Source: a virus. From it: a stretch of 44,174 bases of DNA. How positions within the stretch are numbered: position 1 is the stretch's first letter; each line of letters begins with the position of its first letter. The DNA is taken from the IMG/VR virus record IMGVR_UViG_3300037247_000872, positions 1-44,174 of that record; one strand, given 5' to 3'. A program made the translations under genes and the position numbers. The notes beneath the pieces are model-generated. The model saw nothing but the letters and a program-made list of their open reading frames with translations, was not told the origin of the DNA and made no database searches. Positions 1 through 44,174 of this stretch are shown piece after piece.

Positions 1-127
1 ACCCGCCGCTGAGCAAGAGCCCCCTGCGGGGGAGAGCGTAGCCAGCGGGCCAGAGGAAGAGGCCAAGCCCGAACAGGAGGCGACCCCAGACCCACGTAGC
101 CAGATGACGGAGACGCTGAAGGCGCTC
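1..127. repeat. Terminal direct repeat, left copy
   Basis: These 127 bases are identical to 44048-44174. The scaffold gene reads in frame through the join, so the two copies are one genomic locus seen twice in a circular or circularly permuted molecule. An overlap of exactly 127 is typical of a large assembly k-mer, so it is more likely an assembly overlap than a biological terminal repeat. Confidence 0.95.
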
Positions 128-880
128 AGGCAGGAGCACCCTGACCTGTACGACTCGGTGCTCTCTCCAGAGGAGCGAGAGCGGCTGGCCGGCGGGCAAG
201 ACGATCGTGGTGACGAAGTTGCGCTCAGGGAGAGCCAGCTTACCCGGCGCGAGGCGCTGAAGGAAGCCCAGGAGGGCTACATGGGACGGCGGCAGGAGAT
301 CAACCAAGCTGCCAAGCCCGCCTTCGACACGCTCAAGACGGAGGTTGCCCGCCAGGCCAAGCTCGTGCAGGACGGGCAGGCTACCGACATCACGCCCGAC
401 TTCAAGGGCATCTCGGAGTCTATCGACACCATGCAGAGCGAGATGGCGACAGCCACCTTCGTTCTCGCCTCGGCAGCCTACGAGGATGCCGTGCAGGACG
501 CGCTGGAGTCCCACGCCTCCCGCCGCTATCTCACCGCAGAAGACCGGAAGCGCATCACCGACGCGGAGCCCAAGGACAAGCTGCGGGTGCGCATTCACGC
601 CCAGCTAGACGCCGCCATCAAGCGCGGCTCGCCGGCTGAAGTGAGGGCTCAGGCGAAGAAACAGGCCGAGGAGGACGTCGGGCTGACGGAGCGACTGAAG
701 GAGATTCAAGCCCTCATCCCAGGGAACGGCGCAACGGGCGCGCTGGAGACGAGCGGCGCGGGCGGCCATTCGTTCGCCACGATGGCCGACGCCGACATCG
801 CCTACGCGAACAATGAGATAAGCCACGACGAGTACAAGAGGCAGCGAGAGCGCTTCAAGATACCCGACGTGGCGCGATAA
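2..880 (+). CDS. Capsid scaffolding protein, 3' part of a gene crossing the ends
   Basis: This is the C-terminal part of a 330-residue protein whose ATG is at 43935. The frame is open from base 2. The N-terminal 72 residues (encoded at the other end) are low-complexity Ala/Glu/Pro. The rest is highly charged and mostly predicted helical, with Gln/Lys/Glu-rich stretches and a C-terminal segment with aromatic and basic residues before the stop. Placement directly upstream of the presumed capsid gene, high charge and lack of a globular signature are typical of phage scaffolding proteins, which fill the procapsid and leave before DNA packaging. Function is inferred from context and composition only. 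Confidence 0.75.
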   Translation, partial: PAAEQEPPAGESVASGPEEEAKPEQEATPDPRSQMTETLKALRQEHPDLYDSVLSPEERERLAGGQDDRGDEVALRESQLTRREALKEAQEGYMGRRQEINQAAKPAFDTLKTEVARQAKLVQDGQATDITPDFKGISESIDTMQSEMATATFVLASAAYEDAVQDALESHASRRYLTAEDRKRITDAEPKDKLRVRIHAQLDAAIKRGSPAEVRAQAKKQAEEDVGLTERLKEIQALIPGNGATGALETSGAGGHSFATMADADIAYANNEISHDEYKRQRERFKIPDVAR

Positions 881-890
881 GGAGTGAATC

Positions 891-1793
891 ATGGCAGCAG
901 GAGTCACTGGCAAGAGCCAGATCGACCAAGCTACAGGGAAGTACCTAGCGGAATCGAGGTTTACGCTCCAGGAGCGTCCCGGCGTCATCGCCGCCTCGGT
1001 TCGCACAGAGAACCTCCCCAAGAACTCAGGCCCGGCGGTCAACATCCCCAAGTACGGGACGGTGACAACCTTTGCCCTGACCGAGGGCATTGACATGGCT
1101 CAGGCTCAGCAGATCACCGACACGCTGATGACGCTGACTCCCACGGAGTACGGCGCCCAGGTGATCCTGACCGACCTGATGCTGATGACGGTCAAGGATG
1201 AGTTCTTCAGGGTTGCCGGCCGCATCCTGGGAGACTCGTTCGACCGCCAGCGCGAAGAGACGCTGGCCGACGACTTCGATAACTTCAGCAGCACGGCAGG
1301 CGGAGCGGGCAACGCCCTCACCGTCGGCGCGGTGATGGCGTACCACGCCCGTATCAAGGGCAACGCTGTGGCGGACGGCACGGCGGCTCGCGGTGGTGAG
1401 CCCGGTCCCGACCCGATCACCGGCATCGTTACGCCGGCCATCTCTCACGATCTGAAGAGGACGATGGTTGGTGGACTCGGTGCCGCCGCCGCCACCCAGA
1501 TTGTGCCGGCGCTAGACCGCGCCAGCCAGGGCGAGCAGTACGACGTAGGCGGCGTGACCATCAAGACCACGGTGAACTTGAACAAGGACACCTCTGATGA
1601 CGTGAAGTGCGGCTTTTTCTCAAGAGAGTCCACGATCCTCGTCAACCTTGGCGGTGGCCCTGACATGGAGAAGGACCGTAATCCTTCCCTCCGTGCCTGG
1701 GAGCTGAACTTCGTCGGGCGCTGGGCTCGCGGCGAATACTTCGATGGCTGGGGTGTCGAGCCTACGCACGACTCGGCCCTACCAACGAGCTAG
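891..1793 (+). CDS. Major capsid protein
   Basis: A 300-residue protein starting at ATG 891 behind AAGGAG (spacing about 7), 10 bases after the scaffold gene. It has the features of an HK97-fold coat protein of the N4/phiKZ-unrelated, short type: an extended N-arm, a central region with DITSI-free beta strands, long helices around residues 60-110 and a Gly/Ala-rich loop near residues 140-210. I see no diagnostic motif. The call rests on its size, the abundance-type strong ribosome site, and its place immediately after a scaffold-like gene and before small structural genes. It would be the most abundant virion protein. Confidence 0.8.
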   Translation: MAAGVTGKSQIDQATGKYLAESRFTLQERPGVIAASVRTENLPKNSGPAVNIPKYGTVTTFALTEGIDMAQAQQITDTLMTLTPTEYGAQVILTDLMLMTVKDEFFRVAGRILGDSFDRQREETLADDFDNFSSTAGGAGNALTVGAVMAYHARIKGNAVADGTAARGGEPGPDPITGIVTPAISHDLKRTMVGGLGAAAATQIVPALDRASQGEQYDVGGVTIKTTVNLNKDTSDDVKCGFFSRESTILVNLGGGPDMEKDRNPSLRAWELNFVGRWARGEYFDGWGVEPTHDSALPTS

Positions 1794-1803
1794 GAGGAAC
1801 AAC

Positions 1804-2271
1804 ATGGGATTGAACGAACGACTAGCACCCAACACCAACCGGAGCGCAACCTTTGGCTCCGTAGCAACGAACTCCAGTGCCCGCGAGAGGATCTTCTCGG
1901 CTCCGGTCGCGGGAGAGATCGTGGGCGCCAGGATCGTCAACGGGACGACTACATCTGTTGTCTCGGGCACGACGACGGGCTCCGCCGTATCCATTGTGCT
2001 GTACGCGAACGCCTCCGCAGCGGGCTCGCGGATTGCGACCTACAACGGCTCCGGCACGACCATTGCTACGGCTGCGGTGCAGGCGCTCCTCACCAGCGGG
2101 GCGTCGGGCACGGTGAACGGCCGCATCGCATCCGGATCGCAAGTCGTTGCCGAGTTCATTGGCGGGGCGGCGAACAACGCCAGCAATTTGGGCCTCTTTG
2201 TGGAGGTGGACTTCATGCCAGGGGCCTACGAAACAGGCGCCACCGCCGCAGCCGGGACGGGACCTGCGTAA
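1804..2271 (+). CDS. Small virion protein, possibly capsid decoration
   Basis: A 155-residue protein from ATG 1804, preceded by AGGAGG at the very end of the capsid gene. The sequence is almost all Gly/Ala/Ser/Thr/Val with alternating hydrophobic residues, as in an all-beta jelly-roll or Ig-like surface protein, and it ends in a Gly/Ala/Thr-rich tail. No catalytic residues are evident. Its position right after the capsid gene suits a head decoration or cement protein, but a head-fibre role is equally possible. Confidence 0.6.
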   Translation: MGLNERLAPNTNRSATFGSVATNSSARERIFSAPVAGEIVGARIVNGTTTSVVSGTTTGSAVSIVLYANASAAGSRIATYNGSGTTIATAAVQALLTSGASGTVNGRIASGSQVVAEFIGGAANNASNLGLFVEVDFMPGAYETGATAAAGTGPA

Positions 2272-2275
2272 CGTG

Positions 2276-3946
2276 ATGGGACGAGGGAATGGGAGGCGGC
2301 CTGAAACTCCGCCTCCCCAGTCCCTCAAGATACTCTGGGTCAGTGATGCCCCCTGGCACAGCACGGGCTACGGCATCACTACCGAGCATATTACGCAGCG
2401 CATGGCGCAGGACGGGCACAAGATGTTCATCTTCGCGCCAGGGGCCTTCCAACAGGGCAGCGTCCGGCTCGGCCCAAATCTGACCGTGCTCTCGTCTGAC
2501 TTTGGGGACGATCGCTGGGGCAATCAATCGCTGCACTACCATATTGATGGCGCAAAGCCCGACCTCATCGTTACGTGGCTCGACTGCCAGGGGTTGGGAG
2601 AGTATGGCTGGACGGCCATCCCGACCTATATGTGGGCGCCTATCGACACCTGGCCGGTGCAGGCGGAGGAACGGGCTATCTTGGGCCGGGCGCAGAGGCT
2701 CTTGGTGCCTTCAAAGTGGGGTCAGGGTGTGCTCTCCGCTCAGGACATTCACAGCACCTACCTACCGTGCGGCATTGACCTGGAAGCCTATGACGTGAGC
2801 GCACCAGACCGGGCACGCTGGCGCGCCCAGCTAGGCCCAGGGCTGGACGACGATACGTTCCTTATCGGCATGGTGGGGCTCAACTCAGGCGCACCAGACA
2901 GGAAGGGATACGGCTTCGCCTTTGACATCATCAAGGAGTTCGCCGCCTCTCACGAGAAGGTGCGGGCATACATCCACACGAACTACCACGGTGACGGCGT
3001 TGCCATCAATCTCCAAGAGCTCCGGCATGAGATGGAGATGGAATCTCTGATCTACTTCGTGCGCCCATTCGGCCCACTGGGAGCCCCGGTGGAATACATG
3101 CGTGGAGCGTACAACGCATTTGACGTGTTCCTGCACTGCGGCAATGGCGAGGGCTTCGGCCTTCCCGTAGCTGAGGCCCAGGCGTGCGGCACCCCTGTCG
3201 TGGCGAACGCAAGCTCCTCGGTGACCGAGCTGCTGGGGCCGGGTTCTGTGGGCTGCGAGCCGCTGGGCGACATGATGCTCCAGCCCTGCACTCGCATCGC
3301 GCTGCCATCCGTTCAGAACATGCTGGAAGGGCTGGAGATGGCGTATGGGCGCTGGCGCGATCGTTGCCTAGAACGGCAGGAGGTACGAGCTGGCGTCTTG
3401 CACCTAGATAGAGATGCGATCTACGAGCGCGACTGGCGTGCGGTGCTTCAGGATGTGCCGGCACCGCTGGACTATTCTGCGGCCGGGCCGAAGAAGCTCA
3501 TGCTGGCGGCCGGAATGGGTGAGAAGCAGGGCTATGTCCACCACGACAGGGAGAAGCTGTGGGCTCACATTGATGTGGCGCACGACCTAAACGTCTTCCC
3601 GTGGCCGTGGGAGGACGATAGCTGGGATTACATCGAGTTCTCTGACTGCCTGGAACATCTGAGAAGCGATGCGACGGCGGTGCTAGAGGAATTGTGGCGG
3701 ATACTGAAGCCCGGTGGCTACGTCTATATCCACACCGCAGAGGCGGGTAGCTGGCAGCTCAACATGGACCCGACCCATGCCCAGGGCTTCTACATGGACT
3801 CGTTTGACTATTACGACCCGGAGACCCGCCGCGGCCGGGCATACTCCTATTCGCTCCGAAAGTGGCGTGTCGTGCGCAAGACGAGGGACGACGGCGGGCT
3901 GGCCTTCGTGCTTCAGCCCCGCAAGGAAGTGCTGGTGCCGGCGTGA
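2276..3946 (+). CDS. Glycosyltransferase family 4 fused to a SAM methyltransferase
   Basis: A 556-residue two-domain protein, ATG at 2276 (a GTG lies one codon upstream). Residues about 15-390 look like a GT-B glycosyltransferase: an N-terminal loop DAPWHSTGYG and the GT4 donor-site signature EGFGLPVAEAQACGTPVV near residue 292, with the expected two glutamates spaced E-x7-E. Residues about 400-556 look like a class I methyltransferase of the type-11 group, with a post-motif segment SWDYIEFSDCLEHL and the motif LWRILKPGGYVYI near residue 475. The usual glycine-rich motif I is weak. Placement between head genes suggests sugar decoration of a virion protein or alteration of a host surface glycan; the substrate cannot be read from sequence. 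Confidence 0.8.
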   Translation: MGRGNGRRPETPPPQSLKILWVSDAPWHSTGYGITTEHITQRMAQDGHKMFIFAPGAFQQGSVRLGPNLTVLSSDFGDDRWGNQSLHYHIDGAKPDLIVTWLDCQGLGEYGWTAIPTYMWAPIDTWPVQAEERAILGRAQRLLVPSKWGQGVLSAQDIHSTYLPCGIDLEAYDVSAPDRARWRAQLGPGLDDDTFLIGMVGLNSGAPDRKGYGFAFDIIKEFAASHEKVRAYIHTNYHGDGVAINLQELRHEMEMESLIYFVRPFGPLGAPVEYMRGAYNAFDVFLHCGNGEGFGLPVAEAQACGTPVVANASSSVTELLGPGSVGCEPLGDMMLQPCTRIALPSVQNMLEGLEMAYGRWRDRCLERQEVRAGVLHLDRDAIYERDWRAVLQDVPAPLDYSAAGPKKLMLAAGMGEKQGYVHHDREKLWAHIDVAHDLNVFPWPWEDDSWDYIEFSDCLEHLRSDATAVLEELWRILKPGGYVYIHTAEAGSWQLNMDPTHAQGFYMDSFDYYDPETRRGRAYSYSLRKWRVVRKTRDDGGLAFVLQPRKEVLVPA

Positions 3947-4323
3947 GTAAGCAGAACCCGGTGATGACCATGATCACGCACGGCCGGCGCTCGCTGGGCG
4001 AGTCGTGGCGGAAGATCAACATCTATCCCGACCCCGACACGGGCGCCTACATCATCGATAACGAGCCGACAGAAGCCCCGGCGGACAACACGCCGATCTT
4101 CGTGCCCGGCCTGGGAAACATCAGCGTCGAGATGGCCGACTTCATGCTGGAGCGATCCCGCCACGAAGCCGACGCGCGGGCGAAGCGCCCGAAGCCTAGC
4201 CAGGCAGAGGTGTGGAAGGAAGTGAACGAAGCGTGGCAGGACTATGTAGCCGAAAAGCTAAAGCGGTTCCGTAGGCAAAGCCAGTTCGGCCCAGGAGGGA
4301 GTGTGCAGCGAGATGGTAACTGA
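3943..4323 (+). CDS. Unknown structural-module protein
   Basis: A 126-residue protein from GTG 3943, overlapping the preceding stop by four bases (ATG 3964 is an alternative). The N-terminal half is mixed, with a segment resembling a small beta domain. The C-terminal half is a charged helix rich in Glu, Lys and Arg. No family was recognised. Tight coupling to the glycosyltransferase gene and to the next gene places it in the head operon. Confidence 0.6.
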   Translation: MSKQNPVMTMITHGRRSLGESWRKINIYPDPDTGAYIIDNEPTEAPADNTPIFVPGLGNISVEMADFMLERSRHEADARAKRPKPSQAEVWKEVNEAWQDYVAEKLKRFRRQSQFGPGGSVQRDGN

Positions 4324-5029
4324 ACCAGTCGTAGACGACGAAACTTCGACAGCCGTTGCAGAGGCGATTGCAGAGATGACGGTGGAGGCCCAAAACAACG
4401 CCGATCTACAGTCGGACGTGAAGAGCACCCTGGCGCAGTCGCAGACGCTCACGCAGAAGTCGATGGTGCGCTCGAAGGGGGTGCCGCTCCCGGAGCGAGT
4501 GTTGTTCTACCGCTCACGCGGCGGAGCGGAGGCACGCCTTCCAACGCTACAGCTCGCCTACTATCTGTCAAAGCGCCATGAGGGCGGGGCGCCAGTGTTC
4601 GTCAAGAACCGGCTGCAACCACTCCCCGACTTCATCGAAGACAAGTGTGAGGTCTGTGTCGCCACAGCGGGTCGGCCCAAGCGCTTCCGTCACCGCTTCG
4701 ACTACGTGACCCACATGGAGAACAAGCATCAGCGGGAGTGGCGGATGATGCGCGAAGACGAGGAGAAGCTACGTGGGCCTGAGCTAGCACGTGTCCTGAT
4801 GGCGATGAGCCCCAGCGAGCGGGCCGCGATCAGGGCGCTGCTGGGAGGTGATGGCGATGCCCCAAGACAAGAGGGCAGAACCGAAGAGCAAGAAGAGATC
4901 ATCACAGCCGCGTGTTCAGCGTGCGGCTGGGAAAGCGAGCCAGTCGCAAACGCAGCCGCCCTCGGGGCCGCCCAGCGTAGTCACCGCTGCTCCGCCGAGG
5001 CAGTCGTTGCAGGCGGCGGGGCCGAGTGA
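4301..5029 (+). CDS. Unknown protein with a C2H2-like zinc finger
   Basis: A 242-residue protein, start at GTG 4301 or ATG 4313; the ribosome site GGAGGG at 4294-4299 is too close for the first and rather far for the second. A central pattern CEVC followed by HMENKH gives a C-x2-C-x17-H-x4-H finger. Near the C-terminus a further pair, CSACGW, is present. The last 170 bases overlap the next gene in a different frame, and in that part this protein becomes Ala/Glu-rich and less convincing. Role unknown. Confidence 0.6.
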   Translation: MCSEMVTEPVVDDETSTAVAEAIAEMTVEAQNNADLQSDVKSTLAQSQTLTQKSMVRSKGVPLPERVLFYRSRGGAEARLPTLQLAYYLSKRHEGGAPVFVKNRLQPLPDFIEDKCEVCVATAGRPKRFRHRFDYVTHMENKHQREWRMMREDEEKLRGPELARVLMAMSPSERAAIRALLGGDGDAPRQEGRTEEQEEIITAACSACGWESEPVANAAALGAAQRSHRCSAEAVVAGGGAE

Positions 5030-5129
5030 TGCGAGTGCGCGGGCGCCCTGCGGGGAGTGCGCGGGCGAAGGCGTCCCGCTCATGGACGGCCGCTACCAGT
5101 GCGACAACTGCGGCCGGGTCTGGAGGTAG
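4857..5129 (+). CDS. Small zinc-ribbon protein overlapping the previous gene
   Basis: A 90-residue protein from ATG 4857, eight bases after GGGAGG. It starts inside the preceding gene and runs in a different frame for about 170 bases. The N-terminal 60 residues are disordered and rich in Gln, Pro, Ser and Lys. The last 25 residues form a convincing zinc ribbon, CGEC then CDNCGRVW. Such fingers usually bind nucleic acid or protein. Target unknown. Confidence 0.6.
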   Translation: MPQDKRAEPKSKKRSSQPRVQRAAGKASQSQTQPPSGPPSVVTAAPPRQSLQAAGPSDASARAPCGECAGEGVPLMDGRYQCDNCGRVWR

Positions 5130-5132
5130 CGT

Positions 5133-5435
5133 ATGAGTCTCATGCAGCTCGTCACGGGTGGCCTGATCTATAAGGCGAAGGAGACCGTGACGGTCACTAC
5201 CGCATCTATCGGGCTGACCACAGCTACGATTGGGCGCAACGATCAGGCCCTCATCACCGTGGAGGACGCGGCGGTGCGCTACTGGCTGAACGGTGAGGCG
5301 CCATCAGCGACCGTGGGGCACATCCTGGAAGAGGGTGGCGCACTCCTGATTCAGAACCGCACCACCCTGCACAACGTTCGGTTCTATAGCCGCGAAGGGA
5401 TCGACGCGACGCTGCAAGTGAGCTTCGGAGTCTAG
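5133..5435 (+). CDS. Small beta-rich virion protein
   Basis: A 100-residue protein from ATG 5133, three bases after the preceding stop. Alternating hydrophobic residues with VTVTTASIGLT and a late LLIQNRTTLHNVRFYSREG segment suggest an all-beta fold like the small head or fibre-attachment proteins common in phages that lack tails of the long type. No catalytic residues. Function inferred from context. Confidence 0.65.
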   Translation: MSLMQLVTGGLIYKAKETVTVTTASIGLTTATIGRNDQALITVEDAAVRYWLNGEAPSATVGHILEEGGALLIQNRTTLHNVRFYSREGIDATLQVSFGV

Positions 5436-5436
5436 C

Positions 5437-5871
5437 ATGGCTATTCCTATTCCCGGCGGTCCCACTATCCAGCATGCCCGGTTCAGCAAGACGTTTGCCA
5501 ACTCTTCCGGGAACGGCGCAGTTGGCGACGTGACCATCTTCACCGTCACGGGGCGGATCTGGCTGCTGGGCCTCACGGCCTTCTGTACGGACGGCCTCGC
5601 GGAAGCAGCGGGCACCGCCACTGTGCAGCTTGGCACAGCCGCAGTTGACGGAGCGCTGATCGCCGTGGTGAACGCGGTGGACATTGACACGAACGAGTGG
5701 TGGATGGATGGCACGCCGGCAGCGGAGCTCGTGCAGATGAACGCGGCGCAGGTGGACGTGCTGATTAGCTCGGACATCGTTGTCAAGGTGGTCGCCCAGG
5801 CCCTGACCGGGGGCACGATAGTCTTCGACGCCTGGTACAAGGCGGTCACCTCCAACGGAAGGCTGAGCTAA
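5437..5871 (+). CDS. Beta-rich virion protein
   Basis: A 144-residue protein from ATG 5437, directly after the preceding stop. It is hydrophobic and beta-rich with repeated Gly/Ala/Thr/Val stretches, ending in FDAWYKAVTSNGRLS. It resembles small phage structural proteins that accompany head and fibre genes. No enzyme motif. The stop TAA overlaps the start of the next gene. Confidence 0.65.
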   Translation: MAIPIPGGPTIQHARFSKTFANSSGNGAVGDVTIFTVTGRIWLLGLTAFCTDGLAEAAGTATVQLGTAAVDGALIAVVNAVDIDTNEWWMDGTPAAELVQMNAAQVDVLISSDIVVKVVAQALTGGTIVFDAWYKAVTSNGRLS

Positions 5872-6023
5872 TGGCCGCCCTCGGCTGGCTGCTGAACCTC
5901 GATTTCGCAGGTAGTGGGGCGGACGCGCCGACCGACACTATCGCCCGCTCGCGGATGCTGCACTTCGCACACCACGCCCTCTTCCTAGCGCTCGTAGGAG
6001 CAGCGGCATGGACGCAACTGTAG
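5871..6023 (+). CDS. Small protein, 50 residues
   Basis: ATG 5871 overlaps the preceding TAA by one base. The protein begins MAALGWLLNLDFAGSGA, an N-terminus I associate with small phage structural proteins, and ends with a hydrophobic helix (HHALFLALVGAAAWTQL) that could cross a membrane. The next gene starts inside it at 6008. Function unknown. Confidence 0.55.
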   Translation: MAALGWLLNLDFAGSGADAPTDTIARSRMLHFAHHALFLALVGAAAWTQL

Positions 6024-6220
6024 AACTCTGGCTCATCGGCCTGAGCGCGGGCCTGGGAGTGCTGGCGCTGGTGCAGGCGCTTACGATGCTGCCCCGGCCG
6101 CACTGGGCCTACCGCAGGCGCAGGCTGGCACATGAGCACGAGTTCACGCACAACCCAGGCGATGGGTACTTCTACTGCGCCAAGGAACCCTGCGACGCCC
6201 GCAGGAAGCTGGGACGATAG
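6008..6220 (+). CDS. Small membrane protein
   Basis: A 70-residue protein from ATG 6008. One hydrophobic segment at residues about 7-28 is followed by a basic stretch (RRRR) and a soluble tail holding His and two Cys residues. This suggests a single-pass inner-membrane protein with a cytoplasmic tail. It is translationally coupled on both sides. Function unknown. Confidence 0.6.
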   Translation: MDATVELWLIGLSAGLGVLALVQALTMLPRPHWAYRRRRLAHEHEFTHNPGDGYFYCAKEPCDARRKLGR

Positions 6221-6391
6221 ATGGCGCAGATCACTGAGGCCAAGCTCTTCGAGTGGCTGGGCCGCCTCTACGCTGAGCGACAGTCTATTGCCGAGGAGCG
6301 CGACGAGGCGCGGCGTGTGGCAGTGCAGCTAACTCAGCAGCTCCAAGAGGCGCAGGTCAAGAAGGGGACTAAGAAATCGCAGACAACATAA
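6221..6391 (+). CDS. Small coiled-coil protein
   Basis: A 56-residue protein starting at ATG 6221, immediately after the preceding TAG. It is one long amphipathic helix rich in Glu, Gln, Arg and Ala, followed by a lysine-rich end (KKGTKKSQTT). Its last 16 bases overlap the proposed ATC start of the fibre gene in the -1 frame. It could serve as an oligomerising adaptor, but no family was recognised. Confidence 0.6.
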   Translation: MAQITEAKLFEWLGRLYAERQSIAEERDEARRVAVQLTQQLQEAQVKKGTKKSQTT

Positions 6392-7893
6392 CCCTTAATG
6401 TTGGGGCCGACGGCGCGGTCCTTGCGGCTGACGACATCTCGTCGGTCTGGTATCAGATCGTCAAGCACGCCTTCGGCCCCCTAAACACCGCCACCCTCGT
6501 CACCGCCTCGGTTGGGCTGCCCGTGGATGTGGTAGCAGCTCTGCCTGCGGGCAGTAACGCCATTGGCAAACTGGCGGCGAACTCCGGCGTAGACATTGGC
6601 GACGTGGATATTACCAGCATCGTCCCCCTCACAGGCGCGACCAACCTGGGCAAGGCCATCCAAACCGCTCAGGGTGCGACCGATACGGGCGTGGGAGCAC
6701 TGGCCGTCCGCAACGACGTACTTGCTGACCTCGCGGGGGCGGACGGCCGCTGGACCCCGCTTCAGGTGAACGCTGATGGCGCACTGTACACCGAGCACGT
6801 CCCGAATAATATTGGCTCCGGCAACAGCACGACCAGCACGCTTGCTGGCGACGCCGTGTTCACAGGTTCCGGGGTTGACGTACTCGACTACGCCACGATC
6901 ACCATTCAGATTGACGCCTCCCACGATTCCGCCGCTGGCGGAATGGACTTTCAGTTCTCGATTGACAACTCCAACTGGGATGCAGTTCACCCGTTTACTT
7001 ACACGGCAGCCGACGGAGCGCGTGTGTTCCAGTTCGCTGCTCATGCCCAATACTTCCGCGTTGTCTACACCAACGGCGATACGGAGCAGACGCATTTCCG
7101 CCTACAGACGATCCTACACCACACGGAGGTCTCTACCTCCATCCACCGCCTCGGTAACGACACCGACCCCGATCGTTCGGCTACGTTGCACAAGTCGGCC
7201 ATCATCGCCCAGGCTGCGGGCTCTGGTGATTTCGTACCCGTACAGTCAACGGGTGCCGGGAATCTCAAGATGGCGGTCGAGGAGTTCGACGCATCACTGC
7301 CCGCTGGCGATAACAACATCGGGAACGTGGACATCGTAACCGTGCTCACAGGCTCAGGCGCTCTCAACCTGGGCAAGATCGAGGACGGGCCACACTCTGG
7401 CGGCGATCTAGGCGTGATGGCTCTCGCCATCCGCGACGATGCGCTGGCCGCCAATGCAGGCGTGGGCGCTGACCTGGACTACGTGCCCCTTCGCACCAAC
7501 AACGATGGTGCACTCTGGGCGCAGCTCTCGGCCGGCAACCTGGGCGGCTGTAAGATGTTCAACGACATCGACCTCGATGAGGCTGACATCGACGTGGCTA
7601 CGGGGCCCTGCACGGTCTATGCCGCGTACGTGCTAAACACGACGGCTGGGATTCTCCACCTCAAGCTGTTCAACACCAACACCGTGACGATGGGCACCAC
7701 GGTTGCTACCGCCTCGTTGCCGATTCCAGCGAACGCCGACTCAGACGGTGCTGGGTTCGTGCTCCCGATCCCGGCGTGCGGGGTGGCGTTTGACACGGCG
7801 CTCACAGTAGCCGTTACTACGGCGGCTGCCCTTGACGACAATGGCGCTCCTGCAGCGGGCGCCGCAATGGCTACGATCTTCTTCCAGGACTGA
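6376..7893 (+). CDS. Fibre-type virion protein, apparent ATC start
   Basis: A 505-residue protein if read from ATC 6376. The first in-frame GTG or ATG (6523) would remove 49 residues that look real: ADNITLNVGADG then LAADDISSVWYQIVK, a pattern seen at the N-terminus of many phage fibre proteins, normally as MADNITLN. An in-frame TAA at 6370-6372 rules out an earlier start, and AAGGGG sits 8 bases upstream of the ATC. The body carries two copies of a repeat (LPAGSNAIG and LPAGDNNIG; then NADGALY and NNDGALW), each about 75 residues. A beta-rich middle part may be a receptor-binding or scaffold domain. A -1 frameshift from the upstream gene is the alternative. Confidence 0.75.
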   Translation: MADNITLNVGADGAVLAADDISSVWYQIVKHAFGPLNTATLVTASVGLPVDVVAALPAGSNAIGKLAANSGVDIGDVDITSIVPLTGATNLGKAIQTAQGATDTGVGALAVRNDVLADLAGADGRWTPLQVNADGALYTEHVPNNIGSGNSTTSTLAGDAVFTGSGVDVLDYATITIQIDASHDSAAGGMDFQFSIDNSNWDAVHPFTYTAADGARVFQFAAHAQYFRVVYTNGDTEQTHFRLQTILHHTEVSTSIHRLGNDTDPDRSATLHKSAIIAQAAGSGDFVPVQSTGAGNLKMAVEEFDASLPAGDNNIGNVDIVTVLTGSGALNLGKIEDGPHSGGDLGVMALAIRDDALAANAGVGADLDYVPLRTNNDGALWAQLSAGNLGGCKMFNDIDLDEADIDVATGPCTVYAAYVLNTTAGILHLKLFNTNTVTMGTTVATASLPIPANADSDGAGFVLPIPACGVAFDTALTVAVTTAAALDDNGAPAAGAAMATIFFQD

Positions 7894-8066
7894 TGATGCG
7901 CCTGCTGATCCCGCTGCTGTTCCTGGCCCTGGCCGCACTGCCCAGTCCGGCAGAGGCCAAGCCCCTGCACGGCCCACCGGAGTGCGTGCGGTTCTACGTG
8001 GGGGTGGCGCAGGCGGACGGTGCGCCCTCGCCCTGGCTGGGGCAGAAGGTGCGCTGGTGCCAGTAG
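7893..8066 (+). CDS. Small secreted protein
   Basis: A 57-residue protein from ATG 7893 (second ATG 7896), overlapping the preceding TGA. Residues 1-22 are a clear signal peptide: MMR, a leucine-rich core and a small-residue cleavage site after SPAEA. The short mature part has two Cys residues (ECVRF and RWCQ) that could form a disulfide in the periplasm or outside. It may be a virion-associated or host-envelope protein. No family recognised. Confidence 0.6.
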   Translation: MMRLLIPLLFLALAALPSPAEAKPLHGPPECVRFYVGVAQADGAPSPWLGQKVRWCQ

Positions 8067-8368
8067 TAAAAGAACTCGTCGCCCACATCCTGCACCACGT
8101 CGATGCGGAGGACGCAACCCGCGACCAGTCGCAGGCTGCGGGCGTGGCCGACCGCGCTCAGTACGTCCGCGACGCCGTGCGGAACCTGACCGCAGACACC
8201 AAGGATAGCCCTACCGATAGCATCCTGCAAACGATCTCAGACGATGCCTTGTTGACCGACAAGCAGACATCCTTCCAGCGGGCCATCACGAATATGAAAG
8301 GCGAGTCACGCCCACAACTTGCTATCCAGACCTGGGTGGGGAAGGCACGAGAGGGCGCTGGTGGCTGA
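8057..8368 (+). CDS. Unknown helical protein
   Basis: A 103-residue protein from GTG 8057, behind AAGGTG, overlapping the secreted-protein gene by ten bases. It is mostly helical and polar, with an Asp/Ala/Gln-rich middle. Nothing in it points to a function. It sits between two fibre-type genes, so a virion or chaperone role is possible. Confidence 0.55.
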   Translation: MPVVKELVAHILHHVDAEDATRDQSQAAGVADRAQYVRDAVRNLTADTKDSPTDSILQTISDDALLTDKQTSFQRAITNMKGESRPQLAIQTWVGKAREGAGG

Positions 8369-9560
8369 CACATTAGTAGAAGGCGACCCTCACAGCAGCA
8401 GTGATATCAGGAACGCCCTTTGGGGGCCTTACTGGTCAGACGTGAGTACGGGCGTCGTTATCCTCGTGAGTGGTGGTGCCGATCTAAAGTTCAGGCGGAC
8501 GACGGATAAAGGAGCAAGTTGGGGGGCGCAACAAAACATTCGGGTGGGAACCGTCATGCAGGTAGCAGCCTGGTATGACAAGGAAACCCCAGGTGACGCT
8601 GGCACCCTTGTTCATATTGCCTGGTCAGACTCGGATGACAACGTGCTCTATGCCACCGTTGATGTGAGTGACGGCACTGTGGGCACGATCAGAACTGTTG
8701 ACACTGGGGTTACTATCGGCACTACCTCTTCGTTAGAGCGCGTTGCTATCACAAAGACGGTAAGTGGCAACATTATCGTTGCTTTCTCCACCCAGGTTGA
8801 GATCGAGTGCTACAAGTCGAGTGACAACTTCGCCACGGCAGGGACTGATATTGCCGACGTGTTTGAGACCGCTACAGAAGAAGACTGGGTGCTCCTCTTT
8901 CCAGCCGACGTAGATGCAGGCGATGCCTGCGCCCTGTTCTGGGATCGCAGTGCTGACGAAATCTCCCTTAAGATGTACGACGATTCAGGGAACACTTGGA
9001 CGGAGACCTCTATCTCCGGCAGCATGGTCGATGACGCCAACCACATGAACATGGACGGCTCGATCCGCCACTCCGATAACCACCTGCTCATGGCAGCGCA
9101 CAGCGACGACGACACCACCACGGACGACTTGAAAACCTGGGACTTGACTGTCAACAGCATCGCCGCTCCGACAGTCACAGCCAAAACGAACGTCGTCACG
9201 GATCAGGCAGAATCGGCCCAGTGCTCTGTCTTCATCAACCAGCAGAACGATGATGTGTACGTTGCCTACCTTAAAGGCGGCACATGGACAGCAACTGTTG
9301 ATGTGGTCTTCCACAAGTCCGCCAACGGTATGGGTACATGGGCGGGCGAGTCGGCCTACAGCGAGTCCGCTGCCGATGACTTCCGCCTGGTACATGCTGG
9401 CCGCACCGTGGGCGACGCTGGTGGGCGCTATCAGCCCTCTTTCTACGACGATGACGACCTAGACATCTATATCAACGAGACGAACGACGTAGAGATCGCG
9501 GCTGCAGACGGCGCACCCAACACGCGACGCTACAGCCTCACGCTCACGGGCGTGGGCTAG
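8361..9560 (+). CDS. Sialidase-like (BNR repeat) virion protein
   Basis: A 399-residue protein from GTG 8361 (GAGAGGG upstream), overlapping the preceding gene by eight bases. It has Asp-box-like motifs such as TTDKGASWG near residue 45, SDDNVLYATV, DDSGNTWTE and SANGMGTW, spaced as in a six-bladed beta-propeller of the BNR/sialidase type. I cannot see the arginine triad of true sialidases with certainty, so sugar binding or structural use is as likely as hydrolysis. It lies among fibre genes and probably faces the host surface. Confidence 0.7.
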   Translation: MADTLVEGDPHSSSDIRNALWGPYWSDVSTGVVILVSGGADLKFRRTTDKGASWGAQQNIRVGTVMQVAAWYDKETPGDAGTLVHIAWSDSDDNVLYATVDVSDGTVGTIRTVDTGVTIGTTSSLERVAITKTVSGNIIVAFSTQVEIECYKSSDNFATAGTDIADVFETATEEDWVLLFPADVDAGDACALFWDRSADEISLKMYDDSGNTWTETSISGSMVDDANHMNMDGSIRHSDNHLLMAAHSDDDTTTDDLKTWDLTVNSIAAPTVTAKTNVVTDQAESAQCSVFINQQNDDVYVAYLKGGTWTATVDVVFHKSANGMGTWAGESAYSESAADDFRLVHAGRTVGDAGGRYQPSFYDDDDLDIYINETNDVEIAAADGAPNTRRYSLTLTGVG

Positions 9561-9574
9561 GAAAGGAGCACGAC

Positions 9575-9775
9575 ATGCACGGACACAGAGTACGCAGGAT
9601 TCCGCCTTCAGCGCCAGTAAAGCGGCGGCGGCGCATCCCGCCCTTTGCGCCACGGACGGGGAAGGGCGGCCTAGGCGGGATCCAGACGACCAAGAAGCGG
9701 CGCACGGTGCCGCCGTCCGCACCGAGGACATCCCCGGTGCGGAAGCCCACCCAGCGGCGCAGGAAGCGGAGGTAA
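9575..9775 (+). CDS. Arginine-rich repeat protein
   Basis: A 66-residue protein from ATG 9575, well placed behind AAAGGAG. About a third of residues are Arg or Lys and nearly a fifth are Pro. Three copies of RR-[IT]-x-PP-[SF]-AP are visible (RRIPPSAP, RRIPPFAP, RRTVPPSAP). Such a protein would be disordered and could bind DNA, RNA or acidic envelope polymers. Its stop TAA is followed, one codon later and in the same frame, by the ATC start of the next gene. Confidence 0.6.
   Translation: MHGHRVRRIPPSAPVKRRRRIPPFAPRTGKGGLGGIQTTKKRRTVPPSAPRTSPVRKPTQRRRKRR
9768..9773 (+). promoter_or_regulatory. Ribosome binding site that decides an ATC start
   Basis: GGAGGT lies five bases before ATC 9779 and is the strongest possible match to the 16S anti-SD sequence. 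The nearest in-frame ATG, 9815, has no such site. An in-frame TAA lies at 9773-9775, so translation of the next gene must start after it. Confidence 0.7.
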
Positions 9776-9778
9776 GCC

Positions 9779-11032
9779 ATCGCCACTGAGACGAAGCAGG
9801 CGACCCGCGAGTGGATGATCGACACCTACGGTCTGGGCCGCAGGGGCACCCACGACGGCGGCTCGGTAAAGACGCCCGCCGACTCCTCGCAGTTCGCCGG
9901 CCCCGGCGGGGCTGAGGAGATCGAGAACGGCAGCGAGCTGCGCTTCTCCGGCGACGTCACCGCCAGCGGAGACCGGGGCCTCACCACCCGCATCTCCAAG
10001 CGGCCCTCACAGGCGACGGGCCTGATCACCGTCACGCCGGAGCCTGGCAGCAACCTCACCAACGGCGACACCTTCGACATCCTCTTTCGGCCCTGGCGCT
10101 TCGAGGACATCGACACCTACATCGACCAGGCTCTAGCAGAGTACATCCCTGAGAAGCTGCTGCTGCCCCTGACGGCCTTCGCGGACGGCGACATGCTGGC
10201 GACTTCGCCTACGGACGACTGGGGCACGCCCTCGACCGCGACGCCGACCAAGGTGGCGGCGAGCTTCCCGCTGGCCCTGCGCGTCCTGCGCGTCACCGCC
10301 TCAGACGACGCGGGCTACGCCCTGGCCAACAACCTCCCCGTCGAAGAGAACAAGTCCTACTACCTGGAGGCGACGGGGATGATCGCCAGCACGGGCGCGG
10401 CGGCGGACGCGGGCACGTTGCAGCTCATCGACGTAACGAACAGCAACGCCTCTATCGGCCTGGACAACTCGGCCATCGATCGCTTCGAGCCCGAAGTCCT
10501 GGCGAACGTAGTCACGATGCCCTCCGGCTGCGAGCAGGTGCATGTGCGCTTCGTCTGCACCCTGAACGGCGACATCATCGACTGGGCCAACCTCATCTTC
10601 TACAAGAACGGGACGCGGGAGTTCGTCGTGCAGGACCGGGCGGAGATCGACCGCCTGGGCAAGCTCTTCGTCATGTCGGGCACGGCCTGGCAAACGCGGC
10701 AGCCGGTAGAGATCGGCCACGAGCTGGAGCTGCGCGACGCCGGCCTCTGGGTCTACCGCACCCACGCCCCCGTATCGGGCAGGGCGCTCTTCTACGAGGA
10801 GTTCAGCAAGCGCGGTAGCCTGTCCAGCGACACCGCCACCTCCAACGCGCCCAAGGAAGAGGTAGCCGCGGTCGCGGCCTGGCTCATGTTGGAACAGAAG
10901 GCCGACACCGAGGCGTGGCGCATGCCGTACCTGAAGGCCCAGAAGCAGGCCGCTATCGTGCTGACGAAGTACCGGGGCCAGCGCACCATCGTGAACCGTG
11001 CGGTTAAGTCGGTGCCGCTCTTGGAGCTCTGA
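9779..11032 (+). CDS. Tail or fibre protein, apparent ATC start
   Basis: A 417-residue protein from ATC 9779. Its start region reads ATETKQATREWMIDTYGL, which would be a normal N-terminus if the ATC is read as Met. The early part has Gly/Ser-rich beta turns, and a middle region (about residues 170-290) looks like a carbohydrate-binding-type beta sandwich with a ligand-like pattern of aromatic residues. A C-terminal helical part follows. It overlaps the next gene by one base. Probably a virion adsorption or tail component; the exact role is unknown. Confidence 0.7.
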   Translation: MATETKQATREWMIDTYGLGRRGTHDGGSVKTPADSSQFAGPGGAEEIENGSELRFSGDVTASGDRGLTTRISKRPSQATGLITVTPEPGSNLTNGDTFDILFRPWRFEDIDTYIDQALAEYIPEKLLLPLTAFADGDMLATSPTDDWGTPSTATPTKVAASFPLALRVLRVTASDDAGYALANNLPVEENKSYYLEATGMIASTGAAADAGTLQLIDVTNSNASIGLDNSAIDRFEPEVLANVVTMPSGCEQVHVRFVCTLNGDIIDWANLIFYKNGTREFVVQDRAEIDRLGKLFVMSGTAWQTRQPVEIGHELELRDAGLWVYRTHAPVSGRALFYEEFSKRGSLSSDTATSNAPKEEVAAVAAWLMLEQKADTEAWRMPYLKAQKQAAIVLTKYRGQRTIVNRAVKSVPLLEL

Positions 11033-13092
11033 TGCCAGTAGGAGACCGGGACATCACGCTCTTCGCCGGCGGCACGGGCGGCTACGGGGACGCCCTGGAC
11101 GTGGGGCGGGACTCCTACCCCTGGAACTTCGGCTTCGACATGACAGCGCCAGGCAGGGCGACTGCGGGGCTGAAAGTCACCGCGCTAGGGGCAGCCGTTG
11201 TTGCAGAACCCCAAACGGTTATTGAATGGGAAACTGCCGCCGGGAACCCGCTCATCCTAATCCCGACCGGCAAACCATCGGGGGCGGCGCGTTTTGTTGT
11301 CGAGTTAGCCGATAATGCTAGCACTTTAACCGACAGCAGGTCGGGCCAACCGTACACGAGCGCTGTTCTCTACCGGCATGACGGGTCTAGCGCCGACGCT
11401 GAGGTAGCGTTCTTCTGCAACGGCGACGCCAGCAGCGCGATCCGGAGGCGGGAGAAAGACGCCACCTATGGGGATGGCGTGGGCACGGCGAAAGCCGATC
11501 TGCTGGCAGTCGTCGGCTCCGACCTCTGGCGGGTGCTGAACAAGTACCAGCTCAACAAGCTCGTTATCAATACTGACCCGACAGATGCGGACAACTGGTC
11601 GCCCACTTCAACGCCAGCCGGCCACCCCGCCTATCCTATCCGAAAGGTGCTGGAACTCGGCGGCGCACCGTGGCCCATCAGCGGCCTCGGCGTGTTTAAG
11701 TACAACCCAGCGCCATCCGTCGCTACGTTTGAGAACCAGACGCCGTTCGTGCCGGCACATAAGGACAACGGAAAGGGCGCGTTCACCGATGGACGCGGGC
11801 GCATCTTCTACCCGACCGTGACGGGTAGAATCTTGGTCATCTCCTTCGGTAGCCAGTCGCAGCAAGGCCCGCTCCGCTTCAACTGGATCGACCGCGATAC
11901 CCCGTGGGGCTTGATAGGCGCGATGGCAGCAGATGAGGAGTACATCTACGCAGCTATTGAGCCAGGGGCGCTGAGAACGCAGCAGCTTGGGCTGAGCATA
12001 CACGTATTTGACGGTGGTGCGTTCACGGACGAGACCGGCGACCTGACAGATCAGTCCTGGGCGACGGTTGCCGACATCACGGCGCTTACGGCGACCAACG
12101 ACTACATCTACATCGGGTCGGACGAGCCGTTCTGGGGAGTCTTCCTTGAGTTTGCCGTAGCGAACACGGGAACGCATATCATCTTCACCGCTGAGTATTC
12201 CACGGGGGGCAATACATGGCAGTCCGTTACGATTAGAGACTCCACAATCGGCGCGACAAGGGATGGGTGCATTGCGCTGGTTCCCTCGACTGACATTGTG
12301 CAAGCTACGAGCAACCCCTGGCTGACGGATGAGATTAACACTGTCACCAACAAGTACTGGATTCGTTTGAAGCCCAATGGAACGATGACCTCTGCCAAGC
12401 TGCGCGGAGCCTACGTCTGCCCCTATCGGCCACCAATCGACAAGGACCTGTTCCCTGAGACGGGCCAGATGCTTGCCGGCGTCCTGCCCAAGATACTGCG
12501 AGGCCAGTGGCAGGGCGAACGCATCGTGTGGCAGGACTGGCTTACGTTGGTAGCGTCCAGGGTGCTCAACATCATCATCGGTAGGACTTCTTCAGCTAAT
12601 AGTGTAGGCCCGACCACTCTCTACGCCATCACAAGCGCTTCCTCTGGCAACCCAGACTGTATCTTCTACGTTCCAGTCGGGCCGCAGTCCGACCCCGTGC
12701 GAGCCCCCTGGCCGCTGACGAACGGCGCGACTCACGCCCAGGGCTACTCCGGCAACAACTTCGGCCTGCCGGTGAACGTCAAGAGGGTGCAGGGGAAGCT
12801 GGTCGTCCACGGCGGGTTCCTCCAAGCAGACGACGAGTTCTATGTGTACCACCACTGGGACGAGGGGGACAGGTGGTACAGGGACGGTCCGCACCACGTC
12901 TTCCCTGTCGTGGTGGAGGGCCTCGAAGGGCGAGGCCGGGTGCTGCACGTCGCGGTGCAACTAAAGGACGCCACCCGCGACGCTGTAGCCCCCCACATCA
13001 CCCACGCCGTTATCCCAGAGGGCGAGTGGACGGACGAAGGCCCGCTGTACGAGGCGCTGGGCCAGGACATCGCGTCCCCTCAGGAGATGTAG
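11032..13092 (+). CDS. Large beta-propeller-like virion protein
   Basis: A 686-residue protein from ATG 11032, overlapping the previous stop. It is beta-rich throughout, with repeated W/Y/F-bearing strand patterns such as WPISGLGVFKYNP, GRGRIFYPTVTGRILVISF, EEYIYAAIEPG and DYIYIGSDEPFWGVF, about 45-60 residues apart, as in a multi-bladed propeller. Similar large proteins occur in the adsorption modules of short-tailed and siphovirus-like phages. No enzyme motif was identified. Probably part of the tail or fibre assembly. Confidence 0.65.
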   Translation: MPVGDRDITLFAGGTGGYGDALDVGRDSYPWNFGFDMTAPGRATAGLKVTALGAAVVAEPQTVIEWETAAGNPLILIPTGKPSGAARFVVELADNASTLTDSRSGQPYTSAVLYRHDGSSADAEVAFFCNGDASSAIRRREKDATYGDGVGTAKADLLAVVGSDLWRVLNKYQLNKLVINTDPTDADNWSPTSTPAGHPAYPIRKVLELGGAPWPISGLGVFKYNPAPSVATFENQTPFVPAHKDNGKGAFTDGRGRIFYPTVTGRILVISFGSQSQQGPLRFNWIDRDTPWGLIGAMAADEEYIYAAIEPGALRTQQLGLSIHVFDGGAFTDETGDLTDQSWATVADITALTATNDYIYIGSDEPFWGVFLEFAVANTGTHIIFTAEYSTGGNTWQSVTIRDSTIGATRDGCIALVPSTDIVQATSNPWLTDEINTVTNKYWIRLKPNGTMTSAKLRGAYVCPYRPPIDKDLFPETGQMLAGVLPKILRGQWQGERIVWQDWLTLVASRVLNIIIGRTSSANSVGPTTLYAITSASSGNPDCIFYVPVGPQSDPVRAPWPLTNGATHAQGYSGNNFGLPVNVKRVQGKLVVHGGFLQADDEFYVYHHWDEGDRWYRDGPHHVFPVVVEGLEGRGRVLHVAVQLKDATRDAVAPHITHAVIPEGEWTDEGPLYEALGQDIASPQEM

Positions 13093-13093
13093 G

Positions 13094-13645
13094 ATGCCTA
13101 CCACGGAAGAGCGGCTGAGCGATTTAGAGGCCCTGGTCGCACAGGCCCTGTCGGTGGCGCGGCATCACGGCGATGAGCACACAGAGCTGGGCTTCGACCC
13201 CGCCATCCTGAAGCAGCGCCAGATCATCGGCTGGCTGGGCCTTGCGCGGTCCTCGGCCGACCTCACGCTGACCACCAGCAGCCAGGACGTAGCGGGCTGC
13301 ACCCTGACGCTGCCCCACGTCGGGGAGTACGCCATCGATGCGGTCTTCGACTTCGACTACACCGCCGTGCCGAGCGACGCAACGGATGCTACGGCCTCTG
13401 GGGTACTGGCAGACAGCGCAGATAATGAGGAAACTGGCGTAGCCCACTTTACCGTCCCTTCCCTGGACTCCTTGGACAGCTTCCGCGCCACTGTAGGCCA
13501 ACAGTGGTCCATCACCACGACGGCCAAGGATACGGTCTACAAGCTGCGGGCGCGGAAGAGCGCCGCCGTCGCAGGCGAGACGATCAAGGCCCTAGCCACC
13601 CACACCACCATCCGCGCCCTCTATGTCGGGAGGGCGGTGGCGTGA
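13094..13645 (+). CDS. Coiled-coil plus beta-domain virion protein
   Basis: A 183-residue protein from ATG 13094, right after the previous stop. Residues 1-30 form a short coiled coil (EERLSDLEALVAQALSVAR); the rest is beta-rich with Thr/Ala/Val alternation and ends in TTIRALYVGRAVA. This layout, trimerising helix followed by beta head, is common for short fibres or fibre tips. It is the last gene before the lysis cassette. Confidence 0.65.
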   Translation: MPTTEERLSDLEALVAQALSVARHHGDEHTELGFDPAILKQRQIIGWLGLARSSADLTLTTSSQDVAGCTLTLPHVGEYAIDAVFDFDYTAVPSDATDATASGVLADSADNEETGVAHFTVPSLDSLDSFRATVGQQWSITTTAKDTVYKLRARKSAAVAGETIKALATHTTIRALYVGRAVA

Positions 13646-13657
13646 GGCTGCTGAACG

Positions 13658-13903
13658 ATGGATGCTAAAGAGCTGGGGGCCAAGACAGACCGCGAGTTGC
13701 TGCTGCTGACAGTGCAGCGGTTGGGCCATGTCGAAACGCACCTTGAAAGGCTGAATGACACGGTTGAGAAGCAGAATGGCCGCCTATCGGCTCTTGAGAA
13801 GTGGCGCTGGTGGCTCATAGGCGCCGGTGCTGTCGTGGTGCCGCTGTCGCCGTTGCTGGTCTATGAAGTCCGGCAGGCCGTGTTCGGAGGGTTCGGAGGA
13901 TAA
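13658..13903 (+). CDS. Holin-like or hemolysin XhlA-like membrane protein
   Basis: An 81-residue protein from ATG 13658. Residues about 10-50 form an amphipathic coiled coil (LGHVETHLERLNDTVEKQNG), and residues 52-72 are one transmembrane segment (WWLIGAGAVVVPLSPLLVY). This is the arrangement of XhlA-type proteins that pair with a holin. It lies just upstream of another small membrane protein and the endolysin. Confidence 0.6.
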   Translation: MDAKELGAKTDRELLLLTVQRLGHVETHLERLNDTVEKQNGRLSALEKWRWWLIGAGAVVVPLSPLLVYEVRQAVFGGFGG

Positions 13904-13914
13904 GGGAGGTTCTG

Positions 13915-14094
13915 ATGAACGTAGAGAGGGCAGTAGACGCCGTGCGGGGCCTAGTGCGGCCGGTGGCGCTGTTTACCATCATGTGGGGCGTCGTCGGGTT
14001 TCTGGCTGTGGGCAAGGTCGAGGAGGCCGAAGCGCTGGGCCTGCTCGGAGGTCCGATTCTTGGCTTCTGGTTCGCAGAACGGAAGCGTGGATAG
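13915..14094 (+). CDS. Holin candidate
   Basis: A 59-residue protein from ATG 13915, behind GGGAGG. Two hydrophobic segments (about 16-33, ALFTIMWGVVGFLAVG, and 40-52, LGLLGGPILGFWF) are separated by a charged turn, and the C-terminus is basic (ERKRG). This is a small two-pass holin layout. Together with the previous gene it forms the probable membrane-perforating part of the lysis cassette. Confidence 0.6.
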   Translation: MNVERAVDAVRGLVRPVALFTIMWGVVGFLAVGKVEEAEALGLLGGPILGFWFAERKRG

Positions 14095-14176
14095 GGAGGC
14101 GCTGGCATGGCTGCTGCTGAGCCTGGGGCTGCTGGGCGTGGTTGTGGTAATATGGGACGCATGGACGAAGGGCTAA
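14087..14176 (+). CDS. Very small membrane peptide
   Basis: A 29-residue frame from GTG 14087, overlapping the holin candidate. After VDREALA it is one hydrophobic helix (WLLLSLGLLGVVVVIW) and ends DAWTKG. The stop overlaps the next ATG as TAATG, which favours real translation. Its role could be a lysis accessory or a coupling peptide. Without homologs this stays tentative. Confidence 0.4.
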   Translation: MDREALAWLLLSLGLLGVVVVIWDAWTKG

Positions 14177-14349
14177 TGCGGTGTAAGGATAGCAGCGAAC
14201 GCCACTTGGGTATCCTCCTTTGCTGTGAACTAAGACAAGGACACCGAGGAAGACACCAAGCGACTCATTCTGACGGTCACGCCTGGCTGTGGAGCAGCCA
14301 GAACATCCTCTACGAAGTCATGGCTGGAGGCGTATCATCGACCGCCTAG
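14176..14349 (+). CDS. Small Cys/His protein
   Basis: A 57-residue protein from ATG 14176, coupled to the previous stop. Cys at 3, 16 and 17 and several His (for example GHRGRHQATHSDGH) suggest metal binding. The sequence pattern ending in HAWLW is reminiscent of small phage zinc proteins. An upstream in-frame start at 14107 is less likely because of the coupling at TAATG. Confidence 0.5.
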   Translation: MRCKDSSERHLGILLCCELRQGHRGRHQATHSDGHAWLWSSQNILYEVMAGGVSSTA

Positions 14350-14468
14350 CCTGGGACTGGGCCACGCTGCCCCTGTTCTGGCCCACGGCCTGGCTCATGA
14401 CCCTGGTCGCGTGGCTAGGCGTGGCGGCGATGTGGATGGAGGTGATGACATCATGGGCGGCAATGTAG
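14337..14468 (+). CDS. Small membrane protein, apparent ATC start
   Basis: A 43-residue protein when read from ATC 14337, six bases after GGAGG (14326-14330). It begins IDRLAWDWATLPLFWP and is almost wholly hydrophobic with many Trp residues, giving one or two membrane segments. No ATG, GTG or TTG is available near the ribosome site; the first in-frame ATG (14397) falls in the middle of the hydrophobic part. ATC 14334 is three bases closer. It lies between lysis genes. Confidence 0.5.
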   Translation: MDRLAWDWATLPLFWPTAWLMTLVAWLGVAAMWMEVMTSWAAM

Positions 14469-14644
14469 ACCTGGGTCCCAGCCGCGGGCCCATAGCGGCC
14501 ACGGAGGGCCTCATCGAAGTCCTGCTGCGCCAGGCCCCCGATATGCCGCCATCACGCACGCCCTGGCGCACCGGACGGCGCTTCATCCCTGGCGCGACCT
14601 ACTCCGGCGTCAAAGTGAGGCAATGCTCTGTGGAGGAGGACTAG
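14453..14644 (+). CDS. Unknown small protein
   Basis: A 63-residue protein from ATG 14453, nine bases after GGAGGT. It is Gly/Pro-rich and basic at the C-terminus, with no membrane segment. It ends two bases before the endolysin start. Function unknown. Confidence 0.5.
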   Translation: MGGNVDLGPSRGPIAATEGLIEVLLRQAPDMPPSRTPWRTGRRFIPGATYSGVKVRQCSVEED

Positions 14645-14645
14645 C

Positions 14646-15413
14646 ATGGACATAGCACCTGGCGTCCGCTACCTGACGCGGCGCGACTGGGGGGCCAACC
14701 CCGCCTACCCGCGCAAGGGCTACGCCGTCACGCGGGACAAGCGGACGCACGTCACCTTCCATCACACCGTCAGCATCGACCGGGACGCCACGCCCAACGT
14801 CTGGGAGACGCTGGACGAGGTGAAGGCGAAGATGCGCCAGCTCCAGGTGATCCGGCCCGACCTGGGCAACGACGTGCCCTACTCCTTCGTCTTCTTCCTG
14901 ATGGCGGACGGCACGATCATCGTCTGCGAGGGGCGAGGCTATGACCGGACCGGCGCCCACACGCACGGCCACAACACCGACGGGATGGGGCTCGCCGGCG
15001 CGGGCAACTTCGAGCTCGCCCGCAACATCGGCCCGTGGCTGCCGGAGATCAACGGCTTCCTCTGGCACCTGAAGTACGAGGCCAACATGCGGAACCTCGA
15101 AATCCGGCCCCACCCCATCCCCCCAAACCGCGTCTGCCACGGGCACCGTGACTTCAAGAGCACGGCCTGTCCGGGGCGCAACGTGTTCAACAGGCTACCC
15201 GAGATGAAGTTCGAGAAGAAGGAGGACGACACAATGAAAGCGTACCGTATCGAAGGTCGAGGCCCGCAGGTCTGGGGCTACACTATCGCTCAGTTCTGGC
15301 GGATGACCGGAGAGGAGTTTAGGGAGGCCAAGGAACTCGGCCTGAAGACGCCACTGCCACTGATGTCCAAGGCGAAGTTCAACGCCATTCGTAAGCGCCT
15401 CCACATGGACTAG
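14646..15413 (+). CDS. Endolysin: N-acetylmuramoyl-L-alanine amidase
   Basis: A 255-residue protein from ATG 14646. It looks like a zinc amidase of the T7-lysozyme/PGRP family, which cuts the bond between MurNAc and the peptide stem. Visible are the first zinc histidine in TFHHTV (residues 38-42), a central FELARNIGPW region, and the late signature CHGHRDFKSTACPG (about residues 162-175) with the second His, the Lys/Thr pair and the Cys ligand. Residues about 196-255 form a separate C-terminal domain, probably a wall-binding or regulatory domain. That part also has its own ribosome site and ATG. No signal peptide, so export would need the holin. Confidence 0.88.
   Translation: MDIAPGVRYLTRRDWGANPAYPRKGYAVTRDKRTHVTFHHTVSIDRDATPNVWETLDEVKAKMRQLQVIRPDLGNDVPYSFVFFLMADGTIIVCEGRGYDRTGAHTHGHNTDGMGLAGAGNFELARNIGPWLPEINGFLWHLKYEANMRNLEIRPHPIPPNRVCHGHRDFKSTACPGRNVFNRLPEMKFEKKEDDTMKAYRIEGRGPQVWGYTIAQFWRMTGEEFREAKELGLKTPLPLMSKAKFNAIRKRLHMD
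15234..15413 (+). CDS. Possible internal start for the endolysin C-terminal domain
   Basis: Within the amidase gene, AAGGAGG at 15219-15225 is followed, eight bases later, by the in-frame ATG 15234. Starting there would give a 59-residue protein equal to the C-terminal domain. Some known endolysins make a separate C-terminal fragment this way and assemble with it. The strong ribosome site is directly visible; use of it is inference. Confidence 0.4.
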   Translation: MKAYRIEGRGPQVWGYTIAQFWRMTGEEFREAKELGLKTPLPLMSKAKFNAIRKRLHMD

Positions 15414-15481
15414 CGCCCTTGCCCCGCCCCGCCGGCGATGGTAGGCTAGGGGTGGATGGCTCGTGAAGGGCCAGCGTGATG

Positions 15482-15520
15482 GGGCGAGGATGCTAGCAAC
15501 CGGCCTCGCCCTTATCATTT
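15482..15520 (+). terminator. Candidate terminator of the late operon
   Basis: GGGCGAGG (15482-15489) and CCTCGCCC (15504-15511) form an 8-bp stem with a 14-base loop, followed by TTATCATTT. It lies 68 bases after the endolysin stop and just before a strong promoter, which fits the end of the late transcript. Confidence 0.55.
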
Positions 15521-15547
15521 GACAGTAGCCACCGCAGTTGCTATCCT
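15519..15547 (+). promoter_or_regulatory. Promoter, sigma-70 type
   Basis: TTGACA at 15519-15524 and TATCCT at 15542-15547 are 17 bases apart. Transcription should begin near 15554. It follows a terminator and leads into the hairpin-rich region described as a candidate RNA. Confidence 0.75.
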
Positions 15548-15551
15548 GTAG

Positions 15552-15710
15552 ATGCTGACGATTGCTCCGGCCTTACCCGCTGGGGCTTTCGTTTCGTGGT
15601 ACACTAGAAATGCTAAGACCACCTTGGGCTACGCGCTCCAAGCTCTGGCCTGGCGGGATGGGGCTGCGGCCCTATCCCACTGCGATATGAACTGCGGATC
15701 ACGCAGCTAG
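15552..15710 (+). CDS. Possible small leaderless ORF within the candidate RNA
   Basis: A 52-residue frame from ATG 15552, only four bases after the -10 box, so it would be leaderless or nearly so. The product has mixed composition and a CDMNC near the end; it resembles nothing I know. It overlaps the first hairpin of the candidate RNA. It could be chance; listed because the same leaderless arrangement is seen for the regulator at 15984. Confidence 0.25.
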   Translation: MLTIAPALPAGAFVSWYTRNAKTTLGYALQALAWRDGAAALSHCDMNCGSRS

Positions 15711-15870
15711 TATTGCGCTGATCTGCTTGGTGGCTGGTTTCGGACGGCTGGCTACCAAGCGGTCACCCCTTCTCTGTTGGGGGTTCAGCAACAGAGTGGT
15801 GCGGACGCGGGGCCTACCCGGCTCCACGTACTCCGGCAGCGTAGCTCCCCCTCGCGGGGAGTTTCGCTTT
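15554..15870 (+). ncRNA. Candidate structured non-coding RNA
   Basis: From the promoter at 15519 to the terminator at 15845 lie about 315 bases with three strong hairpins: a 10-bp stem (15655-15664 with 15669-15678) closed by the very stable loop C(UGCG)G; a 12-bp stem with two G-U pairs (15723-15734 with 15751-15762); and an 8-bp stem (15772-15779 with 15789-15796, 9-base loop). No recognisable protein is encoded, though two short open frames exist. It could be a regulatory RNA that separates late and early transcription or a decoy for a host factor. Structure is seen; function is inference. Confidence 0.45.
15845..15870 (+). terminator. Candidate terminator of the structured RNA
   Basis: CTCCCC (15845-15850) pairs with GGGGAG (15856-15861) around CTCGC, followed by TTTCGCTTT. 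The stem is short but GC-rich. It would stop the transcript started at 15519 before the regulator promoter at 15949. Confidence 0.5.
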
Positions 15871-15948
15871 AGAGCCGATCGGCCAAGCTGAGGCGAGCCT
15901 TTACCAAAGCGGCAAGAACAATTTTGAGCCCTATAAAAGGCGCAGGCG

Positions 15949-15977
15949 TTGACAAACCCCCCACCGTGTCCTAATGT
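15949..15977 (+). promoter_or_regulatory. Early promoter of the regulator gene
   Basis: TTGACA at 15949-15954 and TAATGT at 15972-15977, 17 bases apart. The start codon follows the -10 box after six bases, so the transcript should begin at or next to the ATG, making it leaderless. The -10 box lies inside the palindrome at 15967-15984. It probably opens the whole early operon to about 28725. Confidence 0.8.
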
Positions 15978-15984
15978 TAGGACA
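15967..15984. promoter_or_regulatory. Operator palindrome over the -10 box
   Basis: TGTCCTAATGTTAGGACA: two 8-base arms, TGTCCTAA and TTAGGACA, are exact reverse complements around a central TG. It covers the -10 box TAATGT and touches the start codon. Ribbon-helix-helix proteins bind such short symmetric sites, and the downstream gene encodes one, so self-repression by blocking RNA polymerase is the natural reading. Confidence 0.65.
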
Positions 15985-16160
15985 TGCCCAAGCAGACAGA
16001 CACTATCAAAATCCACCTGAACCTAGACCGCGCTCTCGTTGCCTGGTTGCGGGGCGAGTGTGAACGGCGAGACATTGTTCCCTCGCGGGTAGTTGAGGAA
16101 GCTCTGCGTGGCATCCGCGATGTGTCAGATGCCCCAGCCCAGGTGGTGCGGCGTGGCTAG
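15984..16160 (+). CDS. Ribbon-helix-helix regulator (Arc/CopG type)
   Basis: A 58-residue protein from ATG 15984. The start TIKIHLNLD is an alternating beta strand, followed by helix DRALVAWLRGECERRD and helix VPSRVVEEALRGI: the standard ribbon-helix-helix fold, which binds DNA as a dimer with the strand in the major groove. No room exists for a leader or ribosome site between the -10 box and ATG. As first gene of the early region under a promoter overlapped by a palindrome, it is likely an autorepressor that times early transcription. Confidence 0.7.
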   Translation: MPKQTDTIKIHLNLDRALVAWLRGECERRDIVPSRVVEEALRGIRDVSDAPAQVVRRG

Positions 16161-16362
16161 CTGTACCTCGTGCCCGCACCCCGTCCACGAGGGCATCTGC
16201 TGGGAAATGTTGATCACCAGCCTCCCAGAGATCTCCGAGCCTCTGGGGCCTTGCGGCTGCTGCCCGCACCTCTTCATTGACATACCAGCGGAATACCGCG
16301 ACGGTGGGCCGGAGAGAGAATGCGCGTATTGCGGCGAAGCCCAGGCGGTGCCCCATGCTTAG
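16153..16362 (+). CDS. Small Cys/His-rich protein
   Basis: A 69-residue protein from GTG 16153, overlapping the regulator by eight bases. It has many potential metal ligands: SCTSCPHPVHEGIC, then CGCCPH and a final CAYCGE. Two zinc sites are plausible. It is the first of a long series of zinc-ribbon microproteins in the early region. Function unknown. Confidence 0.55.
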   Translation: MASCTSCPHPVHEGICWEMLITSLPEISEPLGPCGCCPHLFIDIPAEYRDGGPERECAYCGEAQAVPHA

Positions 16363-16600
16363 CCCCGCCCTCGGCTTCTCCCGCTACATCATCCTCACCG
16401 CCCTGAACGGCTGCCCCCGGTGCAGCGGGGCGATCTCCGAAGGCACCTGCATCATGTGCGGCTGGGACGGCCCCACGCGGGCGCCGAGCCTCGCTGAACG
16501 GCGAGAGTACACCGAGCGGCTCAGGGGACGGGGACCGACTCACGGGCACGGAGGCGTAGCGAACCGGAGCCTGCGGGGACAGGCGGTGGCCCGTGGCTGA
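16355..16600 (+). CDS. Zinc-ribbon protein
   Basis: An 81-residue protein from ATG 16355, overlapping the previous gene. It has a compact pair of knuckles, CPRCSGAISEGTCIMCGW (C-x2-C-x8-C-x2-C), and a basic, Gly-rich C-terminal tail. Such small ribbons commonly bind RNA polymerase, nucleic acid or other proteins. Target unknown. Confidence 0.55.
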   Translation: MLSPALGFSRYIILTALNGCPRCSGAISEGTCIMCGWDGPTRAPSLAERREYTERLRGRGPTHGHGGVANRSLRGQAVARG

Positions 16601-16859
16601 GGCTGTGCGGGAGCGCGAGAGCGAGTGCACGGTCTGCCCGCCAACGCTCGGACGTAAGGGAATGCCGCTCGAGCGATGTTTCCATCTAGATGGCGTTGGC
16701 TTCGTGCGAATGTTCGCCTTTGACGACGAGTGGGCCGTGGTCGGTAGCGACACAGCCAAGGGCGGCTTCAGTCTTGTGGAGTCCATAGTGGCCAAGGCCC
16801 GCACCGAGTTCGATAAGTGCTGCGCCGAGCTGCTGCGGCTAGGAGGCGGCGATGGCTAG
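16593..16859 (+). CDS. Unknown small early protein
   Basis: An 88-residue protein from GTG 16593, overlapping neighbours on both sides. One CTVC pair near residue 12 and a late pair of Cys are present. The middle is a mixed alpha/beta segment (VGFVRMFAFDDEWAVVGSD). No family recognised. Confidence 0.5.
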   Translation: MAEAVRERESECTVCPPTLGRKGMPLERCFHLDGVGFVRMFAFDDEWAVVGSDTAKGGFSLVESIVAKARTEFDKCCAELLRLGGGDG

Positions 16860-17259
16860 CCTCATCCCATTCCTGGAATACCACGACCCGCCGGTACGCC
16901 TGCACGGTGGCGGCGAGAGCCATTGGCTGATCCGCGCTGACCTAATGTTCGAATGCAAGCCGCTACGGGAGTTGGTGCTAGATAACTGGGTGGACGAGTT
17001 GGGCCTGGCCCGTGCTCACATCATCTTTATTCCGACAGGCGGTATGCCGTGGGCTGAAGCCTTGGCCGAACGCTTAGGCTGCACCTACGGAGGCCCCGAT
17101 GCTGTGCCGTACCCGAAAGGGCCGCTGTATGTCGTGGACGACGTAGCAACGACCGGCGAGAGCATCATGTCAGTGCCCAACGCTAGCAAGCGGATGGTGG
17201 TCGTGGATCGAGGCTACAACCTCCGCATCCATGCCTTTTGGAGGTTGCCGCTGCCATGA
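16852..17259 (+). CDS. Phosphoribosyltransferase-like protein
   Basis: A 135-residue protein from ATG 16852. Residues about 92-103 read PLYVVDDVATTG, the PRPP-binding signature of type I phosphoribosyltransferases, and the preceding IIFIPTGGMPWAEALAERLG resembles the first core strand and helix. The protein is short for the family and lacks an obvious hood domain. It could act in nucleotide salvage, or be a catalytically altered derivative used as a regulator. Substrate base cannot be told. Confidence 0.7.
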   Translation: MASLIPFLEYHDPPVRLHGGGESHWLIRADLMFECKPLRELVLDNWVDELGLARAHIIFIPTGGMPWAEALAERLGCTYGGPDAVPYPKGPLYVVDDVATTGESIMSVPNASKRMVVVDRGYNLRIHAFWRLPLP

Positions 17260-17465
17260 TGCCTAGCCCCGCCGTCACGCTCTGCCGTCGGAGCTTCCAC
17301 GGAGGCAAGTACCGCGTCGCGCTGACCCGTTACACCTGCGACAACCCCATCGCCCCCTGCTCGGTCCGCACCGTGGCGCACAAGGGCCACAACTGGCTGG
17401 CGCCGGCCGGCTGGCGTCACTGCAACGGAGTTTCCCCGCTTAGAGAGAGGCCGGTGGGAACATGA
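17256..17465 (+). CDS. Unknown small early protein
   Basis: A 69-residue protein from ATG 17256, coupled to the previous stop by ATGA. It is basic, with three Cys and one His-rich segment (AHKGHNW). Possibly metal-binding. No family recognised. Confidence 0.45.
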   Translation: MMPSPAVTLCRRSFHGGKYRVALTRYTCDNPIAPCSVRTVAHKGHNWLAPAGWRHCNGVSPLRERPVGT

Positions 17466-17626
17466 CTTCCCCCCCCGGAAGTTTCCTACCTACCGCCACC
17501 AGCGACTCTCCCGCCGGTCTCTCTCTGGGCAGGGATGCTCAGACGTCAGCAAGGCGCAGGGGCCGGCACGGAGGCCCGCCTCTGCGGCACAGGAAGGAGG
17601 TGATGCTTAGTGATCAAGTGGGGTAG
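17462..17626 (+). CDS. Possible small basic protein
   Basis: A 54-residue frame from ATG 17462, overlapping the previous stop as ATGA. It is Ser/Pro-rich at first and Arg-rich later (RRRGRHGG). It fills an otherwise empty stretch and its coupling favours translation, but the composition gives no confirmation. Confidence 0.35.
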   Translation: MTSPPGSFLPTATSDSPAGLSLGRDAQTSARRRGRHGGPPLRHRKEVMLSDQVG

Positions 17627-17987
17627 ACGACCCGACGCACCAGGGCATAGCAAGCGGCCCCAGCCGGAACCGGGACCGCAAGCACTACTACGAGGAAGGA
17701 TAGCACGATTGAGCGAACAAGAGCAACACACACCGGACTGCGATTGCACCATCAGCGTGGACGTGAGGACAGCGGGGGGCCTCGAACAGCGTATCGAGTT
17801 CTGCGCCACGCACAAGACTGCGCCCGCGATGCTGAAGGCGCTGGAACGCATCGGACGGGAGAAGTGCTACTGCGAATACCACTACCCCGACGACTGGGAG
17901 TGCTCGCATGAGATCGCTCTCACCACCCTGGGGTTGACTCGCCGGGAGCTACTAGCCCAGGCTCGCGGCCAGGAGCCAGCGTCATGA
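17610..17987 (+). CDS. Unknown early protein with Cys/His cluster
   Basis: A 125-residue protein from GTG 17610, nine bases after AAGGAGG. The N-terminal third is basic and disordered. The rest has CDCTISVDV, an ECATH-like FCATHKT, and CYCEYHYPDDWECSHE, suggesting a metal site. A TTG at 17710 is a possible shorter start. Function unknown. Confidence 0.5.
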   Translation: MIKWGRRPDAPGHSKRPQPEPGPQALLRGRIARLSEQEQHTPDCDCTISVDVRTAGGLEQRIEFCATHKTAPAMLKALERIGREKCYCEYHYPDDWECSHEIALTTLGLTRRELLAQARGQEPAS

Positions 17988-18250
17988 CGGAGGAACACGA
18001 TGCCCGACCTACAACTACTCCCGCCGGCGGCAATGGTGATAGCCGCCCTACTCCTAGGGAGCTTGCAGCTGCGCGCCGCGCTGATGCTGAGCCCACGCTG
18101 GCGGACGCTAATGAGGACTATCGCAACATCAGGGCGGCGAAGAGGCTGATGAAGGAGTGGGGCGTGACCACGATGGACAGCGCCGTCGCCGTGGCTCAGG
18201 CCAGGGTGCGCGGAGCAAGCAGGAGGGCGGGCTATGACCGCCAAGACTAG
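17984..18250 (+). CDS. Unknown small helical protein
   Basis: An 88-residue protein from ATG 17984, overlapping the previous stop. The N-terminus is disordered; the C-terminal half is helical and basic (IRAAKRLMKEWGV and VAQARVRGASRRAG). Could be a nucleic-acid-binding accessory. No family recognised. Confidence 0.5.
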   Translation: MTEEHDARPTTTPAGGNGDSRPTPRELAAARRADAEPTLADANEDYRNIRAAKRLMKEWGVTTMDSAVAVAQARVRGASRRAGYDRQD

Positions 18251-18422
18251 GAACGACGAGCTACAGAAGGCCATGCGCCGCAGGGCTGCGGAGCGCGGCA
18301 AGCGGCAGCCATGCCGGACGTGCAAGGGAGACGGGCTGGTCATGAATATAGAGACTGGCTTATTCGATGTCTGCAATAAGTGTGACGACGACGGCATGGT
18401 GGTGAAGGAGGCCCAGCCATGA
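18234..18422 (+). CDS. DnaJ-type zinc-finger microprotein
   Basis: A 62-residue protein from ATG 18234. The motif CRTCKGDG, then CNKCDDDG 16 residues later, is the CxxCxGxG pair of DnaJ central domains, here standing alone. A basic helix precedes it. Such fingers bind unfolded polypeptide or nucleic acid; here the role is unknown. Confidence 0.6.
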   Translation: MTAKTRNDELQKAMRRRAAERGKRQPCRTCKGDGLVMNIETGLFDVCNKCDDDGMVVKEAQP

Positions 18423-18673
18423 GGACCGACCCTATCGTCCTGCCGGCCGACAAGGACAGGCTGGCTCGCTGGCAGGGCGATCATGCTGCGCTGCTGGCAC
18501 GGCTACAGGAGAGCTTCGCCGACTATCGACTGCTTACTGATCTGGCGGGTGCCCCAGGCCCACCCGCCTTCCAAACCACGCGCCAGAAAATACTGATAGA
18601 GGCCCACTTGGTGAAACTAGTCGGCCAGCTCATCCGCGAGGCCGTGGAACACTTCGAGGAGATGCCGCGATGA
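18419..18673 (+). CDS. Unknown helical early protein
   Basis: An 84-residue protein from ATG 18419 (ATGA overlap). It is nearly all helical with heptad-like Leu and Ala spacing and no Cys. Possibly a small oligomeric adaptor. No family recognised. Confidence 0.5.
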   Translation: MRTDPIVLPADKDRLARWQGDHAALLARLQESFADYRLLTDLAGAPGPPAFQTTRQKILIEAHLVKLVGQLIREAVEHFEEMPR

Positions 18674-19137
18674 ACACCCGATCAGGCCGCCCCACGGACG
18701 AGGCCGAGCGGCAGATAGCGGAGGCTCAGGCGTGTAGCACCTGCTCTCTGTGCCTGGGCGCGAGGCGCATCGCCGCCTCCATCGGTCCTAAGGAATACAT
18801 AGTCGCTTGTCCTGCATGCCTAGGCACGGTGCCCGCCGGCGACCTGGCGCAGTGGCGGGAGAGGGCGGAGGCGCTGCTGCGTTATCCGAACGCATACAGT
18901 TCTCTCGCCGTGATGGGGAACGTCTTGAGCGCCCACCTCGCCGCCATGCCCCAGCCCGACGTGAACCCGGAGCTGCTGGACAACCTAAACACTTGCGCGG
19001 GCCTACTCGGCGATGATTATGACGTGCTCGACTCGAAGGATGACTCACACATGGCTGTTCGAATTAAGCGCGTCCAGGAGGCATTGGTGGACGCCCGCGC
19101 CGCCATCGCCCAGGTCGAGACGGGAGCGGCGGGATGA
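18670..19137 (+). CDS. Zinc-ribbon plus helical domain protein
   Basis: A 155-residue protein from ATG 18670 (ATGA overlap). Residues about 22-50 hold CSTCSLCLG and CPACLG, a four-Cys zinc site. The remainder is helical with a C-terminal coiled-coil-like stretch (RIKRVQEALVDARAAIAQVE). Function unknown. Confidence 0.55.
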   Translation: MNTRSGRPTDEAERQIAEAQACSTCSLCLGARRIAASIGPKEYIVACPACLGTVPAGDLAQWRERAEALLRYPNAYSSLAVMGNVLSAHLAAMPQPDVNPELLDNLNTCAGLLGDDYDVLDSKDDSHMAVRIKRVQEALVDARAAIAQVETGAAG

Positions 19138-19322
19138 CGATGCCCGCCGTCTACCCCTACGTCCGCTGTGATGGCTGCGGTGCCAGCGTGCATGTTCACG
19201 ATACCGGACCCGTTCAGGAGACTTGCGTCGATCGCAGCGAAGCGATCATCAGCTATCTCTGCCCGCGCTGCTACATGAAGTGGCGAGAGGACGAAGACGA
19301 AGAGGAGTATGACCGTGCCTGA
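19134..19322 (+). CDS. Zinc-ribbon microprotein
   Basis: A 62-residue protein from ATG 19134 (ATGA overlap). It has CDGCGASVHVHDTG, CVDRSE and LCPRCYMKW: a treble-clef-like or ribbon zinc site. The C-terminus is very acidic (EDEDEEEYD). Function unknown. Confidence 0.55.
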   Translation: MTMPAVYPYVRCDGCGASVHVHDTGPVQETCVDRSEAIISYLCPRCYMKWREDEDEEEYDRA

Positions 19323-19782
19323 CAACAACCTCCCCACCTTTGCAGAGACGGACCTGACCGACATCTGGCGCTACCGTCAGGAGTTCAAGGAGGAAGAGGA
19401 TCACGGCAAGACGCACCGTCACCACGCCGAGCAAGAGCTGTTCAAGCGGGCGGCAGAGGCGGACGCCACCATCCTACAGACGGAGCACGGTCCCGTCGAA
19501 ATCAGCTACCCCAACACCTACGCCTACAACTCGGCCGTGGTGGACAAGGACTTCTTCGCCCTCATTGAGCGCGACGGGCTGACGGAGGAATGGAACCAGT
19601 TTGTCAGCCACGCCTACAAGATCGACAAGCGCTGGCTGAACAGGCTGGCGAAGCGGGGCCAGGAGTACCAAGAGGTCATCGAGAAGATGACGAGCGCCAG
19701 TCGGGGTAGCCCCTCACTGAAGGGGCCAAGCCTACAGGAGATGGGCGGCTACGCGCCCAGAGAGGAAGAGGTGGCGATATGA
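19309..19782 (+). CDS. Unknown early protein next to recombination gene
   Basis: A 157-residue protein from ATG 19309, overlapping the previous gene by 14 bases. It is polar, with a His-rich EEDHGKTHRHHAEQELF segment and a middle alpha/beta part. Directly upstream of the recombination candidate and coupled to it by ATGA, so a joint role is plausible, such as a nuclease inhibitor or partner. No family recognised. Confidence 0.5.
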   Translation: MTVPDNNLPTFAETDLTDIWRYRQEFKEEEDHGKTHRHHAEQELFKRAAEADATILQTEHGPVEISYPNTYAYNSAVVDKDFFALIERDGLTEEWNQFVSHAYKIDKRWLNRLAKRGQEYQEVIEKMTSASRGSPSLKGPSLQEMGGYAPREEEVAI

Positions 19783-20579
19783 ACGAAGCGGCAGAAGGTG
19801 AAGTCGTTGATGGGGCGCGGGCAGTCGTCGTCGCCCCGCAGCGCGAAGTCATCAACATCGACCAGGCGGTGGCCGAGTGGGAAGCCTACCAGGAGCTCAC
19901 CAAGCGCCTCCTGACCAAGGAGGACTATCAGCGGATCGGCGACAAAGAGTTCAAGAAGAAGTCGGCTTGGAGAAAGTACGCGAAGTCGTTCAACATCTCA
20001 TGTGAGGAGGTGTCGAGCGAGATCGTTCGGGCTGAAGACGGTTATCCGATCTACGCTCGTGTGGTCGTGCGGGCAACAGAGCCGAGCGGTCGCTGGCAGG
20101 ACGCCGACCAAGAGTGTCACGTAATCGAGAAGTGCTGCGTGGCTGCCCGTAGCCGCTCATGTCCAAAGCGCCACACGCACTGTCTACCCGGCTGCGATGG
20201 AAGGATCCACTTCAGCCACCCAGGAGACATCCCCGCCGTCGCCTTCACCCGCGCCAAGAACCGCGCCATCAGCGACCTCATCGGGGCCGGCGAAGTTAGC
20301 TTTGAGGAGGCGGAGGTCGGCGGCGCCAGTTCGCGCCCAGCTCGCCGGCCAGCCGCGGCTAAGGCTGCTGAGGCTGGCGGTGCGGCCAACGGCGACGGCA
20401 AGGCCCGCCACGAGCTGCGGGCTGCGCTCGACAGCCAGTTTCATGACGACGAGCAGGCGGCGTGGGCGTTCGTGAACAAGGAGTACCCAGACGCCACGGA
20501 CGAGACGCACATCCTCTGGGACAAGATACCCGTTGCCGAGTGTGCGCGGCTGACTGAGCTGCTGAAGGCGGGCACGTAG
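19779..20579 (+). CDS. Recombination protein candidate (Rad52/ERF-like)
   Basis: A 266-residue protein from ATG 19779. Residues about 30-180 show a pattern I associate with phage single-strand annealing or ssDNA-binding proteins: KKSAWRKYAKSFNI, then ARVVVRATEPSGRW, a Cys/His cluster (CCVAARSRSCPKRHTHCLPGC) and AFTRAKNRAISDLIGAGEVS. A Pro/Ala-rich linker and a C-terminal helical domain follow. If right, it anneals strands during phage recombination and replication. The Cys cluster is unusual. The family call is by eye and needs a profile search. Confidence 0.5.
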   Translation: MNEAAEGEVVDGARAVVVAPQREVINIDQAVAEWEAYQELTKRLLTKEDYQRIGDKEFKKKSAWRKYAKSFNISCEEVSSEIVRAEDGYPIYARVVVRATEPSGRWQDADQECHVIEKCCVAARSRSCPKRHTHCLPGCDGRIHFSHPGDIPAVAFTRAKNRAISDLIGAGEVSFEEAEVGGASSRPARRPAAAKAAEAGGAANGDGKARHELRAALDSQFHDDEQAAWAFVNKEYPDATDETHILWDKIPVAECARLTELLKAGT

Positions 20580-20582
20580 GCC

Positions 20583-20753
20583 ATGGAGATGCTGCGCTGC
20601 TACAGCGGACACTTCGTCATCTCTGCCAAGAAGTTCCGCGAACTCGAATCCTTGCACGGCCTGATAGCCGACCTATGGTGTGCCGGATGTAAGGAGATGG
20701 TGCCCATAGACAGCCATGACAACCTGATTGCGGCAGGCTACGAGGTGTCGTAG
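20583..20753 (+). CDS. Small zinc-knuckle protein
   Basis: A 56-residue protein from ATG 20583, four bases after the previous stop. It has LRCYSGHF near the start and LWCAGCKEM in the middle, giving three or four metal ligands. Mostly helical otherwise. Function unknown. Confidence 0.5.
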   Translation: MEMLRCYSGHFVISAKKFRELESLHGLIADLWCAGCKEMVPIDSHDNLIAAGYEVS

Positions 20754-20778
20754 CCACAGCTAGGAAGGAGCCCCGAAC

Positions 20779-20988
20779 ATGGTCCAGGAGAATACAGCGC
20801 AGCGCTGTCCAGTCTGCAACGGAGCGGGGGTTCTCTCAAACCGCGAATATCCTGGCAACGTGACCGCCCTTGCCCCGCCCACTATCCCTTGCCACGGCTG
20901 TGAAGGACGGGGGTGGGTGATCGTCGCTCAGCCGCCAACAGATGAATGGGAAGCAAGCGGCACTCAGCCGAGGTGCTTCGGCCCGTAG
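20779..20988 (+). CDS. DnaJ-type zinc-finger microprotein
   Basis: A 69-residue protein from ATG 20779, behind AAGGAG. CPVCNGAG followed by CHGCEGRGW is the CxxCxGxG pair of the DnaJ zinc domain. It resembles the protein at 18234 and may be a distant paralog. Function unknown. Confidence 0.6.
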   Translation: MVQENTAQRCPVCNGAGVLSNREYPGNVTALAPPTIPCHGCEGRGWVIVAQPPTDEWEASGTQPRCFGP

Positions 20989-21034
20989 CCCGACCAGGAG
21001 TTCGCCGCTCCTGGCGGCTGCCGGTGCTGAAAGA

Positions 21035-21127
21035 ATGCTGATGGGGATGGCCTCCCAGTTGCGGACATTAGTACCGGCAGTCACCAGGGGAGACGAATGC
21101 AGGGAGGCACATGAGAGAGCAGCCTGA
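21035..21127 (+). CDS. Doubtful small ORF
   Basis: A 30-residue frame from ATG 21035 filling the gap between two better-supported genes. It is short, with three closely spaced Met codons and no clear ribosome site. Listed only because the surrounding genome has almost no empty space. Confidence 0.2.
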   Translation: MLMGMASQLRTLVPAVTRGDECREAHERAA

Positions 21128-21248
21128 TCCGCACTCCGTCCACGCGGGGACATCGCGGCGCAAAGCTACCAGGCGCCAGCGGTACTGGCGGCGGCGTATG
21201 CGCCGGACCCTGGCGACGATCTACCGGCGCTGGGAGGTGGCGACGTGA
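21111..21248 (+). CDS. Small arginine-rich protein
   Basis: A 45-residue protein from ATG 21111, behind GGGAGG. The second half has very high Arg content (RRKATRRQRYWRRRMRRT), suggesting nucleic-acid binding. It overlaps the next GTG by four bases. Function unknown. Confidence 0.5.
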   Translation: MREQPDPHSVHAGTSRRKATRRQRYWRRRMRRTLATIYRRWEVAT

Positions 21249-21547
21249 CGGCGGAGATGAGCCTGCCCGCGTTCTACACCGCGCTCGAGGAGCGTTGGTC
21301 TGGCCTCGGCCTGAGTCTTGTCCAGCGTCGCCCAATCGTGCCGGGCAACCCCGCTCACGGCTGGCGTTGGGAGTTCTCGAACGGCAAGGACAAGTCCTTC
21401 TGGGTGTCGCTGAACGCAAGCGTAATGAAACCGTGGGACCCCGATGATCGCGCACCGTGGTACAGCCTGGACAAGAAGCGGGCGGCCACCAACGCCATCG
21501 AGACGCTGGAGTTGGCAGAGCAGCAAATGCGGGAGTATCTGGCATGA
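21245..21547 (+). CDS. Unknown early protein
   Basis: A 100-residue protein from GTG 21245 (GTGA overlap). It is alpha/beta, rich in Trp, with WRWEFSNGKDKSFWVSLNAS in the middle and a C-terminal helix. It is coupled to the nuclease gene. No family recognised. Confidence 0.5.
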   Translation: MTAEMSLPAFYTALEERWSGLGLSLVQRRPIVPGNPAHGWRWEFSNGKDKSFWVSLNASVMKPWDPDDRAPWYSLDKKRAATNAIETLELAEQQMREYLA

Positions 21548-21870
21548 CCCGCACAGCCCGCCAGCTACTCGACGCCGCGCAGTCGGAGGCGGACTACCAG
21601 GAGCAGATCGTCCAGCTCGCGGAGTTCTGCGGCTGGTACGTCTGGCACGATAAGGACAGCCGCCGCAACGAGGCAGGTTTCCCGGACCTGATGATCGTGC
21701 GGGGCATCGACCTGCACTTCTTGGAGGTCAAGGCGCAACGAGGCCGGGTGCGCCCAGCACAGCAAGCATTTATCTATCGGCTCCAAGAGGTGCGGCGCTG
21801 CACCGCTGGCATTGTGCGGCCCAGCGACTGGCCGGCGGTTGAAGCGATGCTGACGAGGCCCGCACGATGA
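21544..21870 (+). CDS. VRR-NUC nuclease
   Basis: A 108-residue protein from ATG 21544 (ATGA overlap). It shows the VRR-NUC fold markers: a first helix with Glu (ADYQEQIVQLAE), GFPDLMIV with the catalytic Asp (residue 48), EVKAQRGRVRPAQQ with the catalytic Glu-x-Lys (61-63) and conserved Gln, then a final strand GIVRP. These PD-(D/E)xK nucleases act on structured DNA, such as junctions, in phage genomes. Standalone phage versions are of this size. Confidence 0.85.
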   Translation: MTRTARQLLDAAQSEADYQEQIVQLAEFCGWYVWHDKDSRRNEAGFPDLMIVRGIDLHFLEVKAQRGRVRPAQQAFIYRLQEVRRCTAGIVRPSDWPAVEAMLTRPAR

Positions 21871-22046
21871 ACGTCCACACCCGCCCGCCCACCACCCTAA
21901 CATGGATAGCGGATGCCGGTAGGCCATTGTGGCCTCGTGACCTAGAACTGGCCGGGCGGGCTGTGGTCAAGCACAAGGAGGCCGTGCTGCTGGGTGTCGG
22001 CAGCGTGGTGTACGTGCGGACGCGGCTACATGCGGCGCCGCAATAA
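21867..22046 (+). CDS. Unknown small early protein
   Basis: A 59-residue protein from ATG 21867 (ATGA overlap). It ends with a hydrophobic beta-like segment (AVLLGVGSVVYVRTRLH). No metal ligands. Function unknown. Confidence 0.5.
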   Translation: MNVHTRPPTTLTWIADAGRPLWPRDLELAGRAVVKHKEAVLLGVGSVVYVRTRLHAAPQ

Positions 22047-22072
22047 AAGGGCCGCTGGGAAGGAGTGAGGGG

Positions 22073-22348
22073 ATGAGAACGATCTGGAAATATCCATGCT
22101 ACACAGAGCCCTTCGACCTGATAATGCCGAAGGACGCAGAGGTCGTGGCCTTCGATGACCAGGGTGGCCGGCCTAGCTTCTGGGTCATTGTCGATACCGA
22201 CCAACCGCAACAGGAGCAACGGCACTTCATGATGATCGGTACCGGCCATCCAGCGCCCGCTGCAGACGAAGGCCGCTACCTGGGAACGTGCAAGCAGCTA
22301 GACGGTGTTCTGATGTGGCATCTGTTTGAGTTGGGAGCGGCCCCCTGA
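22073..22348 (+). CDS. Unknown small early protein
   Basis: A 91-residue protein from ATG 22073, behind GGAGTGAGG. It opens with TIWKYPCYTEPFDLIMPKDAEVVAF, a pattern seen in a group of small phage proteins of unknown role, and continues as alternating beta strands. The stop TGA overlaps the proposed ATC start of the next gene. Confidence 0.6.
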   Translation: MRTIWKYPCYTEPFDLIMPKDAEVVAFDDQGGRPSFWVIVDTDQPQQEQRHFMMIGTGHPAPAADEGRYLGTCKQLDGVLMWHLFELGAAP

Positions 22349-22926
22349 TCCGCTGCGCCCTGGTGGGCCTGGTGGCGCTGGCCCTGCTGGGAGGAGGAGG
22401 ACTTCATGTTGGACGAACTTATGTTAGCGGCGCGCCTGTTCAACTCCATAGTGGTGATGCTGTTGGCCGCAGCCATGCTCTTCGGCTGGGTGAGCTGGAC
22501 GGAGCGGGTTCCCTGGCGGCGCTCGCGCAGGAAGCGCCCAGGCCTCCCACAAGGAGCAGTGGAGAAGGCGGCACGAGACGACTGGAACATGGCGCTGCAG
22601 ACAGCGAGCAAGCTATGGCCGGCCTGGTGCCTAGTATGCCAGGGGAGGTGCATCCACGCGGCGGAGACATCCCAGCCCTCATCGCCGCCTACCCCTGGCT
22701 CACGGGAGAGGCCACAGCCGTGATGCTGTGCGAGAGCGGCGGGGACCCGCGAGCGATCAGCTCCGCTGGCCACCGCGGCCTGTACCAGATCGGCTACGTG
22801 CATATCGAGCGCATCATGCGGCTCGGCTTTACCTGGGACGACATGCTCATCGCGGGTCCCAATATCGCCGTCGCCTACGACTTGCAGAGCGAGCAGGGCT
22901 GGGACCCGTGGACGTGTCGGCCGTGA
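22348..22926 (+). CDS. Lysozyme-like transglycosylase with signal sequence
   Basis: A 192-residue protein if read from ATC 22348, which overlaps the preceding TGA as TGATC; GTG 22363 is the first conventional start. From ATC the N-terminus is IRCALVGLVALALLGGGG, a better signal sequence or membrane anchor. A low-complexity linker covers residues about 35-95. Residues about 100-192 look like a small lysozyme/SLT domain: a catalytic Glu in MLCESGGDP, then GHRGLYQIG and NIAVAYDLQSEQGWDPW. It would cut glycan strands, perhaps during DNA entry or as a second lysis enzyme. It lies in the early region, apart from the lysis cassette. Confidence 0.65.
   Translation: MRCALVGLVALALLGGGGLHVGRTYVSGAPVQLHSGDAVGRSHALRLGELDGAGSLAALAQEAPRPPTRSSGEGGTRRLEHGAADSEQAMAGLVPSMPGEVHPRGGDIPALIAAYPWLTGEATAVMLCESGGDPRAISSAGHRGLYQIGYVHIERIMRLGFTWDDMLIAGPNIAVAYDLQSEQGWDPWTCRP
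22406..22723 (+). CDS. Embedded membrane protein overlapping the lysozyme-like gene
   Basis: A 105-residue frame from ATG 22406, six bases after a GGAGGAGGAGG ribosome site, wholly inside the lysozyme-like gene in a different frame. Residues about 12-31 are a membrane segment (FNSIVVMLLAAAMLFGWVSW) followed by a basic cluster RRSRRKR. The final 40 residues look like shadow sequence. The ribosome site and clean membrane helix favour real translation. It recalls embedded lysis genes, but no spanin signature is present. Confidence 0.5.
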   Translation: MLDELMLAARLFNSIVVMLLAAAMLFGWVSWTERVPWRRSRRKRPGLPQGAVEKAARDDWNMALQTASKLWPAWCLVCQGRCIHAAETSQPSSPPTPGSRERPQP

Positions 22927-22944
22927 AGGAGGGGAGGAGAGACG

Positions 22945-23232
22945 ATGAAGGTACACGAACTCAAGTCGTGGGTCGGCTCCTTTCGGGCAGTCATTAGGAA
23001 CGCGAAGACCGCAGAGTTGCGCCACAATGATCGCAGCTTTCAGCCTGGCGACATTCTTGTGCTACGTGAGTGGGATGACGCAGCACAGAAGTACACGGGG
23101 GCCTCGGCCGTTGCCCGGATCACACACATCGTCGGGAGAGATATTAACGCCTTTGGGCTCTTGAGCGATGGAGCGGTCATGCTCTCGTTTCGGTTGCTGG
23201 ACGGGGAGGCTCCCAATGACCCCGCCCCCTAG
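22945..23232 (+). CDS. DUF3850 / ASCH-like protein
   Basis: A 95-residue protein from ATG 22945, behind GGAGGGGAGG. It starts MKVHELKSWVGSF and has KTAELRHNDRSFQPGD, then LREWDDAAQKYTG, the signature of DUF3850, a branch of the ASCH fold. These small beta-barrel proteins are thought to bind RNA or modified nucleotides. Full length for the family. Confidence 0.8.
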   Translation: MKVHELKSWVGSFRAVIRNAKTAELRHNDRSFQPGDILVLREWDDAAQKYTGASAVARITHIVGRDINAFGLLSDGAVMLSFRLLDGEAPNDPAP

Positions 23233-23533
23233 TTCCGAGCAGCCGGTGACGGATGCGGAGGTCGAATGGCGACGGAAGACGGCTGCAGCAGAGCCTATAA
23301 GGGAAGGCGATGTGTTTTTGCTTGCCTTGATCGATGACCGCGCCCGCCACGAGGAGCGCATCAGGGCGCTGGAGAAGGCGCTGCAAGTTGCTCAGGCGTG
23401 GCTAGACGAACTGCGAGAGGAGTTTAGGCGCGGCACGCTGGACGACCGAAAGAGTCGAGGCGGCTATCTCTCGAACAAGAACGTCGATGTCGAAGTACAG
23501 ACCCGCGCCGCCCTGGAGCCCCGCGATGACTAG
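23216..23533 (+). CDS. Unknown helical protein
   Basis: A 105-residue protein from ATG 23216, overlapping the previous gene. A coiled-coil segment covers residues about 45-80 (EERIRALEKALQVAQAWLDE). No enzyme motif. Confidence 0.5.
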   Translation: MTPPPSSEQPVTDAEVEWRRKTAAAEPIREGDVFLLALIDDRARHEERIRALEKALQVAQAWLDELREEFRRGTLDDRKSRGGYLSNKNVDVEVQTRAALEPRDD

Positions 23534-23693
23534 CCCCTACCACGCTGCCCTGCTGGACCGCCTGCGCCGCGCCCAAGAGCTACAGGTCGAGCACGCGGGC
23601 AACCTGAACTCGGCCGGCGAGCTGCTGCTGCGGCGCGTCATCTTCGCTGCCAAGTACGCGCTGCGGCAGGAAGGGCGGGAGCGCGGTGGGTGA
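23526..23693 (+). CDS. Small helical protein
   Basis: A 55-residue protein from ATG 23526, overlapping the previous stop. Mostly helical and basic, with no Cys. Function unknown. Confidence 0.5.
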   Translation: MTSPYHAALLDRLRRAQELQVEHAGNLNSAGELLLRRVIFAAKYALRQEGRERGG

Positions 23694-23937
23694 GCAGCAC
23701 ATCGCCATGAGACGCAACCAATACGAGGCGGTGAAATTGATTGCGCGGGGCCTCAGCTATGAGGAGGTGGGGCGGGATCTAGGCATCAGCGACAAAGAGG
23801 TTGGAGCGAGACTTCAGGCTTGTCGAAAACAGTTCTATTGCAAGACACTCGCGCAGCTTTTCTTCCGCTTGGGTATCGCTGTTGGAAGAAACCTGCCGGT
23901 GCGCTTCCTGCGTGAGGAGGAGCAGGCCCGTGACTGA
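23686..23937 (+). CDS. LuxR-type helix-turn-helix protein A
   Basis: An 83-residue protein from GTG 23686. Residues about 11-60 form a LuxR/GerE-type HTH: QYEAVKLIARGLSYEEVGRDLGISDKEVGARL, followed by a further helix. It has no sensor domain. It aligns along its length with the HTH protein at 27332, so the two look like paralogs. Probably a DNA-binding transcription regulator; target unknown. Confidence 0.65.
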   Translation: MGEQHIAMRRNQYEAVKLIARGLSYEEVGRDLGISDKEVGARLQACRKQFYCKTLAQLFFRLGIAVGRNLPVRFLREEEQARD

Positions 23938-24298
23938 GCGGAAGCGCCTGCCGGACACGCGGCGGAGCGTGACGCACCGCGTGACCATCGAGGACGCGGG
24001 CGGCGCCCACCAGCTCTACCTGACCGTGGGGCTGTACGAGGACGGGCGGCCGGGCGAGCTGTTCATCCGGATCGGCAAGGCGGGCTCGACGCTCAACGGC
24101 CTGCTCGACGTGATCGGCATTGAGATGAGCTTCGGCCTGCAGCACGGCGTACCAGCGTCACTCTTCTGTCGCAAGCTGCGCGACATGGCGTTCCCGCCGG
24201 CGGGTCCGACGAGCAACCCGGACATACCGTCCTGCAGCTCGGTGGTGGACTACCTGGCCCAATGGCTGAAGCGTGAGTTCGGCGAGGGCAAGGACTGA
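23930..24298 (+). CDS. TSCPD-domain protein
   Basis: A 122-residue protein from GTG 23930, overlapping the previous gene. After a beta-rich start it shows the TSCPD pattern: GELFIRIGKAGSTLNG, then GIEMSFGLQHGVPAS and a late IPSCSSVVDYLAQWL. This domain is normally the C-terminus of B12-dependent ribonucleotide reductase (NrdJ) and occurs alone in phages. It may modulate or complement host nucleotide reduction. No phage reductase gene is present here. Confidence 0.75.
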   Translation: MTERKRLPDTRRSVTHRVTIEDAGGAHQLYLTVGLYEDGRPGELFIRIGKAGSTLNGLLDVIGIEMSFGLQHGVPASLFCRKLRDMAFPPAGPTSNPDIPSCSSVVDYLAQWLKREFGEGKD

Positions 24299-26025
24299 TG
24301 GCTGAGCCGCGCTGCCCCGTGTGTGACAACGGGTGCCCGGTGTGCAAGGGCTCCGGCCGCTCCTGGGGCGGGGTGCTGCTGGGCGACGTGCTCACCCGCC
24401 TGGCCGAGCTGCGCGTCGGAAGCGTGAGCTGCGTCGTGACGAGCCCGCCCTACTGGTCGCTCAGGAAGTACGACGCGCCGGATGTGGTGTGGGGCGGGGA
24501 CGCGGCGTGTGACCACGGCGAGCTGCGCGGCTTGCATACAGGCATTCCAGGCGGCGCGTCAGCACCAGGCGGCTATGCCGATGCGCGCCGCTGGCAAAGC
24601 AAGGGCGTGAGCCGCCAGGAGACGCCGGATGCGTGGGTGGCAGAGCCGGGCGACAGCCGCGGCGGCAGCGGCCCGGGCGCCAAGGAAGAAGGAAACCAGT
24701 ATGCTCGCGCTGAGCCGAAGGGCACCACCTGCTCCCGCTGTGGGGCCTGGCGCGGCCAGTTCGGTTTGGAGCCAAACCCCGAACTTTATGTGGAGCACAC
24801 GATCCAAGTCCTGCGCGCGATCCGGCGGGTGCTGCGCGATGACGGTGTGGTGTGGTGGAATATCGGGGACGGGTACGCGAGCCGCCTAGAAGGTGCCCAG
24901 ACGAACCTTCGTTGGCAGCATGCAGAGGGCGATTGGGCTCACCACGAAACCACACATGATAAGAGCCTGCGCTTTGACGCCGGGGCCATCCGCGCCTCTG
25001 GTCTCAAGCCCAAAGACCTCGTGCTGATGCCCTTCCGCATAGCTCTTGCCGCGCAGGCCGACGGCTGGTGGGTGCGCTCGGTCGTGATCTGGTCGAAGCC
25101 CAATGCGATGCCGGAGAGCGCTGGCGACCGCCCCACGAGCAGCCACGAGTACATCCTGATGCTGACAAAGAACGGAGCGAAGCCGCTCTACTGGTATCTA
25201 TCCACAACAGGTGAAATGACGAAGAAGCATCCTAGTGCTAGGACGCGCAACCGCTGGAAGGAAGGTGTGGATTGGGAATACAGCGACCCGGACGAAGGGC
25301 GGCGACGAAGGATCACGCGCTGGGTGGGCGTGCCCTACTGGTGGGACCAGGAGGCGGTGCGGGAGGCGCAGATTAACCCCGACAGCGCCAGGGCGCGCCC
25401 TGTCAATGCTACGCCCGCCCCCGATGGGCTGGAGAATAAGCGCACTGGATTCGAGGACTACCGTTCGTACTCCATTGTGCCAGGTGGCCGCAACGTGCGC
25501 TCCGTCTGGACGTTCCCCACAGCCCAAACGCCGGAGGCGCACTTCGCCACCTTCCCGCCGGAGCTGCCCCGCCGCTGCATCAGCGCAGCATGTCCGAGAG
25601 AGGTCTGCACCAAGTGCGGCAGAGCGCGGGTACGGCTGGTGGAGAGCAGCGTAGCAACGGTGCGCTCTGACTCAGAGACGCTATACCCAGAAGGCTCAAC
25701 GGGAAATCGCATCAGCACCTATCGTCAGGGGAACCGCGCTACATACGGTCAAGACACGCGCCCTACGCCGACTACGACCGGCTGGTCAGACTGCCCGTGC
25801 GAAGCACCCGACTACCAGCCTGGTATCGTCCTGGACCCCTTCGCCGGCACGGGCACCTCGCTCTGGGTGGCGCGACAGCTAGGGCGCCGCTTCATCGGCA
25901 TCGAGCTCTCGGAGACCTACGCGGAGATGGCGCGGCAGAAGCTCGGCAAGTGGTGGGACCCGCCCAACCTCGCGCCCCGCCCCGCCCAGGCCGGGCAGGC
26001 TGAGATGTGGGAGGGGACGCCGTGA
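24298..26025 (+). CDS. DNA methyltransferase (beta-class, TSPPYW)
   Basis: A 575-residue protein from ATG 24298, overlapping the previous stop. It starts with a zinc-knuckle sequence (CPVCDNGCPVCKGSG). The catalytic motif TSPPYW is at residues 48-53 and the SAM-binding motif DPFAGTGTSLW near residue 512, so the order is IV before I, the beta-class order of N4-cytosine or N6-adenine enzymes. Two further Cys clusters (CSRCGAW near 143; CPREVCTKCG near 434) lie in long insertions. No partner endonuclease is nearby, so it is an orphan enzyme, likely protecting phage DNA from host restriction. Target site unknown. Confidence 0.88.
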   Translation: MAEPRCPVCDNGCPVCKGSGRSWGGVLLGDVLTRLAELRVGSVSCVVTSPPYWSLRKYDAPDVVWGGDAACDHGELRGLHTGIPGGASAPGGYADARRWQSKGVSRQETPDAWVAEPGDSRGGSGPGAKEEGNQYARAEPKGTTCSRCGAWRGQFGLEPNPELYVEHTIQVLRAIRRVLRDDGVVWWNIGDGYASRLEGAQTNLRWQHAEGDWAHHETTHDKSLRFDAGAIRASGLKPKDLVLMPFRIALAAQADGWWVRSVVIWSKPNAMPESAGDRPTSSHEYILMLTKNGAKPLYWYLSTTGEMTKKHPSARTRNRWKEGVDWEYSDPDEGRRRRITRWVGVPYWWDQEAVREAQINPDSARARPVNATPAPDGLENKRTGFEDYRSYSIVPGGRNVRSVWTFPTAQTPEAHFATFPPELPRRCISAACPREVCTKCGRARVRLVESSVATVRSDSETLYPEGSTGNRISTYRQGNRATYGQDTRPTPTTTGWSDCPCEAPDYQPGIVLDPFAGTGTSLWVARQLGRRFIGIELSETYAEMARQKLGKWWDPPNLAPRPAQAGQAEMWEGTP

Positions 26026-26213
26026 CCCCATCCCCTAAGGTTTGGCTGCGGTATTTCGGTATCGACTTCTTCGTGGCGGAGTGCCGTGTGCGGCGACCCG
26101 GCACCAAGCGCCGTCGGCGCATCACCGCGGCGGGACCGACGATCGAGGAGTGCCTGAACAACCTGGCCTCCAACGTCGCGGGCTACCTCTGCCCGCCAGA
26201 GGCCGCTGAATGA
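26022..26213 (+). CDS. Small basic protein
   Basis: A 63-residue protein from GTG 26022 (GTGA overlap). It opens with strand-like WLRYFGIDFFVAECRVRRPG, followed by an Arg/Lys patch (KRRRR) and a helix. It resembles small double-stranded-RNA/DNA-binding style folds only in outline. Function unknown. Confidence 0.5.
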   Translation: MTPSPKVWLRYFGIDFFVAECRVRRPGTKRRRRITAAGPTIEECLNNLASNVAGYLCPPEAAE

Positions 26214-26488
26214 CCACCTCGCTCACCCGCCAGAAGCGCACCATTGGTGCCTCTTATGCGTGTCACGCATGCGGAGCGATGTTCGTGGCTAAGACGACGT
26301 GGCAGGACTTTTGCAGTACTCTGTGCCGTCTCAGCTCTTACGGGAGCAGGCCGCATACGTGCCGGTGTGGTCGCGTTCACCGCCCCCGCAAGCCCCAGCC
26401 CCAGAAGGCCAGGGTGCGGCATGAGCGGGAGCCCGCGCGGTGCCGGGAGACGTGCTGGTGCCAGAGCGAAGGAGGGCGACATGGCTGA
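26210..26488 (+). CDS. Zinc-finger protein
   Basis: A 92-residue protein from ATG 26210 (ATGA overlap). It has CHACGAMFVAK, FCSTLCR, then CRCGRVHR and CRETCWCQ: up to eight Cys, enough for two zinc sites. The second half is basic. Function unknown. Confidence 0.5.
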   Translation: MTTSLTRQKRTIGASYACHACGAMFVAKTTWQDFCSTLCRLSSYGSRPHTCRCGRVHRPRKPQPQKARVRHEREPARCRETCWCQSEGGRHG

Positions 26489-26705
26489 GACGCAGACCCT
26501 GGAAGAGGAGTGGGCGTACTTGCAAGAAGAAGTACAAGATGCCTCTGAAACTGGGTGGCTCGAAGTCTCTCTGATAATGGGTGCAGTCCGCAACCTGTTG
26601 CTGGTGGGGCTGGAGGAGGCTGCTGCCGAAGAGGGCAACCCGTTTCCCTTGGAGGGCGAGGGTTACGAAAGGTTGCGTCGCCGCATTGAGGAGCTGTGGC
26701 GGTGA
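26481..26705 (+). CDS. Small acidic helical protein
   Basis: A 74-residue protein from ATG 26481, behind GGAGGG. It is strongly acidic and helical (TLEEEWAYLQEEVQDA, then ERLRRRIEELW). No Cys. Could be a protein-protein inhibitor or DNA mimic; that is speculation. Confidence 0.5.
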   Translation: MAETQTLEEEWAYLQEEVQDASETGWLEVSLIMGAVRNLLLVGLEEAAAEEGNPFPLEGEGYERLRRRIEELWR

Positions 26706-26902
26706 GTGAGAGGAAGACCGCAGCACGGAAGCGACTTCGGGCGGCCGCGGCGAGCGTCAGGCGGCACCAGAAGCGAGCTGCGGCGTTCACTGCCAGGGCG
26801 ACGAAGTGTCGCGGCTGCCTCTACCTCTACTGCCACCCCTGCGGACGCTCGCACTGCGCCCAGCATTGCCGCTCTGCTGATCCCGGCGCCGTGCGGCAGT
26901 GA
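26702..26902 (+). CDS. Basic zinc-finger microprotein
   Basis: A 66-residue protein from GTG 26702 (GTGA overlap). The first half is very basic (ERKTAARKRLRAAAASVRRH); the second has CRGCLYLYCHPCGRSHCAQHC, a Cys/His cluster for one or two zinc ions. Probably binds nucleic acid. Confidence 0.5.
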   Translation: MSERKTAARKRLRAAAASVRRHQKRAAAFTARATKCRGCLYLYCHPCGRSHCAQHCRSADPGAVRQ

Positions 26903-27156
26903 GGGCGACGATGAAGCGCAACGTGCGAGGGGGCTTCATCGTGCCAGCGCCGGGCGGCTATCAGCACGACAACGCGGGGGCGTTCGCGGCGGGAACCGAG
27001 CCGATGGTGGGGACTTCATGGGACGGGAGGGATCCTCGTGACCAAGCGTGCGATCTATGTGGCTGCACTCAGGCGAGGACGATGAAGGGCACTATTAGGC
27101 GACGAACGTGCAGCAAGACCTGCGAGTGTCACTGGAAGGTCTTCAGGCTGTCATGA
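26899..27156 (+). CDS. Zinc-finger microprotein
   Basis: An 85-residue protein from GTG 26899 (or ATG 26911, seven bases after GAGG). The last 40 residues have CDLCGC and TCSKTCECHW, a five- to six-ligand metal site. The first half is Gly-rich. Function unknown. Confidence 0.5.
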   Translation: MRATMKRNVRGGFIVPAPGGYQHDNAGAFAAGTEPMVGTSWDGRDPRDQACDLCGCTQARTMKGTIRRRTCSKTCECHWKVFRLS

Positions 27157-27335
27157 AGCGGAGTCGCTTACTCGTGCGAGAGGCCCGGTTCGCCCCCTTT
27201 CGCTGCGCGTGCTGCGACGAGGGGTACGAGGACTTTGTGAAGGCCTCGGAGCGTAGAGTGCGCCGGCGCTGTGGGCCGTGTCGGATGAGGTGTCTGCCGG
27301 GCCGCATCATGGCCTGCCAGCGGAGGGCGCCATGA
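27153..27335 (+). CDS. Basic zinc-finger microprotein
   Basis: A 60-residue protein from ATG 27153 (ATGA overlap). It has CACCDEGYEDF and RRRCGPCRMRC, a four-Cys zinc site in an Arg-rich background. Function unknown. Confidence 0.5.
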   Translation: MKRSRLLVREARFAPFRCACCDEGYEDFVKASERRVRRRCGPCRMRCLPGRIMACQRRAP

Positions 27336-27544
27336 CCACCCACCCCCTCACGCCGCGCCAGCTAGAAGCCTGTGCCCTCTACGCGCAAGGCCTGAGGGCG
27401 CAGGAGATTGCGGACCGGATGCGTATCTCGCGTACCGCGGTCTACATGTATCTCGAAGGGGCGAAGCAACGCATGGGGGCGCGAACCGTGGGGCAGCTCA
27501 TGTTTCTTCTCGGGCGCGAGGTGCGGGGAGTGGAGGTGCGCTAG
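27332..27544 (+). CDS. LuxR-type helix-turn-helix protein B
   Basis: A 70-residue protein from ATG 27332 (ATGA overlap). It begins LTPRQLEACALYAQGLRAQEIADRMRISRTAV, the canonical LuxR/GerE HTH, followed by the third helix LEGAKQRMG and RTVGQL. No sensor domain. Paralogous to the protein at 23686. Located just before the replication initiator. Confidence 0.75.
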   Translation: MTTHPLTPRQLEACALYAQGLRAQEIADRMRISRTAVYMYLEGAKQRMGARTVGQLMFLLGREVRGVEVR

Positions 27545-27545
27545 G

Positions 27546-28523
27546 GTGGCCTGGATAGAGCTGCATCAGTCAGTTTTCCGTCACCCGAAGACTGATGGCG
27601 CGGCGAAGCTGCTAGGCATGGAGCGTGAGCCCCTTGTCGGCTACCTGGCCTCTTTGTGGTGCTGGGCCCTGGACGCCCTCCCTGAGTCGGGCGGTCCCAT
27701 CACTCAGGAGCAGGTGGCGCTCGGTGCCAACTGGCCGCACGATGCCGCCCAATTCTTCAACGCTTTAGTGTCCGCGGGGTACATCAAGCAGCGGCGGCGC
27801 AATGGGAAATTCTACCTGTCCAACTGGTCGAAGTATGCCGGCAAGCTGCTGGCAACGAGGGCTTCAGCGCGCGAAAGAAAGAGGCGAGAACGTGCCGGCA
27901 AATTGCGGGAAGGGAAACACGAAGGCGGTGATCAGGTGATCGCAAACGGCATTTCCAGTGCTCAAAATGAAGAAGTGAGAACGCCTGAATTGAACCTAGA
28001 TGTCACGCGTGACAGTCACGCCGATGTCACGCCTACCAACCAACCCAACCAACCCAACCAACCCAACCAACCCAACCCCTCTTCCGCCTCGGTCGATCAT
28101 CCTACGGATGATCTCCCTCAGCGGCCACTGGCGGCGGCTTTCAGGGATACGATTACGGCCTATCTATCAGCGGATGCAAAGTTCCGAGTAGCACGCCTCG
28201 TGGATCTCGGTGATGCGTTGGGCTACAGGCGAAATGGGGGGTTCACTGCGGCGCTGGTAAGGGATTTCGATCACGGGATGAAGATGGTCGATGCGATGGT
28301 GGCGGGAGCCACGGCTAAGGGCGACCCGTGGGAGTACGTGAGAAAGGCGCTAGGAAATGAAGAAGCTAGACGAGGCACTGCACGGGGCGGTCAGCAAGCG
28401 GGAGCTCTCCCCCCAGGAGGCGCTGAAGGCTTTAGCTCGGTCAGCGGGGCAGAGGTCCGCAAAGCTCTCAAGGCCAAAGCAGATGAAGCCGCTCGCGCTG
28501 GAAAGGGGGCTGATCCCGGATGA
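27546..28523 (+). CDS. Replication initiator candidate (phage replisome organiser type)
   Basis: A 325-residue protein from GTG 27546. Residues 1-100 resemble the N-terminal winged-helix of phage replisome organisers: VAWIELHQSVFRHPK, then LASLWCWALDALPE and YIKQRRRNGKFYLSNW. A basic helix (RERKRRERAGK) and a polar linker follow, with five Asn-Pro units separated by Gln (NQPNQPNQPNQPNP) near residue 166. The C-terminal part is helical. In lambda-type phages such a protein binds iterons inside its own gene and loads helicase. No helicase was recognised here, so a host helicase would be used. The last 167 bases overlap the next gene. Confidence 0.6.
   Translation: MAWIELHQSVFRHPKTDGAAKLLGMEREPLVGYLASLWCWALDALPESGGPITQEQVALGANWPHDAAQFFNALVSAGYIKQRRRNGKFYLSNWSKYAGKLLATRASARERKRRERAGKLREGKHEGGDQVIANGISSAQNEEVRTPELNLDVTRDSHADVTPTNQPNQPNQPNQPNPSSASVDHPTDDLPQRPLAAAFRDTITAYLSADAKFRVARLVDLGDALGYRRNGGFTAALVRDFDHGMKMVDAMVAGATAKGDPWEYVRKALGNEEARRGTARGGQQAGALPPGGAEGFSSVSGAEVRKALKAKADEAARAGKGADPG
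28001..28078. repeat. Iteron-like repeat cluster, candidate origin
   Basis: Inside the initiator gene: a perfect 14-base palindrome TGTCACGCGTGACA (28001-28014); GTCACGC three times in direct orientation (28002, 28015, 28026); and four exact tandem copies of AACCAACCC (28038-28073) plus a partial one. The upstream 60 bases are richer in A and T than the genome. Position in the linker of the initiator gene matches the lambda ori layout. Origin function is inference. Confidence 0.5.
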
Positions 28524-28725
28524 GAAACGGTCGGGCTTCTACCGGGACCCAAAGAGGCCGGAGTTCCTGTTCACTAGCAACATCACGGTCGTAAACGAAG
28601 AGGAGGCGGAGTGTTGGGGGTGTGGGGGTTCGCGGTACGTGAAGGTAGCGCCGCCGGCGACGCGGCCCTCTCGGGGGGCCTGGGACTCGGAGCTCGTGCC
28701 CTGCGACCAGTGCGGGGAGGGTTAG
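28357..28725 (+). CDS. Zinc-ribbon protein, end of early operon
   Basis: A 122-residue protein from ATG 28357, starting inside the initiator gene in another frame (ATG 28482 is a later option). The last 40 residues carry CWGCGGSRYVKV and CDQCGEG, a four-Cys zinc ribbon. A RSGFYRDPKRPEFLFTSN segment lies before it. It ends the rightward early operon, overlapping the stop of the leftward gene by four bases. Confidence 0.6.
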   Translation: MKKLDEALHGAVSKRELSPQEALKALARSAGQRSAKLSRPKQMKPLALERGLIPDEKRSGFYRDPKRPEFLFTSNITVVNEEEAECWGCGGSRYVKVAPPATRPSRGAWDSELVPCDQCGEG

Positions 28726-28943
28726 TCATCGTTCCAGCACTGGCAACTGCTATCGTGCTCGTGACAAGAGCGGCAGGTGTCCGCGACCAGGCTGACTACC
28801 CGCGCCCGCTCCAGGGTGTTGAGATCAGGGAAGGCGTCTTCCACAGTCTGCCAGAGCACGGGGAACTCGGTGCTTGCCTCCCCGATAGACAGAGACAGAA
28901 ACGAGAAGGTTTCGCCGGCATGGCCCTTAATGCGCCCACTCAT
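28722..28943 (-). CDS. Small protein, last gene of leftward operon
   Basis: A 73-residue protein from ATG 28943, behind AGGAGG, overlapping the stop of the gene upstream. Two Cys pairs at the end (CRSCHEHDSSCQC) give a possible metal site. The first part is mixed. Convergent with the early operon. Function unknown. Confidence 0.55.
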   Translation of the reverse strand: MSGRIKGHAGETFSFLSLSIGEASTEFPVLWQTVEDAFPDLNTLERARVVSLVADTCRSCHEHDSSCQCWNDD

Positions 28944-29077
28944 GCCTCCACCTCCTGGCTGCTGGCTTGCTTACGGGGTTCGTTCCAGTAGTACGACTTG
29001 CACCGGGGGCAGGACTTGGGCTGCGGGACCGCCGGCATCCACTGGTGCCCACAGCGTAGGCAGGTGACGCTAGGCAT
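28940..29077 (-). CDS. Zinc-ribbon microprotein
   Basis: A 45-residue protein from ATG 29077, eight bases after GGAGAG. It is almost all zinc ribbon: CLRCGHQWMP then CPRCKSYYW, 16 residues apart, plus a short polar tail. An upstream ATG at 29149 has no ribosome site and would overlap the previous gene more. Function unknown. Confidence 0.6.
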   Translation of the reverse strand: MPSVTCLRCGHQWMPAVPQPKSCPRCKSYYWNEPRKQASSQEVEA

Positions 29078-29402
29078 TGGGGGTCTCTCCGCGAGCGGCG
29101 GCGATGACACGCTTCCCCCAACATAGGGAGCACGGGCACTCTCTGTCACTACTAGCGTTCCAGTTGAAGCAATCGTGCTTGATAAGGTGGTTGGCTGCTA
29201 TGTTTCGCAACCCCTCTAGCGCGTCTTCCAGCACCTCTAGCAAGGCCGGTGCTGCCGCGATGAGGCGGGCGTCCTGATAGCGGTTACACTGGGCAACATA
29301 GAAGTTGCCGCCTGGGTTGACCTTATCCGATAGGACACAAGGCAGTATCCCCGTCCCGTCAACATCATGTGCTGTCCACGGTCCCGGCGTGTGCTCTGTC
29401 AT
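29070..29402 (-). CDS. Widespread phage protein of unknown function
   Basis: A 110-residue protein from ATG 29402, behind GGAGAGGGAG. It starts TEHTPGPWTAHDVDGTG and contains ARLIAAAPALLEVLEDAL, a combination I recognise from many phages (small proteins beginning with TPGPW). The C-terminal CPCSLCWGK may bind a metal. Role unknown. Confidence 0.7.
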   Translation of the reverse strand: MTEHTPGPWTAHDVDGTGILPCVLSDKVNPGGNFYVAQCNRYQDARLIAAAPALLEVLEDALEGLRNIAANHLIKHDCFNWNASSDRECPCSLCWGKRVIAAARGETPNA

Positions 29403-29458
29403 CTCCCTCTCCTACTCGCTGGCCTACCTCATCAGCGCCGGATGGCCACCCCCGGCGG

Positions 29459-29485
29459 ACGCCCCGGAGTGGGGCGTTTCGGCTT
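29459..29485 (+). terminator. Candidate rightward terminator
   Basis: ACGCCCC (29459-29465) and GGGGCGT (29471-29477) form a 7-bp stem around GGAGT, followed by TTTCGGCTT. It lies between two leftward genes, so it would stop rightward read-through from the early operon before it collides with the divergent promoters. Confidence 0.45.
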
Positions 29486-29756
29486 AGCTAATCCCGTTGA
29501 TAGCGCGATACTCGTGAACGTCGCGGCCTCTGAGCATTACGGCCTCTCGCCCCGGCGCTGACGCCTCGTATTCCTCGCGTCGGTCGTGTGCCCATGACTG
29601 ATTAGGGCTGGGGACAACGCCGGTAGGCTGCCCGTTGTCAAAGCAGACGACATACCAGTAAGACTTGTTGACGCGGTAGCCCTTCGGCGTACGGGCCATG
29701 AAGTCTAGGGCTGGGCGGTTCTCTGGTATGCAGCTTCGGGGTATTCGTGTCTCCAT
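29484..29756 (-). CDS. Unknown protein, first gene of leftward operon
   Basis: A 90-residue protein from ATG 29756. An upstream in-frame ATG (29810) lies within the promoter spacer and could not be transcribed. The start is about 36 bases after the predicted transcript start. Contains YRVNKSYWYVVCFDNGQPTG, a small beta hairpin-like region, and a C-terminal half with EASAPGREAVML. No family recognised. Confidence 0.55.
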   Translation of the reverse strand: METRIPRSCIPENRPALDFMARTPKGYRVNKSYWYVVCFDNGQPTGVVPSPNQSWAHDRREEYEASAPGREAVMLRGRDVHEYRAINGIS

Positions 29757-29798
29757 CGCTTGCCTACTTTCTTCGCTAACCGTACCTGCATCTTCATC

Positions 29799-29827
29799 AT
29801 CATAACTCAATGCTCAGGACTTGTCAA
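29799..29827 (-). promoter_or_regulatory. Leftward promoter
   Basis: On the minus strand TTGACA (29827-29822) and TATGAT (29804-29799) are 17 bases apart. It drives the genes from 29756 to 28722. It faces away from the promoter at 29873, giving a compact divergent control region. Confidence 0.8.
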
Positions 29828-29872
29828 CCCCCCGGCCTACTTTGTACCCACCGTGAACACTGTCTAGGGCCA

Positions 29873-29901
29873 TTGACACGCCCGTACTAAATCTGTATAG
29901 T
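29873..29901 (+). promoter_or_regulatory. Rightward promoter
   Basis: TTGACA (29873-29878) and TATAGT (29896-29901), 17 bases apart, the best -10 match in the genome. It leads into the small genes and terminases from 29961 onward. Confidence 0.8.
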
Positions 29902-29960
29902 TGACGGTACAGTCTACAATTGGGTGGAGGGTGGGGCTCTACTCCGAGAGGAGGCTACCA

Positions 29961-30152
29961 GTGCCTAAGCTCCCACGTCTCATACGCCACTGGCTCCACG
30001 CCCGCTACTGCTGCGAGTGCAGAGAGCCGGCAGAAGAGGCGGGGTCGATGTTCAACTATGTGGCACTCAAGGCTGAAGACGGTACCACGATGGTCATACC
30101 ATCGTTCAAGGCGCTCACTGCCACGGATGTAACACGGCGAGACGATGCCTAA
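29961..30152 (+). CDS. Small Cys-containing protein
   Basis: A 63-residue protein from GTG 29961, about seven bases after GAGGAGG; a TTG at 29901 lies in the -10 box and is not usable. It has a CCECREPAEEAG cluster near residue 18. Function unknown. First gene of the packaging transcript. Confidence 0.55.
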   Translation: MPKLPRLIRHWLHARYCCECREPAEEAGSMFNYVALKAEDGTTMVIPSFKALTATDVTRRDDA

Positions 30153-30666
30153 GATCCTCTATGGGCCACGGATGCCGAGACCCGGTGACTCACGCATCAT
30201 CAAGCGCTTCGCGGCTGCTACTGAAGAGGGCCATGGCACTAGCACAGCAGCAACGCTGGCTGGTATCAGTGGGGCCACGGCCAATGACTGGATACGCTAC
30301 GGCAATGAGGAACTAGCAGAGTATGGGGCGCAGGATGAGCCTGATGGTGAACTCGGTTCACATGCCGCCTTTGCCTTAGCCCACAAAGAGGCCGTAGCAG
30401 CCTTCGTGGCCCGGAACCTGGGCGTGGTGAACGCCAGCACGGCCGGCCCGAAGGGTTGGCTGCCCGCCATGACGCTCCTAGAGCGTAGACGCCCCCAGGA
30501 CTTCGCTAGGCGCTTCGAGGCGAAGGTAGAGACCACGATAGACCAGCGCGTCACCTTCTCCGTCGAGGCCCTGTCCCCGGACCGGCAGCGTGCCCTAGCA
30601 GAGCTGGCCCTGAAGCGGCTACTGGCGCCTGAGGACGTGGTGGACGGAGAGGTGGTGGAGCGTTGA
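30145..30666 (+). CDS. Terminase small subunit candidate
   Basis: A 173-residue protein from ATG 30145. An N-terminal helix-turn-helix (TSTAATLAGISGATANDWIRYG, residues about 32-53 in two parts) is followed by long helices and PAMTLLERRRPQDFARR near residue 120, a pattern typical of phage small terminases that recognise DNA for packaging. The C-terminus is acidic. It precedes the large subunit by 2.1 kb. Confidence 0.7.
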   Translation: MPKILYGPRMPRPGDSRIIKRFAAATEEGHGTSTAATLAGISGATANDWIRYGNEELAEYGAQDEPDGELGSHAAFALAHKEAVAAFVARNLGVVNASTAGPKGWLPAMTLLERRRPQDFARRFEAKVETTIDQRVTFSVEALSPDRQRALAELALKRLLAPEDVVDGEVVER

Positions 30667-30764
30667 ACATCTGGCTATCGTCGCTGCAGTATGGTGTTGC
30701 GGGCGTGGTGCTCATCGTGCTGCTGCGTCTACTGCGTGACCTGATATGGGTGCCGGGTGGGTGA
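30663..30764 (+). CDS. Very small membrane peptide
   Basis: A 33-residue frame from TTG 30663, overlapping the previous TGA by three bases. One hydrophobic helix, YGVAGVVLIVLLRLL, and a basic patch. Too short to assign, but coupling and composition favour translation. Confidence 0.35.
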   Translation: MNIWLSSLQYGVAGVVLIVLLRLLRDLIWVPGG

Positions 30765-31026
30765 CACCGATCACCAAGACTCAGACTCGGAGCCTGAGGC
30801 CCAGCCGTAACGTGTCAAGTGTAGACTCAACCCAGCTTTACATATCTACCTATAGTGCGATCCTCCGCGTCTACGAGCGAGTCCCCCTTTCCCGAAGCGC
30901 AAAGGGTGGGGGCTGGGGGCACGGAAACATGTACCGTGGGGGGTATCGGCACATGCCGCCCCGCTGTGCAGTTTGGTCGGTTCTGTCCCCTTTAGAGTCA
31001 TGCTAGATGGTTCCAGGAGCATAGCC
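30765..31026. other. Region without a convincing gene
   Basis: These 262 bases hold an unlikely 86-codon frame from ATG 30746 with no ribosome site, a lone TATAGT at 30851-30856 lacking a -35 partner, and a hairpin pairing CCCCCTTT (30883-30890) with AAAGGGTGG (30901-30909). It may contain a leader or weak promoter for the next gene. Nothing firmer is visible. Confidence 0.4.
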
Positions 31027-31221
31027 GTGGTACTTAAAAAGCCCTTGCCGCCAGAGCTAGAGCTGTTCCGGATCCAGGCTATTGCTGGCGGCCTGTCGCC
31101 CGAAGAGGCAGAGGAGGCTGCTGGAAACATCTTGGAGGCGCGGCTTTTTCAGTCTCGAGAAAGGACGCGCCATTTAGAGGAGGCCGTTACGAGGTTTCGT
31201 TATCATGTCCCTAGCGCGTAA
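31027..31221 (+). CDS. Small helical protein
   Basis: A 64-residue protein from GTG 31027, seven bases after AGGAG. Helical, with LPPELELFRIQAIAGGLSPEEAEEAAGNIL and a basic C-terminus in two segments. The alternating acid/base pattern suggests a protein partner. Function unknown. Confidence 0.5.
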   Translation: MVLKKPLPPELELFRIQAIAGGLSPEEAEEAAGNILEARLFQSRERTRHLEEAVTRFRYHVPSA

Positions 31222-31423
31222 AAAGAGCCCTGCCGAGATCTGGGCTCATTCCCCGTGTGCTGAGACTGGGTGCAGGAGGACCCTGTATTCCTGGGGAGAC
31301 TCTATGCGCCTGGTGACATGGTATCAGCATGGGGAGAATCCAGAGCATCGGCGCTTTCTAGGCGTGGGCGAGTCTGGGTACGCCTGGTTGCTAGAGGTGC
31401 ATAACCATGTTCACCGAGACTAA
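31205..31423 (+). CDS. Unknown small protein
   Basis: A 72-residue protein from ATG 31205, overlapping the previous gene. SPCAETGCRRTLYSWGDS contains a Cys pair; Trp and His are frequent. Possibly a metal site. Function unknown. Confidence 0.45.
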   Translation: MSLARKKSPAEIWAHSPCAETGCRRTLYSWGDSMRLVTWYQHGENPEHRRFLGVGESGYAWLLEVHNHVHRD

Positions 31424-31658
31424 AAAGGCCATAGCCGTTCCTGAATTCGACGCATACCTAGTGGGCGTCCTGATGGCCTCCGTGTGCAGCTCCCTGTCCT
31501 TGGAGGAGACGGGGCGGAGGCTCAACGCGGAGCGCCCGACTGGTATTCCCTATCCGTGGCAGCCATCCGGGGACGCGGAGTTTCGTTCGGGCGAGCCGAA
31601 TCCCTGCCCGTGTGACCGCCACCCTGAGACGCACAAGCACTACCTGTTCGAGTGCTAG
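31407..31658 (+). CDS. Unknown small protein
   Basis: An 83-residue protein from ATG 31407, overlapping the previous gene. A helix with a hydrophobic face is followed by a Pro-rich stretch and a C-terminal CPCDRHPETHKH cluster that may bind zinc. Function unknown. Confidence 0.5.
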   Translation: MFTETKKAIAVPEFDAYLVGVLMASVCSSLSLEETGRRLNAERPTGIPYPWQPSGDAEFRSGEPNPCPCDRHPETHKHYLFEC

Positions 31659-31672
31659 GAGGTTCTCGTAGC

Positions 31673-31873
31673 ATGGCCCTGGCGGCTAAGAAACTAAGGT
31701 TCATATCGTGGGCAGAAGCCTTTACATTGCCGCCCAACACCATAACGGTTGTGGGGAAAGAAGCTGCTATATCGCCTGTGCGACATGAAGTACGGGCCAT
31801 TCTCTCGGATAGGCCGTCCCGCGATGCCCGGTCCTGGGTGCCTCCCGTGGCCCGGAGGATGAAACGTGACTGA
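31673..31873 (+). CDS. Unknown small protein
   Basis: A 66-residue protein from ATG 31673, about ten bases after AGGAGG. Compact alpha/beta and basic at the end. No metal ligands. Overlaps the next GTG. Confidence 0.45.
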   Translation: MALAAKKLRFISWAEAFTLPPNTITVVGKEAAISPVRHEVRAILSDRPSRDARSWVPPVARRMKRD

Positions 31874-32180
31874 GCCCTTCGTGCTGCCGCGTCGCGTCCA
31901 GGTGGGGCCGTTCTGGTACGCGCTAGAACGGGCCACAATGGACTCTGACCGTTTAGGACGGTGCGACAACGACAAGCGCGAAATGACTTTCTCTAAGGCA
32001 ACACACGGAGAGCAGCTTGTAAACACCGTCATACATGAGTTCGTTCACGCCGTGGAGTCGGTCTGGGAGGTGGAGATAACGGAGAAGGACGTCGAGCGCT
32101 TGGCCAGTGGACTTATGCAGGCCCTCCAGTCTGCGGGCCTGCTGCCTGAGCGCATGGTGCTGGAGGGCGACGATGCCTGA
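31866..32180 (+). CDS. HExxH protein, ImmA/IrrE or SprT-like
   Basis: A 104-residue protein from GTG 31866, overlapping the previous gene. Residues 57-64 read HEFVHAVE, the zinc metallopeptidase motif HExxH; a later Glu-containing helix (TEKDVERLASGLMQAL) can supply the third ligand. Short phage relatives of this layout exist. It might process a virion or host protein, or be a non-catalytic zinc-stabilised adaptor. Location just before the large terminase is unusual for a regulator. Confidence 0.65.
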   Translation: MTEPFVLPRRVQVGPFWYALERATMDSDRLGRCDNDKREMTFSKATHGEQLVNTVIHEFVHAVESVWEVEITEKDVERLASGLMQALQSAGLLPERMVLEGDDA

Positions 32181-32640
32181 CTGGGTTCTCCAGACCGCGC
32201 CCGATACTGGGACGATTACCGTCATGCCGTTCACGATATACAGGCGGCTGCGCCTAAAGCCGGAGCATGGGATCGTGGATGTGGTCGAGCCGATGCGACG
32301 ATGGTTCCTCCGTTGGGCTAAGAGGAACAACTGCGGCATCGCCCCTGATAGGATGTCCGTGGAGGATGACCGCGATGTTTCAAGGCGAGAGTCGGCGGCG
32401 GTCGCCAGTGTGCAAGTATTCAAGATTCCCGCTGGTAGCGGCTTGCAGCCAGGCGAGATCGTGAACATACAGGAAGAAACGGCTGTGCTGCCCGATCTTC
32501 AGGGGCCGTGGATGGACGAGCTAGACAAGTCGCGGGGATACAAAGTGGACAAGGCTGAATTCGACTTGGCTGCCGAAGTACAAAAGTCTCTGGGTGAGGT
32601 AGAGCTGGCGGAGGGCGATCCTCCACCAGCCTATTCTTAG
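32173..32640 (+). CDS. Unknown protein before terminase
   Basis: A 155-residue protein from ATG 32173, overlapping the previous gene. Mixed alpha/beta with a late acidic tail rich in Glu and Pro (ELAEGDPPPAYS). No family recognised. In the packaging transcript. Confidence 0.5.
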   Translation: MPDWVLQTAPDTGTITVMPFTIYRRLRLKPEHGIVDVVEPMRRWFLRWAKRNNCGIAPDRMSVEDDRDVSRRESAAVASVQVFKIPAGSGLQPGEIVNIQEETAVLPDLQGPWMDELDKSRGYKVDKAEFDLAAEVQKSLGEVELAEGDPPPAYS

Positions 32641-32642
32641 CG

Positions 32643-32798
32643 ATGGCCCGTAAGGCGCTGGACGAGACGGATCTAGACACCCTGCTGGAAGCTCTCAGGG
32701 TGAAATTGGGGAAGGCCTACGCCAGGGGGCCTACCCGCTACGACAAGTTCCTCAGGGCATTGCTAAAGCGACACGGAGTGCGGGTGGATGGCACGTAA
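32643..32798 (+). CDS. Small protein duplicating the terminase N-terminus
   Basis: A 51-residue protein from ATG 32643. It begins MARKALDET, almost the same as MARKVLDET at the start of the large terminase, and the DNA of the first 28 bases matches at 24 positions. The rest is a basic helix. It may be the remnant of a duplicated gene start or a short accessory. It overlaps the terminase start by 11 bases. Confidence 0.5.
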   Translation: MARKALDETDLDTLLEALRVKLGKAYARGPTRYDKFLRALLKRHGVRVDGT

Positions 32799-34329
32799 AG
32801 TCCTGGACGAGACGACGCGGGCCTACGTGGAGGGGGCGCGGGAGGACTTCCCCTCCTACATGGCGCTGGTCCACGACACGGACATGCCGGAGCTCTTCGG
32901 CGGCGGTGCCCTGCCGGCACGGCACCACATGGACATCATCAACGTCCTCACGGACGACTCGCTCGGCCACTCCCTCATCGTCGCCCCTCGCGGCGCGGCC
33001 AAGACGTATCTGGTGCAGGGCTGGCTGGAGTGGCGCCTGGGGCGGGCATCGCTAGGGGGCGGGAACTGGGCCAACGAGTTCCGCGTCTCCTACACCTCCA
33101 ACACCGCTCACCAGGCGTACAAGGTGTCGAACGCGATCAAGGCCACGATCCAAGGAAACGCTGCGTTCCAAGCGTGTTTCCCGGCCGTTAAACCACACAA
33201 GGAGAAGTGGAGTGAGCCCGAATGGAAGGTGGACGGGAACACCGCGCTCCACTCCAACTTCATCGCCACCGGCGTCGGCGGCCCGCTCCTCGGCGCCCGC
33301 GCTGTCATCATCGTCTTCGATGACACCGACGATGAAGAGAACACGAGGTCCAAGCTGGAGCGGGAGAAGAACCTGCACTGGCACGAGAACACGGCGATGC
33401 CCGTCCTCGTCCCCTGGGGCCGGGCGATCAAGATCTGCACCCGCTGGCACGAAGACGACTCCGCCGCCTGGGCGATGGCGCAGGGCTGGCACACGCTCTA
33501 CATGAAGGCGCTACAGGAAGATGGCTCTTCCTACTGGCCCGAACGCTTCTCGGTGGAATATCTCGAAGGCCTGAGGAAGCGGCAGCCCATGTCCTTCGCC
33601 CTTCAGTACCAGAACGAGATCACGCCCTACGAGGGCATCATGTTCAAGCGCGACATGTTCCGCAACCGCTTCGAGTGGGCGCCGAGCCCGGAGGAGATCC
33701 GTCACGTCTTCGTCACCTGGGACACCGCCGGCACCCTCACGGGCCGCTCCTACACCGTGGGCCTGGTCGTCATCCTGACGAAGACGTGGAAGTACTACGT
33801 CGTCCACATGCTACGTGGCAAGATGGAGTATCCGCGTGTCCGCGACACCATCAGGGACACGGCGAACCGCTTCAAGGTCAACACCACCGTCATCGAGGCG
33901 AAGGCCACCGGCCAGCCCGCCTTCCAGGAGCTCAGCGGCGATGCGGGCATGTACGGCAACGTCGTGCCCGTCCTCCCGCCCGGGCAGCGCGGCGGGCCGG
34001 CGCAACTCGACTGGGTAGACCAGATTACGCCCGCCCTTGACGAGGGGCGATTATGGCTGCCATCGCCTGAGTTCTCTGCGAAGCGCGGGGCTGAGGACTG
34101 GACGCCGCAGTTCTTGGCTGAGATGTTGGCCTACCCCGAAGGGAGCAACGATGACATCGTGGTTGCCCTCACCCAGCTCATCTACCACGTCGAGCGTGAG
34201 AAGCACCGCTTTGAGATGAAGGATCGGAACCGCCTCGGCCCCATCCGCTACGGCAACCCTGCGGAGGTGCGGGACAAGAGGTGGTGGAAGAGAACACGGC
34301 CGGAGCCTAGTAGGAAGCTGCTGGTGTGA
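32788..34329 (+). CDS. Terminase large subunit
   Basis: A 513-residue protein from ATG 32788, the ATPase and nuclease that drives DNA into the capsid. Residues 66-73 hold the Walker A-type APRGAAKT; AVIIVFDD near 172 is the Walker B strand. The RNase-H-like nuclease follows with the first Asp in FVTWDTAGT (about 308), then TVIEAKATG (about 367) and NDDIVVALT (about 453). Length is normal. The deviant Walker A with Arg early is typical of terminases. Best supported gene of the packaging module. Confidence 0.95.
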   Translation: MARKVLDETTRAYVEGAREDFPSYMALVHDTDMPELFGGGALPARHHMDIINVLTDDSLGHSLIVAPRGAAKTYLVQGWLEWRLGRASLGGGNWANEFRVSYTSNTAHQAYKVSNAIKATIQGNAAFQACFPAVKPHKEKWSEPEWKVDGNTALHSNFIATGVGGPLLGARAVIIVFDDTDDEENTRSKLEREKNLHWHENTAMPVLVPWGRAIKICTRWHEDDSAAWAMAQGWHTLYMKALQEDGSSYWPERFSVEYLEGLRKRQPMSFALQYQNEITPYEGIMFKRDMFRNRFEWAPSPEEIRHVFVTWDTAGTLTGRSYTVGLVVILTKTWKYYVVHMLRGKMEYPRVRDTIRDTANRFKVNTTVIEAKATGQPAFQELSGDAGMYGNVVPVLPPGQRGGPAQLDWVDQITPALDEGRLWLPSPEFSAKRGAEDWTPQFLAEMLAYPEGSNDDIVVALTQLIYHVEREKHRFEMKDRNRLGPIRYGNPAEVRDKRWWKRTRPEPSRKLLV

Positions 34330-34691
34330 GTGAGATAGGCGCGGAGATCGTTATCACTGACAAGCTAATAAATGATGGCCTGGCTGACAACTACACGAGC
34401 AGGGTCAGTGAGATGCTTGCTCGTGCATTCGCATGCAAGCTGCTCGTTGATGGCGCGGAGCGTGTGGAGGACACGGAGAGCGCATGGGAAAGAAGTCCGG
34501 AGCTGCGGGCACACACGCTCCATGTGGTTGCAGATGAGGACTTTAGCGATCCTTCTCTCAGGTTCCTGTTGGCCCGAAGCGCCGACCAGCAGCGGTCGCT
34601 GATGATGCAGCTCATGAACATGAACTACCTGCCGCTCTGGAAGATCGTCTGGCTCAGGATTCGGGGAAGGCCGCTGGTGCGCTTTGGCTAG
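34326..34691 (+). CDS. Unknown protein after terminase
   Basis: A 121-residue protein from GTG 34326 (GTGA overlap). Mostly helical with a late hydrophobic YLPLWKIVWLRIRGRPLV stretch. No family recognised. It ends nine bases before the stop of the antisense HNH gene. Confidence 0.55.
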   Translation: MSEIGAEIVITDKLINDGLADNYTSRVSEMLARAFACKLLVDGAERVEDTESAWERSPELRAHTLHVVADEDFSDPSLRFLLARSADQQRSLMMQLMNMNYLPLWKIVWLRIRGRPLVRFG

Positions 34692-34699
34692 GCTACGAG

Positions 34700-35125
34700 C
34701 TAGGGGGCAGCGACCTTTTTTCGCCTACGATAGGAACGATAGTGCTCTCTGTCGCAGATATGACACCTTCGTGCTCCGCAAGCAACGATATAGTCGTAAG
34801 AGTGTCCTTGGGGGCAGTGTGTTCTCCGCGCTGCTTGTGCCGATGCGCCAACCCCGCGAAGTATGTTCTCTCGGTTGGAGAGTTCCTCTAAGTGATCAGG
34901 ATTGACACAATGGCGCTGTCGGCAGAGATGATCAATGGTTAGGTGAGGAAGGGGCCATCTGCCGTGGTGGAGGAAGAAGGAGAAGCGATGTACGAGTACT
35001 GTTTTCCCCTCGACATAGATTGTTCCGTACCCATTTCTATTGAGTCCACCCAGCCAAAGCCAACAAGAAGCCGACTTTTCAACCTTGGCCCACAGTCGTA
35101 CTTCTGGGGTAAGATGCCATCGCAT
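34700..35125 (-). CDS. HNH endonuclease, antisense between packaging genes
   Basis: A 141-residue protein from ATG 35125 on the minus strand. It shows HNH homing-endonuclease features: SASCWLWLGGLNRNGYG, VHRFSFFLHHG, then IDHLCRQRHCVNPDHLEELSNRENILRG in pieces, with catalytic His and Asn residues, and C-terminal Cys/His knuckles (CPQGHSYDY and CHICDREHY). Such free-standing endonucleases spread between phages. Its ribosome site AGGAG lies in a small hairpin (GGAAG pairing with CTTCC), which may lower expression. Confidence 0.88.
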   Translation of the reverse strand: MRWHLTPEVRLWAKVEKSASCWLWLGGLNRNGYGTIYVEGKTVLVHRFSFFLHHGRWPLPHLTIDHLCRQRHCVNPDHLEELSNRENILRGVGASAQAARRTHCPQGHSYDYIVACGARRCHICDREHYRSYRRRKKVAAP

Positions 35126-35149
35126 GGGAAGATCACTCCTTCCTGTGTG

Positions 35150-35190
35150 GGGCGGCAGAGCGCCATCAGCGTTCCTGCCGCCCTTATTCT
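35150..35190 (+). terminator. Terminator of the packaging transcript
   Basis: GGGCGGCAG (35150-35158) pairs with CTGCCGCCC (35175-35183) in a perfect 9-bp stem with a 16-base loop, followed by TTATTCT. It would stop the rightward transcript before the Com-like gene. On the minus strand it lies in the HNH leader. Confidence 0.7.
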
Positions 35191-35214
35191 ACCATGACTA
35201 CAGATACGAGTCCA
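35186..35214 (-). promoter_or_regulatory. Possible promoter of the HNH gene
   Basis: On the minus strand TGGACT (35214-35209) and TAGAAT (35191-35186) are 17 bases apart, a weak -35 with a good -10. It would give the HNH gene its own transcript. Less convincing than the six exact TTGACA promoters. Confidence 0.4.
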
Positions 35215-35367
35215 CGCTGCTGGCGCTGCAACCGCGTCCTCGCCGAGTACATGACGAGGCCGTGGTCGAAACGCTGTCACCGCTGCAAGGCCGAGAACCG
35301 CTCGGACCCCGCAGAGATCGCCTTGACAAAGGCTTCGGGTAACGTTAGCCTAGACACCGACAAGTAG
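35194..35367 (+). CDS. Com-like zinc-finger regulator
   Basis: A 57-residue protein from ATG 35194. RCWRCNRVLAEYM and KRCHRCKAENR form the C-x2-C, C-x2-C finger of the phage Mu Com family, which binds a stem-loop in mRNA and switches on translation of the mom gene. Here it lies directly upstream of the portal gene, whose start lacks AUG and is preceded by a strong hairpin. The promoter at 35323 is within its 3' end. Confidence 0.7.
   Translation: MTTDTSPRCWRCNRVLAEYMTRPWSKRCHRCKAENRSDPAEIALTKASGNVSLDTDK
35323..35351 (+). promoter_or_regulatory. Portal operon promoter
   Basis: TTGACA (35323-35328) and TAGCCT (35346-35351), 17 bases apart, inside the 3' end of the Com-like gene. Around the -10 box, TAGCCTAGACA resembles TAAGCTAGACA of the scaffold promoter at 43846, suggesting a shared late-promoter type. 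Confidence 0.75.
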
Positions 35368-35396
35368 CTACCCCTTCGCGGCCCCCGCCGTATCGC

Positions 35397-35431
35397 GGCC
35401 CCCAACTAGCGGCACTGGGGGCCTTTGTCTT
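35397..35431 (+). terminator. Attenuator-like hairpin before the portal gene
   Basis: GGCCCCC (35397-35403) pairs with GGGGGCC (35417-35423), followed by TTTGTCTTAT. CGCGGCCCCC occurs twice (35377 and 35394), so the 3' arm can pair with either copy. It lies between the promoter and the portal reading frame, as an attenuator or a protein-binding stem-loop would. Its end adjoins the proposed ATC start. Confidence 0.5.
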
Positions 35432-37306
35432 ATCCCTGAGCCTCTCGACATCGAAGACCTGATCCGGCTCGCCGACAGCCTGGAGCGCGACGTCGCCTTC
35501 GCCAACACCAGGACGCGGGTGGAGAACCGTCGCAACCTTCGTCGCCGCATGACGGAGGTGGCGATCAGCGGCATCTCCGAGAAGCTGGAGTATCGCACCC
35601 CAGGCCTGGAGGTGAACGAGGATCGCTACGCCAACCGCCTGCGCTCCGCCGACCTGCAAATCCTGGTGGCGTCGAGAAAGCAGGCGTCGATCTCAGTGGA
35701 GAAGGCGCAGAACACCGAAAACTTCTTCTACCGCCTCTACCACGACCTCAGGAGAAAGCGCACCAGCCGCATCCGCGCCCCCGACGACCGCGCCATCCGC
35801 TACCAGGTATCGGACTTTGTAGGCATCCGTCATCTCGACTGGGCTCCGCATGTTCGGCAGAAGCTCTTTGGCAGCCTGGGCGGCAAGATAGAAGACCTGC
35901 CGGCGAAGCTCCGCGTCCTCTTTAAGGATGGCTTCGAGGGCAACCCCTTCGAATTGCGCGCCCCCGACCCGCTCCGCGTCTTCTGGAATGACGACATGTC
36001 GATGGTGGCGGAGATCGGGCGCGTGGGCGTCGACCAGCTCCGTGTCTCCTACGGCCTAGCAGAGAGCGCAGACTTCGCCGCCATCACCTCCGACCTCAAA
36101 GCGAAGGACGCCACCCAGCACGACCCCGCCACCATCCCCTTCTATCACGTCGAGACGAACGACTACATCTACGAGGCGATAGCTGTATCCGGTGAGGGCA
36201 AGAGGTCGATGCTCCTCCGTCGCTCGCCCAACCCAGCCGGCAGGCCCCGCTACGCCTTCTCGCCGGGGCATGAGGGAACGGGCGACGAGCCGTGGCAATA
36301 CTTCAGGCCGCTGCTCGGCCCCCTCTACCCGATAGCCGAGCTGCTCAACATCACCGGCACCCTGATGACAAGCAGCGCCCTCAAGACGGGGCGCGCCCCG
36401 TACCACTGGGTGAAGGTGGGGAGTGGGGCTGACGACTTCGCCTCGATCATGGCGCGACCGGAGAACGAGCGGAACATCGTCTGGATCGACACCGCCACTG
36501 ATACCTGGCCCGAAGGAAGGGACGGGTACGAATTGAAGCCGGTGCCTTCTCCCGACATGAACATGCTGCTCGCCACCCATCAGCATCTCCTGGCTGAGTT
36601 CGCGGACTCCGGCTTCCCCGCCATCCTCAGTCCGGGCGCTTCGATAGATGCCACGTCGGGCTACGACCGCTCGCGTCAGATGGAAGGCGCCCAGGACTTC
36701 TTGGAACCGCCCCTGACGAACATCGCCAGCGCCTGGCAGGAGCTATTCCTGCAGGCGGCAGAGCAGATCAAGGCCGTGGGCCTGGATGTCACGATACCCG
36801 TGATGCAGATAGCGCAGGGCGAGGACGCCCGCGTGCGGCCTCTGGTCACGATCAAGCCCGAAGACCTGGAGGATATTGACCTGGAAGTACGCCTGAGTTC
36901 GACTCCCCGCGTTGTGCAGTTCGCAGAGGACGAGAGCGATAGGCGCGACGTGGAGCTGGGCTTCATGGCTCGCAGCACCTACATGGGCAAGAAGTATGAC
37001 GATCCGACTAGGGAGCAACGGCAGGTAGACCTCGATACTGTCGGGGCAGCGGCGGCCGGAGCCGCCAACGAGTTCGCCATCCAGTTCATCAAGCAGATGG
37101 CCCCCCAGATCGCGCAGCAGGTGGCGATGGAGCTAGGCCTGCCCGCGATGGTGGAGCAGCAGCAGGGGGGCGAAGCGCGACCCGCCCGCCCAGCGGCGGG
37201 GTCCGTGCCGGGACAGGGATCGCCGCTCTCCCCGCCCGTGCAGAGTGAGCCAGGGGCACCCGCGCCGGCAGCCGTGGGCGGGGGCGCGACGGGAGCGGCC
37301 CAGTAA
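35432..37306 (+). CDS. Portal protein
   Basis: A 624-residue protein if read from ATC 35432; the first conventional start is GTG 35519 (595 residues). The 29 extra residues (IPEPLDIEDLIRLADSLE and onward) look like real helical sequence. The protein is long and charged with an early basic helix, a central wing/stem-type alpha/beta region (FELRAPDPLRVFWNDDMSMV) and a Pro/Ala/Gln-rich C-terminal tail. Position after terminase, and before scaffold and capsid, supports portal: the ring at the head vertex through which DNA moves. Confidence 0.8.
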   Translation: MPEPLDIEDLIRLADSLERDVAFANTRTRVENRRNLRRRMTEVAISGISEKLEYRTPGLEVNEDRYANRLRSADLQILVASRKQASISVEKAQNTENFFYRLYHDLRRKRTSRIRAPDDRAIRYQVSDFVGIRHLDWAPHVRQKLFGSLGGKIEDLPAKLRVLFKDGFEGNPFELRAPDPLRVFWNDDMSMVAEIGRVGVDQLRVSYGLAESADFAAITSDLKAKDATQHDPATIPFYHVETNDYIYEAIAVSGEGKRSMLLRRSPNPAGRPRYAFSPGHEGTGDEPWQYFRPLLGPLYPIAELLNITGTLMTSSALKTGRAPYHWVKVGSGADDFASIMARPENERNIVWIDTATDTWPEGRDGYELKPVPSPDMNMLLATHQHLLAEFADSGFPAILSPGASIDATSGYDRSRQMEGAQDFLEPPLTNIASAWQELFLQAAEQIKAVGLDVTIPVMQIAQGEDARVRPLVTIKPEDLEDIDLEVRLSSTPRVVQFAEDESDRRDVELGFMARSTYMGKKYDDPTREQRQVDLDTVGAAAAGAANEFAIQFIKQMAPQIAQQVAMELGLPAMVEQQQGGEARPARPAAGSVPGQGSPLSPPVQSEPGAPAPAAVGGGATGAAQ

Positions 37307-37449
37307 TGCCACTCGGAAAGGGCGTGCGGTTTCGGGTCAAGCGGGCTGGCGGCAAGAAGGTACGCTTGGCCTTCCGGGGAAAGAAAGTGATCGAGACGAA
37401 GGTATTGAACGGCAAGCACCGGGCGAAGAGGATGCATCGTGGCCGATGA
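37306..37449 (+). CDS. Small basic protein
   Basis: A 47-residue protein from ATG 37306, overlapping the portal stop. It is a beta-rich, Lys/Arg-rich sequence (VRFRVKRAGGKKVRLAFRG then KRMHRGR), likely to bind DNA or a structural partner. Overlaps the next gene by eleven bases. Confidence 0.55.
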   Translation: MPLGKGVRFRVKRAGGKKVRLAFRGKKVIETKVLNGKHRAKRMHRGR

Positions 37450-37741
37450 GCTGCTCAACCGCCAGATGTCGGCGGAGCACATCAACGCCCTCGTGAAGCA
37501 TGGGCTTACGGTGTTTGAGGAGACGCTGAGACGAAACCTAAAGAACTTCCTCCAAGATGGCTACCTACCCTTCACCAAGCCCCTCAGGGGCGAGGAGCGC
37601 AGGACGTTCCTGCTGAGCCCAGCAGCGCCGCAGCAGGCGGTAGACATGATGTCCTCGCAGGAGACGGCGGTGCGCGGGCAGGGCGTCGAGCTGATGGAAG
37701 AGATCGTAGAAGCGAGGCAGAGCAATGGGCAAGAGGCGTGA
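37439..37741 (+). CDS. Unknown head-module protein
   Basis: A 100-residue protein from GTG 37439, overlapping its neighbours. Helical, with ISAL-like repeats and Met/Gln-rich C-terminal part. Between the portal and the internal protein genes; a head-tail adaptor or ejection-protein role is possible. Confidence 0.55.
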   Translation: MADELLNRQMSAEHINALVKHGLTVFEETLRRNLKNFLQDGYLPFTKPLRGEERRTFLLSPAAPQQAVDMMSSQETAVRGQGVELMEEIVEARQSNGQEA

Positions 37742-39344
37742 TCGGAAGAAGGCCATGAAGCGGGCAGAGCGCGAGTGGATCCCCGGCGTGCCAGCGGCGC
37801 AGGGTGGGATGACGATTGATGCGCTGCTCGCTGGGCGGCAATCAGGTCGTTTGCCGCTCCCTGGCAACCCGCGAGGAGTGTCTACACTTGACGGGTCGGG
37901 AGTCCAGCTTGTCGAGATATTGCCGGGAGTCTATCAGTGGATGGATGCTAATGGGCAGCCATTAGACGCCCCTCCCATCAGGGCACCGACTACTACCACG
38001 GGCGCCGCAACCCCCCAGTTCCGCCCTGGCGAGCTCGATTTCATGCGAGAGCAGTTCGCCTTTGAGCAGGAGTCTTTTCAGCTCGACTTGGAGCTGCGTC
38101 GTGAGCAGGAGAAGAACCGAGATGCCGTTGCGCGTGGCAATCTGGCGCTCGCTCGGCAGACAGAGGCGCGGATCGCCCAGATACAGCGCCGCCAGCAGCA
38201 GCTAGAGGCCGCTCTGGGCAGGGCGCAGGGGATCGCGGGCCTGGCCTCCTCACGCGGCAACATCGAGGCCCAGCGGGCGCAGTTCCTCTCTCAGCTCGCC
38301 GCCAACCCCCGCGACTTTCGCCAGCTCCAGATCGGGCTGGGCGGGGGCCAGTCCTTCCTCGCAAACCTGCTTAGTGGGCAGCAAGTCGGCGGCCAGTCTA
38401 CGTCCCTCATCGGAGAGACGCCGACGTTGGGGGTAGACTTCCAACGGCTCCTTCAGTCCATCGCCGCCCGCCCCGACGTCCCCCTCTTCGAGGAGGCCGC
38501 TGATCTGTTCCGCAACGTGCCGCAGTTCCGCAAGGGCGGCACCCACATGGTGACGGATGAGCCCATCCTGGGCATCGGCCTCCTGTCAGGGATGCCCAAG
38601 TTCACGCTGGGTGAGCCCGCGCCGGGCTTTCCACGGGGCAAGCCCGAGGACGTGGACTTCAGTGCCGATGGCAGGCGAATGAAGGTGACGCCGATGCAGG
38701 GCGGGGGGAGCGTGGCGTTCCAGAGCGTCGCCGACGATCTTGCGGCGGGCAAGATACCGTTGCCCGGTCAGCCGCAGGCTCCCAAGCCACCCCGCCCCCA
38801 AGTGCACGGCCTGGCGCCGATCAACCTGCCCGACTTCCCCGGCCTGGGTGCCCTGATGCCGTTCCTTGGCATCGGCGATCAGCTCAGTGAGGCGTTGGAG
38901 GAGTTCAGCTTCGGTACCGCCATCCCGCGCTTTGGCAGAGCCCGAGAGCGGTTCGAGGAATTGCGGCCATCGAGGCCGGGAGAGGCGATTGGGAACTTGT
39001 TGCGGCTGATAGGCCCTGGCCCCGGTGGGGCGGGGCTTGGGCGCAGGGTACGGGAGATCACCGGATCGATACCTCGCACGCCTGGTGAGGCGATCCGCAG
39101 GTTGATGGAGGGCCTGGCGCCGCAGCAGTTCTTCAACCTCTTGCCGTCGCAGACCGGCCTCTTGGAGAGCGTGGTGTCAGCCCTTGGTGTGCCGCCCCAG
39201 GACTTCTTCAGCTCCCTTACGGGATCGTTCCCAACTGGCCCGGACCCGTCTCGTATCTCCTTCGGCAACTTCCTAGAGGGGGGAACCGTGACCGTTAGGC
39301 CGCAGGCTCCAGGCGGCTTCTTCAGCTATCTGTCGGCTGCGTGA
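37725..39344 (+). CDS. Internal virion or ejection protein candidate
   Basis: A 539-residue protein from ATG 37725. After a Pro/Thr-rich N-terminus, residues about 100-185 form a long Gln/Arg-rich coiled coil (FEQESFQLDLELRREQEK; LARQTEARIAQIQRRQQQ). The middle is Gly/Pro-rich, and later segments have amphipathic helices (AGLGRRVREITGS). This is like the DNA-ejection proteins stored in short-tailed phage heads. No enzyme motif. Confidence 0.55.
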   Translation: MGKRRDRKKAMKRAEREWIPGVPAAQGGMTIDALLAGRQSGRLPLPGNPRGVSTLDGSGVQLVEILPGVYQWMDANGQPLDAPPIRAPTTTTGAATPQFRPGELDFMREQFAFEQESFQLDLELRREQEKNRDAVARGNLALARQTEARIAQIQRRQQQLEAALGRAQGIAGLASSRGNIEAQRAQFLSQLAANPRDFRQLQIGLGGGQSFLANLLSGQQVGGQSTSLIGETPTLGVDFQRLLQSIAARPDVPLFEEAADLFRNVPQFRKGGTHMVTDEPILGIGLLSGMPKFTLGEPAPGFPRGKPEDVDFSADGRRMKVTPMQGGGSVAFQSVADDLAAGKIPLPGQPQAPKPPRPQVHGLAPINLPDFPGLGALMPFLGIGDQLSEALEEFSFGTAIPRFGRARERFEELRPSRPGEAIGNLLRLIGPGPGGAGLGRRVREITGSIPRTPGEAIRRLMEGLAPQQFFNLLPSQTGLLESVVSALGVPPQDFFSSLTGSFPTGPDPSRISFGNFLEGGTVTVRPQAPGGFFSYLSAA

Positions 39345-42300
39345 TGCCACTACTCGTTCGTTCCTTCTTCGATACGCTCCGCCAGGCGCAGTCCGAGTCG
39401 CAGGACAGGGCCGAGGTGCGGGAGCAGGCGCGACAGTTCCGCAGGCTGGCCCGCGATCGAGGCTTCGCGGGACTGGTGGGTGACCTCTTCCCGCTGGGCC
39501 TCCGTTACGAGCGCTCGCGGATGGAGGACAAGCGGCTGCGCCCGCCTAGCTTTGCCGACACGCTGGCCGAGCGCCAGCTTGAGGCGTTCCAGACGCCTGT
39601 TGAGCCGTCTCCCGCGCCGGCGCCTCCGCAACAGCCTGAGATAGCGCTGGCCCCAGCGCCGGTAGAGACTCCGCCCGCACCGCCTCTGGCCCCGCCTGTT
39701 CAGGAACCCATAGTTGCACCACAGGAACCCATCATCGCACAGGAGCCAGAACCTGAGCCGCTCACTGATCCTGTGGAGCGCGCTCTTCAGAAGGTGCTTG
39801 AGACAACCGGCATGACGCCGCAGGACTACTTTGGCCTCAGCGTAGAGGATCGCGTGACCGCCATTAACGAGGTGAAGAGCCAACCGTTCCCCGGTGAGTC
39901 GCAGTCGGCCTTCCAGCTCCTGATCAACCGTGAGCAGAATGTAGAGCCCAGCTTTGCACCGCTCGGTCGCATCGTGCTGGGAGCAGAGCAGGCTGGCCGA
40001 GAGCTCGGCGCAGCGGCAACCACAGGCATCCGCATCGCCGCCGAAGAGGTGCTGCCAGGCGAGGGTAGACCCAGCCTTGAGGCTGTGCAGGAGGGCGGGT
40101 TGACGGGCGCCATCGAGCGCAGCATCGACGTGCCCGTGGCCCCCGATGTATTGAACCCGCTCAACCTCATCCCATTGCCCATCATCGATCCCCTAGTCGC
40201 ACGGGCACTAGGTGTGACATTCAGGGCTGGGCAGCGCATCACCCGCTCTCTACTTACTCGCCTGGGCCGCGAGGCTGCGGAGCAGGCCACCAGCGAGACG
40301 CTAGATGCGGGCACGCGGATAGCGCTGCGGGAGTTCTCAGAAGAGGTGGAGCGGGCTTCTCTTCTCACGCCAGGAGAGGCCGCTGAGGTGCGGGGCCTGA
40401 CGGGAGCGCGGCCGCCGGCCGCGGCCGAGTTGCCCACCGGCCTTCCTGGCCCCGCCCGCGCTGTGGAGCCCGGGGCTGCCCCTGCGGTCCGGCAGGCGGC
40501 CCCGGCTCCGCCCGATCCGGTCACTGGGGAAGTGCAACTAGCGGGCGGTGCCCCGCTCACCCGCGCACACCTCCAAGAACGCAATGCGGCCAATGCGGCT
40601 CAGCAGGCCGTGCAGCAAGGTGCCTCTGCTAAGCCAGGACGCGATGCACGGGAGGCATGGCGGCTGTTCGAGGGTGCCAACAAGGAGGCGGCGCTGCATC
40701 GGGCCACCGTGAAGGCAGACGGCTACGACTCATTCAATGACGCGGCCATAAAGGTCGTGAAGGACAGCGACGACCAGTCCGATCAGGTCATCGGGATCAT
40801 GGAACGCATGTTTGCGGCAGGCGAGGAGCGTGGCCCAGTTAGGCAGTTTCGCCCTGGTGAGCGAGCCCCCGTACAAGCCCTCTACGACAGGTTTGATGAG
40901 GCGACCGTGCGGCTCATCCAGGCCGACCCTGACTTCGAGATGGTGGCCCTGCCCGAATACTTCGCGCACCAGTTCAAGGTGCGGAAGACTCCGCGTGGCC
41001 CGTTCGCCCGTGGCCTCCAACTCCGTCCTGGCTTCCTGCGGAAGCGGAAGCTGACGGGCGCGCTAGGCGAGATTCTGGAGAGCCGCCCCGACCTTGATCT
41101 CGTCACCTGGGACCCCGTGGCGTATGTAGATCGGCACGTAGCCGCCGTCGATAACTACATCAACAGCCTGGAGGTCATTCGTGGTCTCAAGGCGACAGGC
41201 CGCATTGTTCCGTCTGGGCGTGGTGGGCAAAAACTATCTGAGGTTGTAGCGAAGACACAGCACGGCGACTTGGGGTCTCTTGTCAATAGGCGTGTCGTTG
41301 CGGCAGACAGGGATAACATCGGGCGGGTTCTCAGCGTTAGCAGCGATGGAACATCCGCTGAGGTGCATTTCGTTAATAGAGAGACTGGGGCGCAGGCGAC
41401 GAAGAGCTTGCCAACTACTCAACTCACCATTCTTGAAACTACGACTGGTGCTGTTCGTGAGGGCGCTCCTGCCGCCTGGCGTACACCAGACATCGCGCCC
41501 TTCAAGGTGCGGCAGGCCCTTGATGGCTGGGTGGCGCACCCCGACGTGGCGCTGACCCTTGAGCAGATGTTTGGCAAGTCGGCGTTTGACCAATTCGGTG
41601 CCCTCAAGCTCCTAAAGAACGTGCGCGAGTCGGCGTTCCGCGTGAAGGTCTTTGGGGGCCTATTCCAAGCCATCGACTATACATTTCGAGATGCTGGCCT
41701 TGGACTAAGTGAGCTGGCCCGCCTTCGCCCTGGCGCCGCCATGCGCGCCTGGGCTAGCCCTATCAAGGCGGTGGCTCGTGCTGCCGTACCTGGCCTAGAC
41801 AGGAAGCTAACACGACTGGCTGGGAACAACCCAAAGCTGAAGCTGCTGTACCGCAACGGCCTCTCCGCAGGAGTAGACCCATCCATTTCTGATGAGGCTA
41901 TCAGGGGCATCGGTGGGATCGTTCCTGAGACGGTCGGAGGCAAGCAGATACCTGGAGCGCGCGGCTTGCAGCAGGTGCTCGACTTCATGGGCGGTGGGGC
42001 TTACGAGAAGTTCCACAAGGAGACGTTGGAGCAGGCGGGCCTGGTGATTTTGGAGAAGAACCTAAAGAGGGGCATACCGCTGGAGGAGGCTGGCCGTCTC
42101 GCCGTTGAGGAGGTCAACGTCTTCTTCTCCAGCATCCCGAACTGGCAGAGCGCGGTGCGCTCCAAGACGGGGCGCGACTTGCTCAAGTTCCCCTTCTTCG
42201 CCACGGGCGAACTGGAGGGCTGGTTCCGGCTTCCCTTCCAGGCCCCGGCGGGCTTTGCGGGCATCATCGGCTCCACGGTGATCATCGCTGAGATGTTGCA

Positions 42301-43645
42301 GAAGCTCTTTACGGGGGAGTGGCTGAGTCTCGACCAACTGAACCCATACGAGGTGCGCGGAGAGACTACATCGTTCAAGGAGAAGCTGCCCATCGTCGGC
42401 AAGGGCGGCTTTAACGCTACCTTCCTGCGCCCGGAGCTCCCCTGGAAGGGGCCGCTGGGCCGCACCCTCTACCTCGATCTCCTGGGGCAGTCGGACACGC
42501 CGTTTCGCTTCGCCCTCGACCCAGAGTTCGCCACCACAACGCGGCTGGGGCAATTTCCCAGGCTGGGCATCGATCTCGCTGCCGTGTTGCACGGTGACGC
42601 CCCGGCGTTCGGCGAGGTGGTGGAAAGCCCCGCCGATGCCGCACGCTTTGCGTTCCAGCAGGTATCTCCTATCGCTGTCAGCGGCTTGGCCGGCACTGAG
42701 GTAGAGAGGATTGGCGTAGCAGGCGGCGGGATACAAACGAGCGGCCTGAACATCATGGCCGAGGGCCTGCGGGACGTGCTGGCGCGGAGGTTTGAGGACA
42801 AGTTCGGGCGCGAGTTCAATTCCGAAGCGCCGACCGACTGGGAGCTGGCCCGCACCGATCCCACGCTCCGGCCAATCGTTGATCAGATGCAGCGGTTCGG
42901 GCTGGGCTCGCTCACCCTGAGCGAAGAGCGCGAGGCCACTGGGCGGCTGGGGGGCGTTGCAACAGAGCAGGCCGAGCAGGGCTTCGATGCCGTGCAGGAG
43001 CGTATCCGCAGGAGAGAGTTCGGCGACCTGTCGGAAGACAACCAGGGTCGCCGCGCCATCTGGGACCGCGTGGGCGACATCAGGACGGGGCGCAGGGCGG
43101 TCTTCGCCGCTGGCTCAGAGGCATTTCCGAAAGAGACTGAGCGTGCAGCAGGGCGTGAGCCGCGCACCGACGTGGGCCGAGCTCGCAGGAAGATGGATGA
43201 CATCTTCGACCGCCACCCGAACCTCTTCACCGAAGAGGACTGGGCGTCGTTCGAAGCCGACATAGAGCGGTCTCTCACTACTAGGGAGCAGGCCATTATT
43301 GAAAGGGAGACGGGTCTTGGTAGGCATCGCCTAGAGGACTCCTGGCACGACCTGAACGTGGGCCTGGAGCCCTACTACGAGATCCCCGCCGAGGAGGATA
43401 TTGGTGGCCTTCAACCACTCCGGCCACTAGGGCAGGGCAATGCACGCGAGGAATGGCGGAAGAGTCATCCCCAACAGGACGCTCAGCTTTGGGTGCTGGG
43501 CAGGGTGGGTACGGTGCGCTCGGAAAGGGCGATGAACATTGCAATCCGATTGGGACGAAGGGCCTTCGGCCAGCGTGTGCAGCCTTCTAGGGAGAGGGGT
43601 CGCTTTGCGCCACTTCAGCCGCTTGCACCGCTGGGGGTACCTTGA
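39341..43645 (+). CDS. Very large internal virion protein
   Basis: A 1434-residue protein from GTG 39341 or ATG 39344. Residues about 85-145 are a Pro/Ala/Glu-rich linker. Residues about 370-430 are again Pro/Ala-rich. A region near residue 530 has LPEYFAHQFKVRKTPRGP; residues about 760-1000 contain long amphipathic helices, membrane-like stretches (FAGIIGSTVIIAEMLQKLF) and segments seen in large podovirus internal proteins (LPD38-like, by eye). It is probably ejected with the DNA and may span the envelope. No peptidase or lysozyme motif was spotted. Confidence 0.6.
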   Translation: MMPLLVRSFFDTLRQAQSESQDRAEVREQARQFRRLARDRGFAGLVGDLFPLGLRYERSRMEDKRLRPPSFADTLAERQLEAFQTPVEPSPAPAPPQQPEIALAPAPVETPPAPPLAPPVQEPIVAPQEPIIAQEPEPEPLTDPVERALQKVLETTGMTPQDYFGLSVEDRVTAINEVKSQPFPGESQSAFQLLINREQNVEPSFAPLGRIVLGAEQAGRELGAAATTGIRIAAEEVLPGEGRPSLEAVQEGGLTGAIERSIDVPVAPDVLNPLNLIPLPIIDPLVARALGVTFRAGQRITRSLLTRLGREAAEQATSETLDAGTRIALREFSEEVERASLLTPGEAAEVRGLTGARPPAAAELPTGLPGPARAVEPGAAPAVRQAAPAPPDPVTGEVQLAGGAPLTRAHLQERNAANAAQQAVQQGASAKPGRDAREAWRLFEGANKEAALHRATVKADGYDSFNDAAIKVVKDSDDQSDQVIGIMERMFAAGEERGPVRQFRPGERAPVQALYDRFDEATVRLIQADPDFEMVALPEYFAHQFKVRKTPRGPFARGLQLRPGFLRKRKLTGALGEILESRPDLDLVTWDPVAYVDRHVAAVDNYINSLEVIRGLKATGRIVPSGRGGQKLSEVVAKTQHGDLGSLVNRRVVAADRDNIGRVLSVSSDGTSAEVHFVNRETGAQATKSLPTTQLTILETTTGAVREGAPAAWRTPDIAPFKVRQALDGWVAHPDVALTLEQMFGKSAFDQFGALKLLKNVRESAFRVKVFGGLFQAIDYTFRDAGLGLSELARLRPGAAMRAWASPIKAVARAAVPGLDRKLTRLAGNNPKLKLLYRNGLSAGVDPSISDEAIRGIGGIVPETVGGKQIPGARGLQQVLDFMGGGAYEKFHKETLEQAGLVILEKNLKRGIPLEEAGRLAVEEVNVFFSSIPNWQSAVRSKTGRDLLKFPFFATGELEGWFRLPFQAPAGFAGIIGSTVIIAEMLQKLFTGEWLSLDQLNPYEVRGETTSFKEKLPIVGKGGFNATFLRPELPWKGPLGRTLYLDLLGQSDTPFRFALDPEFATTTRLGQFPRLGIDLAAVLHGDAPAFGEVVESPADAARFAFQQVSPIAVSGLAGTEVERIGVAGGGIQTSGLNIMAEGLRDVLARRFEDKFGREFNSEAPTDWELARTDPTLRPIVDQMQRFGLGSLTLSEEREATGRLGGVATEQAEQGFDAVQERIRRREFGDLSEDNQGRRAIWDRVGDIRTGRRAVFAAGSEAFPKETERAAGREPRTDVGRARRKMDDIFDRHPNLFTEEDWASFEADIERSLTTREQAIIERETGLGRHRLEDSWHDLNVGLEPYYEIPAEEDIGGLQPLRPLGQGNAREEWRKSHPQQDAQLWVLGRVGTVRSERAMNIAIRLGRRAFGQRVQPSRERGRFAPLQPLAPLGVP

Positions 43646-43650
43646 TAGTG

Positions 43651-43830
43651 ATGGATGGCTCAGTGTCAAGCGAGTACCGCTGCCTGCGCTGTCACCGGCT
43701 ACTCTTTCGGGGCGACCTGAAGAGCGAGTCGTCGGTCGAGATACAGTGCTGGCACCGGCAGTGCCGCTACCTGAACTACATTGGCTCCCCAACAGTTCTG
43801 ATTGCATATACACCACCCGTCAGGACATGA
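43651..43830 (+). CDS. Second Com-like zinc-finger protein
   Basis: A 59-residue protein from ATG 43651 (TTG 43642, overlapping the previous TGA, and GTG 43648 are alternatives). YRCLRCHRLLFRG and IQCWHRQCRYLN match the Com pattern, though the second pair is C-x4-C with a His between. It immediately precedes the promoter of the scaffold gene, mirroring the Com-like gene ahead of the portal. Confidence 0.6.
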   Translation: MDGSVSSEYRCLRCHRLLFRGDLKSESSVEIQCWHRQCRYLNYIGSPTVLIAYTPPVRT

Positions 43831-43845
43831 TGGCTTAATGGAGGC

Positions 43846-43874
43846 TTGACAAGGAAGTTCTACGGCGGTAAGCT
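43846..43874 (+). promoter_or_regulatory. Scaffold-capsid promoter
   Basis: TTGACA (43846-43851) and TAAGCT (43869-43874), 17 bases apart, 61 bases before the scaffold ATG. Its -10 surroundings resemble those of the portal promoter (35323). Confidence 0.75.
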
Positions 43875-43934
43875 AGACAGCAACGTTAAGCATTCTGAGC
43901 GCTCTTTGAGGCGTCGAGCTTCGGAGGGCGTTTT

Positions 43935-44174
43935 ATGTTTCCCCTCAGACAGTCACCCGACGACCCCACGGCAGCGACAGCGGAGCCCGCGCCCGCCGCG
44001 CAGGCGGCAGAGGCTACTGCTGAGGTCGCACCTGAAGGCGAGGCCGCACCCGCCGCTGAGCAAGAGCCCCCTGCGGGGGAGAGCGTAGCCAGCGGGCCAG
44101 AGGAAGAGGCCAAGCCCGAACAGGAGGCGACCCCAGACCCACGTAGCCAGATGACGGAGACGCTGAAGGCGCTC
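43935..44174 (+). CDS. Capsid scaffolding protein, 5' part crossing the ends
   Basis: From ATG 43935, seven bases after GGAGGG, the frame runs off the window at 44174 and continues at base 128 to the stop at 880, giving 330 residues in all. The N-terminal 72 residues encoded here are Ala/Glu/Pro-rich and disordered. See the entry at 2-880. Confidence 0.75.
   Translation, partial: MFPLRQSPDDPTAATAEPAPAAQAAEATAEVAPEGEAAPAAEQEPPAGESVASGPEEEAKPEQEATPDPRSQMTETLKAL
44048..44174. repeat. Terminal direct repeat, right copy
   Basis: Identical to 1-127. See the left copy for interpretation. Confidence 0.95.

What the first reader, a model, noticed from the sequence alone, without database searches (positions are those of the whole stretch)
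15519..15870. Promoter-to-terminator unit rich in hairpins: candidate phage RNA
An exact TTGACA-N17-TATCCT promoter and a GC-rich terminator bracket about 315 bases without a recognisable gene but with stems of 10, 12 and 8 bp, one closed by a UNCG-type tetraloop. In a genome with almost no empty space, such a unit should matter, for example as a regulatory RNA, a sponge for a host protein or an anti-defence RNA.
Basis: partly seen in the sequence, partly recalled or inferred. Interest (0 to 1): 0.65.

Follow-up and report, generated by a model that had tools for sequence, protein, structure and literature searches.

The report
Structured noncoding RNA in orphan phage
A little-known phage carries, behind one of its few strong promoters and just before its early genes, about 350 bases that code for no protein but fold far better than chance as RNA; this is probably a control RNA of a kind not yet described, but no relatives exist in the collections to prove the fold.

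Summary
The window is a complete circular phage genome (127-bp terminal repeat). Its only relative found is a 26-kb fragment that does not cover this locus. The observation largely holds. The 15519 promoter is real: TTGACA-N16-18-TANNNT occurs 7 times against 0.18 expected, and it is the only site of at least 10/12 matches with an extended -10. The region downstream is noncoding and is the most structured 200-nt window of the genome. Positions 15554-15905 fold at z = -6.0 on the + strand and -2.8 on the - strand. The 3' boundary is doubtful. The claimed terminator (15838-15868) scores below many chance sites, and its hairpin more likely lies inside a larger fold closed by a long-range helix (15627-15650 with 15881-15899). 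A better terminator-like hairpin sits at the 5' end (15557-15591). The same promoter-then-hairpin layout occurs at two late promoters (35323, 43846), and hairpins are kept there in the relative. Best reading: a functional + strand structured RNA (about 0.8), most likely a cis-acting leader that controls early transcription, like but not belonging to HK022 put (about 0.4). A stand-alone trans-acting RNA is nearly as likely. Covariation could not be tested.

The parts
15482..15511 (+). Hairpin with TTATCATTT tail after the endolysin gene; possible end of the late operon
   Evidence: I11; score 29.7, nothing special
15519..15547 (+). Sigma-70 type promoter TTGACA-N17-TATCCT with TGn
15557..15593 (+). 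Hairpin H1 (8 bp + 5 bp), about +4 to +40, terminator-like with tail TTTCGTTTCG
   Evidence: z -4.9
15596..15622 (+). Small hairpin H2 (weak on its own)
   Evidence: z -1.2
15627..15650 (+). 5' arm of long-range closing helix P1
   Evidence: energy gain reached by 0 of 60 shuffles, but duplex energy alone by 91 of 1000
15655..15678 (+). Hairpin P2, 10 bp with UGCG (UNCG) tetraloop
   Evidence: z -5.1
15682..15716 (+). Hairpin P3, 7 + 5 bp with GAA/CUA internal loop and GAUCA loop
   Evidence: z -3.8
15723..15762 (+). Hairpin P4, 15-17 bp with many G-U pairs, loop UCGGAC
   Evidence: z -6.2
15772..15796 (+). 8-bp hairpin CUCUGUUG/CAACAGAG, in competition with another fold (probability about 0.5)
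15838..15868 (+).
   Evidence: z -4.7
15881..15899 (+). 3' arm of closing helix P1
15949..15977 (+). Second promoter TTGACA-N17-TAATGT for the early genes
15967..15984 (.). Perfect dyad TGTCCTAA-TG-TTAGGACA, probable operator
   Evidence: I15
15984..16160 (+). 58-aa ORF, ribbon-helix-helix-like by eye only; first early gene
   Evidence: coding score +0.07; no Pfam, PHROG or PDB relative; AlphaFold model inconclusive
14646..15413 (+). Endolysin (N-acetylmuramoyl-L-alanine amidase), last late gene

Best explanation
From about 15554 the phage makes an untranslated RNA of roughly 350 nt that is selected to fold on the + strand. It has a 5' module of two hairpins, then a multi-branched domain (P2, P3, P4, P6) closed by a long-range helix. 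Shown: promoter, strand-specific fold, absence of coding. Inferred: it stands at the head of the early transcription unit and acts mainly in cis, as a structured leader that decides whether RNA polymerase passes the promoter-proximal hairpin and goes on into the early genes (antitermination or attenuation, in the manner of HK022 put or lambda tR'/Q control).
For: Promoter far beyond chance. Fold z about -6 on + and -2.8 on -, most structured place in the genome, main helices stable whatever 3' end is taken. Noncoding. No convincing 3' terminator, so the transcript probably continues towards 15984. The same layout, promoter then terminator-like hairpin within 120 nt, occurs at 3 of 5 plus-strand promoters (15519, 35323, 43846) where 5% of positions would show one this strong (by hand P about 0.001). 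At 43899-43931 the relative L002 keeps the hairpin with one two-sided and three one-sided changes and no broken pair (by hand). At 35380-35423 the relative has a different hairpin in the same place.
Against: No homologue, so no covariation for this RNA. No RNA expression data. The early genes have a promoter of their own at 15949 with a dyad over its -10, so they may not need this leader. A closed multi-branched domain of 270 nt is more than a put-like element or an attenuator needs. The terminator-like hairpins have imperfect U-tracts. The count of promoters with hairpins was made after seeing the pattern. The only antiterminator hint is a weak Q-like match (E 0.0012) of a short ORF at 20779-20988.
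Confidence: 0.4

Rival explanations
1. Stand-alone trans-acting structured RNA: transcription from 15519 gives an abundant, stable RNA that ends near 15870-15905 and binds a host or phage protein or RNA (regulator, decoy or anti-defence RNA).
For: Own strong promoter, self-contained fold with closing helix P1 and a UNCG-capped stem, early genes have a separate promoter. The phage encodes a protein matching an RNA-binding family (22945-23232, phrog_986, E 3e-26).
Against: No good terminator at the 3' end, no Rfam relative, GGA not enriched, no tandem repeats as in type III antitoxin mimics, no partner identified.
Confidence: 0.35
2. DNA-level element: the hairpins mark a replication origin, recombination or packaging site, and transcription is incidental.
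For: Large noncoding gap (570 nt from the endolysin stop to the first early ORF) at the late/early boundary; hairpin-rich DNA is common at origins (general knowledge).
Against: The fold is strand-specific and rich in G-U pairs, which only RNA of the + strand gains from. No GC-skew turn here. No iterons in the locus. The terminase small subunit gene, the usual neighbour of a packaging site, is at 30145-30666.
Confidence: 0.08
3. Decaying or chance-structured spacer, for example a relic of a gene or of an inserted element.
For: No homologues anywhere; the phage lineage is nearly unsampled.
Against: 0 of 100 shuffles fold as well and the region is 4 sd from the genome trend; strand asymmetry; a strong promoter placed exactly at its start.
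Confidence: 0.12
4. Short protein gene(s): the 52-aa frame at 15552 (possibly leaderless) or the 54-aa frame at 15727.
For: Both frames are open; a start of transcription exactly at 15552 would make the first a leaderless gene.
Against: Codon scores -0.07 and -0.07 against +0.10 to +0.36 for known genes; third-position GC 0.65-0.69 against 0.80; no Shine-Dalgarno sequence seen.
Confidence: 0.05

Closest known systems
HK022 put RNAs (putL, putR)
   Same: Structured untranslated RNA just downstream of a phage early sigma-70 promoter; the first ~70 nt here fold as two hairpins, as putL does (PMC9378689).
   Different: About 350 nt instead of ~70; no sequence similarity to the HK022 early region in a word-7 blastn; extra multi-branched domain; antitermination untested.
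Lambda-type late control (pR'-tR', Q protein; 6S RNA)
   Same: Promoter followed at once by a terminator-like hairpin, here at 15519, 35323 and 43846.
   Different: No Q protein established, only a weak Q-like match (E 0.0012) at 20779-20988; leader far longer and more structured.
GOLLD and ROOL large ornate phage RNAs
   Same: Phage-borne, noncoding, many-stemmed RNA of unknown function (PMC12286853).
   Different: About half their size, no tRNA nearby, no covariance-model match.
Phage small RNAs such as PreS and VpdS (Hfq-dependent)
   Same: Phage-encoded noncoding RNA (PMC12197685).
   Different: This RNA is heavily paired, about 350 nt, and lacks a good intrinsic terminator.

Membership tests
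HK022 put RNA | Two stem-loops of about 70 nt directly downstream of the early promoter | tested here: inconclusive
   Two hairpins at 15557-15622 after the 15519 promoter, but H2 is weak (z -1.2) and 280 nt more follow.
HK022 put RNA | Sequence similarity to putL/putR | tested here: not met
   No match of 15548-15905 to the HK022 early region, blastn word 7, E up to 10.
HK022 put RNA | Read-through of terminators without a protein factor | not testable with these tools
   Needs in vitro transcription.
GOLLD / ROOL | Match to the Rfam covariance model | tested here: not met
   No match at gathering threshold or at E up to 5.
GOLLD / ROOL | About 600-800 nt, near tRNA genes | tested here: not met
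   About 350 nt; no tRNA in the genome.
CsrA/RsmA sponge RNA | Many GGA motifs in hairpin loops | tested here: not met
   5 GGA in 358 nt against 7.7 expected.
Retron ncRNA | Reverse transcriptase gene alongside | tested here: not met
   No PF00078 match in the genome, controls positive.
Type III toxin-antitoxin RNA or its phage mimic | Tandem repeats of about 35 nt | tested here: not met
   No tandem family in 15400-16000.
Hfq-dependent phage sRNA | Intrinsic terminator with U-run at the 3' end | tested here: not met
   Tail TTTCGCTTTAG, score below many sites in genes.
Hfq-dependent phage sRNA | Binding to Hfq | not testable with these tools
   Needs co-precipitation.

The most novel reading that the evidence does not exclude
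A new class of phage structured RNA in an RNA-rich control programme: the same genome also carries a type II hammerhead ribozyme between two genes of a minus-strand unit and a 190-nt rod-like RNA at 17385-17576, and at least three of its promoters fire straight into terminator-like hairpins. The 15.5-kb RNA could be the master RNA element that switches early transcription.
Probability: 0.25. Interest if true: 0.7.

Novelty: new variant of a known kind. Interest (0 to 1): 0.45.

Why it matters
Few phage noncoding RNAs of this size and complexity are known, and the function of most is unknown. If real, this one gives a sharply bounded test case, with promoter, strand, helices and neighbouring regulatory site named, for how a phage uses structured RNA at the entry to its early genes. 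Its absence from every collection searched also suggests how much phage RNA biology lies in unsampled lineages.

Tried and rejected
Homologues of the RNA or locus: blastn distant on phages and plasmids (only 23-nt chance hits in Streptomyces phages), DNA patterns from loops in IMG/VR, endolysin in phages, IMG/VR and GTDB genomes, the 686-aa late protein, terminase and the 595-aa protein: only IMGVR_UViG_3300005253_001103, which stops before the locus. A broad terminase alignment returned only distant terminases (about 22-29% identity). Rfam on the locus down to E 5: nothing credible. Retron, CsrA sponge, tandem-repeat antitoxin RNA, tRNA or tmRNA, put family by sequence: rejected. AlphaFold of the 58-aa ORF without an alignment was inconclusive, so 'ribbon-helix-helix' stays a guess.

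Full report
WHAT THE WINDOW IS. The 44,174-base window is a virus record with a perfect 127-bp repeat at its ends, so it is a complete circular or circularly permuted phage genome. It encodes a terminase (32788-34329), a terminase small subunit (30145-30666), a replication initiator (27408-28523) and an amidase endolysin (14646-15413). Its terminase is at best about 26% identical to those of sequenced phages. The only close relative found is IMGVR_UViG_3300005253_001103 (91% in the terminase), which covers window positions about 25.4 kb through the junction to about 8 kb and so misses the locus. The finding lies between the endolysin gene, the last late gene, and the first early gene at 15984.

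THE PROMOTER IS REAL. TTGACA-N17-TATCCT at 15519 is the only site in the genome with at least 10 of 12 matches and an extended -10 (0.017 expected). TTGACA-N16-18-TANNNT is found 7 times against 0.18 expected, and six of the seven lie outside the main genes: 15519, 15949, 29873, 35323 and 43846 on the + strand and 29827 on the - strand. The phage therefore uses sigma-70 type promoters, and 15519 is one of them.

THE RNA IS REAL AS A FOLD, ON ONE STRAND. Positions 15554-15872 fold at -162.6 kcal/mol (z -6.4), 15554-15905 at -181.9 (z -6.0). The opposite strand reaches only z -2.8, because many stems contain G-U pairs. Among 200-nt windows of this genome and of the related contig, 15601-15800 (+) is the most extreme. 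Hairpins H1, P2, P3, P4 and P6 have pair probabilities near 1 in their core helices whatever 3' end is chosen, and each folds far better than its shuffles on its own (z -3.8 to -6.2); H2 and the 8-bp hairpin at 15772 are weak or in competition. When the transcript is extended to 15905, a long-range helix 15627-15650/15881-15899 closes the domain with probability above 0.8. Its support is moderate: none of 60 shuffles of the added 33 nt gives the same energy gain, but 91 of 1000 shuffles of 15873-15983 give as good a duplex. No frame in the region looks like a gene of this phage.

A better terminator-like hairpin is H1, directly after the start of transcription. This layout recurs. After the promoter at 35323 there is a hairpin at 35380-35423 ending in TTTGTCTT; after 43846 one at 43899-43931 ending in TTTTATG just before a gene. 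Three of five + promoters have such a site of -15 kcal/mol or better within 120 nt, where 5% of positions do. In the relative, hairpins sit at the same two places (L002 8688-8713 and 18090-18117). At the second, the pairs read by eye against 43899-43931 show one change on both sides, three on one side and none that breaks a pair. So promoter-proximal hairpins appear to be part of this phage's control of transcription, though the count was made after the pattern was seen.

HOW IT MOST LIKELY WORKS. Shown by sequence: promoter, noncoding strand-specific fold, position ahead of the early genes. Inferred: the RNA is an untranslated leader that acts on the polymerase that makes it, so that transcription passes H1 and later terminators into the early genes, or is held back. 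The nearest parallel is HK022 put, a two-hairpin RNA just after the early promoter that makes polymerase ignore terminators (PMC9378689). No sequence similarity to the HK022 early region was detected, so it is not filed as a put RNA. Against the cis model stand the separate early promoter at 15949, with a perfect dyad TGTCCTAA-TG-TTAGGACA over its -10, and the large closed domain, which fits a stand-alone RNA acting in trans about as well. I put a functional structured RNA at about 0.8, the cis leader at 0.4 and the trans RNA at 0.35.

KNOWN FAMILIES. No Rfam family matches. GOLLD and ROOL are larger, often sit near tRNAs and have models that do not match. Retron, CsrA-sponge and tandem-repeat RNA readings were tested and not met. 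The phage small RNAs reviewed in the section read of PMC12197685 are mostly small base-pairing RNAs.

LIMITS. All structure rests on thermodynamic prediction for one sequence. No covariation, expression or phenotype is available. Absence of relatives reflects poor sampling of this lineage and exact-pattern searching, and does not show that the RNA is unique.

Noticed in passing
window 29418-29484 (-): Type II hammerhead ribozyme (RF02276, 63.9 bits against a gathering score of 37) with intact CUGAUGA and GAAA core, placed between the stop of ORF 29810-29484 and the start of ORF 29402-29070 (phrog_1273), behind the strong minus promoter at 29827. Probably cuts a two-gene phage mRNA.. Not found in the relative L002.
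   Followed up: partly
window 17385-17576 (+): Second strand-specific structured region in a gene gap: a 190-nt rod with an unbroken 22-bp helix (17438-17459/17509-17530), z -5.3 on + and -1.4 on -; no credible Rfam match..
   Followed up: partly
window 15725-15746 and 17394-17415: 22-nt stretch 82% alike shared by the two structured RNAs (query positions 178-199 counted from 15554, i.e. 15731-15752); may be chance in GC-rich sequence.
   Followed up: no
window 15967-15984: Perfect 8-2-8 dyad over the -10 of the 15949 promoter and the start of a 58-aa ORF: probable autoregulatory operator..
   Followed up: partly
window 35380-35423 and 43899-43931: Terminator-like hairpins between late promoters and their genes, at the same places in the relative (L002 8688-8713, 18090-18117)..
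   Followed up: partly
window 29827 (-) and 29873 (+): Back-to-back near-consensus promoters (11 of 12 each) in a divergent gap; likely the main early switch region..
   Followed up: no
window 22945-23232 and 20779-20988: A 95-aa ORF matches the PHROG family 'RNA-binding protein' (phrog_986, E 3e-26); a 69-aa ORF matches Q-like antiterminators weakly (E 0.0012)..
   Followed up: no
window 1-127 and 44048-44174: Identical 127-bp ends: complete circular assembly; the gene at the junction starts near 43938 and continues to 880..
   Followed up: yes
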